A stretch of DNA of 64,000 bases, taken from contig CACYGL010000001.1 of assembly GCA_902773995.1 (NCBI GenBank), positions 1 to 64,000 of the forward strand, given 5' to 3'. The translations under genes and the position numbers were made by a program. This document shows positions 1 to 64,000 of this stretch, piece by piece. Within the stretch, counting starts at the first letter, position 1. Each line of letters begins with the position of its first letter. The notes beneath the pieces were generated by a model. It had not been told where the DNA came from. It saw only the letters and a program-made list of their open reading frames with translations, and ran no database searches. This stretch comes from an uncultured Coriobacteriaceae bacterium (GTDB lineage: Bacteria; Actinomycetota; Coriobacteriia; Coriobacteriales; Atopobiaceae).

Positions 1-727
1 GCGCTAAGCGGCATGCCTTGCCGAACATGAAAACTCGCAGTGCCAGGCCTGAAAGTTTTGCGTGCCACCCATGAAACTACGGTCTTGACGAAAACACCCT
101 GTGGGCGAGTCGCGGCGTCGGGCCGCTGCGCGTGCCGCAAGGGAGCGGGAAGAGGTGCTTGCGCCTTGCGTCGGACTCGCTTTGGATGGCGGTCGGGTCG
201 GCTGCCATGGCAGGAGCATCGCGGGCATGCTCCGAAGCCGGCACGCTACGATTCCGAAGTGCATTGGCTGCGCCGGATCTGAAAGGCAAAAATTAGGCGG
301 AGGCGCTTGCGCGTCCCCGCCACATAAAACCCTCTCGGGTTTTGCGATCTGTACTCATTTTACCCCTTCAGAACCTGCGGTCAGTCAAACTCGCAAGGAA
401 GGCTCACCAAACTGAGCGGTCTTGCCACAGGGACCGCGAGTCCGGCTGCCATGGCGACGTCGAGGCTGGTCTTCTCCCATGCAATGACGTCCGCCAAGGA
501 TCCTGGCATGAGGGAAGAGCTTGCGGTCGGTAGCCACGAGGCCTACTGCAGCTTTGTCTCGGCCAATGCTCGCGAAGGAGCCGCATGGATGCCGCGGAGA
601 GAGAAGCGCAGTGGAGGGACGATGAACGGGGAGTAACCGCTTACCCTCCCCTCTGCCATCAGGTGGGGCAGAAGCGAGCGCATTGTTCAAATGCTTGGAT
701 TAGACCTGTTTGTCGAGAGGAGGTGCC
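1..727. other. No supported gene (decayed or intergenic DNA)
   Basis: All six frames are short and none resembles a protein family I recognise. A small hairpin (326-332 paired with 337-343, arms AAAACCC/GGGTTTT) is visible but has no T-tract. The stretch precedes a truncated hipA-like start and is probably a remnant of a lost accessory region; this is inference. Confidence 0.4.
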
Positions 728-937
728 GTGGTTAGCCTCGAAGTTCTTCGCATTGAAGGGACGCGGGCAGTTCGGGTTGGCACGATCGAGCGAAGGGAGA
801 GGGGGCAGGAATCCTGTGCATACTCGGAGTCCTATCTGGAGCGTTCGGATGCTCCGCTTTCGCAGTCCCCTCCACTTGAAAGAAGAAAGGGCGAGAGGAC
901 CCAGGTGCATTTAATGGGTGTGGCGACGTCCCACTAG
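728..937 (+). pseudogene. HipA-like N-terminal fragment (truncated toxin kinase)
   Basis: A GTG start at 728 follows a strong ribosome binding site (GAGAGGAGG, 716-724) and opens a 69-codon frame. It reads like the N-terminal subdomain of HipA serine/threonine kinase toxins: a VGTIERRERG strand pair, then an aromatic-containing YSESYLERSDAPLSQSPPLE stretch matching the family pattern of Tyr-x-x-x-Tyr-Leu followed by PLSxSxPL. A stop comes at 937. The kinase core (about 300 residues) is absent downstream, and no HipB-like antitoxin frame is visible upstream. HipA normally phosphorylates glutamyl-tRNA synthetase; this fragment cannot. It could also be a chance resemblance, since the match is short. 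Confidence 0.42.
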
Positions 938-1090
938 GCTCCTCAAGGCCATGTCACCGACGTCTCGGACGGTCGAATTATGGTGGGCGTCATCATGCTT
1001 TCCTGCTCGGGGAACTTCGTCATGACGTTCACGCCGAGGATAGTACTCGAGGACCTGGCTTGCGTACGAGGAAGACGATGCTACGGGACT

Positions 1091-1126
1091 GGTTATGCAA
1101 TTAACCACGAGATTACGCGATTAACC
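1091..1126. promoter_or_regulatory. Two tandem imperfect palindromes, candidate LacI-type operators
   Basis: Sites 1091-1106 (GGTTA-N6-TAACC) and 1111-1126 (GATTA-N6-TAACC) agree at 13 of 16 positions, and their centres are 20 bp apart, about two helical turns. They lie 60-95 bp before the MATE start, and a LacI-type regulator is the next gene in the same transcript. Autoregulation of the pair is inferred. Confidence 0.45.
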
Positions 1127-1185
1127 TATCGTAAGCGAGGTGTCCTTCGCGTAGCATTTTTCTAGATACGAAAGGGAGAAATGCT

Positions 1186-2511
1186 ATGGCAGATAAGATC
1201 TTTATCCACAAAGTGTTACGCATATCCATACCGGTGGCACTGCAGTCCATGCTGCAGTTTTCCTTCTCCATGGTCGATCAGATCATGGTCGGCCAGCTGG
1301 GGGACAACGCAATAGCTGCGGTAGAAATTGCTGGTAAGCCCGGCTTCATCTACGAGTTTGTCATTGGGGGAATATGCACGATCACGGGCATCATGATCTC
1401 GCAGTACATAGGCAACTACAACAGGGAAGCGGAGGAGAAAAGCATCTGCGTCAACTTCCTGGCGGTTGTCATCACCGGCCTTGCGTTCTTCTCCGCCTTT
1501 GGCCTTCTTCGCCATCAGTTTGTTGGTATGTTTACGACAGAGGGGCAGGTAATCAAAGAAGGCAGCAATTACCTTGGGATAATCTGCTGGACATTCATTC
1601 CGCTCGGAATATGCAACATATTCGGGACAGCCCTTCGATGCCGGGATAGATCTACCTGGCCGCTCTATATCGGCATCTTCTCGGCGCAGCTCAATACAGC
1701 CCTGAATTACTGCCTGATATTCGGGAATCTTGGTGCGCCGCGCCTTGGAGTCGAAGGCGCTGCCTACGCGAGCGTAATCTCCCAGGTGGTGGGGGCGCTT
1801 GTTTCTGCCCTGTGCTTTTTCAGGCTATACGGGCGGATTCGCATTTCTATTAGCCTCGGGAAGAAGGGATACTCGCAGTACTTTCTGATGCTGCTGCCAA
1901 TCGTTGCCAACGAGCTCCTCTGGTCAGTCGGACAAAGCGTCAACACCTACGTTTATGGACACATGGGCACGAGCGAACTCGCGGGGATGTCATTGACGGG
2001 GGCCGTTCAGGGCTTGACCATGGGGGCATTGGGCGGCCTGTCTCAGGCAGCTGGGATTCTGATTGGCAAGAGGCTCGGCAGCAATGAGTACGACGAGGCT
2101 TATCAGGAATCCAAGAGGCTGTGCAGTCTTGGGCTTGCGGGATCTCTGGTCCTATCGCTCCTGTTGATCATGGTGAGAGGCCCCTATGTCCAGCTGTTCA
2201 ACGTATCAGATGCCGTCCGCGGGATCGGCTCGGACATCTTGGTGGCCTTTGCGATCCTGATGCCGGTGAAGGTTCAGAATATGATTCTGGGCGGAGGAAT
2301 CATAAGGAGCGGGGGAAAGACAAAGTATGTCATGCTGATAGACATGGCGGGCACCTGGCTGATCGGCGTTCCGCTGGCCTTTCTCACGGGACTGTATTTC
2401 AGGCTACCGATCGTCTGGGTCTACTTCATTCTCTCGCAAGAAGAGCTCGTGCGACTTATCGTATCTGTCTATCTGTTCCGAAGCAGAAGGTGGATGCATA
2501 CACTTCGATGA
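1186..2511 (+). CDS. MATE family multidrug/metabolite efflux transporter
   Basis: This 441-residue integral membrane protein has the size and two-fold layout of MATE exporters, which expel cationic drugs or metabolites using Na+ or H+ gradients. The first MatE half spans roughly residues 15-175 (with the typical MVDQIMVGQLG segment in helix 1) and the second roughly 235-400, giving about 12 membrane segments. ATG 1186 follows an AAAGGGAG site. The stop overlaps the GTG upstream of the LacI-type gene, so the two are probably co-transcribed. The substrate cannot be told from sequence. Regulation by the downstream LacI-type protein through the palindromes at 1091-1126 is likely but inferred. Confidence 0.9.
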   Translation: MADKIFIHKVLRISIPVALQSMLQFSFSMVDQIMVGQLGDNAIAAVEIAGKPGFIYEFVIGGICTITGIMISQYIGNYNREAEEKSICVNFLAVVITGLAFFSAFGLLRHQFVGMFTTEGQVIKEGSNYLGIICWTFIPLGICNIFGTALRCRDRSTWPLYIGIFSAQLNTALNYCLIFGNLGAPRLGVEGAAYASVISQVVGALVSALCFFRLYGRIRISISLGKKGYSQYFLMLLPIVANELLWSVGQSVNTYVYGHMGTSELAGMSLTGAVQGLTMGALGGLSQAAGILIGKRLGSNEYDEAYQESKRLCSLGLAGSLVLSLLLIMVRGPYVQLFNVSDAVRGIGSDILVAFAILMPVKVQNMILGGGIIRSGGKTKYVMLIDMAGTWLIGVPLAFLTGLYFRLPIVWVYFILSQEELVRLIVSVYLFRSRRWMHTLR

Positions 2512-2523
2512 GTGAGGGCGACT

Positions 2524-3528
2524 ATGTGGGACGAGAAGAAGGTCCGGATTGTTGATATTGCGGATGAGCTCGGCGTCAGCACGGCCACCGTCTCCAATGT
2601 CATTCACGGGAAAACGAAGAAGATTTCTGACGCAACAGTCAAACGAGTGCAGGAGAAGCTCGTTGAGCGGGGATACATCCCGAATATGGCAGCGACGCTT
2701 CTGGCGCAGAACAATTCGAGAATTGTCGGCGTGGTTGTCAACGACCACCCAAAGTACGAGGGGCGCGTCCTAGAAGACTCGTTCGTCAGCAGCGCGGTCA
2801 ATGCGCTGTCGGATGCGCTGGAGACCCACGGCTACTTCCTCATGCTGAAAAAGACAAGCAGGATACTGGACATCATCCCCTTCGCATCCATGTGGAACAT
2901 GGACGGAATGGTACTCATGGGCTTCTGCGAGGACGAGTACCAGAAACTCCGAGACCGCATCAGGATTCCGTTCGTCGTGTACGACGGCTTCTTTCAGAAT
3001 GACAGGAACATCTGCAACCTGATGCTGGATGATTGCGACGGGGGAAGGCAGGTCGGTGCGTTTTTCAGGGAACACAGCCGGAAGAACGTGGCGTTCATCG
3101 CTGACAATGCCCTGCAGCCTGATTACGACAGGTTTGAGGGTCTTTGCTCCGGGTATGGCAGGAGGGTGGAGTATCTTGAGGTGCCCATGAGCAGGAGGAA
3201 AAGGCAAGAGTTTTATCGGAACGCCCTGCCGGTTCTGCGGGACCTTGATGCGGTGTTTGCCGCCTCGGACTACTATGCGGCCGAAATAATGAACTTCCTG
3301 GTCCGCGAGGGGATACGTGTCCCAGAGGACGTTTGGGTTGTGGGGTTTGACGACACGGAGCTGTGCAGAAACGTCGTGCCGCAACTATCGTCCGTGCGGC
3401 AGGATGTGGCTTTGCGCGCGCGAAAGGCCGTGGAGTACCTGGAGCAGATGAAGGCAGACAGAAGCTTTTCTGTGACAGAGAAGATCCCGGTGCAGTTCGT
3501 TCCACGGATGAGCTGCGGAAAGGTTTAA
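2524..3528 (+). CDS. LacI/GalR family transcriptional regulator
   Basis: A 334-residue protein with an N-terminal LacI-type helix-turn-helix (about residues 7-30, including VDIADELGVSTATVSNVI), the hinge region, then a periplasmic-binding-protein-like effector domain ending in the usual VVGFDDTELCRNVVPQLSSV segment. ATG 2524 is chosen because AGGG lies 5 nt upstream; GTG 2512 has no such site. It is translationally coupled to the MATE gene, an unusual partner for LacI proteins, which mostly control sugar genes. Its effector is unknown. Predicted to bind the paired palindromes upstream of the operon. Confidence 0.9.
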   Translation: MWDEKKVRIVDIADELGVSTATVSNVIHGKTKKISDATVKRVQEKLVERGYIPNMAATLLAQNNSRIVGVVVNDHPKYEGRVLEDSFVSSAVNALSDALETHGYFLMLKKTSRILDIIPFASMWNMDGMVLMGFCEDEYQKLRDRIRIPFVVYDGFFQNDRNICNLMLDDCDGGRQVGAFFREHSRKNVAFIADNALQPDYDRFEGLCSGYGRRVEYLEVPMSRRKRQEFYRNALPVLRDLDAVFAASDYYAAEIMNFLVREGIRVPEDVWVVGFDDTELCRNVVPQLSSVRQDVALRARKAVEYLEQMKADRSFSVTEKIPVQFVPRMSCGKV

Positions 3529-3579
3529 AGCCCCGTTTCCTCTCGTGCGATTGGAAGTATTCGACCCGTGCTGCACATA

Positions 3580-3715
3580 ATTTGCGGTTGACTGCCTTTT
3601 TCGCGGGTTCCGCTTAGTATCACCTATCAGGTGTCATTTATCTGCCTGCGGCTTCGGAAAAAGTTAGAGTCCCCGTACTCGGCGATTTGCCCAAAATGGG
3701 CAGTCAACCGCAAAT
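3580..3715. repeat. 136-bp element with perfect 17-bp terminal inverted repeats (MITE-like)
   Basis: Arms 3580-3596 and 3699-3715 are exact reverse complements (ATTTGCGGTTGACTGCC). The right arm is preceded by a smaller palindrome around GCCCAAAATGGGC. No reading frame fills the element and no clear target-site duplication flanks it. It sits between the LacI-type gene and a convergent membrane-protein gene, so it could also act as a transcription barrier. Confidence 0.5.
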
Positions 3716-3777
3716 CTTGGGCGGGGGCGCCGCGATTCGGGGGGGAGCGCGGGGCCGAGAGGGAGCACCCCTTGGCC

Positions 3778-4293
3778 TCAGAGCACGATCGCCAGCATGA
3801 TGCACAGCTGCGAGATGGCGTTCACCGCCTGCTCCCGCCAGTTGGCCTTCGCGTCGCGGCCGTCCAGGTTGCGGGCAAACCAGCCCATGAGGGACATCCC
3901 CGCCAGCCCCGCGACGAGAAACGCCAGCGAGGGCATGGCCGTCACGTGGGTCAGGACAGAGGCGGGCGACCACTTGGCGCGGTCGACCGCGAGCGACGCG
4001 AGCGCAAGCGCAAAGCCCACGGGCATCAGGTAGCGCAGCTGCCGGTTGAGGAAGCGCACGTCTCTTCTCGCCAGCGACAGCACGAGCTTCCAGCACACCT
4101 TGAGCGCACCGGCAAGCACAACCAGCGCGACCCCAACGCGGAACAGCGCGCTGTCAAACCGCGTCGCCAGGACGCCCGCCCCCACACAGAAGAACGCCAC
4201 GGGCAGGCAGTCCATGAGGGCCATTGAGAGCGTGAAGCCCTCCGGGATGGAATCGCTCTGTTCGGCTCCGCGGAAACTCATGCGACCAGCCAC
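3778..4293 (-). CDS. Hypothetical membrane protein (about 5 TM)
   Basis: A 171-residue hydrophobic protein with about five predicted membrane segments and the short C-terminal helix AISQLCIMLAIVL. I do not recognise the family. The GTG start at 4293 has an AAGGAG site 5-6 nt upstream and overlaps the end of the DUF1295-like gene by 16 nt, so it is translated in the same operon. Function unknown; a partner of the neighbouring membrane enzyme is possible. Confidence 0.7.
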   Translation of the reverse strand: MAGRMSFRGAEQSDSIPEGFTLSMALMDCLPVAFFCVGAGVLATRFDSALFRVGVALVVLAGALKVCWKLVLSLARRDVRFLNRQLRYLMPVGFALALASLAVDRAKWSPASVLTHVTAMPSLAFLVAGLAGMSLMGWFARNLDGRDAKANWREQAVNAISQLCIMLAIVL

Positions 4294-5069
4294 GTGTGCT
4301 CCTTCACGGAATAGAGGGGTACGAACGGGATTATGATTGGTGTCGCGGACTTGTACTTCTGGTACTCCGGGTTGTCTCCGTAGTTCTTGTCCTGCCTAAT
4401 CTCCAGGCGGCGCGCCCCGCCAAACATGACGTAAATGATGCCCAGATAGCCGAGGATGGCGCAGATCCATTGAGCGGCGTTGGCGTACACGGAGAGCCCG
4501 GAGACAAAGACGCCGGTCCAGAAGACCATCTCGCCAAAGTAGTTGGGGCATCTCACCAGGCGGAAGAGGCCGGTGTCAACAAAGCGCCTGGGGTTTGCCT
4601 TCTTCGCGCGGTTCTTCTGCAGGTCGGCCGTGGTCTCCAGGGCGAGTCCCGCGGCAGAAATCAGCAGGCCAACAATGCAGAGGACATCGGTACCGCGGTC
4701 GCCTTCCAGGCGGAACAGGATGGGCGACGTCTGCAGCACATAGAGCAGCGAGGCAGAGACCCAGATGCCCACCTTGGCTACGGCTGACACGCCCTCGTTG
4801 GACTTGACCTCGCCCTTCATGCGACGGTTGTAGGCGGTCTTAACGTCGCGGTAGATAAGGTACCCAGCAAGCCGACATCCGTAGACAACGAGCAGGACGC
4901 ACTGGAGCGCGGTTCCCACGGTGAGGGAGCCACCGTACATCACCAGGAGGCCAATGCCAATAAGGGCGATGGCCGCTCCATAGCCTATGGAGATGAACCA
5001 CACATACTTGTGGAATCCGCAAGAGCTGGCGACAAGCGCCAGGACGAGAAGGATGAGAAAGACGTTCAT
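4278..5069 (-). CDS. DUF1295 / steroid 5-alpha-reductase-like membrane protein
   Basis: A 263-residue multi-pass membrane protein. Its second half has the family signature: GLFRLVRCPNYFGEMVFWTG (about residues 165-190), where the Arg-x-Pro-Asn-Tyr-x-Gly-Glu core matches DUF1295 and isoprenylcysteine methyltransferase-like proteins, and a C-terminal amphipathic segment with YQKYKSATPIIIPF. Relatives reduce or methylate lipid-like substrates; the bacterial substrate is not known. The start has a GAGG site 8 nt upstream. It is the first gene of a two-gene minus-strand operon. Confidence 0.8.
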   Translation of the reverse strand: MNVFLILLVLALVASSCGFHKYVWFISIGYGAAIALIGIGLLVMYGGSLTVGTALQCVLLVVYGCRLAGYLIYRDVKTAYNRRMKGEVKSNEGVSAVAKVGIWVSASLLYVLQTSPILFRLEGDRGTDVLCIVGLLISAAGLALETTADLQKNRAKKANPRRFVDTGLFRLVRCPNYFGEMVFWTGVFVSGLSVYANAAQWICAILGYLGIIYVMFGGARRLEIRQDKNYGDNPEYQKYKSATPIIIPFVPLYSVKEHTWLVA

Positions 5070-5415
5070 GCTGGTACCTCGGGTTTTGACGATGACACTG
5101 GAAGGACGGGCAGGTGCCGCCTGTGAGAGAGACGCACGCCTCGGCAGGCGAAGGAGCCCTCACCATTCTAGGGTCATTTTTTCCGTCGTGCGGCATCTCA
5201 TACCGCTCCGCTATTCCCGATTGGCTCCCCGGGGCCATCATTATTAAGCTGTTTCGCTTTGGCCAGAGGGCTTGAACGTCTGTTTGTTTTCTCTCTTCTC
5301 AATGCATAGCCACGTTATAATACTTGTTCTTTTTTCGTTTTGCGTATTAGTGTGTTCCAACTACTTGGTGTAGAAGCTGAAAAGCTCATGGGGGGATAAC
5401 GGAAAGGATTTACAG
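5070..5415. other. Divergent intergenic region
   Basis: No gene is visible. The plus-facing half becomes AT-rich and contains a perfect -10 hexamer TATAAT (5316-5321) about 95 bp before the broken secreted-protein gene, without a convincing -35. The minus-facing half should hold the promoter of the DUF1295-like operon; none is clear. Confidence 0.4.
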
Positions 5416-5777
5416 ATGAGAAAAAGCTCTGCTAATTCTTGAGCGCCTTGCTTGTCTTCAGCACGTGCATGCCGGGAGGAACGGTCCGGACGTTCGCTGA
5501 TGACGGAGGCACTCCATCCGCTGTGGTGGAGAGCTCTGACAATGACAATGACCAGGACAAGGCAGACAATTCCGCCACGACAGGTGCCCAGGACTCCACT
5601 TCACCCGACACTTCTGTCTCCGACGGGGAGACTCAGGGTGGTGCTGCTGCCGCCAACACGACCGGCGCTGTTGCGAGCGCTGCCCCAAGCCTCGCTCCCG
5701 CGTCTCTTACAGCACGCGTAAATGGGAAATCCCGATGCAGACGCCGTGTCTGGCACTGCATCGGGATTATTTCTTAA
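5416..5777 (+). pseudogene. Frameshifted, truncated secreted-protein gene
   Basis: ATG 5416 is preceded by GGAAAGGA and begins MRKSSANS, then stops at 5440. One frame over, from 5439, the reading continues as a hydrophobic signal-peptide core (LSALLVFSTC), then a long Ser/Thr/Asp/Ala-rich linker (about residues 25-95) like the linkers of the secreted wall enzymes at 49391-55813. A single-base shift therefore separates the signal-peptide n-region from its core. The frame runs into a terminator hairpin at 5728-5768 with no functional domain after the linker. It is probably a relic of a DUF5648-type surface protein; that identity is inferred. Confidence 0.55.
5728..5775 (+). terminator. Intrinsic terminator
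   Basis: Perfect 12-bp stem (5728-5739 with 5757-5768, arm AATCCCGATGCA), 17-nt loop, then ATTTCTT. It closes the broken secreted gene and separates it from the convergent TetR gene. Confidence 0.75.
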
Positions 5778-5827
5778 AGTATATATGTATTGCAGTTGCA
5801 TATCGCTCACACGTTGTGCTGGCTCTC

Positions 5828-6397
5828 CTAGTACAGCACCTTGCGAATCATGGCGACAAGAGCCTTGCAGTCGCCCCGGCCAAGGACCAGGAGGGATATT
5901 AGTTGCTGGGTCACAAGCTCAGCGAGACCCTCCTTTGTCAAGCCGCCATCGAACGCATCCTCGCGCACTCCGTTATCGGACTCAAGCGCGCTGAGCATGC
6001 TGCTCTCAAGCCGCCCAATGAAGGTTTGCATCATTTCTTTTCCCTCGAAGCGTTGGTCTCGCTCTTTGGTAAGGCCAAGCACGTGGGCGGGGAGAAACCC
6101 TGGATACCGGGCCATGCCCGCTTGCGCGCCTTGGAAGGCCCTCTCGACGTGTGAGGCGAAGTCCTTCTCGTCACGCTTGCCCTTCCCGGCATCAAAGCTG
6201 AGAATGTCCGACCAAACGTCTGCCGTGACAGCTAGAGCCAGGGCATCTTTCCCCGGGAAGTAGTTGTAAAGGGTTCCGGGAGCCACGCCGCAGGCGGAGG
6301 CAACGGAACGTACATTGACGCCAGCGAGCCCTCGCTCCCTAACGATTGCGCGGCATGCCTCCAAAATGGTCTCTCTCGACGTTGACCGGGGGTTCAT
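5828..6397 (-). CDS. TetR/AcrR family transcriptional regulator
   Basis: A 189-residue protein with a TetR DNA-binding domain at residues 7-55 (VNVRSVASACGVAPGTLYNY followed by FPGKDAL) and a helical ligand domain of the usual length with no assignable ligand. It lies 9 nt after the 7-TM protein gene and is transcribed with it. The palindrome at 7162-7182 upstream of that operon has the TGAAC-N3-GTTCA form known for TetR-type operators, so autorepression is likely. The inducer is unknown. Confidence 0.9.
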   Translation of the reverse strand: MNPRSTSRETILEACRAIVRERGLAGVNVRSVASACGVAPGTLYNYFPGKDALALAVTADVWSDILSFDAGKGKRDEKDFASHVERAFQGAQAGMARYPGFLPAHVLGLTKERDQRFEGKEMMQTFIGRLESSMLSALESDNGVREDAFDGGLTKEGLAELVTQQLISLLVLGRGDCKALVAMIRKVLY

Positions 6398-6406
6398 TGC
6401 AAGCTC

Positions 6407-7111
6407 CTACAGCACGTTGAGAAGTGAGAGACCCATCCAGATAATCCACATGTACATCACCGTCTTGGGAAGCATGAGTGCCCCAACTGCGGGCTTGCGC
6501 TTGGCGAGGAAGGTGACGGGAAGGTAGAACCCAAAACTGAGCGCGATGGCGATGCACATGCGCCAGAGGCCGTACCCGCCAGTGTTACCCGAGATGGCGA
6601 ATAGAGCAATTACAAGGATTCCGGTGATGGCAAAGGGGATGTTTCTGTAGAGGGACCAACGCAGGTTCTCCTTGTTCGAAAACCAATCGTTCTGCGGGAA
6701 GAAGCAAATCACAATCCTCATGGCTGCGGTGAGGAAGATTAGTGCGGGAATGGCGGGGGAGGCCTCGATTGTCGGGAATATCTGCCTCCAGATGAAGTAG
6801 AGCAGCACGTAGAACACCGTCATGGTCACAGAGGTTATTGCGGTGCCCATACCGAGCTTGCGCTGCGTGTCATCCTGGACGCCACAGAGGTGCATCTGGA
6901 CTCTGGGGAGAAGGTGGAACGCGTCTCCGCCGCCAAGGCAGAGGGTGAGCGCTCCGTAGAGGAGGAAGACGGGCCGACCGTTGGCCTGAGTGAAGAAGAT
7001 GATTGCTGCGACAAGGTCGTAGATGAGGTACGCGATGTCAAAGAAGCTCTCGCCGATGCGCATGCCACGTGGCATGGATTCTTGTTTTGAAATTGTCTTC
7101 GAGTTACTCAT
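6407..7111 (-). CDS. Hypothetical 7-TM membrane protein in a TetR-controlled operon
   Basis: A 234-residue protein with seven predicted membrane segments and a short charged N-terminus. The start MSNSKT at 7111 is chosen for its GGAGGGGA site 5 nt upstream; the in-frame ATG five codons earlier lacks one. I do not recognise a catalytic motif; His and Gln/Asn residues in the second loop (GGGDAFHLLPRVQMHL) could bind metal or a cofactor but this is speculation. Co-transcription with the TetR gene suggests an inducible transport, lipid or stress role. Confidence 0.8.
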   Translation of the reverse strand: MSNSKTISKQESMPRGMRIGESFFDIAYLIYDLVAAIIFFTQANGRPVFLLYGALTLCLGGGDAFHLLPRVQMHLCGVQDDTQRKLGMGTAITSVTMTVFYVLLYFIWRQIFPTIEASPAIPALIFLTAAMRIVICFFPQNDWFSNKENLRWSLYRNIPFAITGILVIALFAISGNTGGYGLWRMCIAIALSFGFYLPVTFLAKRKPAVGALMLPKTVMYMWIIWMGLSLLNVL

Positions 7112-7438
7112 TGCGGTCCCCTCCAACGATTGGCGGGCTTGCCCACCGGGTGTATGACGTCAACGTGAACAGCGTTCATGTTGAAATCGGACATCGCGGG
7201 AGTCAAGCGGGGAAGAGCCGCGGGCATCCGAATGCCACAATTGGACTGGAAAGACTGCATCCGTGTCCCTAAACGCACTACATCCGCTAACCAAATTGTC
7301 TTAATTGTGTCGCGGCCCTTTGCCATAATGTGGATACCTGATGGGCCTGAACAAATCCCGTCGCCCCGTTCGGCGCACCGCCTTTGGTAACGGGGGTCGT
7401 TTGGGAGAACTTGCCTGGGCAGAAAGGAAGTGCTTGCC
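7112..7438. other. Divergent promoter region
   Basis: Holds the TetR-type operator (7162-7182) for the leftward operon. For the rightward SPFH cluster a possible -10 CATAAT (7324-7329) with a weak -35 (TTAATT, 7301-7306, 17-bp spacing) is seen. No gene is visible. Confidence 0.4.
7162..7182. promoter_or_regulatory. TetR-type operator
   Basis: Two 9-bp arms (7162-7170 and 7174-7182) around AGC. They are reverse complements except for one G:T position and have the core TGAAC-AGC-GTTCA. The site is 51 bp upstream of the leftward operon that encodes a TetR-type protein. Confidence 0.6.
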
Positions 7439-8848
7439 ATGTCACTGTTTCACAGCGATAACCCCAAGGAGGAGCAGCATAGCGGCATCCTGGGTGCCTT
7501 CTCGGTAGATAACATCAAATGGGAGCCAGAGGATGTCGAAGGCGCGTCTCTAGTTGCGTTTCGGTATCCGTATGAGGACTTCCCCAATGGCTCGTATCTC
7601 CAGGTGGCCCAGTCTCAGATGGCTGTCTTTACCAATAACCTTGGTGCAGACAGCTCCTCCGACGGCTCTGCAGGTCAAAACTCGCAGGTAAGCGTTTTCG
7701 TGGGGCCCTGCAAGATCAAGCTCGACACGGGCGATAGCCGTTTCGCGCCGTTCCGCAACGTGACACACTCACTTACGGGTGGATCGTCCGCATTCCACTC
7801 CGTTGTCTATTTCATCAACACCAACTATATGAACGAGCTTCGATGGGGGACAACAGACCCTATCCTTGTGCAGGACCCCGAGGAAGAGGTTAACGTTCAC
7901 GTTCGCGCTTACGGCCTCTTTGGCGCGCACATCGAACAGAACGATTCCGGACTTGCGCCAATCCAGGCACGCAAGTTTCTCGTGAAGGTCGTTGGCACGA
8001 GGGGCCAGTACTCCCAAGAAGAGCTCACGTCGTTCATGCGTGCCAAGATCTTGGAGTATGTGCCAGACCTTCTCGCCAACGCCATTACCGAGGAGAACAT
8101 CCCCATTCTCAAGATCTCTGCCCACCTGAGCGACTTCTCCAACGTCATGAAGGACAAACTCGTCGACTACTTCGACGCCTTTGGCCTTACGTTGGATAAT
8201 TTCTCGTTCAACAGCATCAAACCCTTCGAAGAAGATCTTGCTGCCATCAATGAGATGAAGATTCAGCGCAAGAGGAGCATCCTCGAGGCGCAGGGCAACG
8301 CCGCGCAGATGGATATCGAGTCCGAGGCGCTTGCTCGCAAGCGTGCCCGCGAGGGGTACTCCTACCAACAGGAGCGCGGTATGGACGTCATGCAGGCGGC
8401 GGCCTCCAACGAGGGCGGTGGTTCAGCTCAGTTCGTTGGCGCCGGCATGGGACTTGGCATGGGCGTTGGCATGGGAGGTGCCATGGGCGTGGGATTCGCC
8501 AACCTCGCAAGCGAGACCATTGGTGCCGCCTCGGGCGTGTCCGGCAACGGTGCAGGCTCGGACCGATCTGCTGGCGCTGGCCCCGCGTCCGTCGGCGCCG
8601 AGGGGTCGCAGGCGATCTGTCCCAAGTGCGGTCACGCAAACCCTGCCGGGGCGAAGTTCTGCCTTGAGTGCGGGAGCAAGCTTGAGAGCGGGCGAGTCTG
8701 CCCTTCGTGTGGCAAGGTCAACCCTTCTAACGCCAAGTTCTGCCTTGAGTGCGGAACAAGGCTTGTAAGCCCTACCTGTCCTAAGTGCGGTGCGCAGCTC
8801 CCCGAGGGCACCAAGTTCTGCCCCAACTGCGGTGCTCAGATTCAGTAA
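7439..8848 (+). CDS. SPFH-domain protein with three C-terminal zinc ribbons (YdjI-like)
   Basis: A 469-residue protein. Residues about 20-270 resemble the SPFH ('virion core protein'-like) family that includes Bacillus YdjI, followed by a charged helical stretch (270-325), a Gly/Met-rich linker (about 335-355) and three zinc ribbons, each with two Cys-x-x-Cys knuckles (CPKCG, CPSCG, CPKCG with FCLECG or FCPNCG), at about 395-469. ATG 7439 has AGGAAG 8 nt upstream. Known relatives recruit PspA-type proteins to stressed membranes; a similar scaffold role is inferred. First gene of a five-gene same-strand cluster with short spacing. Confidence 0.85.
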   Translation: MSLFHSDNPKEEQHSGILGAFSVDNIKWEPEDVEGASLVAFRYPYEDFPNGSYLQVAQSQMAVFTNNLGADSSSDGSAGQNSQVSVFVGPCKIKLDTGDSRFAPFRNVTHSLTGGSSAFHSVVYFINTNYMNELRWGTTDPILVQDPEEEVNVHVRAYGLFGAHIEQNDSGLAPIQARKFLVKVVGTRGQYSQEELTSFMRAKILEYVPDLLANAITEENIPILKISAHLSDFSNVMKDKLVDYFDAFGLTLDNFSFNSIKPFEEDLAAINEMKIQRKRSILEAQGNAAQMDIESEALARKRAREGYSYQQERGMDVMQAAASNEGGGSAQFVGAGMGLGMGVGMGGAMGVGFANLASETIGAASGVSGNGAGSDRSAGAGPASVGAEGSQAICPKCGHANPAGAKFCLECGSKLESGRVCPSCGKVNPSNAKFCLECGTRLVSPTCPKCGAQLPEGTKFCPNCGAQIQ

Positions 8849-8860
8849 GGAGGCATGGTC

Positions 8861-9562
8861 ATGAGCGAGTCCACTAAGCGAGTAATCATTGGCGAGGCAA
8901 TCGCCGAGGTGGCATGGTTCATCGTCATGCTCACCGCCATTGGCATCTTCACGAATCCCATCGTTTTTGTCGTCTCCATCATGTTTGGCGTGCTGGCGTT
9001 TGTGGCATCGGCGGTGTCTGTTCTTTTCAACGACCGTGAGCTGCGTGCCTCCGGCGCTCTGGTCGAGGTGAGGTCGCTCCCCATCACGGTGTCCCTTGCG
9101 TATTTTGTCGCCGCCCTCGTTGCCAACACATTCTTTTGCGTGTGGTCCGCTGTCTTGCTTGACGCGACTGCCCCCATTGTGGTGAACGTCGTCCTTCTCG
9201 CGCTCCTGGTCGTCATTAGGATGGGCGCGGCCTCGTATCAGCGCGTTGCCGAGCAGAACGTCGAGAAGGTCTCTGCCAACGTTGCGGGTACTTCTTCCAT
9301 AGGACAGGAGATTTCTCTCCTGCTTTCACAGGCGGAGAACCCTGAGGTCAAGAGCGAGCTCCACAAGCTCAAGGAGGAGTTTGACTTTAGCCCGAGTGTT
9401 TCTGGGGCTAACGCGCGCATAGTCGAGCAGGAGTTTCTCTCCGTGCTCTCTGCCGTTGAAGCCTCCATGGCGCGGGGTGACACGCCAGAGGCGACGCTTG
9501 CCCTTGTCAAGAAGGCAGAGGGTGTCTGGAAGAAGCGCAATGCCGCCATGCAAGCACGGTAA
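8861..9562 (+). CDS. Hypothetical protein with 4 TM segments and a helical cytoplasmic tail
   Basis: A 233-residue protein with two hydrophobic hairpins (about residues 9-55 and 72-125), then a soluble helical tail rich in Glu/Lys (about 130-233). I recognise no family. ATG 8861 fits a TAAGGAGG site 7 nt upstream; the earlier ATG 8855 is too close to it. It starts 12 nt after the SPFH gene, so it is almost surely co-expressed and may be that scaffold's membrane anchor (inference). Confidence 0.75.
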   Translation: MSESTKRVIIGEAIAEVAWFIVMLTAIGIFTNPIVFVVSIMFGVLAFVASAVSVLFNDRELRASGALVEVRSLPITVSLAYFVAALVANTFFCVWSAVLLDATAPIVVNVVLLALLVVIRMGAASYQRVAEQNVEKVSANVAGTSSIGQEISLLLSQAENPEVKSELHKLKEEFDFSPSVSGANARIVEQEFLSVLSAVEASMARGDTPEATLALVKKAEGVWKKRNAAMQAR

Positions 9563-9579
9563 GTCCGGGGGTGTGAATA

Positions 9580-10395
9580 GTGGAAGTGCAAGGACTTTCC
9601 TGCCATGGCTGCGGAAGCACGGATGTCGAATTTGATCCCAAGACCCGCAAGATTCACTGCAACCAGTGCGGGCGCGAGGAGTACTACTCTCGAGCGCAGC
9701 TTGGAGCAACGGGGAAGGTGGCGTTTGCAAAGGACAACGCCATCCAGTTCTTCAAGGAGGGAAACTGGTCAAGTGCCTGCAAGTTTGCCAACGATGTGCT
9801 CAACACCATGCAGGACAACGCTTCCGCGCTTTTTATAGTTGCCTACTGCGATGAGTTTCAAGATGGGCGGAGCGGCGCAATTGATGAGTTCTTCGGTAAG
9901 GTGAGCCTCATGGCCTTGGAGTACGATGAGGTATGCGACCTCATCGACCTTTTCGAGAGCTCGCTCTACAACATGCGTGACTACGAGGCCCAGATGGTTA
10001 CGGTAGTCATCGAGAACATGCAGAGTGCTGAAGATCGGCAGACCCTCGAGGGCTTCATTGAGACCGTCTGTCCATACTGCATCTCTAAATATGCTTCGGA
10101 AGACTTCCTTACAGACGAGCGGGCTGCACTCTACCAAGACATAGCAAGTCATTGTGATGTGCCAAAGACCTGCTTTGCCTTGCTCAGGGGAATAAAAGAG
10201 AACCCCGACTCGCCCTATCGGGCAGGGTCGTTCCAGATGCGGGCACACACGGCTTACTTTTTTGAACACTACGTGGAACCCGTCGGACGCATTCTTCGGG
10301 AGATGAAGCCGAGCTCGTTCAAGCCAAAGTTCATCCAGGCTTACCAGCAGGTGTGTGACCAATACCAAAGTGATGCCAGCGCCGCAATGGGATAG
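9580..10395 (+). CDS. Zinc-ribbon protein with helical repeat-like body, unknown function
   Basis: A 271-residue protein starting with a four-cysteine zinc ribbon (CHGCG at about residues 8-12 and CNQCG at about 28-32), followed by an all-helical body whose first part (ColdAIQFFKEGNWSSAC-like pattern, residues 50-110) resembles TPR packing. A second CPYC pair sits near residue 165. GTG 9580 is preceded by a purine-rich but weak site. Cluster position and the shared zinc-ribbon feature tie it to the SPFH gene. No catalytic motif was seen. Confidence 0.7.
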   Translation: MEVQGLSCHGCGSTDVEFDPKTRKIHCNQCGREEYYSRAQLGATGKVAFAKDNAIQFFKEGNWSSACKFANDVLNTMQDNASALFIVAYCDEFQDGRSGAIDEFFGKVSLMALEYDEVCDLIDLFESSLYNMRDYEAQMVTVVIENMQSAEDRQTLEGFIETVCPYCISKYASEDFLTDERAALYQDIASHCDVPKTCFALLRGIKENPDSPYRAGSFQMRAHTAYFFEHYVEPVGRILREMKPSSFKPKFIQAYQQVCDQYQSDASAAMG

Positions 10396-10461
10396 CGCCT
10401 GCAACTTGGCATGTATGGAGTCAACAATACGGGCTGTTAATATCGCGAGAGGTGGGACCAG

Positions 10462-12117
10462 ATGGCCAGCAACAACGTGGTGTCGGTGAACCTGAGCGGC
10501 GTCGAGAACGCGCTCAGCCGTCTAAGCAGTCAGGTCAGTGCCGTCGACAACAAGGTGGACAACGTTTCCAGTGAGGTTAGGAACCTCAAGTCGGAACTGG
10601 AGCGTCTGCGAAGCGATTTTCTCGACATGATGGAGGAGCAGCGCCGTGCTTCTTCATTGGAGCAGGCAACCACTGAGCTCGTGAGCGTGCGTCAGGAGAT
10701 GGATAAGAAGTTTGGCAATTACGGCGTGGTGAGAAACACGATGGTCGGCATCCTTCAGGCTACGGATGCTGCCCTCGTGAGGAAGGCGACAATTACCACG
10801 GTTTCCGAGGAGCTGATGATTTCGACTCCGGACTACTGGCTCGCACCCGTTCTTGTGGCCCTGGCCGCATGGATCAACAACAACCGTGACCTCGCGGAGA
10901 GGGCAATTCGCGAGGCGGTGCGGCGTGACAATGAGCACACGTCGCTCGCCATGGCCCTCATCTGCCGCAGGAACCATCGAACGGCGACCTGCTACGAGTG
11001 GTTGGCCCGCTACTTCTCGACTCAGGATGCAGCACGCATCGACTCCGACTCCATGGTCTACATCGACGCCTATGTGAATGGAATCTTTGGCACCGACGAG
11101 AAGCACCTATGCGACGATTTCATGGCTCGCTGGATGGACCAGGTCAGATGCTCGACACCCGATTTCGAGGACAAGCAGGCAAAGAGCTGGGCCGACTACT
11201 TTCAGACGTACTACGCGGACGAAGGCTCCAAGTATCCTGCCCTTAAAAGTGTTGTTAAGGAGTTTGGATATATTGACAAGTACCTGGGCAAACTCGATGC
11301 AATCAATCAGATCTCTGACAGTTTTTCCACCATCAATAATTCCGAGGTAAATGCGCGCTCGCTCGAGGAGCAGGTCGATCGGCGACTAATGGATCTGGTG
11401 AATTCCGATGACCCCAAGGAGCGTCAGCTCAGGGCCCAGGAGGAGTACCTCCTTGCGGTAAAGGCATGCGAGGGTGATATCGACAGGGCGCGTCGCATTG
11501 TGAAAGAGCGTGACACCGAGAAGAAGCGCCAGACCATGAATATCGTGGAACAGATGGTGCGTGTCGTGAAGGACGGGAGTGGGAATACGGAGTCGTATAA
11601 GAAGAAGACTGCCGTCCGCTTCTTGAGCCCCTATATCAACAAGGGCTTCAGCATGTTCAAGGGTGATGATGCGACATCCTTCCCCGACCAGGCTACGTTG
11701 GAGATTAACGGCTGGACGGGAGCTTCGAGGACTGGAGAAGAGGGAGAGACGCTGCGAAGCAGCTACACGACGTTTCTTGAGCAGCATAAGGCCGAGGAGC
11801 TCGCAAAGGCAACGAGTGGCCCTGATACCAAAAAACTCAAGTTGGCAGGCCTCATTACCCTCGTCGCTGGAATAATCCTTGCCTTCCCGTTGATGCCAGT
11901 GGGAATCATTGCAATTGCCGTTGGCTGCTACCTCATGCTCCACGGGCGTGGGATTGAGGGGCGTCGCGAACAAGCCAAGGAAGATATCGAGAAGAAGTAT
12001 TCCAAGCTTGCAGATGAGGGGCTCCATGAGATTGACGTTGCGTTGAGCCAATGGCAAAAGGCGAGGTCTTCTGCCATGGAACTATCGGGGCTTCTCGACA
12101 TGCAAAACGTTGCGTAA
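10462..12117 (+). CDS. Coiled-coil protein with C-terminal membrane hairpin, unknown function
   Basis: A 551-residue protein. Residues about 10-75 form a heptad-rich coiled coil (SSQVSAVDNKVDNVSSEV). A large helical middle region follows, then two adjacent hydrophobic segments at about 458-495 that would make a membrane hairpin, and a charged C-terminal helix. There is no GTPase P-loop, so it is not a dynamin despite the superficial layout. ATG 10462 has GAGAGGTGGG upstream. It is in the SPFH cluster, 66 nt after the zinc-ribbon gene. Confidence 0.75.
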   Translation: MASNNVVSVNLSGVENALSRLSSQVSAVDNKVDNVSSEVRNLKSELERLRSDFLDMMEEQRRASSLEQATTELVSVRQEMDKKFGNYGVVRNTMVGILQATDAALVRKATITTVSEELMISTPDYWLAPVLVALAAWINNNRDLAERAIREAVRRDNEHTSLAMALICRRNHRTATCYEWLARYFSTQDAARIDSDSMVYIDAYVNGIFGTDEKHLCDDFMARWMDQVRCSTPDFEDKQAKSWADYFQTYYADEGSKYPALKSVVKEFGYIDKYLGKLDAINQISDSFSTINNSEVNARSLEEQVDRRLMDLVNSDDPKERQLRAQEEYLLAVKACEGDIDRARRIVKERDTEKKRQTMNIVEQMVRVVKDGSGNTESYKKKTAVRFLSPYINKGFSMFKGDDATSFPDQATLEINGWTGASRTGEEGETLRSSYTTFLEQHKAEELAKATSGPDTKKLKLAGLITLVAGIILAFPLMPVGIIAIAVGCYLMLHGRGIEGRREQAKEDIEKKYSKLADEGLHEIDVALSQWQKARSSAMELSGLLDMQNVA

Positions 12118-12159
12118 TGACAAACTCTCAATTCGATGGCTGTAAACAGGGGCGATGAG

Positions 12160-12371
12160 ATGAGCGAGAGCAACACTATTTCGAGCAACATGACGGCAGC
12201 TAATGGCGTAGCGCCAAGTACGGTCGATGGCATGGACGCGTTTTCTGAACTTAGTGACATGTTCGCCGAGGAGGACGAACGGTTGAAGAAGTCCGAGTCC
12301 AACGTGTTGAGCCAAAACCTGTCGGGATTTGCCAGCTGCTTTCCCGATTGGGACCTGCATCCGCCCGTGGA

Positions 12372-12375
<4 letters not shown>
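12160..12375 (+). CDS. Small acidic protein with conserved-looking FPDWDLHPP tail
   Basis: A 71-residue protein, acidic, with a helical middle (LSDMFAEEDERLKKSE) and a C-terminal tail CFPDWDLHPPVD. ATG 12160 is preferred because of the GGGGCGATGAG purine run; ATG 12136 has no site. It is the last gene of the SPFH cluster and its stop overlaps the convergent folP stop by 4 nt. I do not know the family. A linear C-terminal motif like this could be a docking peptide for a cluster partner (inference). Confidence 0.6.
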
Positions 12376-13556
<1,181 letters not shown>

Positions 13557-13749
13557 GGCAGTCTCCATGGGTACATGGCCGGACCGCCCCGAGCCTTGCT
13601 GTTCGGCGCATTTGCGTCGGCCGGGCGCGGTTGGCCTGGCGGGGTCCATGATACCCGTGAAGGCTGGCGACGGCCAGTGGCGAGCCTCGGGCGACGGGCC
13701 TCTCGGCGACGGGCCTCGGGCGAGAATAGAAAAAAGTTCAATTTGAGGG

Positions 13750-13777
13750 TTGCATCCTTCGGAACGATTCGTATAAT
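13750..13777 (+). promoter_or_regulatory. tRNA-Asn promoter
   Basis: TTGCAT (13750-13755), 16-bp spacer, perfect TATAAT (13772-13777), 20 bp before the tRNA 5' end. Confidence 0.75.
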
Positions 13778-13796
13778 TACTTCTTGCGTTGAGAAT

Positions 13797-13871
13797 TCCC
13801 CGGTGGCGCAGTGGTAGCGCAGCTGACTGTTAATCAGCGTGTCGCAGGTTCGAACCCTGCCCGGGGAGCCA
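13797..13871 (+). tRNA. tRNA-Asn (anticodon GTT)
   Basis: Acceptor stem TCCCCGG (13797-13803) pairs with CCGGGGA (13861-13867), followed by G and an encoded CCA end. The anticodon loop CTGTTAA gives GTT; the T arm is GCAGG-TTCGAAC-CCTGC. A canonical promoter precedes it and a terminator follows. No integrase gene or duplicated 3' end is visible, so there is no sign that an element is integrated here. Confidence 0.97.
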
Positions 13872-13880
13872 GAGACTTCG

Positions 13881-13917
13881 CAGGCCAGATGGTAATTCGC
13901 CGTCTGGCCTGTTTGCT
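13881..13917 (+). terminator. Terminator after tRNA-Asn
   Basis: A 12-bp stem (13881-13892 with 13900-13911, arm starting CAGGCCAGA, one T:G pair) followed by TTTGCT. Confidence 0.7.
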
Positions 13918-13922
13918 ATCTC

Positions 13923-14016
13923 GCGGGATTATTCTCCCCGGCATTGGGATTCCATTGCCGGGCAATGGAATCCCACTCCCCGGCAATGGAATCCCAATGC
14001 CGGGGAACTAAATCCC
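13923..14016. repeat. Large palindromic element with perfect 27-bp inverted repeat
   Basis: Arms 13936-13962 and 13979-14005 are exact reverse complements. The 16-nt loop repeats part of the arm (CAATGGAATCCCA), so alternative foldings exist. Partial outer arms (CGGGATT near 13924-13930 and AATCCCG near 14010-14016) extend it. It lies between tRNA-Asn and the ABC exporter and contains no frame. Confidence 0.7.
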
Positions 14017-14112
14017 GTTTCTGTGACAGGGCTGGGCCTGTGCTAGCATCAGAAAGATATTCGACAAGATCGGGCACGGCTTGCCCGTACAACTCCTTTG
14101 ACGGGAGGAACC

Positions 14113-14997
14113 TTGGCTTCAGACATCGAGCCTGCTGAGAAGGACATGGCCACGGCCCCAGAGGAGGCGCCCGCCCCACAAGCCCCCGCGCATACAACCT
14201 CGGCGCGCGACGCGTGGTATCCCGCCGGCAAGCGAGACCTCTTCATTCTCCGCGAGCTTGTCACAAAGGACTTCAAGCTCAAGTACCGTCGCAGCGTCCT
14301 CGGCGTCATCTGGAGCGTGCTCAACCCGCTCCTCATGATGATCGTCATGTCCTTCGTCTTCTCGTTCTTCCTCCGTTACGCGGACATTCAGCACTACCCG
14401 CTCTACCTCATCGTGGCCAACATCACCTGGCAGGTCTTCTCGGACTCCACCAACGCTGGCATGATGTCGATCATCGAGGCCGCACCTCTGCTCAAGAAGG
14501 TGCGGGTGAAGAAGTCCGTGTTCCCCATCGAGAAGGTCCTGTTCTCGCTGGTGAACTTCCTCTTCTCGCTCATTGCTGTCTTCATCGTGATGCTGTGGGA
14601 GGGCGTGGCGCCTACCCCAATGATGTTGCTCGCGCCCATCTGCATCGTGCTCCTCATGGCCTTTTGCGTGGGGCTCTCGCTGCTCCTCTCGGCGCTTGCC
14701 GTGTTTTTCCGCGACCTCGTGCACCTGTGGAGCGTGCTCCTCATGGCGTGGATGTACGCCACCCCGCTCTTCTGGCCCGTCTCGATGATCGAGCAGGTAC
14801 CCTACCACGCCGTTCGCATCCTCATGTACGCCAACCCCATGTACAACTACGTCACCTTCATGCGCGACACCGTCATCTACGCGACGATGCCCTCCGTCGA
14901 GGTGATCGTGAGCTGCGTCGTGTGGGCGCTCATCTCGCTTGCCCTGGGCTATGCGGTCTTCCGCTCCCATGAGCGTCGCTTCATCCTCTTCATCTAG
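14113..14997 (+). CDS. ABC-2 type polysaccharide/teichoic acid exporter permease (Wzm/TagG-like)
   Basis: A 294-residue permease with a cytoplasmic N-terminus (residues 1-60, Ala/Pro-rich), the family segment RDLFILRELVTKDFKLKYRR, and six membrane spans (about 65-285). Such permeases pair with an ATPase to flip lipid-linked O-antigen, teichoic acid or rhamnan chains out of the cell. TTG 14113 is preferred because GGAGG lies 4 nt upstream. The partner ATPase follows 56 nt later. The exported glycan cannot be named from sequence; rfbA and glycosyltransferases at 55875-60661 suggest a rhamnose-containing polymer. Confidence 0.9.
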   Translation: MASDIEPAEKDMATAPEEAPAPQAPAHTTSARDAWYPAGKRDLFILRELVTKDFKLKYRRSVLGVIWSVLNPLLMMIVMSFVFSFFLRYADIQHYPLYLIVANITWQVFSDSTNAGMMSIIEAAPLLKKVRVKKSVFPIEKVLFSLVNFLFSLIAVFIVMLWEGVAPTPMMLLAPICIVLLMAFCVGLSLLLSALAVFFRDLVHLWSVLLMAWMYATPLFWPVSMIEQVPYHAVRILMYANPMYNYVTFMRDTVIYATMPSVEVIVSCVVWALISLALGYAVFRSHERRFILFI

Positions 14998-15053
14998 CAT
15001 CTTGGCCGCTGGCCGCCTCGCGCGGCCGTCCGCGACCCAAACCGTAAGGTCAG

Positions 15054-16169
15054 GTGGCACACGTGCAGGACACCCTCAATCTGGACAACGGCGGCAGCGT
15101 CTTTCTCGGCCTCTCGTCGACCTCCCTCCGCGTGGGTGACAAGCTCCAGGTCACGCCTCACTTTCGTGGCGTCGAGAAGGAAGACTACCTCTGCAACTAC
15201 GTCTGGAACCTCAACGGCAGCTGGGAGAAGGGCGACTTCGACTCCACCATCGAGCACGTAGGCCACAACATCGCAAAGTACAGCTGGGAGTTTGTGCCCG
15301 ACAGGCCCGGCCGCTACCGCATTGCCGTTGACATCGAGGACTCGCAGGGCCGTTTTAAGGGCAACGTTGAGCGCTGGATCATCGTTGCCGGTCAGAACGG
15401 CTTCCTGCGCCCGCCCGTGCCGCCGGCGGATGCCCCTACGGCGGTTCTCGCCGACGACGTCTCGATGATCTTCAACATCGCGTCCGAGCAGTTCAACTCC
15501 TTGAAGGAATACTTCATCGCCGCGGCCAAGCACGAGCTCACCTTCAAGGAGTTCCGCGCCCTCGACCACATCTCGTTTGAGGTCAAGCGCGGCGAGGCCT
15601 TTGGCCTTGTGGGCACCAACGGCTCCGGCAAGTCCACCATGCTCAAGATCATTGCGGGCGTGCTTGAGCCCTCCACTGGCGAGGTTCGCGTCGAGGGCAC
15701 CATCGCCCCGCTCATCGAGCTTGGCGCGGGTTTTGACATGGAGCTCACGGCAAAGGAGAACATCTACCTCAACGGCGCCCTGCTGGGCTACCGCAAGGAC
15801 TTCATCGACGAGCACTTCCAGGACATCGTCGACTTCGCCGAGCTCGACGGCTTCATGGACATGCCCCTCAAGAACTACTCCTCCGGCATGGTCGCGCGCA
15901 TCGCCTTTGCTATTGCCACGGTGACCGAGCCCGACATCCTCATCGTGGACGAGACGCTCTCGGTTGGCGACTTCCTCTTCCAGCAGAAGTGCGAGCGCCG
16001 CATCAAGGAGCTCGTTGAGTCCGACAACGTGACCGTGCTTCTCGTAAGCCATGACATCAGCCTGGTGGAGCGCATCTGCGACCGCGTGTGCTGGATCGAG
16101 AAGGGCCACATGCGCATGATCGGCGAGACGGACGAGGTCTGCGAGGCATACCGCTCCCTCCAGCGATGA
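15054..16169 (+). CDS. ABC exporter ATPase (Wzt/TagH-like) with extra N-terminal domain
   Basis: A 371-residue ATPase. Residues about 150-371 are a polysaccharide-export NBD: Walker A GTNGSGKST (about 187-195), signature YSSGMVARIAF (about 275), Walker B ILIVDETLSVGD (about 297-308) and the switch His in VSHD. Residues about 1-130 form an unusual leading beta-rich domain (LSSTSLRVGDKLQVTPHF, and later FVPDRPGRYRIAVDIEDSQG) that looks like an Ig/PKD-like sandwich. Wzt proteins normally carry their glycan-binding sandwich at the C-terminus, so this is a reversed order. The GTG start has TAAGGT upstream. The stop lies inside a dispersed hairpin repeat. Confidence 0.88.
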   Translation: MAHVQDTLNLDNGGSVFLGLSSTSLRVGDKLQVTPHFRGVEKEDYLCNYVWNLNGSWEKGDFDSTIEHVGHNIAKYSWEFVPDRPGRYRIAVDIEDSQGRFKGNVERWIIVAGQNGFLRPPVPPADAPTAVLADDVSMIFNIASEQFNSLKEYFIAAAKHELTFKEFRALDHISFEVKRGEAFGLVGTNGSGKSTMLKIIAGVLEPSTGEVRVEGTIAPLIELGAGFDMELTAKENIYLNGALLGYRKDFIDEHFQDIVDFAELDGFMDMPLKNYSSGMVARIAFAIATVTEPDILIVDETLSVGDFLFQQKCERRIKELVESDNVTVLLVSHDISLVERICDRVCWIEKGHMRMIGETDEVCEAYRSLQR

Positions 16170-16196
16170 GACAAAGGGAAACTCCCTTTGTCTCAT
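16166..16196. repeat. Dispersed hairpin repeat, copy 1
   Basis: Perfect 14-bp stem (arm ATGAGACAAAGGGA, 16166-16179 with 16183-16196) and loop AAC. It begins one base before the ABC ATPase stop codon, so it provides the stop. Two other copies are at 36073 and 42107. It could act as a terminator or mRNA end protector. Confidence 0.85.
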
Positions 16197-16270
16197 CTGT
16201 GAATCGCGCGGCGGGCATCAAAGTTGTCGCGCATGCGGGTAGTTCGTGGTACAGTGTCCACGACCTTTAA

Positions 16271-16968
<698 letters not shown>

Positions 16969-16969
<1 letters not shown>

Positions 16970-17904
16970 TGCTCTCGGTCAAGCACCTCATTGACACCTA
17001 CAGCCTCACGGCGGACGACATCACCCAGATCCTGGATACCGCCGCGTCGTTCGAGTCGGTGAACAACCGCGCCATCAAGAAGGTGCCGGCGCTGCGCGGC
17101 CGCACCATCGTGAACCTGTTCCTGGAGCCTTCCACGCGTACGAAGAGCTCCTTCGAGCTGGCCGAGAAGCGCCTCTCGGCAGACTCGCTCTCGATGGGCG
17201 GCAGCACCTCCTCGGTGGTCAAGGGCGAGAGCCTCGCCGACACCATCCAGACCATCTCCGCCATGAACGTCGACATGTTCGTGTGCCGCGCCAAGCTCGC
17301 GGGCACGCCCCAGCGCATCACCGAGAACACCGACGCCGTGGTCATCAACGCCGGCGATGGCAAGCACCAGCACCCCACGCAGGCAATGCTCGACCTCTAC
17401 ACCATCCGCAAGAACTTTGGTCACCTCGACGGCCTCAAGGTTGCCATCGTGGGCGACCTGGCACACAGCCGCGTGTGCGGCTCGCTGGCCCCTGCGCTCA
17501 AGACCATGGGCGCCGAGGTCACGCTCGTTGGCCCTCCCACCTTCCAGGTGGACGACCCTGACTGGTTTGGCTGCCCGCAGACGGCGAGCCTCGACGACGT
17601 GATCGAGGACATGGATGTCGTCTACATGCTGCGCGTGCAGCTCGAGCGCATGGAGGGCGCGGCAATCCCGTCCCGCCGCGAGTACAACCGCCTCTACGGC
17701 CTTGACATGACGCGCGTGAACCGCATGAAGCCGGGCGCCATCATCTGCCACCCGGGCCCCATGAACCGCGGAATGGAGATCAACGCCGACGTTGCCGACT
17801 GCGCGCGCTCGCGCATCCTTAACCAGGTCAACGCGGGAGTCCTTACGCGCATGGCCGAGATGTACCTGCTTCTGGGAGGAGAGAACAATGGCCTTTCTGC
17901 TTAG
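16969..17904 (+). CDS. pyrB: Aspartate carbamoyltransferase catalytic subunit
   Basis: A 311-residue protein that makes carbamoyl-aspartate from carbamoyl phosphate and aspartate. Residues 45-60 hold FLEPSTRTKSSFE, the phosphate-binding STRT loop; HPTQAMLDLYTI is the carbamoyl phosphate and aspartate site near residue 135. There is no pyrI regulatory gene nearby, so control is probably by attenuation. Start MLSVKHL overlaps the pyrR stop; the end overlaps pyrC by 17 nt. The carAB genes that supply carbamoyl phosphate are not in the window. Confidence 0.96.
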
Positions 17905-19177
17905 GGGTGCGCACGCGGTCGATCCGCAGGTCGACCTCGATAGCTGCGACGTGCTCATCGACGACGGCAAGGTGGCTGCGGTGGGGGAGGGCCTCGAGCC
18001 TCCCGAGGGCTGTGAGGTCATTGACGCCCGCGGCAAGTACCTGGTGCCCGGCCTCGTGGACATGCACGTCCACTTCCGCGACCCCGGCTTCGAGTACAAG
18101 GAGACCATCGAGACCGGCGCCCTCGCGGCAACGCACGGTGGCTTCACTGACGTGGCCACCATGCCCAACACCGACCCTGTTACCGACACCGGCGCCGAGA
18201 TCCGCTACCAGCTCGACCACGCGCGTCAGGCGGGTCTCTGCCACGTGCGTCCCATTGGTGCGCTGACGGCTGGCGAGAAGGGCGAGCAGCTCGCCGAGAT
18301 CGGCGACATGGTCATGGAGGGCGCCTGCGCCTTCTCCGACGACGGCCACGGCGTGCAGAGCGCCGGTATGATGCGCACCTGCATGGAGTACGTCTCGCAG
18401 TTCGACCGCGTTGTCTCGGCCCACTGCGAGATTGAGACGCTCACCACGCACGGCGTGATCAACGAGGGCAAGGCCTCCACGCGCCTGGGCATGTTCGGCT
18501 GGCCCGCACTTGGCGAGGAGCTTGAGATCTACCGCGACATCGAGCTGTGCCGTCTTACCGGCTGCCCGCTGCACATCGCGCACATCTCCACGGCAAAGGG
18601 TCTTGACCTCGTGCGCAAGGCAAAGGCCGAAGGACTGCCCGTGACCTGCGAGGTTACCCCGCACCACCTGTTCCTGAACGAGGACGACATCACCCCAGCC
18701 TACGACACCAACCTCAAGATGAACCCGCCACTGCGCACTCCCGAGGACATGGCAGCGCTTGACGAGGGCATTCTCGACGGCTCGATCGACTGCGTGGTCA
18801 CCGACCACGCACCGCATGCGCCGCACGAGAAGGACTGCGAATGGGAGATCGCCTTCTTTGGCACCGTTGGCCTTGAGACCTCGCTGCCGCTCATGCTCAC
18901 CAAGCTCGTGAACACGGGCCGCATGAGCTGGAAGCGCCTCGTGGAGGTCATGGCCGTGAACCCCAGGCAGATCCTGCGCCTTGCCCCCGTGCGCATCGAG
19001 CGCGGCTCCGCGGCAGACCTCACGCTCATCGACCCCACGGCAGAGTTCGAGGTCACGCCGGACTACCTGGTGGGCAAGTCCAAGAACTCCGCCTTCATGG
19101 GCTGGCACCTCACCGGCCAGGCGACCGACGTCTTTGTGGACGGCCGTCGCACGCTGGCCAACGGCGTGGTGGCCTAG
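17888..19177 (+). CDS. pyrC: Dihydroorotase
   Basis: A 429-residue type I (class I) dihydroorotase that cyclises carbamoyl-aspartate. It has the metal motif HVHFRDPG (about residues 60-67), downstream His residues in HCEIE and HIAHIST, and the catalytic VTDHAPHAPHEK (about 300-311). Length and motifs fit the monofunctional Gram-positive type. ATG 17888 lies inside the end of pyrB behind a GGGAGGAGAG site. Confidence 0.96.
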   Translation: MAFLLRGAHAVDPQVDLDSCDVLIDDGKVAAVGEGLEPPEGCEVIDARGKYLVPGLVDMHVHFRDPGFEYKETIETGALAATHGGFTDVATMPNTDPVTDTGAEIRYQLDHARQAGLCHVRPIGALTAGEKGEQLAEIGDMVMEGACAFSDDGHGVQSAGMMRTCMEYVSQFDRVVSAHCEIETLTTHGVINEGKASTRLGMFGWPALGEELEIYRDIELCRLTGCPLHIAHISTAKGLDLVRKAKAEGLPVTCEVTPHHLFLNEDDITPAYDTNLKMNPPLRTPEDMAALDEGILDGSIDCVVTDHAPHAPHEKDCEWEIAFFGTVGLETSLPLMLTKLVNTGRMSWKRLVEVMAVNPRQILRLAPVRIERGSAADLTLIDPTAEFEVTPDYLVGKSKNSAFMGWHLTGQATDVFVDGRRTLANGVVA

Positions 19178-19996
19178 GTGAAGGCGACAAGGGACAGCGC
19201 CCGCGCTCGCCTCTTCGACTTTGCCGTTGTCTCCAACGAGCAGGTCGCCGAGGGCGCATGGTGCATGGTCTTCAAGAGCGAGGTGGCCGCCCTCCTCGCG
19301 CCGGGCGAGTTTGTCGAGGTCTCGGTGCCGGGTGACCCCTCGCAGGTGCTGAGGGTGCCCCTCTCGTTCTCCCAAGCAGACGCCGGGGCGGGAACCGTGC
19401 GCATCGAGTATGCCCTCGTAGGCGACGGCACGCGCCGTCTCTCGCTCATGCGGCCGGGTGACACCTCCACGTTGGTTGGCCCCTGCGGCCACGGCTGGAG
19501 GCTCCCCGACGGAGAGGGCCGCGCGCTTCTCGTTGCCGGTGGCATAGGGCTTCCGCCCGTGCTTGCCGCGGCAGAGATGCTGGCGGACGCAGGGCGCACC
19601 TTTGACGCAGTGGTTGGCGCCCAGCGCGGCTCCAAGCTGGTGGGCGTTGACGTGGACCTGCTGAGAAGGGCCGCCTCGGCAGACCCCTCGAGCCGCGTGG
19701 TTGTGTGCACCGACGACGGTAGTCTTGGGCGCGCCGGCTTCACCACCGACGCGATGGCAGAGCTTCTCGCCGAGCGTAGCTACGATGCCGTGCTCACCTG
19801 CGGGCCCACCGTCATGATGGCTGGGGTGGCTCGTCTCGCCGAGGGTGCGGACATTGCCTGCCAGGCCTCGCTCGAGCGCATGATGGGCTGCGGCTTTGGC
19901 GCCTGCAGCTGCTGCAACGTTGCCATGCGCGACGGCACGAGCCGCTCGTGCTGCATGGACGGGCCCGTCTTTAACGCCGGGGAGGTGGCGTGGTGA
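19178..19996 (+). CDS. pyrK: Dihydroorotate dehydrogenase electron transfer subunit
   Basis: A 272-residue iron-sulfur flavoprotein subunit that passes electrons from PyrD to NAD+. It shows the FAD-binding strand VPLSFSQAD, the NAD segment LLVAGGIGLPPVLAAAE (about residues 115-131), and C-terminal cysteines in MMGCGFGACSCC with a later RSCC for the [2Fe-2S] cluster. The GTG start directly abuts the pyrC stop. It overlaps pyrD by 4 nt, consistent with a 1B heterotetramer made in fixed ratio. Confidence 0.94.
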   Translation: MKATRDSARARLFDFAVVSNEQVAEGAWCMVFKSEVAALLAPGEFVEVSVPGDPSQVLRVPLSFSQADAGAGTVRIEYALVGDGTRRLSLMRPGDTSTLVGPCGHGWRLPDGEGRALLVAGGIGLPPVLAAAEMLADAGRTFDAVVGAQRGSKLVGVDVDLLRRAASADPSSRVVVCTDDGSLGRAGFTTDAMAELLAERSYDAVLTCGPTVMMAGVARLAEGADIACQASLERMMGCGFGACSCCNVAMRDGTSRSCCMDGPVFNAGEVAW

Positions 19997-20916
19997 GCAG
20001 CGTGAGCATGGCCGTCAACCTGGGCGGCATTCACATGAAGAATCCCGTGAACACCGCCTCGGGAACCTTTGGGCACGCCTGGCAGTTCGAGGGGTTCTAC
20101 GACGTGGCGCGTCTTGGCGCTGTTACCTGCAAGGGCGTGGCGGCCGAGCCCTGGCCCGGCAACCCCGCGCCCCGCGTGTGCGAGGTCTCCTCGGGGATCA
20201 TGAACTCCGTGGGCCTCGAGAATCCCGGTGCTCGCGCCTTTGCCGAGCAATACGGCGACTACCTGGGCGGGCTTGCGTCGCGCGGATGCGCCGTGATCGT
20301 GCAGGCCGTGGGCCACTCGGTTGACGAGTGCCGCCGCTCTGTTGAGCTTCTGGACGAGGTTGCGCCGTGGGCTGCGGGCATCGAGGTCAACATCTCCTGC
20401 CCCAACCTCGCGCGCGGCGGCCGCCTGCTCGGCGGCACGCCCGAGGACGCGGAGGAGGTCGTCTCCGCGGTGCGCCCGCTCACGAAGAGGCCGCTCCTCG
20501 TGAAGCTTGCGCCCGCGCGCGTGGGCGAGATTGCCCGCGCCTGCGAGGCCGCCGGCGCAGACGCGCTTTCGCTGGTGAACACCGTGAACGCCATGTCCAT
20601 CAACGTGCACACCCGCCGCTCGAGGCTCTCAAGGCCAACGGGCGGACTATCCGGCCCCGCCATCCATCCCATTGCCGTGCGCATGGTGTGGGAGGCCGCG
20701 CAGGCTGTGAGCATCCCCATCAACGGTATTGGCGGCGTTGCCTCGGGCGAGGACGCTGCGGAGATGATTCTTGCCGGCGCCACCACGGTCTCTGTTGGCA
20801 CCGCAAACCTCTACGACCCCGCCGCTGCCTCACGTGTCCTCGACGAGCTCGAGGCATGGGCTGCCGAGCAGGGCGTATCCGACATCAACGAGCTGATTGG
20901 AGCCTTCGAATGCTAA
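19993..20916 (+). CDS. pyrD: Dihydroorotate dehydrogenase (NAD+), catalytic subunit
   Basis: A 307-residue class 1B FMN enzyme oxidising dihydroorotate to orotate. It has NPVNTASGTFGH near the N-terminus, the INISCPN-like VNISCPN (about residue 133), KLAPARV, VNTVNAMSIN, and the FMN phosphate segment INGIGGVASGEDA. GTG 19993 is chosen for GGAGG 7 nt upstream and the GTGA overlap with pyrK; GTG 19990 is an alternative. The class-1B active-site Cys is the one in the VNISCPN segment. Confidence 0.95.
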   Translation: MSSVSMAVNLGGIHMKNPVNTASGTFGHAWQFEGFYDVARLGAVTCKGVAAEPWPGNPAPRVCEVSSGIMNSVGLENPGARAFAEQYGDYLGGLASRGCAVIVQAVGHSVDECRRSVELLDEVAPWAAGIEVNISCPNLARGGRLLGGTPEDAEEVVSAVRPLTKRPLLVKLAPARVGEIARACEAAGADALSLVNTVNAMSINVHTRRSRLSRPTGGLSGPAIHPIAVRMVWEAAQAVSIPINGIGGVASGEDAAEMILAGATTVSVGTANLYDPAAASRVLDELEAWAAEQGVSDINELIGAFEC

Positions 20917-21632
20917 GCGAGAACGAGGCACGCGACGCCGTCATCGTCGCGCTGGACTGCGACCGCGACCGCGCCATCGAGCTTGCGGACACCCTCTCGG
21001 GCGTCGCCTCGTGGGTCAAGGTGGGCATGACGCTCTTCTTCCGCGAGGGTCCCTCCATCGTGCGCGCCATGCAGGACCGCGGGCTCTCGGTTTTTCTCGA
21101 CCTCAAGGTCTTTGACATCCCGTTCCAGGTGAGGGGCGCCGTGGAGTCCGCGTCGCTCTCTGGCGCGGACATCCTCTCCATCCACGCGCTGGGCTCCTCG
21201 GCCATGGTCGCGGCCGCCCGCGAGGGCGCCGAGGCAGCAGCTAAAGAGCGCGGAGGCGAGCGCACGCAGCTTGTCTCAATCTCTGTCCTCACGAGCATGG
21301 ACCAGTCCTCGCTCTCCGAGATCGGCATCGAGCGCCCGCTCAAGGAGGAGGTCGCGCGCCTTGCGAGCCTGGCCGTGGGCGCCGGCTCGGACGGTATTGT
21401 GTGCTCGCCGCAGGAGGCAGCCGAGATGCGCGCGCTTCTCGGGTCCAAGGCCCTTATCGTGACGCCTGGCGTGCGCCCTGCCGGCGCCGCTGTGGGCGAC
21501 CAGCGTCGCGTTGCCACGCCCGCCGCCGCCATTGCCGCTGGCGCTTCGAAGCTTGTGGTTGGGCGCCCGATTACGCAGGCAGACGACCCTGCCGCCGCGA
21601 TGGAGGCAATTGTCGCCGAGCTTAGCCACTAG
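20910..21632 (+). CDS. pyrF: Orotidine 5'-phosphate decarboxylase
   Basis: A 240-residue TIM-barrel enzyme making UMP from OMP. It has VALDCDRDRA at strand 1, the catalytic DLKVFDIP (Asp-x-Lys-x-x-Asp, about residues 66-73), and the phosphate site GVRPAG with VVGRPIT near the end. ATGCTAA overlaps the pyrD stop. It ends the operon: pyrE, needed between PyrD and PyrF, is not here. No strong terminator follows. Confidence 0.95.
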   Translation: MLSENEARDAVIVALDCDRDRAIELADTLSGVASWVKVGMTLFFREGPSIVRAMQDRGLSVFLDLKVFDIPFQVRGAVESASLSGADILSIHALGSSAMVAAAREGAEAAAKERGGERTQLVSISVLTSMDQSSLSEIGIERPLKEEVARLASLAVGAGSDGIVCSPQEAAEMRALLGSKALIVTPGVRPAGAAVGDQRRVATPAAAIAAGASKLVVGRPITQADDPAAAMEAIVAELSH

Positions 21633-21852
21633 CTGGGGCTAAGACTTTCAGGCCACAATGCGACGTTCGTGTCATTTGGACTACCCTTTGTGTCGCTCTG
21701 ATTGTGTGTAGGCTGCATTCCTGCTGCTAGTAGTCACAAAGGGCTTGTAAACTGGTCGAGGAATTGGCAAACTAGCTAGTTGTGTCGCTGGGGCGGCCCA
21801 TAGGTTCCCTCCCAGCCCCTCACAACAGTTTGTCTCGATGTTTGGAGGAACA

Positions 21853-22118
21853 ATGGCTCTACCCCAGCTTACCGATGAGCAGCGCAAGGAAGCCCTCGAG
21901 AAGGCCGCCCAGGCTCGCCACGAGCGCGCCGAGCTTCGCGAGAAGATCAAGAGCGGCAAGGTCACCCTCGAGGAGGTCCTTGACTCCGACGACCCCATTG
22001 CCAACCGCATGAAGGTCTCGCCAAGATTATGGACGAGCTCGGCATCTCCGCTACCCGTCGCGTCAAGGGCCTTGGCGCCCGTCAGCGCGAGCAGCTCATC
22101 GAGGCGCTCTCCAAGTAG
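21853..22118 (+). pseudogene. Actinobacterial integration host factor (mIHF), internally deleted and frameshifted
   Basis: ATG 21853 has GGAGGA 3-4 nt upstream and reads MALPQLTDEQRKEALEKAAQ and on to ANRMKVS, a typical mIHF N-terminus. The rest of the protein (KIMDELGISATRRVKGLGARQ to EALSK, stop 22116-22118) is in another frame starting around 22027. The family's H2TH segment between MKVS and KIM (pattern LLExLPGVGKxRA, about 13-14 residues) is missing. The total of 266 nt is not a multiple of three. As read, the first frame runs to 22134 with a nonsense tail. mIHF is a nucleoid DNA-bending protein, essential in mycobacteria, so this may be a sequence error. The stop overlaps gmk's start. 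Confidence 0.8.
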
Positions 22119-22711
22119 TGGAGCGTTCCGCTAGGCTCTTCGTTGTATCTGGGCCGTCAGGCGTGGGCAAGGGAACGCTGGTCGCCAAGGTTCGTGGCGA
22201 CCGCCCCTCGCTTGGCCTGACGGTTTCCGCTACGACAAGGCCCCCCAGGCCCGGGGAGGCCGATGGCGTCTCGTACTACTTCATGGATGACGCCGAGTTC
22301 TCTCGCCGGGTGAGCCAGGGCGAGTTCCTTGAGTGGGCCAACGTGCACGGGCACCGCTACGGCACGCTTCTCTCCGAGGTGAGGAGGAACCTCTCCGAGG
22401 GGAGGTCGCTCATCCTGGAGATCGATGTCCAGGGTGGCCTCAACGTGCGCCGCATCCATCCGGATGCTGTGCTCGTCTTTATCGAGCCGCCCTCGATGGA
22501 CGAGCTTGAGCACCGCCTTCGCGGTCGTGGCACCGAGGACGAGGCATCCATCGAGTGCCGCTTGGAGAACGCGCGGCGCGAGATGGAGATGGGCGAGTCC
22601 TACGACGTGAGGATTGTGAACGACGACCTCGAGCGCGCCGCACAAGAGCTGGAGCGCACCATCGACCTGTACGAGTCAAATGGAGGATCTACCAAAGATG
22701 TCAGTGATTAA
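22118..22711 (+). CDS. gmk: Guanylate kinase
   Basis: A 197-residue enzyme phosphorylating GMP to GDP. P-loop SGPSGVGKGT is at about residues 11-20, then SATTRPPRPGEADGVSYYF (GMP-binding), the lid region RLENARREME and C-terminal VNDDLERAAQEL. The GTG start at 22118 shares a base with the mIHF stop codon. The end overlaps rpoZ by 14 nt. The gmk-rpoZ pair is a common bacterial arrangement. Confidence 0.95.
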   Translation: MERSARLFVVSGPSGVGKGTLVAKVRGDRPSLGLTVSATTRPPRPGEADGVSYYFMDDAEFSRRVSQGEFLEWANVHGHRYGTLLSEVRRNLSEGRSLILEIDVQGGLNVRRIHPDAVLVFIEPPSMDELEHRLRGRGTEDEASIECRLENARREMEMGESYDVRIVNDDLERAAQELERTIDLYESNGGSTKDVSD

Positions 22712-22982
22712 GCCCGAGATCGACACCCTGCTCGAGAGGACCGAGCACAACCCGTTCCTGCTCTGCTCCGTTGCGTCCAAGCGCGCCTGCGACATCAACA
22801 ACATGCTGCGTGGCCAGCACCTTCGCGTGACGGCCATCCAGGACTTCGACGACATCACCACCGTTGCGTCCGGCAAGGACTCGGTCTCCATCGCCATGGG
22901 CGAGATCGCCGACGGCACCCTGGGCTTTGTCCAGGATGACTTCGACGAGGCTATTCGCGGCGAGAACGCGGGCATCCAGTAG
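22698..22982 (+). CDS. rpoZ: DNA-directed RNA polymerase subunit omega
   Basis: A 94-residue omega subunit that folds around the beta-prime C-terminus. It has the core pattern PEIDTLLERTEHNPFLLCSV with ASKRACDINNM and a later acidic tail. ATG 22698 is chosen because TGGAGGAT lies about 10 nt upstream; ATG 22680 would add six residues not typical of the family. It overlaps the gmk end. Confidence 0.93.
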   Translation: MSVIKPEIDTLLERTEHNPFLLCSVASKRACDINNMLRGQHLRVTAIQDFDDITTVASGKDSVSIAMGEIADGTLGFVQDDFDEAIRGENAGIQ

Positions 22983-22985
22983 GCC

Positions 22986-24236
22986 ATGACCGAGAGACTC
23001 TGCCTGGTCCACTACCACGAGATTGGCCTCAAGGGAAAGAACCGCTCCACCTTCGAGAACCAGCTCGTGACCAACCTGCATCGTGCGCTCAAGGCGTTTC
23101 CCATCGCAAACATCCAGCGCATCTCCGGCTACATTGTGGTCGAGTCCGAGGACCGTATGGCTACGCCGGAGATGGCGCATGTCATTGCCAAGGTGCCTGG
23201 CGTTGCGCGCGTCTCGCTTGCCTACAAGTGTGGGCTTGACGAGGGCGAGTACAACGCCGCCGCCATTCGCGCGCTTCGCGAGGCTGGGGATTTCTCCACC
23301 TTCAAGGTGCACGCGCGCCGCAGCTCCACCACGTATCCGGTGCACAGTATCGACATGAACCACATCGTGGGGTCCGCGCTGTGCGAGGCATTCCCTGACA
23401 AGCTCGTGCAGATGCACGACCCCGACGTCACCGTGGTGGTGCACGTGGTGCAGGGGTCGACCTTCGTCTACGCCGCGTCCATGCCGGGCGTGGGCGGGCT
23501 GCCGGTGGGAACGGCCGGCAAGGTCGTGACGCTCCTCTCGAGCGGCTTCGACTCGCCGGTGGCCACGTGGATGGTGGGCCGTCGTGGCGCCACCTGCATC
23601 CCCGTGCACTTCTCGGGCAGGCCCATGACGTCTGATACCAGCGAGTACCTGTGCCGTGACATTGTTGACGCACTTGCGCCTTCTGGCGTGGTGGGCCGCA
23701 TGTACGTGGTGCCCTTTGGCGAATATCAGCGGGAGATTTCCCTGGTGGTGCCTCAGAGCCTGCGTATCATCATGTACCGCCGCGTCATGTACCAGGTATC
23801 CGAGAGGATCGCGCAGCTCGAGGGCGCAAAGGCCATCGTGACTGGTGAGTCCTTGGGTCAGGTGGCGTCGCAGACGCTCGACAACATTGCGGCGGTGAAC
23901 CAGGCCGTCACCATTCCCGTGCTTCGTCCGCTCATTGGCTCTGACAAGCAGGAGATCATCCGTCGGGCACAGGAGCTTGGGACCTACGACATCTCGTCCC
24001 AGACGGCGCCCGACTGCTGCACGCTGTTTATGCCGCGCCGCCCGGAGACACATGCGCGCATGCGCGAGGTTCTCGACGCCTGGGAGCTCTTTGACCACGA
24101 GGCCATGGTGAACGCCCTGGTGGCTTCCGTCGAGTACGAGGACTTCCCGCAGTGCCCGAGCTACCATGCGCCAAAGGGGCCGCTGCGTGCGCACCACTCA
24201 TCGCTTGCGCCGAGGGATGACGCACCGGCTGAGTGA
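22986..24236 (+). CDS. thiI: tRNA 4-thiouridine sulfurtransferase ThiI
   Basis: A 416-residue protein that adenylates U8 of tRNA for sulfur insertion. It has an N-terminal ferredoxin-like part (HYHEIGLKGKNRSTFE), a THUMP domain (about residues 60-165), and a PP-loop ATPase with LLSSGFDSPVATWM (about 187-200) and TGESLGQVASQTLDN. It lacks the C-terminal rhodanese domain of the E. coli enzyme, like many Gram-positive ThiI proteins, so sulfur comes from another protein. It starts 3 nt after rpoZ. Followed by a strong hairpin at 24268-24314. Confidence 0.95.
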   Translation: MTERLCLVHYHEIGLKGKNRSTFENQLVTNLHRALKAFPIANIQRISGYIVVESEDRMATPEMAHVIAKVPGVARVSLAYKCGLDEGEYNAAAIRALREAGDFSTFKVHARRSSTTYPVHSIDMNHIVGSALCEAFPDKLVQMHDPDVTVVVHVVQGSTFVYAASMPGVGGLPVGTAGKVVTLLSSGFDSPVATWMVGRRGATCIPVHFSGRPMTSDTSEYLCRDIVDALAPSGVVGRMYVVPFGEYQREISLVVPQSLRIIMYRRVMYQVSERIAQLEGAKAIVTGESLGQVASQTLDNIAAVNQAVTIPVLRPLIGSDKQEIIRRAQELGTYDISSQTAPDCCTLFMPRRPETHARMREVLDAWELFDHEAMVNALVASVEYEDFPQCPSYHAPKGPLRAHHSSLAPRDDAPAE

Positions 24237-24641
24237 CGGTGTGCCTCTTCTTTGCGTGTAGACGCTGCAAGAAGGGCCTTCGGGCGTCATTTTGGCGCCC
24301 GAAGGCCCTTCTTGTACGGAATCCCGTCGTAAACCTCCCTTAGGGCGCCAGATTCTCGCCCAAGGTGAGATTTCTGCACGGGCGCGCCCGGTGACGTTCG
24401 GTGACACTCCGGAACGCCCATTTTGCGACAGTGCGAATACCTACCGTTCGCACCTGCGAAAACGCTGCGAATGGCGCGTTGGGATACCGTGAATTGGACT
24501 TCTCGCATGGCGGTATTCCAGCAATAACAACAAAATGTGACAGATGCCTGCCTGCAGGACGTCGGCTACGTGTCGGACTTTCTCAAAAGCTGGAGGAGGT
24601 ACCTCTCAGCCGCCCTCATCATCGAGGTGGGGGTGGTCGGC
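24237..24641. other. Intergenic region with hairpin and dispersed repeat B, copy 1
   Basis: A perfect 19-bp hairpin (24268-24286 with 24296-24314, arm starting CAAGAAGGGCC) ends the thiI operon. The adjacent 24311-24366 segment (GTACGGAATCCCGTCG, then TTCTCGCCC) matches the reverse complement of 35300-35365 at roughly three of four positions, so both are copies of one intergenic element. The remainder before comEA holds no gene; the promoter of comEA must lie here but is not clear. Confidence 0.6.
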
Positions 24642-25406
24642 ATGGCGCAGGAATCAAGAGCAGGCGAAAGGACTGGCTCTCGCGTTCATCTCAAGGCGCG
24701 ATCGCTGGCGAGAAGGGCTGGGCTCTCTCCTGCCGTGAAGGCGGGGGTGGCAGGGATTGCGCTTGTGGTCGTGCTTGCGATTGTCGCGGGTATTCACCTT
24801 GCCTGCGGTTCTCAGGGGGCCTCCTTCTCCATTGAGCGCAACGAGAGTACCGTGGCAGCCGAGGCCGCCGAATCCGCCTCAGCGGAGTCGCCATCGCAGG
24901 ACGAAGGCGCTCCCTCTGCAAGTGACGCCACGAGCGAGGACCCACCCACTGTGGTGGTTCACGTTGACGGCATGGTGGCGTCCCCCGGCGTCTATCAGCT
25001 CCAGGGCGCTACGCTGCGCATTAATGACGCCGTGGAGGCGGCGGGCGGGCTCGTTGAGGGCGCGGACACCTCGCGCCTGAACCTCGCCGAGCCAATCTCG
25101 GATGGCGAGAAGGTCCACGTGCCCGCCGTAGGGGAGGGAGACGCCACTGCGGGGGAGGCTGCGGCATCGACATCTGGGGAATCCTCTGGTAGCGGGGCCG
25201 GTGCGTCAACAGACGGCATCGTTAACATCAACACCGCCACCGTTGGCGAGCTCACGACGCTTCCCGGAGTTGGAGACGCAACTGCCGCGGAGATTGTCCG
25301 CGACCGCGAGGCAAACGGCGCGTTCACGAGCGTCGAGGACCTCATGCGCGTCTCGGGCATTGGCGAGAAGAAGTTCGCCAAGCTCAAGGACAAGATCCGT
25401 GTCTGA
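24642..25406 (+). CDS. comEA: Competence protein ComEA (DNA receptor)
   Basis: A 254-residue membrane-anchored DNA-binding protein for transformation. It has one membrane segment (about residues 30-52), a Ser/Glu-rich linker, an SLBB domain (about 100-165; VVVHVDGMVASPGVYQL) and a C-terminal helix-hairpin-helix pair (about 195-254; INTATVGELTTLPGVGDATA and VSGIGEKKFAKLK) that grips double-stranded DNA. Start ATG 24642 has GAGGTGGGGG upstream; longer starts lie in repeat-rich DNA. comEC follows 16 nt later. Confidence 0.92.
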   Translation: MAQESRAGERTGSRVHLKARSLARRAGLSPAVKAGVAGIALVVVLAIVAGIHLACGSQGASFSIERNESTVAAEAAESASAESPSQDEGAPSASDATSEDPPTVVVHVDGMVASPGVYQLQGATLRINDAVEAAGGLVEGADTSRLNLAEPISDGEKVHVPAVGEGDATAGEAAASTSGESSGSGAGASTDGIVNINTATVGELTTLPGVGDATAAEIVRDREANGAFTSVEDLMRVSGIGEKKFAKLKDKIRV

Positions 25407-25422
25407 AGGAGGGGAGGTGACC

Positions 25423-27861
25423 GTGGCTGTTGTGGGGCCGTCCCAAACGGCCGACGCCCGCATGCCCGTGCGCCCTGCCATTCCCATGACGCTCTGGGGG
25501 CTTGTGGCGGTAATCTTGGCAGAACGGGCAGTCTTGCGTTTTGGGACGCAGCTCTCGCTAGTCTTGCTTGTGGTGGCAGCGGTGGCCGGAGTTGGCCTCT
25601 GCCTGCTTGCCACCTTTGCCATCAGGCGAAAAGCCCAAGGCCGTGACACGGCCCACGTGCCGGTCGTCCTTCCGTTTGCCCTGGCTGCGGCACTTTCCGG
25701 CGCGCTCCTGGGGCGACTTGCGCTTGCACGCGTGGCCACTGCCACGACGGCGCTTTCGACGTCACCTGTCTCGGCATGGAACCTCGAGGTCGAGGGCGAC
25801 ATGGCCGAGGGAGGACGTGGCTGGTGGGGTCGCGCTCGCGTGCTCGACGAGAGTGGCGGCAAGGTGGGGGCGGTCTGGCTCAGTTCGCCGACCCGGCTCG
25901 ATTGCGGCTCTTTGGTCTCGTGCGTGGGGCGCTTCAAGCCAAACGGCGAGGACGAGTGGGGCGTCTCATCGCGCATGCAGGGGCTTGCAGGCACGGTTTC
26001 GGTCGTGCATGTGACGGCTGTGCGGGAGGTGGGTGGGCCCCTCGGCGCCGTGCTGCGCATGAGACAGACGGTGCTCGCGTCCTTCTCGCCAGACGAGTCC
26101 GATGGGGCGGCGGTACTTGCCGGCAGCGTCTGCGGCGACCGCGCCCCCATACGCTCCCGTGGGCTGGATGACGCATTCGCGACCTGCGGTGTCTCCCACC
26201 TGGTAGCGGTGTCCGGAGGGCACCTGGCGATTCTTGCGGGAACCCTGGCGGCACTACTTGGTAAGACGAGGCTGGGGCCAGGCGTGCGAGGCTCCCTCGC
26301 CCTGGGTGTGATTGCGCTCTTCATCGTCTTCTGCGGGGCACCTGCGTCTGCCGTGCGCGCCGGCATCATGAGCTGCGTCTCGTTTGGAGGGTCTCTTGTG
26401 GGGAGAAGGTCCCATGCCCTCTCCTCCACATGCGCGGCCGCACTTGCCATGGCACTTCTCGACCCCTACGTCTCGGGACAGCTGGGGTTTCTCCTCTCGG
26501 CTGCCTCCGTGGTGGGAATCTGCCTCTTTGGGAGCTATGCGAGTCATGCGCTTGACGTGCTCACGCGCATGCCAAGGCATCCTGGCAGGCACCAGCCGGC
26601 GTTGGCCCACACCCTGGGGCGCCTGCGCTCCAATGCCTGCGACGCCCTGGGGATATCCCTCGTCGCCCAGCTCTTCACGCTGCCGCTGACCTGCCCCGCA
26701 TTTGGCGAGGTGTCGCTCATCGCGCCGCTTGCGAACCTGGTGCTGGCACCGCTCTTTGCAGGCCTTGTCTCTCTGGGCTTGGCGGCTGCTGCGCTCACGC
26801 CCCTGTCGGCGTTGCAGCCCCCGGTCCTTGCCGCCGCAGAAGGCGTCTCCCAGGCGTTCTGCGTTGCGCTCTGTACCCTGGCGAGGCTCCCTCTGGCATG
26901 TTTGCCCATGGAGGCAAGCGCGGCCCCCATGTTTGCGATTCTCTGCGCCGCGTGCGTGGTGCTCTACGCGGCTTGGCCTGCTCCTTGCAAGCGCATGCTA
27001 CTGCGTGGCGCTGTGGTTCTAGTGGGGGGAGCCGTTGCCCTCCTGCTGGGCCTGCGGCTCTTGCAGCCCGCAAGAGTTTGCGTGCTGGACGTGGGGCAGG
27101 GTGACGCCATTCTCGTGGCCGACGGTAGCGCCGCAGTGCTTGTGGACACGGGGCCAGACGAGAAGGTATCGCAGGCGCTCGCGCGGCAGGGGATAATCCA
27201 CCTGGACGCGATTGTCCTCACGCACCTCCATGATGATCACGTCGGAGGCATGGACGACCTGGTGGGACGCGTGGGATGCAATCGCGTCCTTGTGGCTGGG
27301 GGAGTCTCAGGGCAGATTCCCGAGGACCTCTCGGCAAGCATCACGAAGCTCTCGGGACACGCGGCAGAGGAGATCTCCTACGGGGACACCATTCATGCCG
27401 GCTCGTTCTCGATGCGCGTTGTCTCGCCAACCGAGCCCGTCGACGGCAGCGAGAACGAAGACTCGCTGGAGCTTGCGCTTAGCTACGAGCATAACGGCAA
27501 CGGTCTTACCGCCCTTCTCACTGGAGACGCCGAGAAGGACGAGACGGGGGCTTGCCTTGCCAGAGGAGACGTGGGCGACATCGATTTTCTCAAGGTGGGC
27601 CATCACGGCTCCGAGGTATCTCTCACGTCTGACGAGGCGGCGGCCCTCGACCCAGAGGTCTCAGTTGCGAGCGCGGGAGAGGGCAACAAGTACGGTCACC
27701 CGCGCGAGGAGTGCGTGAATGTGCTGGAAGGTGCGGGCTCGGTCTTTCTCTGTACCAAGGACGTTGGAGCGGTTACGGTGAGGCCCGGCGCAAGGGGCCC
27801 TGTTGTCTCGACGGAGCGCGCGCCCGGCAGGGGCGCGGCGGCTCTGGTATCTGGCCTGTGA
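25423..27861 (+). CDS. comEC: Competence channel/nuclease ComEC
   Basis: An 812-residue integral membrane protein that forms the channel for incoming single-stranded DNA. It has an N-terminal soluble DUF4131-like part with flanking membrane segments, the competence domain (about residues 230-490; GVSHLVAVSGGHLAILAG) with many spans, and a C-terminal metallo-beta-lactamase domain (about 550-812) with DVGQGDAILV, the metal motif HLHDDHVGG and KVGHHGSE. It therefore keeps the putative strand-degrading nuclease domain. GTG 25423 lies behind AAGGAGGGGAGG. The comEA-comEC-holA order is common. Confidence 0.93.
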   Translation: MAVVGPSQTADARMPVRPAIPMTLWGLVAVILAERAVLRFGTQLSLVLLVVAAVAGVGLCLLATFAIRRKAQGRDTAHVPVVLPFALAAALSGALLGRLALARVATATTALSTSPVSAWNLEVEGDMAEGGRGWWGRARVLDESGGKVGAVWLSSPTRLDCGSLVSCVGRFKPNGEDEWGVSSRMQGLAGTVSVVHVTAVREVGGPLGAVLRMRQTVLASFSPDESDGAAVLAGSVCGDRAPIRSRGLDDAFATCGVSHLVAVSGGHLAILAGTLAALLGKTRLGPGVRGSLALGVIALFIVFCGAPASAVRAGIMSCVSFGGSLVGRRSHALSSTCAAALAMALLDPYVSGQLGFLLSAASVVGICLFGSYASHALDVLTRMPRHPGRHQPALAHTLGRLRSNACDALGISLVAQLFTLPLTCPAFGEVSLIAPLANLVLAPLFAGLVSLGLAAAALTPLSALQPPVLAAAEGVSQAFCVALCTLARLPLACLPMEASAAPMFAILCAACVVLYAAWPAPCKRMLLRGAVVLVGGAVALLLGLRLLQPARVCVLDVGQGDAILVADGSAAVLVDTGPDEKVSQALARQGIIHLDAIVLTHLHDDHVGGMDDLVGRVGCNRVLVAGGVSGQIPEDLSASITKLSGHAAEEISYGDTIHAGSFSMRVVSPTEPVDGSENEDSLELALSYEHNGNGLTALLTGDAEKDETGACLARGDVGDIDFLKVGHHGSEVSLTSDEAAALDPEVSVASAGEGNKYGHPREECVNVLEGAGSVFLCTKDVGAVTVRPGARGPVVSTERAPGRGAAALVSGL

Positions 27862-27912
27862 GGTGGTCCGGTTTGTGGCAAAGTAGGGAGGTCAACATGA
27901 TGGAGGGAATGC

Positions 27913-28881
27913 ATGGCAAAGACGGCAAAGCTGCTGCCAGCATATCTGGTGGTTGGAGCCGACGAGCTCAAGCGCAAAAGCGCAATCACGCGCCTCAAGG
28001 GCTACCTGGACGAGGGGCTGGCTGCCTTCAACCTGGACGAGATTGTCCCCACGGCAGACACCGACCCAACCGGCGTCATCTCGTCTCTCAACACGATGCC
28101 TGTGGGCAACTCCCCCCGCATCGTGATCATCGAACCCGCCGACAAGCTCCCCAAGCCAGTCTCGGAAGCCCTCGTCGCGTACCTGAAGGACCCCAACCCT
28201 GCCTGCACGCTGCTTCTCTCGGCAACCACGCTGGCAAAGTCGACGCGTCTCTACAAGGCAGTTGCGAAGGTTGGCCCCAAGGCGGTCATCGACTGCACGC
28301 CGGCAACGAGAAGAGACCTCCCCGGTTACGTGCAGAAGCTGGCCCGCTCCCATGGCCTTGCCATCGACCAGGATGCTTCTCGCGCGCTCGTGGATCGCGT
28401 GGGGGAGTCGACCACCATGCTCGACACGCAGCTCCGTACGCTCTCCGCGCTCAAGGGAGGGCAGGGCCAGGTGACCCTTGCGGACGTCGAGGCTAGCGTT
28501 GCTCGTGTGGCAGAGGTCAAGCCGTGGGAGTTCCTCGATCGCCTGAGTGAAAAGGATGCCCGCCGCTCCCTGGAGCTTTACGCGCTTCTCAGAGGCTCTT
28601 CGCAGGTGGGGCTCCTCACCTTGGTGACCATACGTGTCCGTGAGCTCATCTGCGCGCGGGCGCTTGACGCCCGTGGTGAGGGCGCGGGCGTCGCTCGGGC
28701 GCTTGGCAAGCAGGACTGGCAAGTGAGGAACTACGTGCGCTGGTCTCGTCGCTTTGCGCGGGGCGAGCTGGAGCGCGACCTTGCGGCCTGCGCATCTTGC
28801 GAGCGGGCCCTCAAGGGGTCGGCAGACTCGGATTCCGCGTTCCTCTCGCTCATCGCGACTATCTGTGGTGCCGCCCGGTAG
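27913..28881 (+). CDS. holA: DNA polymerase III subunit delta
   Basis: A 322-residue clamp-loader delta subunit that opens the beta sliding clamp. It has an AAA+-like N-terminal domain without a functional P-loop (LLPAYLVVGADELKRKSAI), domain II, and the C-terminal collar with the usual LTLVTIRVRELICARAL helix. Length is within the normal range. ATG 27913 follows GGAGGG. It is in the normal comEC-holA-rpsT neighbourhood, converging with rpsT. Confidence 0.92.
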   Translation: MAKTAKLLPAYLVVGADELKRKSAITRLKGYLDEGLAAFNLDEIVPTADTDPTGVISSLNTMPVGNSPRIVIIEPADKLPKPVSEALVAYLKDPNPACTLLLSATTLAKSTRLYKAVAKVGPKAVIDCTPATRRDLPGYVQKLARSHGLAIDQDASRALVDRVGESTTMLDTQLRTLSALKGGQGQVTLADVEASVARVAEVKPWEFLDRLSEKDARRSLELYALLRGSSQVGLLTLVTIRVRELICARALDARGEGAGVARALGKQDWQVRNYVRWSRRFARGELERDLAACASCERALKGSADSDSAFLSLIATICGAAR

Positions 28882-28921
28882 AGGGTGCGTGGGTCCCGCC
28901 AGAACCTCGCACTTCCTCGGC

Positions 28922-28954
28922 TACAAAGAAAGAGCCCGGCGCTTGGCCGGGCTC
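28922..28954 (-). terminator. rpsT terminator
   Basis: A 9-bp stem (28932-28940 with 28946-28954, arm GAGCCCGGC) that, read on the minus strand, is followed by TCTTTCTTTG. It also sits 50 nt after the holA stop and may stop both transcripts. Confidence 0.75.
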
Positions 28955-28985
28955 CCAAAGTTCAGTTCATCTCAGAGAAGCAGCT

Positions 28986-29249
28986 CTACTTCATGGAGTT
29001 GACGAGCTTCTGGACGCCGGACTTGCGGTCGGCGGCCTGGTTCTTGTGGATGATGCCCTTGGCGGCAGCCCTGTCGAGCTTCTTGCAAGCGGCGTTGGCA
29101 GCGGCCTGGGCGGCATCGACGTCGCCAGCCTCGACGGCGGCGTGAACCTTCTTGACGTAGGTCTTCAGCTCGGAGCGGACAGCCCTGTTACGCATACGGG
29201 CCTTCTCGGCGGTGATGATGCGCTTCTTCTGAGACTTGATGTTTGCCAC
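28986..29249 (-). CDS. rpsT: 30S ribosomal protein S20
   Basis: An 87-residue basic helical protein binding 16S rRNA, with the family start MANIKSQKKRI, a middle RNRAVRSELKTYVKKV and C-terminal GIIHKNQAADRKSGVQKLV. Length is typical. Transcribed opposite to holA and lepA from its own promoter (29351-29377) through an about 95-nt leader, where S20 autoregulation could act, although no specific structure is evident. Confidence 0.97.
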   Translation of the reverse strand: MANIKSQKKRIITAEKARMRNRAVRSELKTYVKKVHAAVEAGDVDAAQAAANAACKKLDRAAAKGIIHKNQAADRKSGVQKLVNSMK

Positions 29250-29350
29250 GGTGCGGATCCTTTCAAAAATCTTGTTCCTAGAGGCCTCTTAAGAACTAGG
29301 TAGGTGGGAAGTGGGGGTTCCGCACCAGACACGGCGAGGTCAACTAGAGC

Positions 29351-29377
29351 AGTATAGCAGAGCTTTTCCTCGAGCAA
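29351..29377 (-). promoter_or_regulatory. rpsT promoter candidate
   Basis: On the minus strand, TTGCTC (29377-29372), 15-bp spacer, TATACT (29356-29351). The short spacer lowers confidence. About 100 nt upstream of the rpsT start. Confidence 0.5.
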
Positions 29378-29436
29378 TTTTCACATGTCCTTGCGAGAAG
29401 AATGCGAATCTACCTGAGGATTTTGGCCGTTAGGGA

Positions 29437-29562
29437 TTAGGGGCGTCTGTTCCTCCGCAGCCATAAAATTGCCATGACAGCAACAACAATGCAAATAAGC
29501 ACCGGTGCATATGTCACGAGATAAGTAATGATAAGCTCAGGAAGTCCAAGGCCGTATATCAT
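29437..29562 (-). CDS. 41-residue single-pass membrane peptide
   Basis: ATG at 29562 (GAGG about 9 nt upstream) opens 41 codons: a short polar start MIYGLGLPEL, one hydrophobic helix of about 25 residues (ITYLVTYAPVLICIVVAVMA), and a basic end WLRRNRRP. It is only 21 nt after the secreted-protein gene and in the same direction. The basic C-terminus predicts N-out/C-in topology. No family is recognised. It could be a small membrane partner, a toxin-like peptide or a chance frame; spacing, start and topology favour a real gene. Confidence 0.5.
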   Translation of the reverse strand: MIYGLGLPELIITYLVTYAPVLICIVVAVMAILWLRRNRRP

Positions 29563-29583
29563 AGTCACTCGCCTCGATAGGTA

Positions 29584-30150
29584 CTAGTAAAAATGCCCAG
29601 TGAACGAAGCGTAAAACTCACAGTAGAAATCACCAACATAGGTTGAGATATTTGCGACGTCGCGTATTTCTGCGTGATAATAAATAGCGTTCGTTTTTCC
29701 GCCATCAAGTATTGCGCGATCATAGTTTGAACTAATGATCCTGCCAGCCGAGATATAGATGGCAGCCCAGTTAAATGGCGAAATTTTCCCTGCTGAAGTT
29801 ACCCCATAGTTTGCAGAGATAATAATGGTATTGGGTAGACCTGCGATTATCAGGTTTTTCGAAGCGCTTACGGTACGCTGGGATCCAATTGCTCGAGATA
29901 TATCGGGAAATTCTCGATGCGCCCCATTGTCGAGCCCGTAATATACAGGCTCACCTTGAAGCGCCGCTTGCCTGACTGCCTCGTCCCATCGACAACAAGC
30001 TCCCTCACTTCCTGGAAGCATAATCGTATCTGAGGTTTTGACCTCCTCTGCTCTTGCTACATTCGGTGTAATTACCGCTAGCGCACATGCATTCGCTGCG
30101 ATAGTAATCAGCTCTCTTCGCGATACATTGGTAGTCACGAAATCAAACAT
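29584..30150 (-). CDS. Secreted protein with Tat-like signal, unknown function
   Basis: A 188-residue protein. The N-terminus has SRRELI (residues 10-15), a hydrophobic core and a likely cleavage after ARA near residue 34, so a twin-arginine or Sec signal peptide. The mature part contains a Cys-Cys pair (GACCRWDEAV) and a beta-rich C-terminal half (NTIIISANYG, GRIISSNYDRAIL). No family is recognised. Start 30150 has AAGGTG 8 nt upstream. The gene is AT-richer than its neighbours, a sign of horizontal acquisition. It lies between the LuxR-TM gene and the 41-residue peptide. Confidence 0.65.
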   Translation of the reverse strand: MFDFVTTNVSRRELITIAANACALAVITPNVARAEEVKTSDTIMLPGSEGACCRWDEAVRQAALQGEPVYYGLDNGAHREFPDISRAIGSQRTVSASKNLIIAGLPNTIIISANYGVTSAGKISPFNWAAIYISAGRIISSNYDRAILDGGKTNAIYYHAEIRDVANISTYVGDFYCEFYASFTGHFY

Positions 30151-30293
30151 AGGCTCACACCTTCGTAGCAATTTTTGCCGTGGTGCAACGCGTTGCGACT
30201 AGAAGGTAACGAATAAGCCTGTGGAAAATCTGTCATCAGTGGAAGATGCCACATAGACCAATCCGCCGACGGGACAAATGACTGGGTGGGCGG

Positions 30294-31025
30294 CTAGACC
30301 GCTACTACCAAAATCACGCTTGCTTTCCAGTCGCCATTCAGGTAATAGCCAGAAGTGCAGCCATCTCCCCAGGAGAAGGTGGAGACACCTGCCCCAAGCT
30401 CCTCTGCGCTCCTCACGTCTTTGAGCTCCAGGACCTCGCCCGAAGGAAGCTCGGACGCCTGACCTTCAAAAAGGGGGCAGAAGCCCGCCTGTGCGACCTC
30501 GGAAGCTGCAGCGTCGGCTCGCATACCAACCACATTGGGAAGGTTGCCATAGTCAGTGGCGATTGTTCCCGATGGGGAGTATAGGTAGCCCTCGTCTTTG
30601 TGGAAATGGGCTTGAATATGCAATATCGTGAAAAACGCAACTATTGAGCACGCAATTGCCACCAGGATTACCTTCCTTGGGGTTTCTGCGTGCTTCTCGT
30701 TGCATGGGAGCTCTGCACATGGACGCTCGGGGGCTGGTTCACTGTTGGCAGTTTTCGCCGCATCGGCCTCCTGTGTTACCAAGTTTACCAATGCCCTAGC
30801 TTGAGGAATGCCCAAGAATTCTGAGCGTGTGGAGACTCCAAGTTTCTTGTATCCTCGCTGTCGGTATGTGCCTACGGTCGACGGAGTTACTCCCATGAGC
30901 CGTCCTGCTTCTTCAGCAGTTAACCCCTGGATAACTGTATGCAACGCCTCTGCCTCGCGCTCGGATAAACCAGCTTCAGACAGCAGCCGTTTGAAGTCCG
31001 TGGCGTACTTCTCGCTTGCGTCCAA
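30294..31025 (-). CDS. Membrane-anchored LuxR-type regulator with extracellular PASTA-like domain
   Basis: A 243-residue protein with three parts: an N-terminal LuxR/GerE helix-turn-helix (residues about 16-66; LSEREAEALHTVIQGLTAEE and VTPSTVGTYRQRGYKKLGV), one membrane helix (about 118-137), and an outer domain (about 161-220) that reads like PASTA: NLPNVVGMRADAAASEVAQA then GFCPLF and SGEVLELKDV. Cys183 and Cys223 could form a disulfide. Topology would put the DNA-binding part inside and the sensor outside, like a one-component sensor. PASTA domains elsewhere bind muropeptides. Targets are probably the two downstream genes and itself (inference). Confidence 0.75.
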   Translation of the reverse strand: MDASEKYATDFKRLLSEAGLSEREAEALHTVIQGLTAEEAGRLMGVTPSTVGTYRQRGYKKLGVSTRSEFLGIPQARALVNLVTQEADAAKTANSEPAPERPCAELPCNEKHAETPRKVILVAIACSIVAFFTILHIQAHFHKDEGYLYSPSGTIATDYGNLPNVVGMRADAAASEVAQAGFCPLFEGQASELPSGEVLELKDVRSAEELGAGVSTFSWGDGCTSGYYLNGDWKASVILVVAV

Positions 31026-31115
31026 AGTCGCTCCTCTCGCATGTAGAAGGAACTGACTTCCATAATACGTACTGACGCAGGTGAGATACGCCCGGCATGC
31101 GCTATGATGTCTCGC

Positions 31116-32927
31116 ATGAAGACGACAGACACCTCACACATCCGCAACTTCTCGATTGTTGCGCACATAGACCACGGCAAGTCGACCATCTCGGACCGTA
31201 TCCTGGAGCTCACCCACACGGTGGACGAGCGCGACATGGCCGATCAGCTCCTCGACACCATGGACATCGAGCGCGAGCGCGGCATCACCATCAAGTCGAA
31301 CGCCGTGCGCGTGCTCTACGATGCCGACGACGGGGAGTCCTACCAGTTCAACCTCATCGACACCCCGGGTCACGTAGACTTCACGTACGAGGTCTCGCGT
31401 TCGCTTGCCGCCTGCGAGGGTGCCGTGCTCGTGGTTGACGCCACGCAGGGCGTGGAGGCGCAGACGGTCTCAAATGCCACGCTGGCCATGAACGCCAACC
31501 TGGACATCGTACCTGCCATCAACAAGATCGATCTTCCCTCCGCTCACCCCGAAGAGGTCAAGAAGGAGATCGAGGAGGACCTTGCCATCCCGGCAGATGA
31601 CGCGGTGCTTGTCTCGGGCAAGACCGGCGAGGGAATTCACGACCTTCTCGAGGCCATCGTCTATCTTGTCTCGCCGCCAAAGGGGGACATCAAGGCACCG
31701 CTCAAGGCGCTCATCCTGGACTCCTACTTTGACGAGTACCGCGGCGTGGTGGCCACGGTGCGCGTCTTTGACGGCTCCATCAAGAAGGGCGACCACCTGC
31801 GCATGATGGCGCTTGGTGACACCTTCCTCTGCGACGGCGTGGGCTGCAAGCGCCCGCTGGAGACCCCACTTGACGAGCTCGGCGTGGGCGAGGTTGGCTA
31901 CGTGGTCACGGGCCTCAAGGACCCGGCCCTCGTAAAGACCGGCGATACCATCACCTATGAGGATCGTCCCTGCGCGGAGGCCTGCCCCGGCTACCACGAG
32001 GCAAAGCCCATGGTCTTCACCGGGCTGTTCCCCATTGACAACAAGCAGTACGAGAACCTCCGTGACGCCCTCGAGAAGCTCAAGGTGAACGACCCTTCGC
32101 TCATCTGGACGCCCGAGACGAGCGTGGCACTGGGCTTTGGCTTCCGCGTGGGCTTCCTCGGTCTTCTCCATATGGAGGTCGTGAAGGAGCGACTCGAGCG
32201 CGAGTTTGGCCTCGACCTCATTGCTACCTCGCCCTCGGTTGACTACCACGTGTACAAGACCGACGGCGAGATGGTCGACATCACAAGCCCACAGGACCTG
32301 CCCGACGTCACCCGCATCGACCACATCGAGGAGCCCTATCTCAAGGCCAAGGTCATCGTGCCGCCAGACTTCATGGGTGCAGTAATGCAGCTGGTGGTTG
32401 ACCACCGCGGCGAGACCAGCGACATGGTCTACCTCTCGGAGAAGTCCGTAGAGATTCACTTTGACATACCGCTGGCCGAGCTCATTCTCGACTTCTTTGA
32501 CCAGCTCAAGAGCCGTACCAAGGGTTACGCCTCGCTTGACTACGAGATTGGCGACTATCGCACGAGCGACCTCGTGAAGCTGGACATCCTTCTTGCTGGC
32601 GAGGAGGTGGACGCACTCTCGTTCATCGTTCCGCGCGACCGTGCCTACGACATGGCCCGAAGCCTCTGCGACAAGCTCAAGGAGATCATCCCGCGCCAGC
32701 AGTTTGAGGTTCCCATCCAGGGGGCAATCGGCAACAAGATCATTGCCCGCTCCACGGTGAAGGCGGTGCGCAAGGATGTTCTCGCCAAGTGCTACGGCGG
32801 TGACATCTCGCGCAAGCGCAAGCTACTCGAGAAGCAGAAGGAGGGCAAGAAGCGCATGAAGTCCATCGGCTCAGTCGAGGTGCCGCAGGAGGCCTTCCTT
32901 GCCGTCCTCAAGGTGGACGACGAATGA
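31116..32927 (+). CDS. lepA: Elongation factor 4 (LepA)
   Basis: A 603-residue translational GTPase that acts on stalled or mistranslocated ribosomes. G1 is AHIDHGKST (about residues 16-24), then the G2 region RGITIKSN, G3 DTPGHVDF and G4 NKID. The LepA-specific C-terminal domain follows ([20 protein letters not shown] and [20 protein letters not shown]). ATG 31116 gives the usual N-terminus; 31104 and 31107 are possible. No ribosome binding site is visible, and TATGAT at 31103-31108 ends 7 nt before the ATG, so the mRNA may be leaderless. Confidence 0.96.
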
Positions 32928-33988
32928 CGCCTTCCCAGGTTCTGGCCGAGTGGGGGCCAGCAGCGGGGCTGCTTGCCGGCCCAGAGGCTCTATCTGCGAA
33001 AACGGATAGACTTAATCTCAAGTCGAGGTTTAAGGTTGAGCCTTTCCTCATGGCTCCCATGGCGGGCGTCTCTGACGCCGCGTATCGCACCACGGCCCGT
33101 GCTGGCGGTGCTGGCCTTGCCTACACCGAGATGGTCTCCTGCGCAGGGCTTCACTACGGTGGCGAGAAGACCTGGGAACTCGTCGAGCCGGCAGAGACGG
33201 AGCCGGACATTGCCGTGCAGCTGTTTGGCTCCAAGCCCGAGCTCTTCCGAGAGGCGGCAGCAAGCGTTCTGGAGCGCCTGGGAAACCGTCTTGCTCTTAT
33301 CGACATCAATATGGCCTGCCCCGTTCCCAAGGTGACCAAGAAGGGGGAGGGGTCTGCGCTGCTCGACAGCCCAGAGCTTGCTGCCCCGCTTGTGCAGGCA
33401 TGTATCGAGGGTTCTGGTGCACAGGTGCCGGTGACGGTGAAGATCCGTCGCGGACGCCGTATGGGCGAGGAGGTTGCGCCGGAGTTTGCCCGAGCCATGG
33501 AGGCGGCGGGCGCCTCGGCCATCGCCGTCCATGGACGCTTTGCCAACCAGCTCTATCATGGCGAGGCGGACTGGGGGTGCGTGAGCCGCGTGGCCAAGGC
33601 GTTGAGCGTGCCGGTCATTGGGTCTGGCGACGTCTCGTCTGCCCAGGCGGCGGCACGCATGCTTGCGGAGACCGGTGCCTCCGCTGTCATGGTTGCCCGC
33701 GGGAGCTATGGGAACCCCTGGATCTTCCGTGATGCAGTGGCGCTGCATTTGGGAGAGAAACCCGAGCCGCATGACGCGCGCGAGAAGATTGCCGCGTTCC
33801 GGTGCCACGTGCACCTGCTTGCCGCAACGGGCGCCAACCTCAAGCGAGCCCGGAGCCTTGCCGGATGGTACTTGCGTGGCATGCCGGAGGCGGCTCGCCT
33901 GCGCGGCATGGCCGTTACCTGCCTTACCCTTGAGGACTATCTTGCCGTGGCCGACGAGGCAGAGCGGATGCTTTGCAATGCCGAGTAG
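32924..33988 (+). CDS. dusB: tRNA dihydrouridine synthase
   Basis: A 354-residue FMN enzyme reducing uridines in the tRNA D-loop. It has [13 protein letters not shown] (about residues 43-55), the catalytic-Cys region [20 protein letters not shown], the KIRRG and [13 protein letters not shown] segments and the FMN site [12 protein letters not shown] leading stretch of about 35 residues precedes the core. ATGA overlaps the lepA stop. The paralogue type (DusB) is assigned from the KGEGSALL context. Confidence 0.92.
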
Positions 33989-35258
33989 CGTTTCGGGTGG
34001 CTTTGGGTCCGAGTGGTGCGCTCGCCTTTCTGCAAGCGGCGCGGATGCCCTGTACCTGCACATCCCCTTCTGTGCAAGGAAGTGTGCATACTGCGACTTT
34101 GCCTCCTGGGCCACAGCGCGTGGGGATGCGTTGTGTAGGCACTATGCCGAGGCACTTGAGAGGCAGGTTGAGGAGGTCTCGCACCTTGGGCTTCTCACCG
34201 AGTGCGAGACTGCCTACATAGGTGGCGGCACGCCCACGTTTCTGGGAGAGGCGCTAGGCGGGCTCGTCCGCTGCGCTACGCGATGTGCGCCGAGGGTTCA
34301 TGAGCTCACGTGCGAGGCCAATCCGGATTCGCTGTCTGACGCCGTGCTGAGCGATGTCGCGGCGGCTGGTTGCACGAGGCTCTCAATCGGGGTGCAGAGC
34401 CTGTGCGACGCCGAGCTATTCGAGCTGGGCAGGCTTCATGACGCGGCGCGCGCACGCGAGCGTGTCTCTGCGGCAGTCGCGAGTGGGCTGGACGTCTCGT
34501 GCGACCTCATGTGCGCCATTCCTCTTCAGATGGCCGACTCATGGCAGGCAACGCTCGAGGGTGTGGCGTCTCTGGGAGTGGGACACGTGAGCGTCTACCC
34601 TCTCCAGATTGAAGACGGCACGGCGCTTGCGCGGAGGGTTGGAGACGAGCAGCCCTCATGGAACTCTCCGGATACGCAAGCGTCGTGTATGGAACAGGCT
34701 CAATCTGTACTTGAGAGTTTTGGTTATCGCAGGTACGAGGTGGCGAGCTACGCTCGCTTGTCCGAGAAGGAATGCAGCCACAACAAGATGTACTGGACCG
34801 GACGGCCATACCTTGGGTTGGGAACAGGTGCCGCATCGATGCTCACCGCCGAGGGTTACAAGAGGCTTCTTGAGGCTTGCCCTCAGCTTGGACCTCTACC
34901 AGAGGGTATGGCTCGCGCACGTCTTAAGGTCATTTCTGGTCGAGAAGAGATTGCAAGGGGTGCCAGTCTTTTGTCTCTGGCGTTCGAGGAGGAGTTCCTG
35001 ACTGAGCGGCAGGCTGTCGCCGAGGACCTCATGCTGGGTGCTCGTCTCGCATGCGGACTTGATGCAGGTCTTGTCGCCTGTGCACACGACGTTCTCGGCC
35101 CATCTGTTGACGGGACGCTCGACCACCTTGTACGCGAGGGATACCTCGACGATGCCCTTGCGCCCACCCAGAGGGGCTGGCTTCTCGGCAACGAGCTCTA
35201 TGGCGAGCTGTGGGATCTTGCGGGTGACACCGGAACGGTCACGAGGCGAAGCGCGTAA
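33978..35258 (+). CDS. hemW: Radical SAM heme chaperone HemW (HemN-like)
   Basis: A 426-residue radical SAM protein. CARKCAYC (Cys32, Cys36, Cys39) has the Cx3Cx2C cluster motif; GGGTPTFL follows, then the ECEANPDS-like TCEANPDSLSD and RLSIGVQS. It ends in a HemW-type helical C-terminal domain. It lacks the extra N-terminal region of true coproporphyrinogen dehydrogenase HemN, which favours the heme-chaperone role. ATG 33978 overlaps the dusB end by 11 nt. lepA-dusB-hemW is one operon; the usual downstream hrcA is absent. Confidence 0.9.
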   Translation: MPSSVSGGFGSEWCARLSASGADALYLHIPFCARKCAYCDFASWATARGDALCRHYAEALERQVEEVSHLGLLTECETAYIGGGTPTFLGEALGGLVRCATRCAPRVHELTCEANPDSLSDAVLSDVAAAGCTRLSIGVQSLCDAELFELGRLHDAARARERVSAAVASGLDVSCDLMCAIPLQMADSWQATLEGVASLGVGHVSVYPLQIEDGTALARRVGDEQPSWNSPDTQASCMEQAQSVLESFGYRRYEVASYARLSEKECSHNKMYWTGRPYLGLGTGAASMLTAEGYKRLLEACPQLGPLPEGMARARLKVISGREEIARGASLLSLAFEEEFLTERQAVAEDLMLGARLACGLDAGLVACAHDVLGPSVDGTLDHLVREGYLDDALAPTQRGWLLGNELYGELWDLAGDTGTVTRRSA

Positions 35259-35583
35259 CCTCGCTACTTGCTGCGATTCCCGCACCTTTGCTCGCTACCA
35301 AAACCATCCTTCGGGCGAGAAAATGCCGCCTGAGCGAGGGTTTCCGACGGAATCCTGTACGAGACACGCGCTCCGGCGCCGTTTTGGCGCCGGAGGGGCC
35401 GTTGCCGAGGCAATCCCGTATGAGATGCGCCCCGGGCGCCAAGGGGGCGACGGCCACGTTTTTTATGGGTCGTCTCCATACAACCTGATACTTCTTGATT
35501 TCTCTCGGCACGCACGCCATGCTAGGGCCAACTGCGACATCGCACTCCTCCACGCGGGGGAGACCAGGCAGGAAGGGGAGAAC
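35259..35583. other. Intergenic region with dispersed repeat B, copy 2 (inverted)
   Basis: Contains a 10-bp hairpin (35371-35380 with 35386-35395, arm CTCCGGCGCC) and, next to it, 35300-35365, whose reverse complement matches 24311-24366 (shared GTAC-GGAATCCCGTCG-like and TTCTCGCCC blocks). The hairpin lies on the same side of the conserved block in both copies. The right part (35460-35583) is AT-richer and should carry the promoter of the deaminase gene. No gene is visible. Confidence 0.55.
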
Positions 35584-36072
35584 ATGGCTGGTGAGCGTAC
35601 CGATGTCATCTCGTGGGATGAGTTCTTCATGCGCGTTGCCATCGCGGCAAGCCTGAGAAGCAAGGATCCCAACACGCAGGTGGGAGCCTGTATCGCCGAC
35701 ACCAACCACAGGATCCTCTCCGTGGGCTACAACGGCACGCCCTCGGCTCTTGCTGACGCTGACTTCCCCTGGGGGACCTCGAATGACCCGCTTCACGACA
35801 AGCACAGCTATGTCATTCACGCTGAGGCCAACGCCATTCTCAACTACCGCGGCTCGCTCAAGGACATGGCGCACGCCACCGTCTACGTGACGCTCTTCCC
35901 GTGCCACGAGTGCGCGAAGACCCTCGTTCAGGCGGGCATCGGCGAGGTCGTCTACCTGGACGACAAGTACAATGGCACCGAGGACAACCTCATCTCCAAG
36001 CACGTCCTCGACGAGTGTGGCGTGACGTATCGTCCCATCGGCATCGACCTCTCGGCCGCGTCGCAAAGGTAA
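35584..36072 (+). CDS. Deoxycytidylate (dCMP) deaminase
   Basis: A 162-residue zinc deaminase converting dCMP to dUMP for dTTP synthesis. HAEANAI (His79, Glu81) provides the first zinc ligand and proton shuttle and PCHEC (Cys107, Cys110) the others. The allosteric/substrate region GYNGTPSALADADF is typical of dCMP deaminases, including ComEB. ATG 35584 follows AAGGGGAG. Monocistronic; the stop is directly followed by a hairpin repeat. Confidence 0.93.
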   Translation: MAGERTDVISWDEFFMRVAIAASLRSKDPNTQVGACIADTNHRILSVGYNGTPSALADADFPWGTSNDPLHDKHSYVIHAEANAILNYRGSLKDMAHATVYVTLFPCHECAKTLVQAGIGEVVYLDDKYNGTEDNLISKHVLDECGVTYRPIGIDLSAASQR

Positions 36073-36103
36073 ATGAGACAAAGGGACTGTCCCTTTGTCT
36101 CAT
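36073..36103. repeat. Dispersed hairpin repeat, copy 2
   Basis: Perfect 14-bp stem (arm ATGAGACAAAGGGA, 36073-36086 with 36090-36103), loop CTG, beginning at the base after the deaminase stop. A further partial arm (TTTGTCTCAC) follows. Confidence 0.85.
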
Positions 36104-36125
36104 TTTGTCTCACATGGTAAATGCG

Positions 36126-36153
36126 TTGGGCTGGCAGGCACGCTGTATAGAAT
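36126..36153 (+). promoter_or_regulatory. Promoter candidate for the first dnaJ-like gene
   Basis: TTGGGC (36126-36131), 16-bp spacer, TAGAAT (36148-36153), about 75 nt before the start codon. No CIRCE-type inverted repeat is present, so HrcA control is unlikely. Confidence 0.5.
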
Positions 36154-36228
36154 TGCTGCCTTCCGGCTACAATCGTGCGAAGTCGGACCCACGGAGGGCC
36201 CGCCCCAAGCATCGGCAGGAGACTTCGC

Positions 36229-37344
36229 ATGGCTTCGATGAACGACAAGGACTACTACGCCATTCTCGGCGTCGACAAGGACGCCTCCGCAGAGGATATC
36301 CGCAAGGCCTTCCAGCAGAAGGCCCGCAAGCTTCACCCGGACGTCAACAAGGCGCCGGATGCAGAGGAGAAGTTCAAGGAGGTCTCGGAGGCCTACGCCG
36401 TCCTCTCTGACCCCGAGAAGCGCTCCCGCTACGACGCCATGCGTTCTGGCTCTCCGTTTGCCGGCGCAACTGGCTCGGCCGGCTCTCCGTATGCCGGCGG
36501 CTACGGCGGCGGAGACCCCTTTGGCTGGGGCTTCCCCTTTGGCTCCAACGGCTATACGCGACGCACCTCGACCCGTGGCCGCTCTCGCTCGTACAATCCG
36601 CGCGTTGGCGCGGATGTTGTCTTTGACCTCACGCTCGACGCCGCCACTGCCGAGAAGGGCGTCAAGCGGGGCGTCACCTACCAGCGCTACGCCGCATGCG
36701 AGGTGTGCCACGGCAAGGGCTCCGTCCAGGCGGAGCACTCCGAGACCTGCCCGACCTGCCATGGAACGGGCCGCATCTCCGTTGACCTTACCGGCCTCTT
36801 TGGCTTTGGCGTCATGGATATGGAGTGCCCCGAGTGCGAGGGTACCGGTCGCGTGGTCGCAGACCCGTGCGATGCCTGCGGCGGCTCGGGGCGCGTGCTC
36901 ACGGCGAGTGAGGTCGTGGTCAACGTCCCCGCGGGCTCCCACGACGGTGACCTCATCCGCGTGAAGGGCATGGGCAACGCTGGAACTAACGGCTCGGCTG
37001 CCGGAGACTTTGTCTGCAGGGTCGTGGTCCCTGAGGAGCGCCTCAACCCCTACCAAGCCACTGGCTTCCAGATCCTTGGCTTTGACCTTCCGTTCCTAGT
37101 CTTTGGTGCGCTCTCGGGCACGCTCACCGGGCTTCTCGCGTTCATCATAGTGATTGCTGCGGTAGGCGTTGGCTTCCTGGTACGTGGCGGTGGCCTCAAG
37201 AGCAACTCGCGCTGGTGGAGAAATGCCCTTGCCTCGCTGGGCAATGGTGCGGCAACCGGCCTCATTCTGGCGCTACTCATGGTCTCGATGTTCTCGTGCA
37301 CGGCTGCTGGCCCCGGCGTGAGGTACTACGGCTACGTTTGGTAG
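36229..37344 (+). CDS. DnaJ-like co-chaperone with C-terminal membrane segments
   Basis: A 371-residue protein. The J domain has HPD at residues 36-38, followed by a Gly-rich linker. A complete zinc-finger domain with four CxxCxGxG knuckles ([32 protein letters not shown]; about 156-225) and a first client-binding strand region (to about 275) follow. Instead of the second C-terminal domain and dimerisation helix there are two to three hydrophobic segments (about 280-325 and 343-362). It should hold the J domain at the inner face of the membrane. Start ATG 36229 has AGGAG. A standard dnaJ follows 139 nt later. Confidence 0.85.
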
Positions 37345-37483
37345 TTCGAGCATCGAGGGGCGCCTGGCTCTTCTCGCGTTCGCCGGGCGCGCCTTTGGGT
37401 AGAGAAGACCCTTGTACGTGCTGCCATGGCGGCGCTCTGTCTGCAGGTTGGCCCCGGGGGGTCGGGGCGATTTCGGGAGTTTG

Positions 37484-38749
37484 GTGAGAGTGGAATCGAA
37501 GAAGGACTACTACGAGGTCCTTGGCGTGCCTCGTGACGCGGACGCAAAGACGATTAAGCGGGCGTTTCTCAAGAAGGCACGGGTGCTCCATCCCGACGTC
37601 TCGGACGACCCCAACGCAGAGGAGAAGTTCAAGGAGGTCAACCAGGCCTACTCGGTCCTCTCCGACGAACGTAAGCGCGCGAACTACGATCGCTATGGCG
37701 ACGAGAACGGCCCCGCAGGCTTTGGCTCCGACTACGTCGATATGTCCGATATTTTCAACGGCTCGGGCTTTGGCATCAACGACATCTTCGATTCGTTCTT
37801 TGGCGGAGCCTCTGGTGGCGCGGGCGCCCGCGCCGCTCGTACGCGCGGCCGTGACATGGGCATTCGTCTCACGGTCACCCTCGCCGAGGCTGCGGCTGGC
37901 GTCACCAAGACGCTCGCCTACGACCGTCTTGCCCCCTGTGACGATTGTGGCGGCACCGGCGTAGCCGAGGGCGGACACGAGCGTACCTGCGACCGCTGCC
38001 ACGGCACCGGCCGCGTCATCGAGGTCCAGCGCACCATCTTTGGCCAGATGCAGACCCAGACCACCTGCCCCGTGTGCCATGGCTCGGGCAAGGTCGTCGA
38101 CAAGCCTTGCGAGACCTGCGGGGGCCAGGGTCGCACCCCCTCGCGCGAGACCGTCGAGGTCAAGGTGCCTGCGGGCGTCCACTCGGGCCAGACCATCCGC
38201 ATAGCCGGCAAGGGCGAGGCGGGCGTGCGCGGCGATACCTCTGGTGACCTCGTTGTGAGCATCGAGGTCGCGCAGGACGAACGCTTTGAGCGCCAGGGCG
38301 ACGACCTCTACACCACCGTGCGCGTGGACGCGCTCCAGGCAATCGTGGGCACTACGGTAACGGTCGACGGCATCATGAGGGGCGAGCGCGTTAAGGTCGA
38401 GATTCCCGCGGGCTGCCAGTACGGCCAGCAGATCAAGGTGGAGCGCCGCGGTATGCCGCGCCAGGGCATGATCTCTCGCGGCAGCCTGATTGCCGTGGTG
38501 CAGGTGGTTGTCCCCACCGACCTCGACAAGCGCCAGCTGCTCGACATCGCAGGCATCGTCGCGGAGCGCACGCTTGGCGAGGAGGGCAACGCCTCCGAGG
38601 GCGAGACGCTCGCCGAGGAGGAGGGCGACTCTCCCGCCAGGGACGAGGAGGCCGAGCACCTTGCCGGCGAGCGCTGGACCGCACCCAAGAACCCCTTCAA
38701 GGACGCCAGGCGCAAACCGCGCTCCCGCGGCAAGGGCGGTCGCAGGTGA
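37484..38749 (+). CDS. dnaJ: Chaperone protein DnaJ
   Basis: A 421-residue Hsp40 stimulating DnaK. It has a J domain with HPD (about residues 36-38), a Gly/Phe region (IFDSFFGGASGG), four zinc-finger repeats (CDDCGGTG, CDRCHGTG, CPVCHGSG, CETCGGQG), both client-binding domains and an extra acidic tail then a basic Arg-rich end (about 360-421). The start is GTG 37484 (GGGAG 4 nt upstream) or GTG 37490. The stop overlaps mtaB. With no hrcA, grpE or dnaK nearby its regulation is not evident. Confidence 0.94.
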   Translation: MRVESKKDYYEVLGVPRDADAKTIKRAFLKKARVLHPDVSDDPNAEEKFKEVNQAYSVLSDERKRANYDRYGDENGPAGFGSDYVDMSDIFNGSGFGINDIFDSFFGGASGGAGARAARTRGRDMGIRLTVTLAEAAAGVTKTLAYDRLAPCDDCGGTGVAEGGHERTCDRCHGTGRVIEVQRTIFGQMQTQTTCPVCHGSGKVVDKPCETCGGQGRTPSRETVEVKVPAGVHSGQTIRIAGKGEAGVRGDTSGDLVVSIEVAQDERFERQGDDLYTTVRVDALQAIVGTTVTVDGIMRGERVKVEIPAGCQYGQQIKVERRGMPRQGMISRGSLIAVVQVVVPTDLDKRQLLDIAGIVAERTLGEEGNASEGETLAEEEGDSPARDEEAEHLAGERWTAPKNPFKDARRKPRSRGKGGRR

Positions 38750-40131
38750 GCGCCGGGCCCTCTCACTCCGTGCGGCGTGGAGCTGCGGGCGCTGCCGGTG
38801 AGCAGAGCGCCCACGCTGGCCTCCCCTCCGTTGCCTACGTGAACCTTGGCTGCCGCGTCAATCGCGTCGAGACGGACCTCATTGCCGACGAGCTCACCCG
38901 CGCCGGCCTTGCGGTCTCGCCCGAGGAAGAGGCCCAGGCGGTGGTCATCAACACCTGTGCCGTGACGGCTGAGGCCGAGGCAAAGGCCAGGAAGGCCGTG
39001 CGCCATGCAGCGTCATTGCCCCAGGCCCCGCTCGTGGTGGCCACGGGATGCGTGGCAAACCTCTTTGCTGACGAGCTTGCCGCCCTTGCGCCCAACGTGA
39101 CGGTCGAGCGGGACAAGTCGCGCGTGCCCGCCACGGTTCTCGGGGGGCTGGGTGCAGGAGCGCTGGCGGTGGGGGATGATGGCGAGCTTCTAGCTGGCGC
39201 CTCAGTAGTCTCGGCCTCAACCCCCACGCCCACCGGCCGCACGCGCCCCGGCATCAAGATCCAGGACGGCTGCGACAACCGCTGCACCTACTGCATCGTG
39301 TGGAAGGCGAGAGGGGCTTCCCGCTCCGTGGACGCCGCTCGAGTGCGTGAGCTTGTGCTCCGCTCGCTCGAGCGAGGAGCCAGCGAGGTTGTGCTCACGG
39401 GTATCAACCTGGGCGTCTACCGCTCCCAGCTGCCGGATGGCCGCGAGGTGGCGCTCCCTGGGCTTCTCACCTGGCTGCTTGAGACCACGCCCGTGGGGCG
39501 CATCAGGCTCTCCTCCATCGAGCCGCCTGACGTCACAGATGAGCTCCTCTCTACGATGGCCGCCTCCAACGGCCGTATTGCCCCTTTTCTGCACATCTGT
39601 CTGCAGTCCGGCTGTGACGCCACGCTTAAGCGCATGGCGCGCGCCTATGACACGGCGTTCTTCCGCTCCGCCGTCGAGCGCGCCCACGAGCTTCTGCCCC
39701 AGGCGTCCCTGGGGACGGACCTCATCGTGGGATTCCCGGGCGAGACGGACGAGGAGTTTGAGCAGTCGCTCTCGTTCTGCCGTGAGATGGGCTTCTCGCG
39801 CATGCACGTCTTTAGGTACTCCAGGCGCCCGGGTACGACGGCCGCTACCGAAGAGGGCCAGGTGGACCCCCATGTGATGGCTGAGAGGAGCGCCCGTGCG
39901 CGCAACCTTGCGCACGAGCTGCGCACACGCGAGGCGGCCCGTCTGGTTGGCATGGACGACTTCGTCTGCGTGCAGGCGCCCTTCTGCGGCGTCTCCGGTG
40001 GTCTTTTTGATGTCACGTTGGATGCCGAGGCCCCTATCGATGCCGTGGTGCCGGTGCACCTGACGGGTGTCTCCCCGGATGGCACCACGCTTCTGGGCCA
40101 CGTGTGCCCGCAGGGGGAGCACGCCCTGTGA
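38746..40131 (+). CDS. mtaB: tRNA (t6A37) methylthiotransferase MtaB
   Basis: A 461-residue radical SAM methylthiotransferase that converts t6A37 to ms2t6A in tRNA. The N-terminal MTTase domain has VNLGCRVNRVE, INTCAVTAEAE and a third Cys in VATGCVANLF. The SAM domain has CDNRCTYC (about residues 175-182) and IRLSSIEPPDV, and a short C-terminal TRAM-like part ends the protein. The Ala/Gly-rich leader of about 25 residues may be dispensable. GTG 38746 overlaps the dnaJ stop by 4 nt. Confidence 0.92.
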   Translation: MSAGPSHSVRRGAAGAAGEQSAHAGLPSVAYVNLGCRVNRVETDLIADELTRAGLAVSPEEEAQAVVINTCAVTAEAEAKARKAVRHAASLPQAPLVVATGCVANLFADELAALAPNVTVERDKSRVPATVLGGLGAGALAVGDDGELLAGASVVSASTPTPTGRTRPGIKIQDGCDNRCTYCIVWKARGASRSVDAARVRELVLRSLERGASEVVLTGINLGVYRSQLPDGREVALPGLLTWLLETTPVGRIRLSSIEPPDVTDELLSTMAASNGRIAPFLHICLQSGCDATLKRMARAYDTAFFRSAVERAHELLPQASLGTDLIVGFPGETDEEFEQSLSFCREMGFSRMHVFRYSRRPGTTAATEEGQVDPHVMAERSARARNLAHELRTREAARLVGMDDFVCVQAPFCGVSGGLFDVTLDAEAPIDAVVPVHLTGVSPDGTTLLGHVCPQGEHAL

Positions 40132-40242
40132 CATGCCCTGTGCCACCCGTTTGGCTATGATTGATTTCTGCGGCGGCGCGCCCTTGGGGTGCGTGCCGCA
40201 TGAGGTTTTCTGTACGTTCGCCCGCGACTAGCCCGGAGGAGC

Positions 40243-41241
40243 ATGGAACCCACCCGCGTCCGCCTCACGATTCCCGATACCGTTGACCCCACGGCCCTTA
40301 TGGGGCCGGCCGACACGCACCTTCGCCGCATCGAGGGTGCTTTCGACGAGGCCATGGTCGTGGTGCGTGGCAACCAGGTCCTCATCGTTGGGCCGGCCGA
40401 GCAGGTCGAGCAGGTCACCTCGGTCTTCTCGCAGCTCATCAAGGTGGTCGAGGGCGGAGAGATTCCCACCTCCGACGAGGTCGACATCCTCTTGGGCCAA
40501 GTAACGCACGGCGTGCGCTATGACCGCGGGCACACGGGCGACGTCATCCTCAGCCACCACGGGCGTCCCGTGCGGCCAAAGACCGCAGGCCAGCGCCGCT
40601 ACGTGGAGGCAATCCGCTCGAACTCGATCACCTTTGGCGTGGGACCGGCCGGGACGGGCAAAACGTATCTGGCCATGGCCATGGCAGTCGCGGCCCTCAA
40701 GCGCCACGAGGTGAGCCGCATTGTGCTTACGAGGCCGGTCGTCGAGGCGGGGGAGTCCCTGGGCTTTCTCCCAGGCACGCTCGAGGAGAAGCTCGACCCT
40801 TACGTGCGGCCGCTTTACGACGCACTTCTCGACATGGCAGACGCCGAGAAGGTCGCCACCTACATGGAGCAGGGCACCATCGAGATCGCGCCGCTCGCCT
40901 TCATGCGCGGACGCACGTTCAGTGACGCCTTTGTGATTCTGGACGAGGCGCAGAACACCACGCCCCAGCAGATGAAGATGTTCCTCACCCGCATGGGCTT
41001 CTCGTCCAAGTTCGTGGTCACGGGCGACGCCTCTCAGCGCGACCTGGTGGGGCCAGGCGGCCTGGACCAGGCGCGCGAGGTGCTCGCGGGGATTGACGAC
41101 ATCGAGTTCGTGGACCTTGATCGCAACGACATCGTGAGAAACGCGCTGGTCGCGCGCATTGTTGACGCCTATGATCGTGCCACGGAAGAGCGTGGCGCGA
41201 AGGCGCCTGGGAAGGGGGCCGGCCATGGCAAACGAGTATGA
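40243..41241 (+). CDS. PhoH-like ATPase
   Basis: A 332-residue protein with a short KH-like N-terminal region and a RecA-like ATPase core: Walker A GPAGTGKTYLA (about residues 137-147), LTRPVVEAGESLGFLPG, Walker B AFVILDEAQNTT and TGDASQRDL. The family is linked to RNA metabolism and almost always precedes ybeY, as here (17-nt overlap). ATG 40243 follows GGAGGAGC. Its exact RNA role is unsettled in the family. Confidence 0.92.
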   Translation: MEPTRVRLTIPDTVDPTALMGPADTHLRRIEGAFDEAMVVVRGNQVLIVGPAEQVEQVTSVFSQLIKVVEGGEIPTSDEVDILLGQVTHGVRYDRGHTGDVILSHHGRPVRPKTAGQRRYVEAIRSNSITFGVGPAGTGKTYLAMAMAVAALKRHEVSRIVLTRPVVEAGESLGFLPGTLEEKLDPYVRPLYDALLDMADAEKVATYMEQGTIEIAPLAFMRGRTFSDAFVILDEAQNTTPQQMKMFLTRMGFSSKFVVTGDASQRDLVGPGGLDQAREVLAGIDDIEFVDLDRNDIVRNALVARIVDAYDRATEERGAKAPGKGAGHGKRV

Positions 41242-41734
41242 CATCACGGCTGAGGAGGGCATGGCCGCTCCCATCAGCGATGACGAGATTCGCGCTGACC
41301 TTGATCGCGTGCTTGCCGAGGAAGGCGTCTCCCGCGACTGCCTGGTCTCCATTTCCATTGTGGGAGACGAGCGCATCCGCGAGCTCAACGCCGAGTGGCG
41401 CGGGCGCGACGTGGCAACCGACGTCATCTCGCTCGAATGCGAGCGTCCTGACGACCCGGACCTGGCTCCCGGCGAACCCTGCGAACTCGGCGACATTGTC
41501 CTCGCGCCGGACTACATCGCCCGCCAGGCAGCTCGCTTTGGGACTACGGCAGCAGACGAGTTCCGCCTGCTTCTCGTTCACGGGACCCTGCACCTCCTTG
41601 GCTACGACCATCTTGAGGACGATGAGGCTGAGGTCATGGAGGCACGCGAGGATGCCCTGCTCGCCCTGCTCCCGCATGACGGCGCAACGCGGCCCGTCAC
41701 GCTCACCAGGCACCGCGAGGGGGTAGACGAGTGA
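41225..41734 (+). CDS. ybeY: Endoribonuclease YbeY (rRNA maturation factor)
   Basis: A 169-residue zinc metalloprotein needed for 16S rRNA 3' maturation. It carries the signature HGTLHLLGYDH (H-x3-H-x5-H, about residues 119-129) and the conserved RGRDVATDVISL strand. ATG 41225 lies in the end of the phoH-like gene with GGGAAGGGGG upstream. The stop overlaps dgkA by 4 nt. Confidence 0.94.
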   Translation: MANEYDITAEEGMAAPISDDEIRADLDRVLAEEGVSRDCLVSISIVGDERIRELNAEWRGRDVATDVISLECERPDDPDLAPGEPCELGDIVLAPDYIARQAARFGTTAADEFRLLLVHGTLHLLGYDHLEDDEAEVMEAREDALLALLPHDGATRPVTLTRHREGVDE

Positions 41735-42105
41735 TTCCCGGGTCGAACAACGACCACCCGTCGTTTCGCAAGAGCTTCCTGTTTGCCATCCAAGGCTTCA
41801 GGACGGCGGTACGCACCGAGCGAAACATCAAGGTGATGATTGGCGGCGGCATTGGTGCCATCGTTGCTGGCTTTGTGGTGGGCCTTGACCCCCTGAGCTG
41901 GGCGATCGTGCTCGTGTGCTGTGGGGTGGTAATCTCGGCGGAGCTTCTCAACACCGCCGTCGAGACCGTGGTCGACCTCGTGTCGCCCGAGTTCCACCCG
42001 CTTGCGGGCAGGGCCAAGGACATCGCGGCGGCGGCCGTGTGGGTTCTCTCGGTGCTCGTGGCCGTGGTGGGCATCATCGTCTTTGCAAACGCAATCTTTT
42101 TCTAG
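41731..42105 (+). CDS. dgkA: Diacylglycerol/undecaprenol kinase, DgkA family
   Basis: A 124-residue membrane kinase with three transmembrane helices. It has the family core SFRKSFLFAIQGFRTAVRTE (N-terminal amphipathic helix), ERNIKVM, and the catalytic SAELLNTAVETVVDLVSPEFHPLAGRAKD. Gram-positive members phosphorylate undecaprenol, linking it to wall synthesis. GTG 41731 overlaps the ybeY stop. A hairpin repeat begins 2 nt after the stop. Confidence 0.93.
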   Translation: MIPGSNNDHPSFRKSFLFAIQGFRTAVRTERNIKVMIGGGIGAIVAGFVVGLDPLSWAIVLVCCGVVISAELLNTAVETVVDLVSPEFHPLAGRAKDIAAAAVWVLSVLVAVVGIIVFANAIFF

Positions 42106-42106
42106 A

Positions 42107-42137
42107 ATGAGACAAAGGGAGTTTCCCTTTGTTTCAT
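42107..42137. repeat. Dispersed hairpin repeat, copy 3 (inverted orientation)
   Basis: 14-bp stem (42107-42120 with 42124-42137, one G:T pair), loop GTT, which is the complement of copy 1's AAC loop; the element is therefore inserted the other way round. Lies between dgkA and era, just before era's ribosome binding site. Confidence 0.85.
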
Positions 42138-42150
42138 CGAGGAGCAGCAC

Positions 42151-43071
42151 GTGGAAAACAACAACGACAGCAACACGCCCTTCAGGAGCGGCTTCGTGGC
42201 ACTTGTCGGCAGGCCCAACGTTGGCAAGTCGACGCTGGTCAACGCCTGCATGGGCGAGAAGGTCGCCATCACGAGCCCCGTGGCGCAGACCACGCGCAAG
42301 CGTCTGCGTGCCGTGGTGAACACGCCCAACTCGCAGCTCGTTATCATCGACACGCCGGGTCTCCACAAGCCCAAGGACAGCCTTGGCAAGGAGCTCAACC
42401 AGGCTGCCCTGGCCGAGCTTGCCGATGCTGACGTTGTTGCCTTTCTTGTCGACGCGACCAAGCCGGTTGGCACGGGAGACGCCTGGGTGGCGCGCCATGT
42501 CGACGGCTCCGAGGCAGACTTCAAGCTCCTGGTGATCACCAAGGCGGACAAGGCGACGCCCGAGCGGGTCACCTCCCAGCTTGCCGCCGCGCGCGAGCTC
42601 GCCCACTTCGATGACGAGCTGGTCATCTCGGCGCGCGAGGGATTTAACGTCGACGCGTTCGTGAAGCTTGTCTCGGCGCACCTGCCCGAAGGCCCCAAGT
42701 GGTTCCCCGATGACATGGACACGGATGCCACGCCCGAGGACCTTGTTGCCGAGTTCGTGCGCGAGAAGCTCTTTCTCAACCTGCGTCAGGAGGTCCCGCA
42801 CTCGATTGGCGTCATCTGCGACGACATCGAGTATGCCAAGGACGGTCACGCCTCCGTCACCGCGACGGTGCTCGTCGAACGAGAGGGACAGAAAGGCATT
42901 GTGGTGGGCAAGGGCGGCTCCATGATCAAGACGGTGGGCATAGAGGCGCGCCGCGACATCGAGCGCCTGCTTGGCTGCAAGGTCTACCTGGACCTCTCCG
43001 TACGCATCCAGCCCCAGTGGCGCCGGGATGCCAACGAGATCCGCCGCCTTGGCTACAGCGCCGAGGACTAG
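42151..43071 (+). CDS. era: GTPase Era
   Basis: A 306-residue ribosome-assembly GTPase. G1 GRPNVGKST (about residues 17-25), G3 DTPGLHKP, G4 TKAD and the C-terminal KH domain ([17 protein letters not shown]), which binds the 16S rRNA 3' end, are all visible. GTG 42151 follows CGAGGAGC. It is in the classic ybeY-dgkA-era-recO order. Confidence 0.96.
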
Positions 43072-43085
43072 GGGAGCAGGCACCC

Positions 43086-43835
43086 ATGGCCGGCCGCCGC
43101 ACACACCGCACGCGCGGCATTGTTCTCGACCACGTCAAGCTTGGCGAGCAGGACCTCATCGTGACCCTGCTCACGGCCAACGGTGCCCAGGTGCGGGCTG
43201 TCGCGAAGGGCGCCCGCAAGCCCGGCGGTCGCCTGGCGGCGCGCGTGGAGCTCTTTTCCGAGACGGACTTCCTTCTGGCCTCGGGCAGGAACCTCGACAT
43301 CGTCTCCGAGGCCACCCTTATCGACCCGCACGAGCGGCTGCGCGGGGACCTCGAGCGCGTGAGCGCCGCCTCGGCAGCTTGCGAGGTGGCACGTCTCACC
43401 TCTTTCGAAGACGCCGAGGATTCCTTTGTCTACCCTCTGCTGTCGCGTGCGCTCAAGGCGTTCGAGGAGGCCGTCGACCAGCCCCACCTCGACCTGGCAG
43501 TTGCCGCATACGTCTTCAAGGTGCTTGCGCACGAGGGGTGGCACCCGGAACTCGGCCACTGCATCGCGTGTGGGGATCCTTCTCCGCTGTGGTTTTCCTC
43601 AGCTGCCGGAGGCGCGCTTTGTGAAAGCTGCGCGCGTGAGGTCCCTGGCGCAGAGCCTGTTTCGCCATCCCAGCTTGCCTGGGTGCGCGCGCTTATCGGG
43701 TCTACGTTCGACCAGCTCCTTGCCGCGGACGTCACCTCCGAGTGCGCGCTCTGGCTTGTGGGGTGCGCCCACGGGTGGGCGGCAACGCACCTTGACGCGC
43801 GCCTGAGGGCGTTCGAGTTCATGCTCACGCTCTAG
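43086..43835 (+). CDS. recO: DNA repair protein RecO
   Basis: A 249-residue recombination mediator that loads RecA with RecR. It has an N-terminal OB fold (TRGIVLDHVKLGEQDLIVTLL), a helical middle and a zinc site (CIACGD ... CESCAREV, about residues 160-185). ATG 43086 lies 14 nt after era with GGGGAGCAGG upstream. Last gene of the block; an AT-rich spacer follows. Confidence 0.93.
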   Translation: MAGRRTHRTRGIVLDHVKLGEQDLIVTLLTANGAQVRAVAKGARKPGGRLAARVELFSETDFLLASGRNLDIVSEATLIDPHERLRGDLERVSAASAACEVARLTSFEDAEDSFVYPLLSRALKAFEEAVDQPHLDLAVAAYVFKVLAHEGWHPELGHCIACGDPSPLWFSSAAGGALCESCAREVPGAEPVSPSQLAWVRALIGSTFDQLLAADVTSECALWLVGCAHGWAATHLDARLRAFEFMLTL

Positions 43836-43937
43836 GGACGGGGTGGGGCTTACGTCTTAAAGTAAGTTAAGCTTAGTAAATAATACAATTAGTTTAGTTG
43901 TTGATTGTTTACACCGACGGTGGCGAGAGGCGGATTC

Positions 43938-46226
43938 GTGGGCATACAAGGAGACGGTGGCAAGCGGCCTCGAGACAGGCGGCACCACTCCTGGAAGAGG
44001 GCCGTTCCCGGCCTGCTCGTTGTAGTCATCGCGCTTGTGGTCGCAGTGGTTGCGACGGGCATCGTGGGCGGCGGTGGAGCTGGCGAGGCTGCATCTGCCA
44101 CCTCCACGTCCGCGGAACAAGACGCAACGGATACCGCCACTGACTCTACCGCCGCCGACACGTACAGCGCTGATCAGGACGACCAGGCTACCGGGCAAGG
44201 CGGTTCGACTGGCTCCTCGCAGGACGAGGCCATAGCCAATGAAGGCTCCTCATCTGGAGACGACGATGGTGTAAGCTACGAGGAGGGCGTCGTCCTTCTC
44301 CGCGTGGCAGAGGGACAGAGCGCGGAGGACATTGACGCCGCGTTGGCGCAGCTCGATTGCGTGGACACCAAGTCCGTGGATGACCAGGACCTCTCCAACG
44401 GCTTTGTGCGCGTTGCCACCTCCGAGGGCGTCTCGGTCGAGGATGCGGTTTCGCAACTTGAGGGTTTCGGCTTGGACTCGCAGCCCAACTACGCCTACAC
44501 GCTGGCGGATGACGAGAATGACACGCTGAGCCTCTCTGAGCTCACCAATGATCCGTATTTGAGTGCCTCTGGCTCCGGCGCCACCAACTACGAGGGACTC
44601 AACGACACAGAGGTCACGGAGGCGTGGGACCTTGTGCAAACGGATAAGACCGTCTCTGTGGCTGTGCTGGACACGGGAATCCGGTCGAGTCACGAGGACC
44701 TCAAGGACAACGTTGTCGCCACCTACGATGCCACGTTAGCCAACTCGGCTAACGGACTCGATGGTGACGTTACCGACGCCACGGATGTCGAGGGACATGG
44801 CACCCACGTGGCCGGCATCGTAGCCGCCGAGGCCAACAACGCTAAGGGCGTTGCCGGTACGTCATACAACGCGGGCATCGTGGCCGTGAAGGTGTTCCCC
44901 ACAAGTACGTTCACTACCCCCGCTGGCACCAAGAAGCTCGAGGGCAATTGCTACACCGATGACCTGGTGTGCGCGTACAACTACGTCATCCAGAATGCCT
45001 CGACCTATAACATCCGCGTGGTCAACATGAGTGTTGCTGGTAGCATCTCGGACTTGGACGCCGCCCTCTCAGACTCAATCGAAGAGGCCTATGACCAGGG
45101 CATCGTGACCGTGTGCGCCGCCGGAAACCAGAGCTCGGCACTTGGCCTTACCGTTCCATACCTTTCTGCGCCAGCCGACTTCTCGGCGCATCTCGTCGCA
45201 GTCATGAACGTGACCTGTGCAAGCGGTTCGTGGTCCCTCTCGTCCTCCTCTAACTACAACACTTCAACTCAGTCGAGCAGTACCTCGAACAAGAACATCT
45301 GCGCTCCCGGTACCAACATACTTAGCACCCTTAGAACGGGCGACAGCAGCTACGGCCAGCTGAGCGGTACCTCGATGGCGTCCCCGTGGGTTGCCGGCGT
45401 GCTCGCTATGGAGTTTGCCGCCAACAGCAGCCTGAGTGCCGAGGAGGCGATTGGCTACCTGTACGAGTCCGCAGAGGACCTGGGGACAGCGGGATGGGAC
45501 AGGCAGACGGGGTATGGCCTGGTCAACGCCTACAAGGCCGTCTCTTTAGCAAAGGGCGCCACCACGGTAACCCTTAAGGACATCTCATCGGCGCGTGTGT
45601 CTGCCATCCCCTCCCAAACGTATACGGGCTCGGCAATCACCCCGACGGTTACCGTCACGTATGACGGTGCCACGCTTACAGAGGGCACAGACTACACGGT
45701 GGCATACTCCAACAACGTGAGTCCAGGTACCGCGACGGTCACGATTACCGGCATTGGAGGTTATACGGGCTCCACGTCCGTGACCTTCACGATCGTTGAG
45801 CCCCCCGTGGCCACCGTCCCCATGTACCGCCTCTACAACCGCTGGTCCGGCGAGCACCTCTTCACCACTGACTACTCCGAGTACTCCTACCTCGGCTCCA
45901 TTGGCTGGACGCAGGAGGGCGTGGCCTGGTACGCCCCGGCCTCGGGCGGCACCCCGGTGTGGCGCCTCTACAACCCCTACTCGGGCGACCACCTCTACAC
46001 CGGCAGCGCCTCCGAGTACGCCTACCTGGCCACGATCGGCTGGAGGCAGGAGGGGGAGGCCTTCCGCTCGGCCGACCCGTCCTCCGGCGGCGCCCCCATC
46101 TACCGCCTCTACAACCGCTGGCTCACGGCGGGCACGCACCTCTTCACGACCGACGCCTCCGAGTACTCCTACCTCGGGACCCTCGGCTGGAGCCAGGAGG
46201 GCAAGGTCTTCTACGCGGCGAAGTAG
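43938..46226 (+). CDS. Secreted subtilisin-like serine protease with DUF5648-type module
   Basis: A 762-residue S8 protease. Order: membrane anchor or signal (about residues 22-45), Ser/Thr/Asp-rich linker, propeptide-like region (about 110-190), and a catalytic domain with Asp in VAVLDTGIRSSHEDL (about 245), His in GHGTHVAGIVAAE (about 288), the oxyanion Asn in AAGNQSS and Ser in GTSMASPWVAG (about 478). An Ig-like domain (about 545-625, GTATVTITGIGGYTGS) and three DUF5648-type repeats (about 628-762) follow. GTG 43938 has GAGAGGCGG upstream; TTG 43905 and GTG 43920 are alternatives. An AT-rich promoter region precedes it. Likely matures or degrades surface proteins. Confidence 0.9.
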   Translation: MGIQGDGGKRPRDRRHHSWKRAVPGLLVVVIALVVAVVATGIVGGGGAGEAASATSTSAEQDATDTATDSTAADTYSADQDDQATGQGGSTGSSQDEAIANEGSSSGDDDGVSYEEGVVLLRVAEGQSAEDIDAALAQLDCVDTKSVDDQDLSNGFVRVATSEGVSVEDAVSQLEGFGLDSQPNYAYTLADDENDTLSLSELTNDPYLSASGSGATNYEGLNDTEVTEAWDLVQTDKTVSVAVLDTGIRSSHEDLKDNVVATYDATLANSANGLDGDVTDATDVEGHGTHVAGIVAAEANNAKGVAGTSYNAGIVAVKVFPTSTFTTPAGTKKLEGNCYTDDLVCAYNYVIQNASTYNIRVVNMSVAGSISDLDAALSDSIEEAYDQGIVTVCAAGNQSSALGLTVPYLSAPADFSAHLVAVMNVTCASGSWSLSSSSNYNTSTQSSSTSNKNICAPGTNILSTLRTGDSSYGQLSGTSMASPWVAGVLAMEFAANSSLSAEEAIGYLYESAEDLGTAGWDRQTGYGLVNAYKAVSLAKGATTVTLKDISSARVSAIPSQTYTGSAITPTVTVTYDGATLTEGTDYTVAYSNNVSPGTATVTITGIGGYTGSTSVTFTIVEPPVATVPMYRLYNRWSGEHLFTTDYSEYSYLGSIGWTQEGVAWYAPASGGTPVWRLYNPYSGDHLYTGSASEYAYLATIGWRQEGEAFRSADPSSGGAPIYRLYNRWLTAGTHLFTTDASEYSYLGTLGWSQEGKVFYAAK

Positions 46227-46336
46227 GGGCGGCGGGCAAGTACCGTATGCGGCGATTATGTGGGTACGATTGCCGTCGCGGCGTGCGTGCTATCATACCT
46301 AGGTCATTACCCCGCACCTAGCGGCCCGCCAACTGC

Positions 46337-46618
46337 CTGGCGGCAGTCACCAAGGAGCGCAAGGCCGAGCTCATCAAGCAGTACGGCAAGGACGAGAAGG
46401 ACTCCGGCTCCGCAGCCGTCCAGGTTGCTCTGCTCACCGAGCGCATCAAGGGCCTCACCGAGCACATGAAGTCCCACAAGAAGGACTTCCACACCCGTCG
46501 CGGCCTGCTCATGCTCGTCGGCAAGCGTCGCCGCCTGCTCTCCTACATCAAGGCCCAGGACATCGAGGAGTACCGTTCCCTCATCAAGAGCCTTGGCATC
46601 CGCGACAACATCCAGTAA
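46337..46618 (+). CDS. rpsO: 30S ribosomal protein S15, start codon and RBS missing or non-canonical
   Basis: The frame [18 protein letters not shown] to SLGIRDNIQ (stop 46616-46618) is a full S15, including the rRNA-binding [19 protein letters not shown] and [17 protein letters not shown]. The family starts MAVTKER, but here the codons before AVTK are CTG-GCG and an in-frame TAG lies 15 nt further up; there is no ATG, GTG or TTG and no Shine-Dalgarno. CTG 46337 is the only near-cognate start. The bases CTGCC-TGGC-GGCAG form a hairpin exactly here. A TATCAT -10 (about 46290) suggests a promoter. A sequence deletion is more likely than a true CTG start. Confidence 0.85.
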
Positions 46619-46628
46619 GTGTTCTAAG

Positions 46629-46655
46629 GGGGCGCCTGCGGGCGCCCCTTGCTTG
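46629..46655 (+). terminator. Terminator/attenuator between rpsO and pnp
   Basis: GC-rich 8-bp stem GGGGCGCC (46629-46636) with GGCGCCCC (46641-46648), followed by TTGCTTGT. Probably partial, as pnp usually shares rpsO transcription. Confidence 0.65.
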
Positions 46656-46788
46656 TGCGCCCGAGAGAAGCGAGGGCGCGCCGCGGGCGTGCGATGCGTC
46701 GCACACGCAGTTCTCGTCCCCGCGCGTGGTGCGGGGGCCCGCAAGACGGCCCGTCTGCAATGGGGCAGGCGGAGATAAGAGGAAACAT

Positions 46789-49059
46789 ATGACAAAGGTT
46801 ACACACGAGTTCGACCTCTACGGAAAGCACTACGCTCTCGAAGCAGGCGAGCTCGCAAAGCAGGCCACGGGCGCCTGCCTGGTGAAGAGCGGGGACTCCA
46901 CCGTCCTCGTGACCGCCGTGGTCTCGAAGGAGCGCAAGGACTACGACTTCTTCCCCCTGACGGTCGACTTCATCGAGAAGATGTACGCCGTGGGCCGCAT
47001 CCCCGGTGGCTACCTCAAGCGTGAGGCAAGGCCGTCCGAGAAGGCAACCCTCACGGCCCGTATGATCGACCGCCCGCTGCGCCCGTCGTTCCCTGACGGC
47101 TTCCGTAACGAGGTTCAGGTCGTTGCCACCCCGCTCGTGGCCGACCAGATTCACTCCGTCGACACCATCTGCGTGATGGGCGCAAGTGCGGCCCTCACGA
47201 TTGGCGGCGTGCCCTTCGAGGGACCGCTTGCCTGCGTGCGCATTGGCCGCAACCCCGAGACGGGCGAGTTCCTCGTGAACCCCACCTACGAGGAGCGCGA
47301 CACCTCCGACCTCGACCTCGAGCTGGCTGGCTCGTCCACGTTCATCTCCATGCTCGAGGCTGGCGCCAAGGAGATCAGCGAGGAGGACATGCTCGCTGCC
47401 ATGGCGTTTGGCCAGGAGGCCATCGCCGCCTTCTGCGAGGAGGAGAAGAAGTTCTTCGCCAAGTGGGAGGAGGCCAACGGTCCCATCGTCAAGAAGGAGT
47501 ACGTCCTCGACGAGCCCATCCCCGAGGTCCACGATCGCATCTTCGCACACTTCGATGAGATGAGCGCCGCCCTCAAAGACGCCGACAAGCTTGCTCGCAT
47601 GGGCAAGGTCGAGGCCCTCAAGGACTCCATCAAGGCCGAGTTCTCCGAGGACGAGCAGGCTCAGTGGAGCCGCGCCATTGCCGTCGAGCTCAAGAGCCTC
47701 GAGAAGCACGCCATGCGCAAGATGGTCGTCGAGACCGGCGAGCGCGTGGACGGCCGCACCCCCACCGAGATTCGCCCGATCATGGTGAAGCCCGACTACC
47801 TGCCCCTGGTCCACGGCTCCGGCCTCTTCCAGCGCGGGCAGACCCAGGTGCTCTCCATCTGCACGCTTGGCATGCTTAATGAGTGGCAGCGCCTCGATAC
47901 CATCGAGCCCGTCGATGGCAAGCGCTACATCCACCACTACAACTTCCCGCCCTTCTGCACCGGCGAGACCGGCCGCATGGGCAGCCCCAAGCGCCGCGAG
48001 ATTGGCCACGGCGCACTGGCCGAGCGCGCCCTGCTCCCGGTGATTCCCTCTGAGGAGGAGTTCCCCTACACCATCCGCGTGGTCTCCGAGGTCATGGAGT
48101 CCAACGGCTCTAGCTCGATGGCTTCCACCTGCGGCTCCACGCTCGCACTCATGGACGCCGGCGTGCCCATCAAGCGTCCCGTCTCCGGTGTTGCCATGGG
48201 CCTCATCCAGGAAGAGGGCAAGACCGTTGTCCTCACCGACATCCAGGGCCTCGAGGACTTCCTCGGCGACATGGACTTCAAGGTGACCGGCACCACCAAG
48301 GGCATCACCGCCATGCAGATGGACAACAAGGCAACCGGCCTCACTCCCGAGATTCTGCGCAAGGCGCTCATGCAGGCACACGAGGGCCGCATGTTCATCC
48401 TCGACAAGATGCTCGAGCAGATCCCCGCGCCGCGCGAGCACGCCAAGGACACCGCGCCCCAGATCATCAGCCTCCAGATCCCCACGGGCAAGATTCGCGA
48501 CGTCATTGGGACCGGCGGCAAGGTCATCCGTGGCATCCAGGAGGACACCGGCGCCACGATCGACATTCAGGAGGACGGTACCGTCTTCATCGCCGGCACC
48601 AATGGTGCGGGCGAGGCTGCTGCCGAGCGCATCAAGGCCATCGTGAAGGTCCCCGAGGTGGGGGCGGAGTACACCGGTCGCGTTGTGGGCATCAAGCCCT
48701 ATGGCGCCTTTGTCGAGCTTCAGCCCGGCAAGGACGGCCTGCTCCACGTCTCCCGCGTTGCCGAGGGACGCGTCGACAAGGTTGAGGACGTGCTCAACAT
48801 TGGCGACGAGGTCCGCGTGAAGGTTCTCGAAGTCGACGAGGAGGGCAAGATTTCCCTCGATCGTCTCGACAAGCCTGAGGCTCCCGCCGGTTCTGGCCAC
48901 AACGGACACGACGAGGGCAACGGTCACGAGCGTTCCGAGCGCTCTGGAGAGCGCCGCACCCGTGTCCGTCGTCACCCCGGCGACCACGGTGACAGCCGCA
49001 GCAACAACGGTGGCGAGAACGGCGAGAAGCGCCAGCCGCGTCGTCACCACGAGGCATAG
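46789..49059 (+). CDS. pnp: Polyribonucleotide nucleotidyltransferase (PNPase)
   Basis: A 756-residue phosphorolytic 3'-5' exoribonuclease. Two RNase PH domains (first about residues 10-145, with GGYLKREARPSEK; second about 320-555, with QRGQTQVLSICTLG and SNGSSSMASTCGSTLALMD), KH (IRDVIGTGGKVIRGI) and S1 (GRVVGIKPYGAFVELQPGKDGLLHVS) domains are in normal order. A His/Asn/Arg-rich tail of about 60 residues follows. The leader has hairpins at 46689-46704 and 46718-46736, so autoregulation by leader processing, known for pnp elsewhere, is plausible. ATG 46789 follows AAGAGGAAA. Confidence 0.96.
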   Translation: MTKVTHEFDLYGKHYALEAGELAKQATGACLVKSGDSTVLVTAVVSKERKDYDFFPLTVDFIEKMYAVGRIPGGYLKREARPSEKATLTARMIDRPLRPSFPDGFRNEVQVVATPLVADQIHSVDTICVMGASAALTIGGVPFEGPLACVRIGRNPETGEFLVNPTYEERDTSDLDLELAGSSTFISMLEAGAKEISEEDMLAAMAFGQEAIAAFCEEEKKFFAKWEEANGPIVKKEYVLDEPIPEVHDRIFAHFDEMSAALKDADKLARMGKVEALKDSIKAEFSEDEQAQWSRAIAVELKSLEKHAMRKMVVETGERVDGRTPTEIRPIMVKPDYLPLVHGSGLFQRGQTQVLSICTLGMLNEWQRLDTIEPVDGKRYIHHYNFPPFCTGETGRMGSPKRREIGHGALAERALLPVIPSEEEFPYTIRVVSEVMESNGSSSMASTCGSTLALMDAGVPIKRPVSGVAMGLIQEEGKTVVLTDIQGLEDFLGDMDFKVTGTTKGITAMQMDNKATGLTPEILRKALMQAHEGRMFILDKMLEQIPAPREHAKDTAPQIISLQIPTGKIRDVIGTGGKVIRGIQEDTGATIDIQEDGTVFIAGTNGAGEAAAERIKAIVKVPEVGAEYTGRVVGIKPYGAFVELQPGKDGLLHVSRVAEGRVDKVEDVLNIGDEVRVKVLEVDEEGKISLDRLDKPEAPAGSGHNGHDEGNGHERSERSGERRTRVRRHPGDHGDSRSNNGGENGEKRQPRRHHEA

Positions 49060-49086
49060 CTCAGCGCCAGCCATTTAGCTCTATCG

Positions 49087-49118
49087 CGGGCGGCATCCAA
49101 CGGGTGCCGCCCGTTTTT
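49087..49118 (+). terminator. pnp intrinsic terminator
   Basis: Perfect 9-bp stem CGGGCGGCA (49087-49095) with TGCCGCCCG (49105-49113), followed by TTTTT. Confidence 0.9.
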
Positions 49119-49390
49119 CAACGCAGACGGCATCTTTCGACCAGCATCCCCTTGCTTCTGCACGCGCGCCCCCCTAAGCCCTGGGTGGGAGCTGTTGAGA
49201 AGGAATTTCCCATTTTTTCGCCGCTCCACGAGCCCATTCTGTCCAGATTCTTCTCAACAGTACGTGAGGGTGGGCTTGGTGCGTCATGGCCTGCCGCTGC
49301 GGAAGCACCGGTTGAGCTTCTCGCTGAAGAATGCCTTAACGTGCATTATCATTCTTCCTGCGTGTCTATGACTTGAGGGAGAGTGGTTGG
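49119..49390. other. Intergenic region with 11-bp inverted repeat
   Basis: CTGTTGAGAAG (49192-49202) and its exact reverse complement (49250-49260) flank a T-rich 47-nt segment. No gene is visible. It lies 130 bp upstream of the first wall-enzyme gene and could be a regulator site or small mobile element. A clear promoter was not found; an AT-rich patch (GCATTATCATTC, about 49342) is the best -10 area. Confidence 0.4.
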
Positions 49391-51376
49391 ATGAGTCCAA
49401 AGGTGAGAAGCGCATTCTTCTGCGGGGTCCTTGCTGCCGCGCTCGCGACTGTGCCACTGCATGCTGTTGCCGAGGAGTTCGGTGCTGCAGGCGTACAGCA
49501 GGTTGAGTCTGTTGTCTTGGAGTCCGCCTCCACCTCCTCAGTCATCTCCGAGAAGGTCGATTCTCCAGATACGGCAACTCTTGCCTTGGGTGCAAGCGAT
49601 ACGATGCCGGAGAGCGATCAGGTGCAGAAGGCACAAGACGTCGACCCAGCTAGGCAATCGGCTAACGACACCTCTACAATTGGTGACTCTCCTTCAGCAG
49701 ACGGCTCTCACGAAGAGACAGTCGATAACGCAAGTACTACCAATGTCGAGTCAAGCGTGACGGAACCGCCTGCGGAACCCGCTCCGGCACCCGTGGCCTC
49801 TGAGCCTGAGAAGCCCTCTGAGTCCGCTCCCGCTCCCAGCGTCGAAGTCGACGCAACGTCCATGGCGCCTGCCGCTGATACCAGCGAGTCTGCCCAGAAC
49901 GTCTACCGACTCTACAACCCCTATAGCGGTGAACACCTTTACACGGCCGACCTCTCCGAGGCCAAGCGCATTGTGGGCTATGGCTGGAGATGGGAGGGTG
50001 TGGGCTGGGTGTCTTCCACCTCTACGGGTGAACCTGTCTTTAGACTCTACAATCCCTACAACGGAGAGCATCTCTATACCACCTCGGAAAACGAGGCTTC
50101 TTTCCTCGCCTCCCTGGGCTGGAAGCGCGAAGGCACCGCGTGGCGCTCGAGTGGCACAAAGAACGTGCTGCGCGAGTTCAACCCCTACGCTACCGTTGGC
50201 ACCCACAACTACACCTTGAGCTCTGTAGAAGACGAGAACCTCGGTTCCATTGGCTGGAGGCGCGAGGGCATCGCGTGGTCATCGCTTGACCAGGCGTCAT
50301 TGCCGGTCGAGCCTTTCTGGGCGACGGGGCCGTCGGGGCGGTGGTGGGTCCAGCGCGATGGGTCCTATGCCGCCGGGCGCCTCATCGAGCCCAACGAGGA
50401 CGGTAATCCGGGTATCCGCGCTTACGCGACCTCGTCAAACGGGCACGTTGTGCGAGGTGCCGAAACTGTTGGCAACCGAACCATCGTGGCGGATGCCAAC
50501 ACCGGCGAGCTTCCCAGCGCAGAGGGCTGGTGGAAGTCTTCCGCCCCCACGGGCAGCAGCCAATGGTACATGGTAGCCAAGGGCTCAGACGGCGTTCTCT
50601 ACGCAAAGACTGGGCGTTTTGAGGATGGCGGTTCTGCCTACTACGGAGTGCCCGGACGTGGCTATATTGCGATTGGTCGCGAGCGTGTTGGCAACATCTT
50701 CGTGATTACCGATGCCAGCGGAAGGCTCAACGAGTCTACGGGGTTCATCTGGCTCCAGGCCCCCGGTGACTCTTCCACCTGTCTCTACCGCATGGGTGCG
50801 TATGGTCCCAATGGCCTCGTTGGTGCCCGTGCCGATGGCTTCTTCACCGATGGCGGCAGCAGGTTCTATGCCGACCCCTCGAGTGGCCGTCTTAACCGTA
50901 GCGGGGTGTTCTACGCTGATGGTGCATGGTGGCGCGCCGTTGACTGGGGTGGCTGCTTCTCTGCGGGCAGTTGGCAGGACATGGCCGCCAAGGCACAGAA
51001 CTACCGCAGCGCCACCAACTACCTTATCCTTGTTGACTGCACTTCCAACCGCACTGCCGTCTATCAGTGGGACAACGGCTGGTTCGCGATACACGAGTGG
51101 TCTTGCACCACGGGGGCGAACAACTGCACAGTGAAGGGCCAGTTCGCAACCAACCTCAAGGGATACTCGTTCGGCAGCGGCTTTACCTGCTATTACTTCA
51201 CGCAGTTCAGCGGAAACTACCTGTTCCACTCTGTTCTCTACTACCAGAACAGCAACAGGGTCATGGACGGCAGGCTTGGTATCAACGCCTCTCACGGCTG
51301 TGTGCGCCTCGACATCAACAACGCAAAGTGGATCTACGACAACATCCCTCGTGGCACCAAGGTCGTCACGTACTAG
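49391..51376 (+). CDS. Secreted L,D-transpeptidase with DUF5648-type module
   Basis: A 661-residue protein: Sec signal peptide (residues 1-27), Ser/Thr/Pro/Glu-rich linker (30-165), three DUF5648-type repeats (about 170-298), then about 215 residues of Gly/Trp/Tyr-rich repeat-like sequence (for example RFEDGGSAYYGVPGRGY) reminiscent of wall-binding repeats, and a C-terminal YkuD domain (about 525-661) with the His of LFHSVLYY and the catalytic Cys in INASHGCVRLD (about 637). YkuD enzymes make 3-3 crosslinks or anchor proteins to peptidoglycan. ATG 49391 has AGGGAGAG 8 nt upstream. First of four consecutive wall-enzyme genes; it has its own terminator. Confidence 0.88.
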   Translation: MSPKVRSAFFCGVLAAALATVPLHAVAEEFGAAGVQQVESVVLESASTSSVISEKVDSPDTATLALGASDTMPESDQVQKAQDVDPARQSANDTSTIGDSPSADGSHEETVDNASTTNVESSVTEPPAEPAPAPVASEPEKPSESAPAPSVEVDATSMAPAADTSESAQNVYRLYNPYSGEHLYTADLSEAKRIVGYGWRWEGVGWVSSTSTGEPVFRLYNPYNGEHLYTTSENEASFLASLGWKREGTAWRSSGTKNVLREFNPYATVGTHNYTLSSVEDENLGSIGWRREGIAWSSLDQASLPVEPFWATGPSGRWWVQRDGSYAAGRLIEPNEDGNPGIRAYATSSNGHVVRGAETVGNRTIVADANTGELPSAEGWWKSSAPTGSSQWYMVAKGSDGVLYAKTGRFEDGGSAYYGVPGRGYIAIGRERVGNIFVITDASGRLNESTGFIWLQAPGDSSTCLYRMGAYGPNGLVGARADGFFTDGGSRFYADPSSGRLNRSGVFYADGAWWRAVDWGGCFSAGSWQDMAAKAQNYRSATNYLILVDCTSNRTAVYQWDNGWFAIHEWSCTTGANNCTVKGQFATNLKGYSFGSGFTCYYFTQFSGNYLFHSVLYYQNSNRVMDGRLGINASHGCVRLDINNAKWIYDNIPRGTKVVTY

Positions 51377-51404
51377 AGGACGCCCGTAAGTTCTCCGTCT
51401 TGCT

Positions 51405-51439
51405 GGAGCCTCGCCCCTTGTGGCGGGGCTCCATTCTTT
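51405..51439 (+). terminator. Intrinsic terminator
   Basis: An 11-bp stem (51405-51415 with 51422-51432, arm GGAGCC then TCGCC, one T:G pair) followed by ATTCTTT, 28 nt after the L,D-transpeptidase stop. Confidence 0.85.
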
Positions 51440-51579
51440 AGAAATATTCTATATACCTTAAATACCACCGCAGTTCAGTCCCTTTTTTATGCAATGTGAG
51501 CCGATCTCCCCACATGAAGCGTGATTCTCTGTAGGCTTTTGGCTGTCAAGCGAGTGGAAACATACCATGGGAGGCTCGC

Positions 51580-52860
51580 ATGCCCCACGTGTCCAGAAGA
51601 ACGTTTCTTGGGATAGCCGGTTCTGCCCCGCTGCTTCTCCTTCCCCGTGCTGCCTGTGCCGAACAGTCCTCCTTGTCGGCATCGGAGGATGCCTCTGACC
51701 TGCAATATCGCATGCAGAACGATCTTGCAGAGAGCTTTCGCTACACAGCGGGTGTCCCAAGCGAGAGCGAGGGCGCTTCCGGCCTCTCCGTTGCCTCGAG
51801 CGGCGCGTGGACCAAGACCGATGCGGGCTACCTTTCGAGTGACGGGAGCGTCATCGAAGGGGCCGTTGCCAAGGGCATCGACGTTTCCGAGCATCAGGGA
51901 GAGATTGACTGGGACTCCGTCAAGGAGGCGGGAATCGACTTTGCCATTCTCCGCTGTAGCTATGGCTGGCCAGATGATGTGACCTCGGCGAAGCAACATG
52001 ACAAACGGTTTGCGCGTAATGCCTCGGAGTGTGAGCGCGTGGGCATGCCCTATGGCATCTACCATTACTCCTATGCGGTCGACGCTGCCTCGGCTGCGCA
52101 GGAGGCTCGCTATCTCCTTGCCTCAATGGGTGATGCCTCCCCATCGCTTCCCGTCTACTACGACCTCGAAGACGTTACCTTGCCGCATGACAATGCGTCG
52201 CTGCTGGGGGACATGGCCACGCGTTTCTGTGAAGCCATAAAAGCTGCTGGGTACACCCCTGGCGTCTATGCAAATCTCAACTGGTGGAACAACTACCTCA
52301 CGGATTCTCGCTTCGAGAATTGGTCGCGCTGGGTTGCCCAGTATAACTACAGGTGCGACTACACGGGCGGCTATCGCTACTGGCAGTGCACGTCTTCCGG
52401 AAGCGTGAGTGGGATCTCCAAGAGCGTAGACATCGACTTTCTCCTGCGCCAGGACTCGGTCCCCGTACACCGCCTCTACAACCCCTACTCGGGCGAGCAT
52501 TTGTACACCTTGGATGCTGCCGAGAAGGACAACCTAACGAAGATTGGCTGGCGCTATGAGGGCACTGGCTGGTATGCGCCGACCTCAGGCGGTCGTGTTC
52601 TGCGCCTCTACAACCCCTACAACGGCGAGCACCTCTATACCGTTGACCAATCGGAGTACGAGAGGCTCCAGGGGATAGGCTGGAAAGGGGAGGGGCTTGC
52701 CTGGTATACGTCCAAGCCCACCTCCGGCGAGCCGCTTTTCAGACAGTTCAATCCCTATGAGACGGTTGGCACACACCACTACACCACCAGCGCTGCCGAG
52801 CGTGACCACCTTGTGTCCCTCGGCTGGAAGGACGAGGGTGTCGCCTGGTATGGTGCATAA
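51580..52860 (+). CDS. Secreted GH25 muramidase (lysozyme) with DUF5648-type module
   Basis: A 426-residue protein. The signal has a twin-arginine-like SRRTFLGIAG (residues 5-14), unlike the Sec signals of the neighbouring wall enzymes. The GH25 domain (about 97-292) starts GIDVSEHQGEIDW and holds the catalytic YYDLED (about 193-198) and GVYANLNWW; GH25 enzymes cut the MurNAc-GlcNAc bond. Three DUF5648-type repeats end the protein (about 295-426), the third starting RQFNPYETVGTHHYT. ATG 51580 follows GGGAGG. It has an AT-rich upstream region of its own. Confidence 0.9.
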   Translation: MPHVSRRTFLGIAGSAPLLLLPRAACAEQSSLSASEDASDLQYRMQNDLAESFRYTAGVPSESEGASGLSVASSGAWTKTDAGYLSSDGSVIEGAVAKGIDVSEHQGEIDWDSVKEAGIDFAILRCSYGWPDDVTSAKQHDKRFARNASECERVGMPYGIYHYSYAVDAASAAQEARYLLASMGDASPSLPVYYDLEDVTLPHDNASLLGDMATRFCEAIKAAGYTPGVYANLNWWNNYLTDSRFENWSRWVAQYNYRCDYTGGYRYWQCTSSGSVSGISKSVDIDFLLRQDSVPVHRLYNPYSGEHLYTLDAAEKDNLTKIGWRYEGTGWYAPTSGGRVLRLYNPYNGEHLYTVDQSEYERLQGIGWKGEGLAWYTSKPTSGEPLFRQFNPYETVGTHHYTTSAAERDHLVSLGWKDEGVAWYGA

Positions 52861-52946
52861 GCGTCTTGTATAGCGTGACGAGGCTACCTTTTGGCGGACT
52901 CTCAGACGTGTATACTATTTCCCCAGCTGCAATTTGGGGGGACGCC

Positions 52947-54002
52947 ATGAAACGTCATATTGGTTGTCTGAGGCACTTGCCCTTGCTGGCAAGCCTTGCT
53001 ATGGCAGTTGTCCTGTTTGCCGGTGTCGCTCCGGCTTTCGCCCAAGGCACGCTTAAGGCAGTGGCGATGTACCGGCTCTACAATCCCTTTACCGGTGAGC
53101 ATCTGTACACCTCGAGCACGGATGAGCTCACGCGCCTTGACCGGATTGGGTGGAACTACGAGGGCATAGGCTGGTACGCGCCGGTGGAGTCTTCTACGCC
53201 GGTCTATCGTCTCTACAACAGGTATTCGGGAGACCATCACTTTACGACGAGCTTGGATGAGTACAAATCGCTTGTTGCGCTTGGCTGGACCGGCGAGAAC
53301 ATTGGCTGGTACTCTGACGATGCCAAGAGCGTCGAGCTTTACCGGCAGTTCAACCCCTATGCCACTATTGGCACGCATAATTACACAGCATCGCGTGACG
53401 AGAATGACCACCTTGTGTCGTTGGGGTGGCATGCGGAAGGCACCGCGTGGTACGGGCTTGACCGTGCGTCGGTGGGTACCGTCGTGAACGGCACCCCCAT
53501 CCTTGGGACAAGTGAGCACACAAGGAGGCAGGTGAAGGACAACCTCTCCTCTGCGCTCAAGGCTCGCGGCAGGGAGTTTCCATCTGACGTGTACGCGCAG
53601 TATGGAGCGAGCAACGTAGACGAGTTTGTTGACCGTCTCTTTGATGCCGCCGAGGCAGAGGGCGTGCGCGCCGATGTCATCTACGCACAGGCTATGGTTG
53701 AGACTGGCTACCTTGCGTTTGGCGGTGCCGTACAGCCTGAGTACTGCAACTTCAGCGGGCTTGGGGCTACCGATAGCGGTGGCGAACCCAATAGGTTCTC
53801 AAGCGTCTACGAGGGTTTTCTCGCCCAGGCGCAGCATCTACGTGCCTATGCCGGCTATAGCCCTCGTTCATCGAACATAGTGGACCAGCGCTATGGTACC
53901 TGGCTCTTTGGCCGTGCTACTACGGTGGAGGGCCTTTCGGGTACGTGGGCCAGCGATTCTGGTTACGGTGCAAGCATTCTCGCCATTCTCTACAGCTTCT
54001 AG
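52947..54002 (+). CDS. Secreted glucosaminidase-type hydrolase with DUF5648-type module
   Basis: A 351-residue protein: Sec signal peptide (residues 1-32, cleavage after AFA), three DUF5648-type repeats directly after it (about 38-170), then a C-terminal domain (about 195-351) resembling the Flg-J/LytG-like endo-N-acetylglucosaminidase fold: VRADVIYAQAMVETGYLAFG, NFSGLGATDSGG, FSSVYEGFLAQAQHLRAYAG. The Glu in AMVET fits the catalytic acid. ATG 52947 has TTGGGGGGAC upstream. A possible -10 TATACT is at 52911-52916. It would cut the GlcNAc-MurNAc bond. Confidence 0.85.
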   Translation: MKRHIGCLRHLPLLASLAMAVVLFAGVAPAFAQGTLKAVAMYRLYNPFTGEHLYTSSTDELTRLDRIGWNYEGIGWYAPVESSTPVYRLYNRYSGDHHFTTSLDEYKSLVALGWTGENIGWYSDDAKSVELYRQFNPYATIGTHNYTASRDENDHLVSLGWHAEGTAWYGLDRASVGTVVNGTPILGTSEHTRRQVKDNLSSALKARGREFPSDVYAQYGASNVDEFVDRLFDAAEAEGVRADVIYAQAMVETGYLAFGGAVQPEYCNFSGLGATDSGGEPNRFSSVYEGFLAQAQHLRAYAGYSPRSSNIVDQRYGTWLFGRATTVEGLSGTWASDSGYGASILAILYSF

Positions 54003-54049
54003 TAGTGGCCGGGCATTGTTGCCCGGAGCTTCAAGGGGGATATCGTATC

Positions 54050-55813
54050 GTGCAACATGAGAGCCACACGTTCTGCCTGACTAATCGCGTAGCCCTGGTG
54101 ACTACGCTGGGGCTTGCCCTGCTGGGGACTCCCGCCGTTGCATTTGGTGTCGAGAACAGCGTGCCAACCACCGCGGGCACCGCCTCTGTCTTGGAGCCCG
54201 CGCAGTCGCAGGCCGACGAAAGCACCGCTCGACCCGTTGCTTCTCAGGCGACCGATTCGGAAGCTACGGATGAGACCACTCCCAAGGATGCGCCGCAAGA
54301 GCCTGCTGTCAGTGGTGCCGATGAGTCTTCCGCCGCACCTGATGCTGCCAATGAGATAGACACTGCCTCGGAGCAGCAGCCCAAAGCCGAGAACACTGCT
54401 TCTTCTCAGCAGCCGAAGGTTCAAAACGAGGAGACCCCGGAGGTCGGCCAAACCAAGGAGATTCCGGCGGCCACCCAAACCGAGACTACTGCCGTCTCCT
54501 CTGATGCTGCAGAATCCTCATCCCACGCGGAGGCCGTTGAGACAAGCGACTCTACCCCGGCGGCAGCTCCCGAGGACAGTGCATCGACTGCGGCCACGAC
54601 CTCCTCGCTCGCGCCTGCCAAGGAGAGCCTCTCCTCGGTTCCCATGTATCGTCTGTACAACAGGTACAATGGCGAGCACCTTTTCACCACGTCCGCTTCT
54701 GAGGCGCAGAATCTCGTGTCGGTCGGCTGGTCTGGCGAGTCCGTCGCATGGTTTACTCCCAGCTCCGGAAACGCCGTCTATCGCCTCTACAACCCCTATT
54801 CTGGCGATCACCACTACACCACGGACAAGAGCGAGTACGACTACCTCGGTTCCATTGGATGGCGCAAGGAGGGAGAGAAGTTCTACTCGGACGGCTCCCG
54901 AGCCACCCCGGTCTTTCGTCTCTTCAACCCGTATGTGACCATTGCCACGCATCATTACACCACGTCCCAGAGCGAGTACAACTATCTGGGTACGATTGGT
55001 TGGAAGCAAGAGGGCAAGGGCTGGTACGGCGTAGCCATGCCTGCGGATGGCTGGTATGTCTCGCCAACCGGAGAAGAGCTTTACATCCAGGGCGGTGTCG
55101 TGAAGTCAGACGCTGTTGTCACCAACGAATCTGGCCAGGAGCGCTACATCACTTCAGCGGGCTTTGTCGCCAAGGGTTCGAGGTGGACGTCGCCCTCAAG
55201 CGGTATCATCTATGTCACTGCAGACGATGGCGCGATTACTCAGAAGTTCAACCCGCAAGCAGGCCTCGAGTATTGCTGGCTCAAGAGCTCGCCCTATTGG
55301 TCCGGCGCTGGCGTAGTCAAGGAACTCCTCATGAACGTCCACTACTCAAAGGGACGTTATGGGGCATCCATCTCCAAGATCGTCATTCACCACAACATGG
55401 GCAACCTCACGACGGAGACCTGCTATGCCACATGGCAGACGCGCGCTGCATCAGCGCATTATCAGGTTGAGGCAAACGGTACTGTGGGCCAGCTTGTGCT
55501 TGACTCGGACACGGCATGGCAAGCAGGAGACTGGCAGATAAACACGAGAAGCATTGGCATCGAGCATGCGGACTACATAGACGCCTCTGGGCAGTGGCGC
55601 ATGACCGAGGCGACCATCAACTCGGGGGCCCGGCTTGTCGCTGCGCTCTGTCTAGAGTACAGCCTCGGCAGGCCGCAGTGGGGCGTCAACGTAGTGGGGC
55701 ACAACGAGTGTACCTCCACGGAATGCCCCGCCTCGCTCGCCATTGGCGGCTCGCAGCACAACGAGTACCTGGCTAAGGCCCAGGAGTGGTACGACAAGCT
55801 CTCGAGGATTTAG
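54050..55813 (+). CDS. Secreted N-acetylmuramoyl-L-alanine amidase with DUF5648-type module
   Basis: A 587-residue protein: signal peptide (hydrophobic core VALVTTLGLALLG, residues about 15-33), long Ser/Thr/Ala/Glu-rich linker (35-195), three DUF5648-type repeats (about 198-326), a beta-rich stretch with repeat-like GWYVSPTGEELYIQGG, and a C-terminal Amidase_2 domain (about 425-587) with zinc His in IVIHHNMGN, SAHYQVEANG and VGHNECTSTECP. It cuts the lactyl-peptide bond. GTG 54050 follows AAGGGGGAT. A hairpin (54009-54026) precedes it. Last of the wall-enzyme array; a strong terminator follows. Confidence 0.88.
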   Translation: MQHESHTFCLTNRVALVTTLGLALLGTPAVAFGVENSVPTTAGTASVLEPAQSQADESTARPVASQATDSEATDETTPKDAPQEPAVSGADESSAAPDAANEIDTASEQQPKAENTASSQQPKVQNEETPEVGQTKEIPAATQTETTAVSSDAAESSSHAEAVETSDSTPAAAPEDSASTAATTSSLAPAKESLSSVPMYRLYNRYNGEHLFTTSASEAQNLVSVGWSGESVAWFTPSSGNAVYRLYNPYSGDHHYTTDKSEYDYLGSIGWRKEGEKFYSDGSRATPVFRLFNPYVTIATHHYTTSQSEYNYLGTIGWKQEGKGWYGVAMPADGWYVSPTGEELYIQGGVVKSDAVVTNESGQERYITSAGFVAKGSRWTSPSSGIIYVTADDGAITQKFNPQAGLEYCWLKSSPYWSGAGVVKELLMNVHYSKGRYGASISKIVIHHNMGNLTTETCYATWQTRAASAHYQVEANGTVGQLVLDSDTAWQAGDWQINTRSIGIEHADYIDASGQWRMTEATINSGARLVAALCLEYSLGRPQWGVNVVGHNECTSTECPASLAIGGSQHNEYLAKAQEWYDKLSRI

Positions 55814-55835
55814 GGTAAAGCGGTTCGAGACAGCG

Positions 55836-55875
55836 AGACGCCCCGTCGGGTATTCCGGCGGGGCGTCTTTCCTTT
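55836..55875 (+). terminator. Intrinsic terminator after the wall-enzyme array
   Basis: A 10-bp stem AGACGCCCCG (55836-55845) with CGGGGCGTCT (55859-55868), followed by TTCCTTTT. Lies between the amidase and the convergent glycosyltransferase. Confidence 0.9.
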
Positions 55876-58310
55876 TAGAAGTGCCAGTAGGAGTTGAGCG
55901 GTCCGTAGGTCCTCAAGTGTGGGCTGTAGGAAGGATCGCCCTCGGCGTAGTACGACGGCCATTTCATGCGCATGAGACCAATCTCGTGCTCAAAGCGGTC
56001 GTGCTGCTCGGGGGAGTAGTCGGAGCCGCGGGAGACCGACTCGAAGTGCGTGAGCGCCACCTGGGGCGTGTACACCACCAGCAGACCTCGCTTGCGAAGC
56101 CGCAGGCAGAAGTCGACGTCGTTGAAAGTCACGGCGAATGTCTCGTCGAGCCCTCCCAGCTCGTCGAAGAGCGCGTGACGGACCATGAGGCAGGCCCCTG
56201 TCACGGCGGAGAGGTCCTGCTCGCACTCGACCAGTGACCAATAGCCATGGTCACTGTCGGGAAGGTCCGTCCCAAAGTGGTTGGCACACCCTCCGCTTAC
56301 GATGACGCCAGCGTGCTGGATGGTGTTGTCGGGGTAGAGGAGACGCGCACCAACCGCTCCAACGTCTTCACGAGACGCAAGGCCCACCATGCGTTCGAGC
56401 CAATCCGGTGTCCTCAGTTCCATGTCGTTGTTCAGAAGGAGCAAATAGTCGCCGGAGGATTCCTGGGCACCATAATTGATGATGCTCGAGTAGTTGAAAT
56501 CGCCCTTGCCCTGCCACGTGACTACGCGCACGCGCCCCTTGTTCTCATGCTGTACCTGCTCGTAGTACGAGAAGGTCTCTTCGCGCTCGCTGTTGTTCTC
56601 GATAACGACCACCTCGTAGTTGTCATAGGTGGTCCTGCCAAGGATGGAGTCAACGCAGCGCTGGAGAAGCTCCACGTGGTCGCGCGAGGGGATGAGGATG
56701 GAGACGAGCGGCTGCTTGGCGGGTGGCCTATGGAACACATGGTACGAGAAGGGACGCTCTCCCTCGGATACCTCGACGTCTACGCCTATGCGCTTGAAGT
56801 GGGCGCGCACCGCGGCCATGCCCGCCTCCTGCGCGTAGGTCTTGGCGTCGCTGCTCGTTGCCGTGGACGTCTCCCACATGCGCCAATGGTAGAGGACGCG
56901 GGGTACGTGGGTAACGCGGCGGGCCTTCTCTACGGCCTGCAGCGTAAGGTGGTGGTCCTGCGCGCCCTCGAACGCGGGGTTGTCAAACTCCAGGTTCATG
57001 AGGAGGCTGCGGCGCACCGCAAGCATGTGACAGATGTAGTTCTTGCAGGTGAGGAGGTCAATCTCGAACTGCGGCTTGAGGAACGGCTGTACGTGCGTGC
57101 CTGCGGGGTCAATCTTGTCCTCGTCGCAGTAGAGCACGTCCGTCTCGGGATCTTTGTTCACGGCTTCGGTGTAGTGGAAGAAGAGGTCCGGCTCGATCGT
57201 GACTTCGTGGTCGACAAAGCCCACGAAGTCACCGGTTGCCGCGCGGATTCCCGCAGCCGTGTTGAGCGTGATGCCCAGATTCTTGTGGAGCGTGATGCTG
57301 CGGATTCTCTCGTCAGACGCAACGGCGGCAGCAACCTCCTCGGCAAGCTCCCCGTCCTCGGGGGACGCGTTTACCAGGATGAGCTCCCAGTGCGGATAGG
57401 ATTGCGAGACAAACCCTGCCACGAGGTCCTCGAGCTGCTGGTGCGTGGTGTGGAAAAGCGGGACAACGACGCTCCACGTGACCTCGTTGTCAAAGCGCAC
57501 CTCGCTCTGGAGGCGAAGCTCCCAGGGCTGGACCTGCTGCTTGTGGAACCACTCGTTGTAATAGGGGTCGCGATCAGCGGACCTCGTGAGGACCTCGTTC
57601 TCGTAGACCAAGTGGTCGAGGTCGGGCTTTGCCAGCTCGAAGAAGGTGTGCTGGTGGGGGTCAGCTTTGTCCCAGGCGTCAAAGATGACGGTGCGCTCGT
57701 CTCTGGGCAGCCGGACCGAGAAGACCGTCTCGCGGAACTTGACCGTGCCCGAGAAGCGTGCATCGAACTTCTGGGAGCCCATGAAGATGGGCGCGGAGTC
57801 TATGGGCGCCAGCGCCTGGTCTCGCACGCGAAGTGCTACCTCGCCATCCTCACGCCAGGGGACGCGGACTGCCACGCGCACGATGGCGGAGCCCCTGTCG
57901 GGAATGGCTTTCTTGATGAAGATGGTCGAGAAGAGGAACTGGCGGCCATTGTCGTAGTCGCGAATCCTGCTCGTGAGGTCCTTGTGGACGCGGTAGTTCA
58001 TGCGGGACTGCAGCTTGGCGTCGCGAAGGCTCACGGTTGCCGCGCCAACCTCAAACCACGCGCTTGCATCCTGTATGGCCCCGTCGGAGGCATAGATGGT
58101 GTAGGAGATGTTGGAGGTGCTGGAGTGCACGTCGACAAGAACGACCACGGCTTCGGTAGGCGTGTCGCGGAAGACCTTGGCGGGCACGTCCTCGCCGTTG
58201 TCATCCTGAGCGCTAATATCGAGGAGCGCGTCTGGAGAGACGCCTTCGAGAGAAATGAGCTGGTAGATCTTCTCGGCATTCCTGCAGATGCCCATGGTAG
58301 TGATGTTCAA
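55875..58310 (-). CDS. Large glycosyltransferase with two GT2 domains
   Basis: An 811-residue protein (from a TTG start with AAGGCGG 5 nt upstream; ATG 58352 and ATG 58295 are alternatives). An N-terminal beta-rich domain (about 1-260) precedes one GT2 domain (about 285-530; WSVVVPLFHTTHQQLEDLV, FVGFVDHEVTIEPD, CDEDKID) and a second (about 560-811; PLVSILIPSRDHVELLQ, VVVIENNS, LLLLNNDMEL, DVDFCLRL). Such tandem proteins build surface polysaccharides, often rhamnans, in the cytoplasm. The first domain has DHE where the usual DxD would be, which may affect activity. Divergent from rfbA. Confidence 0.88.
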   Translation of the reverse strand: MNITTMGICRNAEKIYQLISLEGVSPDALLDISAQDDNGEDVPAKVFRDTPTEAVVVLVDVHSSTSNISYTIYASDGAIQDASAWFEVGAATVSLRDAKLQSRMNYRVHKDLTSRIRDYDNGRQFLFSTIFIKKAIPDRGSAIVRVAVRVPWREDGEVALRVRDQALAPIDSAPIFMGSQKFDARFSGTVKFRETVFSVRLPRDERTVIFDAWDKADPHQHTFFELAKPDLDHLVYENEVLTRSADRDPYYNEWFHKQQVQPWELRLQSEVRFDNEVTWSVVVPLFHTTHQQLEDLVAGFVSQSYPHWELILVNASPEDGELAEEVAAAVASDERIRSITLHKNLGITLNTAAGIRAATGDFVGFVDHEVTIEPDLFFHYTEAVNKDPETDVLYCDEDKIDPAGTHVQPFLKPQFEIDLLTCKNYICHMLAVRRSLLMNLEFDNPAFEGAQDHHLTLQAVEKARRVTHVPRVLYHWRMWETSTATSSDAKTYAQEAGMAAVRAHFKRIGVDVEVSEGERPFSYHVFHRPPAKQPLVSILIPSRDHVELLQRCVDSILGRTTYDNYEVVVIENNSEREETFSYYEQVQHENKGRVRVVTWQGKGDFNYSSIINYGAQESSGDYLLLLNNDMELRTPDWLERMVGLASREDVGAVGARLLYPDNTIQHAGVIVSGGCANHFGTDLPDSDHGYWSLVECEQDLSAVTGACLMVRHALFDELGGLDETFAVTFNDVDFCLRLRKRGLLVVYTPQVALTHFESVSRGSDYSPEQHDRFEHEIGLMRMKWPSYYAEGDPSYSPHLRTYGPLNSYWHF

Positions 58311-58512
58311 TCTGACCGCCTTGTGTTGTCCCTGTGGCTTTGTCCTGCGCATTCGCAGTGCCCAAGTATACGATTTGCTCGTTGGGGAGTGGTGCGTCAG
58401 GGGTCGAGGCCTGCAATTTACATGACGAGGGGGAACGTCTAGGCTGGTACCGGGGCTGCGCCCTCTACAATTTTCGCATTGCGCCACACATATCCGATGG
58501 GAGAGACTTCAC

Positions 58513-59415
58513 ATGAAGGGCATCATCCTTGCCGGCGGTTCCGGCACGCGGCTCTACCCGCTCACCACGGTCACCAGCAAGCAGCTCCTCCCGGTCTACG
58601 ACAAGCCCATGGTCTACTACCCGCTCTCCACGCTCATGCTGGCGGGCATCCGCGACATCCTCATAATCTCGACCCCGCGCGACCTGCCCAACTTCGAGCG
58701 ACTCCTGGGCGATGGGTCAGACTTCGGCATCTCGCTCTCCTACGCCGAGCAGCCCGAGCCCAACGGCCTCGCGCAGGCCTTCGTCATTGGCGCGCCCTTC
58801 ATCGACGGCGGTCCGTGCGCGCTCGTGCTGGGCGACAACATCTTCTACGGCAACGGCCTCTCGCGCCACCTGCGCCGCGCCGCGGCAAACGCCGAGGCAG
58901 GCCGCGCGACGGTCTTCGGCTACCGCGTGGACGATCCCGAGCGCTTTGGCGTCGTCGAGTTCGACGAGAACTACAACGCGGTCTCCATCGAGGAGAAGCC
59001 CGCGCACCCCAAGAGCAACTACGCCGTGACCGGCCTCTACTTCTACGACTCCCGCGTGACCGAACTCGCCGCCGCCGTGAGGCTGTCGGCACGCGGCGAG
59101 TACGAGATCACCGACCTCAACCGCATGTACCTCGAGGACGGCTCGCTCGACGTGGTGACGCTCGGCCGCGGCTACGCGTGGCTGGACACGGGCACCATGG
59201 CCTCGCTCTTCGAGGCATCGCAGTTCGTGCGCACGGTCGAGACGGCGCAGGACCTACCCGTCTCCGTGCCCGAGGAGATCGCCTACGACAACGGCTGGGT
59301 CTCCCGCGAGCGGCTGCTCGAGTGCGCCGAGCGCTACGGCAAGAGCGACTACGGCAGGCACCTGCGGATGGTTGCCGAGGGCGGCATAGTTCCCACGAGG
59401 CCCTACGATGACTAG
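58513..59415 (+). CDS. rfbA: Glucose-1-phosphate thymidylyltransferase
   Basis: A 300-residue enzyme making dTDP-glucose, the first step to dTDP-L-rhamnose. It has [17 protein letters not shown] (residues 2-18), the [17 protein letters not shown] segment, LGDNIFYG and [23 protein letters not shown] 58513 follows GGGAGAGAC. rfbB, rfbC and rfbD are not nearby. The downstream glycosyltransferase overlaps by 8 nt, so the two are co-translated. Confidence 0.95.
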
Positions 59416-60661
59416 TCAGGCTTCTCCGCGGCTCTCGGTGGTAATCCCCGCGCACAACGGAGAGCGCTACCTCGAGGAGTGCGCGGCCAGCGTGCTGGGG
59501 CAGGACTTCAAAGATCTTGAACTCATCCTCGTGGATGACGCATCCTCCGACGCCACGCGAGACGTGATCGGACGCCTTGCGGCTGCCGATCCCCGCGTAA
59601 GGCCGGTCCTTCTCGACGAGAACCAGGGTACGTTAGGCGCCCGGCAGGCAGGTGTTGCCGCAAGCAGGGGAGCGTACGTGACGCTTGTCGACCAGGATGA
59701 CGAGTTTGCCCCAGGGGCGCTTGCCAAGGTGATGGTGCATGCGGGTGAGGCGGACATCGTGCACTTTGGGGTGTGCGTGGAGCCTGAGAGCGAGGCTGCC
59801 CAGAGGGCCGCTGCCGGCATGGAGGGCTTTCTCACGCCTGTGGCCCGCCGCCTCGAGGGCAAAGAAATTCTCCGCGTGCAATTCTCCGAGCAGGGAAACT
59901 TCGACTGGCACGTGCATCACAAGCTCTATGACGGTGATCTCGCCCGTCGAGCATGGGGGATGTCTGCCAAGACCCGCCTGCTCCTCTCGGATGACATCTA
60001 CCTCTGTATGATTCTTGACTCGCTTGCGGGCTCCTACGTGGGCCTTGGCGATGCACCGTGGTACGTCTACCACTTGGGCAGGGGGGAGACGCTTGGCGCG
60101 CGAGAGACGCTCGACGCTCTGCGTAGGACCTCCGAGCGCGAGCTCAAGGGCTGGCACCTCATGCGCGACTTTGCGAGTGACCATGCCTTGGACCTGCCGC
60201 GCGACGACTGGTCGGAGCGCGTTGCCGACGCGCGCGACCGCATCTACGAGAACGTCTCGAACGAGATGATCGACGGATTGCCTGCGGCCGAGCTTCCCCA
60301 GGCCGTGGACATGCTGCTCTCGCAGTGGCCGGCCGACGCCGTGGCAGGGGAACTCTGGCGCTATGTCCGCGACCGCGCCTACGAGCGTTTTGACCGCCAT
60401 GTCGAGCCCACGCGTGGCGACTCCCTCGACCAGGTGCTAACGCTTGCGCGCCGTGCCGACGCCCTTATCGCTCCCGGGGATGGCTCCGAGCGCTACCGCC
60501 AGATGAAGGGCGTTGCCCAGACGCACCTCCGCGAGCTTGCCGAGCGCCATCCTGACCAGGCGGGATGGCTCGTAGACGCACCCGCTGGAAGTGGCAGCCC
60601 CTCTCGTGCCGGCGGCGCCTCCGGCATGCTGCGCAGGCTTCTCGGCAGGCTCTCGCGGTAG
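59408..60661 (+). CDS. Family 2 glycosyltransferase
   Basis: A 417-residue GT-A glycosyltransferase: [20 protein letters not shown] (residues about 10-29), [11 protein letters not shown] and a TLVDQDDEF acceptor/metal motif (about 95-103), then a helical C-terminal half of about 250 residues. It starts inside the rfbA end (ATG 59408). Likely adds a sugar to the same surface glycan; donor and acceptor are unknown. Confidence 0.87.
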
Positions 60662-60715
60662 CACTCTCGAACGGCAGGAGTGGTGCCCGCACTTCTCCGC
60701 AATCATCGTGGAGCG

Positions 60716-60745
60716 TTACCACGTCTGCGCTGTCTTGGCTACAAT
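60716..60745 (+). promoter_or_regulatory. Promoter candidate for rnj
   Basis: TTACCA (60716-60721), 18-bp spacer, TACAAT (60740-60745), leaving a leader of about 145 nt before rnj. Confidence 0.4.
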
Positions 60746-60895
60746 AGATTGGCTAGAGCACCAATGTGTTCGCCCAGCGGCCATTGGGACACAAACCGTA
60801 GCTGTTGCGGCTGGTGGCACACGGCCATCAGGACCGCTCACTAAATAACGGCATACGCCGTACGTATTGACCCCGAGGAAAGGATTCCCCCAGCA

Positions 60896-62560
60896 ATGCC
60901 AAAGAAAGAAACCGCCCTCAAGATCATCCCGCTTGGTGGTCTTGACGGGATCGGCAAGAACATGACCGTGTTCGAGTACGGAAACGACATGGTCATGATC
61001 GACGCCGGCCTCATGTTTCCCGATGACGAGCAGCCTGGTATCGACCTCATCCTGCCTGACTACACCTATGTTCTTGAGAACGAGGACAAGCTGCGCGGCA
61101 TTATCATCACCCACGGCCACGAGGACCACACGGGCGCCCTCCCGTACCTGCTGCAGGACCTCACGCACAAGGTGCCCATCTACTCCAGCAAGCTTACCCT
61201 TGGCATCATCGAGGGCAAGCTCGCCGAGCACAACATCAAGAGTCCCAAGTTCCGTGAGGTTCAGGACGGCTCGACCATAACCCTGGGTGCGTTCAACATC
61301 ACGTTCTTTGCCATGACGCACTCCATTCCAGCTGCGTTTGGCGTCTTCATGAACACGCCTGCGGGCAACGTCATGCACACCGGCGACTTCAAGCTTGACC
61401 AGACCCCCATCGACGGCGTGCGTCCCAACTACGCTGCCATCAACCGCTTCGCTGCCGAGGGCGTCGACGTCCTGCTCTCCGACTCCACCAACGCCACGCG
61501 TCCTGGCTTCACGCCGTCCGAGGCGGCCGTTGGGCCCGCGCTGCGCCACATCATCAAGAACGCGCCCGGCCGCGTCTTCGTGGCCTCGTTCTCGAGCCAC
61601 ATCCACCGCCTGCAGCAGATCTGCGACGCCTCCGTGGCGGTTGGCCGCAAGGTTGTGGTGACGGGCCGCTCCATGGTCACCAACACCAAGGTTGCCCGCG
61701 AGCTTGGCTACCTGCGCATTGCCGACGAGAACATCATCGACGCATATGACCTCGAGAAGCTCCCGGACGAGCAGATCGTGGTCCTCTGCACGGGCAGCCA
61801 GGGCGAGCCCCTCTCGGCGCTTGCCCGCATGGCCAACGGCGAGCACAAGAGCCTCTCGATCCACGAGGGCGACACGGTCATCATCTCGGCCAACCCCATC
61901 CCGGGTAATGAGAAGAGCGTCCAGGGCATCATCAACTCGCTCTCAAAGCTGGGCTGCGACATCTACGACAAGAGCCAGGCCCTGGTTCACGTCTCTGGCC
62001 ACGGTTCGCAGGAGGAGCTCAAGCTCATGCTTGCCATGGTCAAGCCGCGCAACTTCATGCCGGTCCACGGCGAGGCCCAGCACCTTCGCGCCCACGCCAA
62101 GCTCGCGCAGCAGGTCGGCATTCCCGAGAAGAACATCTTCATCCTCGACAACGGTGATTCGCTCGAGGTTCGTCACGGCAAGGCCCGTCGCGGCCCCTCG
62201 GTCGACTCCGGCGTGGTCTACGTCGACGGTCTGTCCATCACCGATGCCAACCCCGTGGTCTTGCGCGACCGCCAGCGCCTTGCGCAGGATGGCGTCATCA
62301 CCTGCGTGGTTGCCATCCGCTCGAGGAACCACTCCGTCGACACCATCGACCTTTCTGGGCGAGGCGTCTCCTTCGCCACGGACGAGGTGCTCATGGACGA
62401 TGCCCGAGCGCTCGTTCGCTCCCAGGTCGAGCGTCTCGAGAAGGGCAACGGTGCGAGCATTGACACCGTGCGCAAGGGCGTGAGAAACTCGCTTTCCAAC
62501 TTCCTCTGGAGCAAGACGCACACGCGACCGATGGTGATACCGGTCGTGATGGAGGTCTAG
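60896..62560 (+). CDS. rnj: Ribonuclease J
   Basis: A 554-residue metallo-beta-lactamase/beta-CASP ribonuclease with 5'-3' exonuclease and endonuclease activity. It has THGHEDHTGALPYLL (metal ligands, about residues 73-87), GDFKLD, a DSTNATRPG segment, the beta-CASP motif with SFSSHIHRLQQ, and VSGHGSQEE with PVHGEAQHL. The C-terminal domain is normal in length. The start is preceded by GAGGAAAGGA. With pnp it gives the cell its main mRNA exonucleases. Confidence 0.95.
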   Translation: MPKKETALKIIPLGGLDGIGKNMTVFEYGNDMVMIDAGLMFPDDEQPGIDLILPDYTYVLENEDKLRGIIITHGHEDHTGALPYLLQDLTHKVPIYSSKLTLGIIEGKLAEHNIKSPKFREVQDGSTITLGAFNITFFAMTHSIPAAFGVFMNTPAGNVMHTGDFKLDQTPIDGVRPNYAAINRFAAEGVDVLLSDSTNATRPGFTPSEAAVGPALRHIIKNAPGRVFVASFSSHIHRLQQICDASVAVGRKVVVTGRSMVTNTKVARELGYLRIADENIIDAYDLEKLPDEQIVVLCTGSQGEPLSALARMANGEHKSLSIHEGDTVIISANPIPGNEKSVQGIINSLSKLGCDIYDKSQALVHVSGHGSQEELKLMLAMVKPRNFMPVHGEAQHLRAHAKLAQQVGIPEKNIFILDNGDSLEVRHGKARRGPSVDSGVVYVDGLSITDANPVVLRDRQRLAQDGVITCVVAIRSRNHSVDTIDLSGRGVSFATDEVLMDDARALVRSQVERLEKGNGASIDTVRKGVRNSLSNFLWSKTHTRPMVIPVVMEV

Positions 62561-62564
62561 GCAC

Positions 62565-64000
62565 ATGCCCTCAAATCGCAGATCAAACGCAGCAGGCAAG
62601 GCAGCAAAGAAGGGGTCAAACTCGCGGGGTGCCGGCTCGCGCCAGGCGGCGCGCGGCCGGGGCTCGGCCGAGAAGGCCTCTCAGGGCCTCTCGTCAACGC
62701 AGAACGACATCCTCGGCGTGATTCTGGCCGTAGTTGCCGTTGCCATGTTCGTCTCGCTGGTGGCTCCGTCCTCGGCTATCGTGACGAGTGCGGTTGGCCA
62801 TCTGCTCACGCAGGGCTTTGGTGCTGGTGCCATCCTCGTGCCCATAGCGCTCTTCATCTTTGCGTGCACGTTCTTCATGGATGAGGACGGGCCAATCTCC
62901 GGGCGTGTGGCGGGTGGCCTCGTGCTTATCGTGGTTGCCGTCCTCGCCCAGTTCTCGCTTAACCAGCCTGGCGTTGCCGATAACCCCGCTGCCGCCCTTG
63001 CCGAGCCTGCGCTCGAGTCTGCCGGCGGGTACGTGGGAGGGTTCGTTGCCTTCCTGCTCGTCCAGCTCGTGGGCGTGATCGTGGGCAACGTGGTCCTGGT
63101 AGGCGTCATCATTGCCGGCGCGGTGGTCTGTGGTTTCTCGATCTCTGGAGCTGTGTCAAAGATTCACCTGCGGGCGCAGGAGGCGTCCGAGAATCGCCGC
63201 ATCGCCCGTGAAGAGCGCGCGGCCGAGCGTGACGCGGCTCGCGAGGCCGCTCTTCCCGTGGCGCAGGCAGCTGGTACTGCCTCCAGCCGTACCCAGGGAT
63301 CGCTCTTTGACGAGACTGGCGAGGGAGAGACATCGTTCATCGGCACGCGCAAGACGAGCGTCCTGCGACGCGGCCGTGCCAAGAAGGCGGATCCCACCGT
63401 TGCCACCGCGGACGGGGGAGAGCAGGAGGCAAGCGCCACAACGCTTCTCGATGCGGCTCCCACCACGCTGCTCGACAAGCCTGCGAAGGCGACGAAGACC
63501 TCCAAGGCGCGTGGTTCTCGCAGCGCCAAGGACAAGGAGGCAACGCCCGCGTTTCTTGCCGGCCACACCTCTTCAGCAAAGCCTGCACCTGTGCCCGCGC
63601 CGTCCAACAACGAGGACGGCAAGGAGCTCCCGCCCGCAGACATGCTCAAGGTGAATCCCAACTCCGGCGTGAGCGCCGAGTCGGACGAGGAGCTCTCCTC
63701 TGTTGCCGCAAAGCTCCAGGGCACGCTCGAGGAGTTCGGCCTCACTTCGCGCGTGGTCGGCTGGGTTGCCGGCCCCTCCGTCACCACCTTTAAGATCGAG
63801 ATGGGCGAGGGCGAGCGCGTGAGCAAGATCACAAACCTCCAGGACGACATTGCGCTCTCGCTGGCCTCGCGCTCGGTGCGCATCTTTGCGCCCATTCCGG
63901 GCACCTCGCTCGTGGGCATCGAGATCCCCAACAAGACAACGCAGCCCGTCTACCTGGGAGACGTCCTTCCCTACGTCAAGGGAGGCCCGCTTGAGGCGGC
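62565..64000 (+). CDS. ftsK: DNA translocase FtsK (partial, cut by window edge)
   Basis: 478 codons are visible without a stop. A basic N-terminus (Arg/Lys/Ala/Gly-rich, residues 1-45) precedes four membrane helices (about 48-200), then a charged/Ala-rich linker (about 205-355) and the start of the motor region (alpha/beta: VGWVAGPSVTTFKIEMGEGE, SLASRSVRIFAPIPG, VGIEIPNK). The Walker motifs and gamma domain lie beyond 64000. FtsK pumps DNA at the septum. ATG 62565 has GGAGG 9 nt upstream and is 4 nt after rnj. Confidence 0.9.
   Translation, partial: MPSNRRSNAAGKAAKKGSNSRGAGSRQAARGRGSAEKASQGLSSTQNDILGVILAVVAVAMFVSLVAPSSAIVTSAVGHLLTQGFGAGAILVPIALFIFACTFFMDEDGPISGRVAGGLVLIVVAVLAQFSLNQPGVADNPAAALAEPALESAGGYVGGFVAFLLVQLVGVIVGNVVLVGVIIAGAVVCGFSISGAVSKIHLRAQEASENRRIAREERAAERDAAREAALPVAQAAGTASSRTQGSLFDETGEGETSFIGTRKTSVLRRGRAKKADPTVATADGGEQEASATTLLDAAPTTLLDKPAKATKTSKARGSRSAKDKEATPAFLAGHTSSAKPAPVPAPSNNEDGKELPPADMLKVNPNSGVSAESDEELSSVAAKLQGTLEEFGLTSRVVGWVAGPSVTTFKIEMGEGERVSKITNLQDDIALSLASRSVRIFAPIPGTSLVGIEIPNKTTQPVYLGDVLPYVKGGPLEA

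Follow-up and report, generated by a model that had tools for sequence, protein, structure and literature searches.

Five closely spaced genes (A to E) raise the question of whether they constitute a single functional unit and what such a unit might do. They lie in the window, by which we mean the whole stretch of 64,000 nucleotides that was analysed, from an uncultured Coriobacteriaceae bacterium (contig CACYGL010000001.1, assembly GCA_902773995.1). The original prediction had described an SPFH protein with three zinc ribbons, a four-transmembrane (TM) protein, a second zinc-ribbon helical protein, a coiled-coil protein with a membrane hairpin and a small acidic protein, encoded in a fixed order with tight spacing, and had read them as a membrane-associated assembly with repeated zinc-ribbon adaptors. 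The five-gene cluster is confirmed. The description overlooked the conserved tail of E, signs that the unit had been transferred horizontally, and the fact that an operon with an AAA ATPase has the D-E core in common with it. No account of this operon was found in the open-access literature. Details of the features are presented in Table 1.

Table 1. Features of the five-gene unit and its flanking segments (positions of the window).
Feature	Position	Strand	Description
A	7439-8848	+	SPFH (Band_7_1) protein, three C-terminal zinc ribbons, 0 TM, 469 aa
B	8861-9562	+	Four-TM protein with soluble helical C-terminal part, 233 aa
C	9580-10395	+	N-terminal zinc ribbon, then a TPR-like solenoid of helices; 271 aa, starts with GTG
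D	10462-12117	+	Coiled-coil protein; long N-terminal helix, TPR-like helices, beta hairpin, C-terminal membrane hairpin, 551 aa
E	12136-12375	+	Small, acidic, probably disordered; C-terminal tail GFASCFPDWDLHPPVD
Upstream segment	7185-7438	+	Missing in congeners, whose alignment stops at 7184; presumed operon promoter region
Transferable segment (whole five-gene unit)	7185-12423	.	Missing in congeners

All five reading frames are open and follow one another on the plus strand with intergenic gaps of 12, 17, 66 and 18 bp, so that the order and the tight spacing claimed earlier are borne out. The start of E is more likely the ATG at 12160, which has a better ribosome-binding site and would give a protein of 71 aa and a D-E gap of 42 bp. 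E, which carries 15 acidic and 4 basic residues and is thus as small and acidic as had been claimed, meets the folP gene of the minus strand tail-to-tail with an overlap of 4 bp. A consensus sigma-70 scan of the upstream segment (7185-7438) matched no promoter, no stress promoter was recognised upstream of A, and an Rfam search gave no match.

Protein A matches the Pfam family PF13421 (Band_7_1) with an E-value of 4e-25, and the DZR and Zn_Ribbon_1 families are also matched. Its zinc ribbons are made up of six CxxC motifs, all of which are kept in 36 of 40 homologues, and 39 of the 40 are likewise devoid of TM segments. Four hydrophobic segments are visible in the hydropathy of B, four TM segments are also present in 33 of its 39 homologues, and no Pfam family was matched consistently by B and these homologues. 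The zinc ribbon of C is formed by C8, C11, C27 and C30, which are invariant across 43 homologues, while the rest of the protein is all helix without a TM segment in an AF2 model (pLDDT 91.7). Weak matches of C to TPR proteins are at levels that helical proteins attain by chance; its sequence similarity to Ec2ApeA is weak (E 0.04) and was also put down to chance.

The AF2 model of D (pLDDT 84.0) consists of a helix at residues 11-99, helical repeats, a beta hairpin (residues 411-422), a membrane hairpin and a long C-terminal helix. A hydrophobic segment at residues 467-485 is located inside the modelled helical hairpin 456-498. The helices at residues of about 83-229 reach VIA Z values of 7-8 to TPR proteins, which is within the noise for helical proteins, and the fold matches of C and D taken together (VIA Z 7-9; best Foldseek E 2e-3) stay within the same chance range. 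The label "TPR-like" is tentative because such levels are reached by chance among helical models. The model of D has no clear structural match, the ESCRT-III/PspA fold included. A structural match of residues 252-550 to the AhlB/SmhB alpha-pore toxins was at chance level only and was not counted as evidence; a match to XpaC (PF10112) and several PADLOC coiled-coil matches fell below their cut-offs and were discarded. The architecture predicted for A (from PF13421 and the six CxxC), for B and C (from hydropathy, the conserved cysteines and the model) and for D (from the model and the hydrophobic segment) therefore stands. No family in Pfam, NCBIfam, PADLOC or PHROGs gives B, C, D or E another role, none is matched consistently by B to E in these libraries, and the possibility that each gene already has an unrelated role finds no support.

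The most distinctive feature of the unit is the C-terminus of E. The consensus LEGFASCFP[DE]WDLHPP, with the core GFAxCFPxWDLHPP at the very end of the protein, is near-invariant in 34 homologues while the rest of E is variable. When the DNA pattern P[DE]WDLxPP was searched in 392 genomes of the order, nine matched, all of them carriers of D and each with a single occurrence. With a strict regular expression, the tail was recognised in the open reading frame that follows D at 78 of 81 loci (43 of 44 in loci arranged as in the window, type I, and 35 of 37 in loci of a second arrangement, type II, described below) compared with 2 of 9,593 control frames. In the three loci which it missed (L054, L109 and L126), the tail is present when read by eye.

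A profile search with D in a large collection of genome contigs gave 267 relatives. The type I operon was present in the same order in 46 of the best 80 of these 267 D loci and a type II operon, with the order D-E'-F-G-H, in 31, although these shares are not representative because only the best 80 of the 267 matches were kept. The gene-neighbourhood check proposed with the original prediction thus shows that the genes do co-occur elsewhere in a fixed order. Among the 46 type I loci, 34 were found unbroken by a simple gene caller and most of the others are cut by contig ends; the median gaps across homologous loci are 12.5, 15, 23.5 and 17 bp. A, B, C, D and E are neighbours in that order in every type I carrier examined. 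Hosts include Collinsella, Atopobium, Lachnospiraceae, Oscillospiraceae, Erysipelotrichaceae, Christensenella and a Spirochaetales MAG. Protein searches detected D in 13 of the order's 395 genomes and clear homologues of C in only 4 of the family's 140, the window genome counted. Exactly eight genomes of the order, out of 392, encode a full-length C; these are the same eight that carry a type I D, and the remaining C matches in the order cover the zinc ribbon or the N-terminal part only. A separate sample of 276 Actinomycetota genomes contained no D besides that of the window. On this comparative evidence, A to E are one real transferable unit, present in gut bacteria of several phyla.

Some loci depart from the plain type I set, by extra flanking genes or by a more distant gene content. 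A Collinsella locus (L027) has two more zinc-ribbon proteins directly upstream of the operon (4347-6607) and a probable toxin-antitoxin pair directly downstream (12188-12996). In genome G065 (L034, 4001-11468), the SPFH and four-TM genes adjoin a gene for a 652-aa helical membrane protein which is marginally similar to D, together with two related proteins of about 310-365 aa and a 453-aa zinc-ribbon protein; this locus is possibly a third partner set.

Comparison with congeners reveals how the unit is inserted. In the closest one (G006), the bases matching window positions 7184 and 12424 are only about 112 bp apart, in place of a unit of 5.2 kb, and the flanks of this empty site are 94% and 91% identical to the window. 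Three other congeners (G005, G007 and G001) also lack the unit, and there folP adjoins the gene found at 6407-7126 in the window. The spacing of about 112 bp and the adjacency of folP indicate that the whole unit moved in a single step, either into the window genome or out of the congeners. GC content of the unit genes is 0.54-0.58 as compared to 0.63 +/- 0.04 for the other genes of the window. The tree of D proteins is discordant with taxonomy: the window D groups with those of Collinsella, a Lachnospiraceae and a Spirochaetales MAG, and two D proteins of Atopobium, which belongs to the window's own family Atopobiaceae, fall inside another Lachnospiraceae group. The simplest reading of these sequence comparisons is that the unit was acquired by horizontal transfer. 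In the window genome it is a discrete insert, and no mobile-element genes were seen there.

The type II operon shares with type I the D gene and a tailed protein, E', which ends in FAxGLPxW[DS][LI]xPPxxxVRR and often has a zinc ribbon at its N-terminus, ahead of the tail. F is about 150 aa long, G is a Ycf46/Cdc48-like AAA ATPase and H, which was not found in type I genomes, is about 165 aa. Type I and type II D proteins separate in the D tree. The type II operon is located on the Streptococcus satellite phage Javan368, on Komagataeibacter plasmids, on a Comamonas megaplasmid, on an IMG/VR contig and on chromosomes, and also occurs in a Fusobacterium record, Enterococcus, Companilactobacillus and many Clostridia; a single-sequence scan of viral sequences gave no match. 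In Javan368 (L048, 9674-14254) it fills the end of the satellite phage opposite to the integrase, where it is a candidate cargo system, and near-identical copies are present in S. oralis genomes (L111, L114 and L118). At a locus in genome G336 (L031, 1540-13772), A and B lie near a gene for a HerA-like ATPase, a tandem pair of D paralogues, a short PEWSLEPP protein ending PEWSLEPPETFLA and an AAA ATPase. By its gene content, this locus is a mixed form that combines both operon types.

The near-constant pairing of D with the tail, which hardly any control frame carries, marks D-E as a portable core that is combined with one or the other of two partner sets. D is the only partner family of E that is common to both operon types. 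Type I and type II D proteins are most alike at residues 101-150, with 58% identity; the remaining blocks of 50 residues show 13-40%. Since D is the sole family besides E in both types and has this conserved stretch, the simplest inference is that this helical region of D would read the tail of E. However, the conservation of residues 101-150 could instead reflect folding or another ligand.

Taken with the anatomy, these features lead us to a model in which the transferred five-gene unit builds a membrane-associated scaffold. A would form SPFH oligomers under the membrane, anchored by B (and D), much as YdjI depends on YdjG and YdjH. The zinc ribbons of A and C would be protein-docking adaptors, and the repeats may also dock partners. 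E would be a disordered linker or switch, bound through its [FL]PxW[DS][LI]xPP tail to the helical repeat that is conserved in D. D would then be the common working part, served by SPFH, four-TM and zinc-ribbon partners in type I or by the AAA ATPase with F and H in type II. We regard a transferred scaffold with E docked on D as the best explanation overall and give it an even chance of being correct. The earlier reading of a membrane-associated assembly with zinc-ribbon adaptors is partly supported by the sequences; membrane association and repeated zinc ribbons are consistent with all of the anatomy, with TM segments in B and D and ribbons in A and C. If such a scaffold is built, its role may be a conditional response to a membrane or envelope insult, possibly attack by phages or mobile elements. 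Envelope protection is our first choice of role but also the weakest step of the model, and we hold it only tentatively, at somewhat less than an even chance given the scaffold.

The known system closest to hand is the PspA-YdjGHI complex of B. subtilis, in which YdjI lacks TM segments, needs the membrane proteins YdjG and YdjH and recruits PspA (PMC8581546). Only A corresponds to a component of it, as a TM-less Band_7_1 SPFH protein with C-terminal zinc ribbons (PMC8581546; PMC11237479), and the original prediction had indeed offered the YdjI parallel for A alone. In both cases the SPFH gene has neighbours that encode integral membrane proteins and another zinc-ribbon protein, and the cluster may, by analogy, work in a similar way, with an anchor-less SPFH protein tied to membrane proteins. 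However, A has three ribbons as compared to one motif in YdjI, D and E are without counterpart and the gene order differs. YdjG combines two zinc ribbons with an NTF2-like domain and a TM segment, whereas C has one ribbon, no TM segment and an all-helical model. PspA-YdjGHI is induced by envelope stress (sigma-W); the scan upstream of A covered the sigma-70 consensus only. No match to PF04012 (PspA/IM30) was obtained with any of A to E, nor to the TPM domain of YdjH with A to E or the homologues of B and D. A PspA homologue was looked for elsewhere in the genome as had been suggested, and none exceeded the PF04012 cut-off, a 64-residue coiled-coil match being all that was found; as the genome is 90.8% complete, the absence of PspA is likely rather than certain. 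Since PspA, a TPM protein and a YdjG-like protein are missing, we do not class the cluster as a member of this system. It is very unlikely to be a derivative of the membrane-stress complex with D in the place of PspA: the YdjI-like form of A, the TM partners and the second zinc-ribbon protein would fit such a derivative, but B, C and D contain no TPM or PspA domain, C is helical throughout and the gene content and order are different. Flotillin/NfeD-type operons likewise encode an SPFH scaffold with membrane partners, but A has no membrane anchor of its own and no flotillin-domain match, and the partners are unrelated.

The AAA ATPase of type II invites other comparisons. A survey of PSP systems described neighbourhoods with Vps4-like AAA and TPR/TM proteins (PMC11237479), and in type II a classical AAA ATPase is similarly encoded with a membrane protein of helical repeats; the likeness is by description, as the surveyed protein has TPRs and six TM segments against one hairpin in D, and no AAA gene is present in type I. 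As regards ESCRT-III/Vps4-like remodelling, an AAA ATPase partner is likewise absent from type I operons and present in type II. One could imagine a quality-control or targeting device in which the tail is an address recognised by D (with the AAA motor in type II), so that E, or partners with the same tail, would be brought to the membrane or pulled out of it. The position of the tail at the end of an otherwise variable, disordered protein, the Cdc48/Ycf46-like ATPase and the zinc ribbon that often precedes the tail of E' all agree with this. We nevertheless consider it improbable: type I has no ATPase gene, H is missing from type I genomes, and the DNA pattern finds one tail per genome in the order, so that no cargo family is apparent. 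E resembles the FxSxx-COOH-type proteins (PMC7159879) in that it is short, varies except for a conserved peptide at its C-terminus and adjoins a larger machine, but its operon has no radical-SAM or metallopeptidase gene and its tail motif differs.

The main rival to envelope protection is defence against phages or other mobile elements. D would be a membrane-hairpin effector which E restrains or signals to by its tail, and infection would be sensed by the SPFH proteins in type I and by the AAA ATPase in type II, leading to membrane damage or shutdown. The patchy, horizontally transferred distribution and the discrete insertion in the window genome favour such an accessory system, as does the location of type II at the end of Javan368, on the Komagataeibacter and Comamonas plasmids and on the IMG/VR contig. 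However, D, E, F and H fit none of the PADLOC models. PADLOC gave no meaningful match for A to E, and the generic AAA/HerA similarity is confined to relatives. The neighbours are mostly housekeeping genes and no effector enzyme is recognisable: PADLOC matches at 1e-15 were obtained for about 4 of the 95 neighbours in type I and for few in type II, and the 190 neighbour proteins contain no recurrent extra partner and no enrichment of defence or mobile functions. We therefore judge defence to be unlikely, though with a real chance of being right.

Returning to the scaffold model, D with an FPxWDLxPP-tailed E may be central to a class of bacterial membrane machines that has not been described before. 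Either the SPFH/four-TM/zinc-ribbon set or an AAA ATPase and its two helpers would drive such a machine, with D reading the tail as a recognition code. This generalisation is speculative and in our view has slightly more against it than for it. What were scattered hypothetical proteins in widespread gut bacteria (Collinsella, Butyrivibrio and other Lachnospiraceae, and Lawsonibacter) can now be treated as a single system. Its limits are set by five genes, an empty site exists in nature, the tail motif is nearly diagnostic and mobile elements carry a sister operon. As SPFH scaffolds and an AAA motor are linked via the common core, a single peptide-binding experiment could probe the logic of both operons.

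Two further observations concern the surroundings of the unit. At 5000-5900 of the window, about 4.45 kb has been lost from the middle of a gene whose ends are kept, with the junction near 5708; congener G005 (L140), with which the window was compared, has at this position a gene of 1,563 aa starting MRKRLCYFLSALLVFSTCMPGG. A tandem repeat of 21/42 bp, in two to three copies, is located at 13934-14016, shortly downstream of the tRNA-Asn at 13797-13871.
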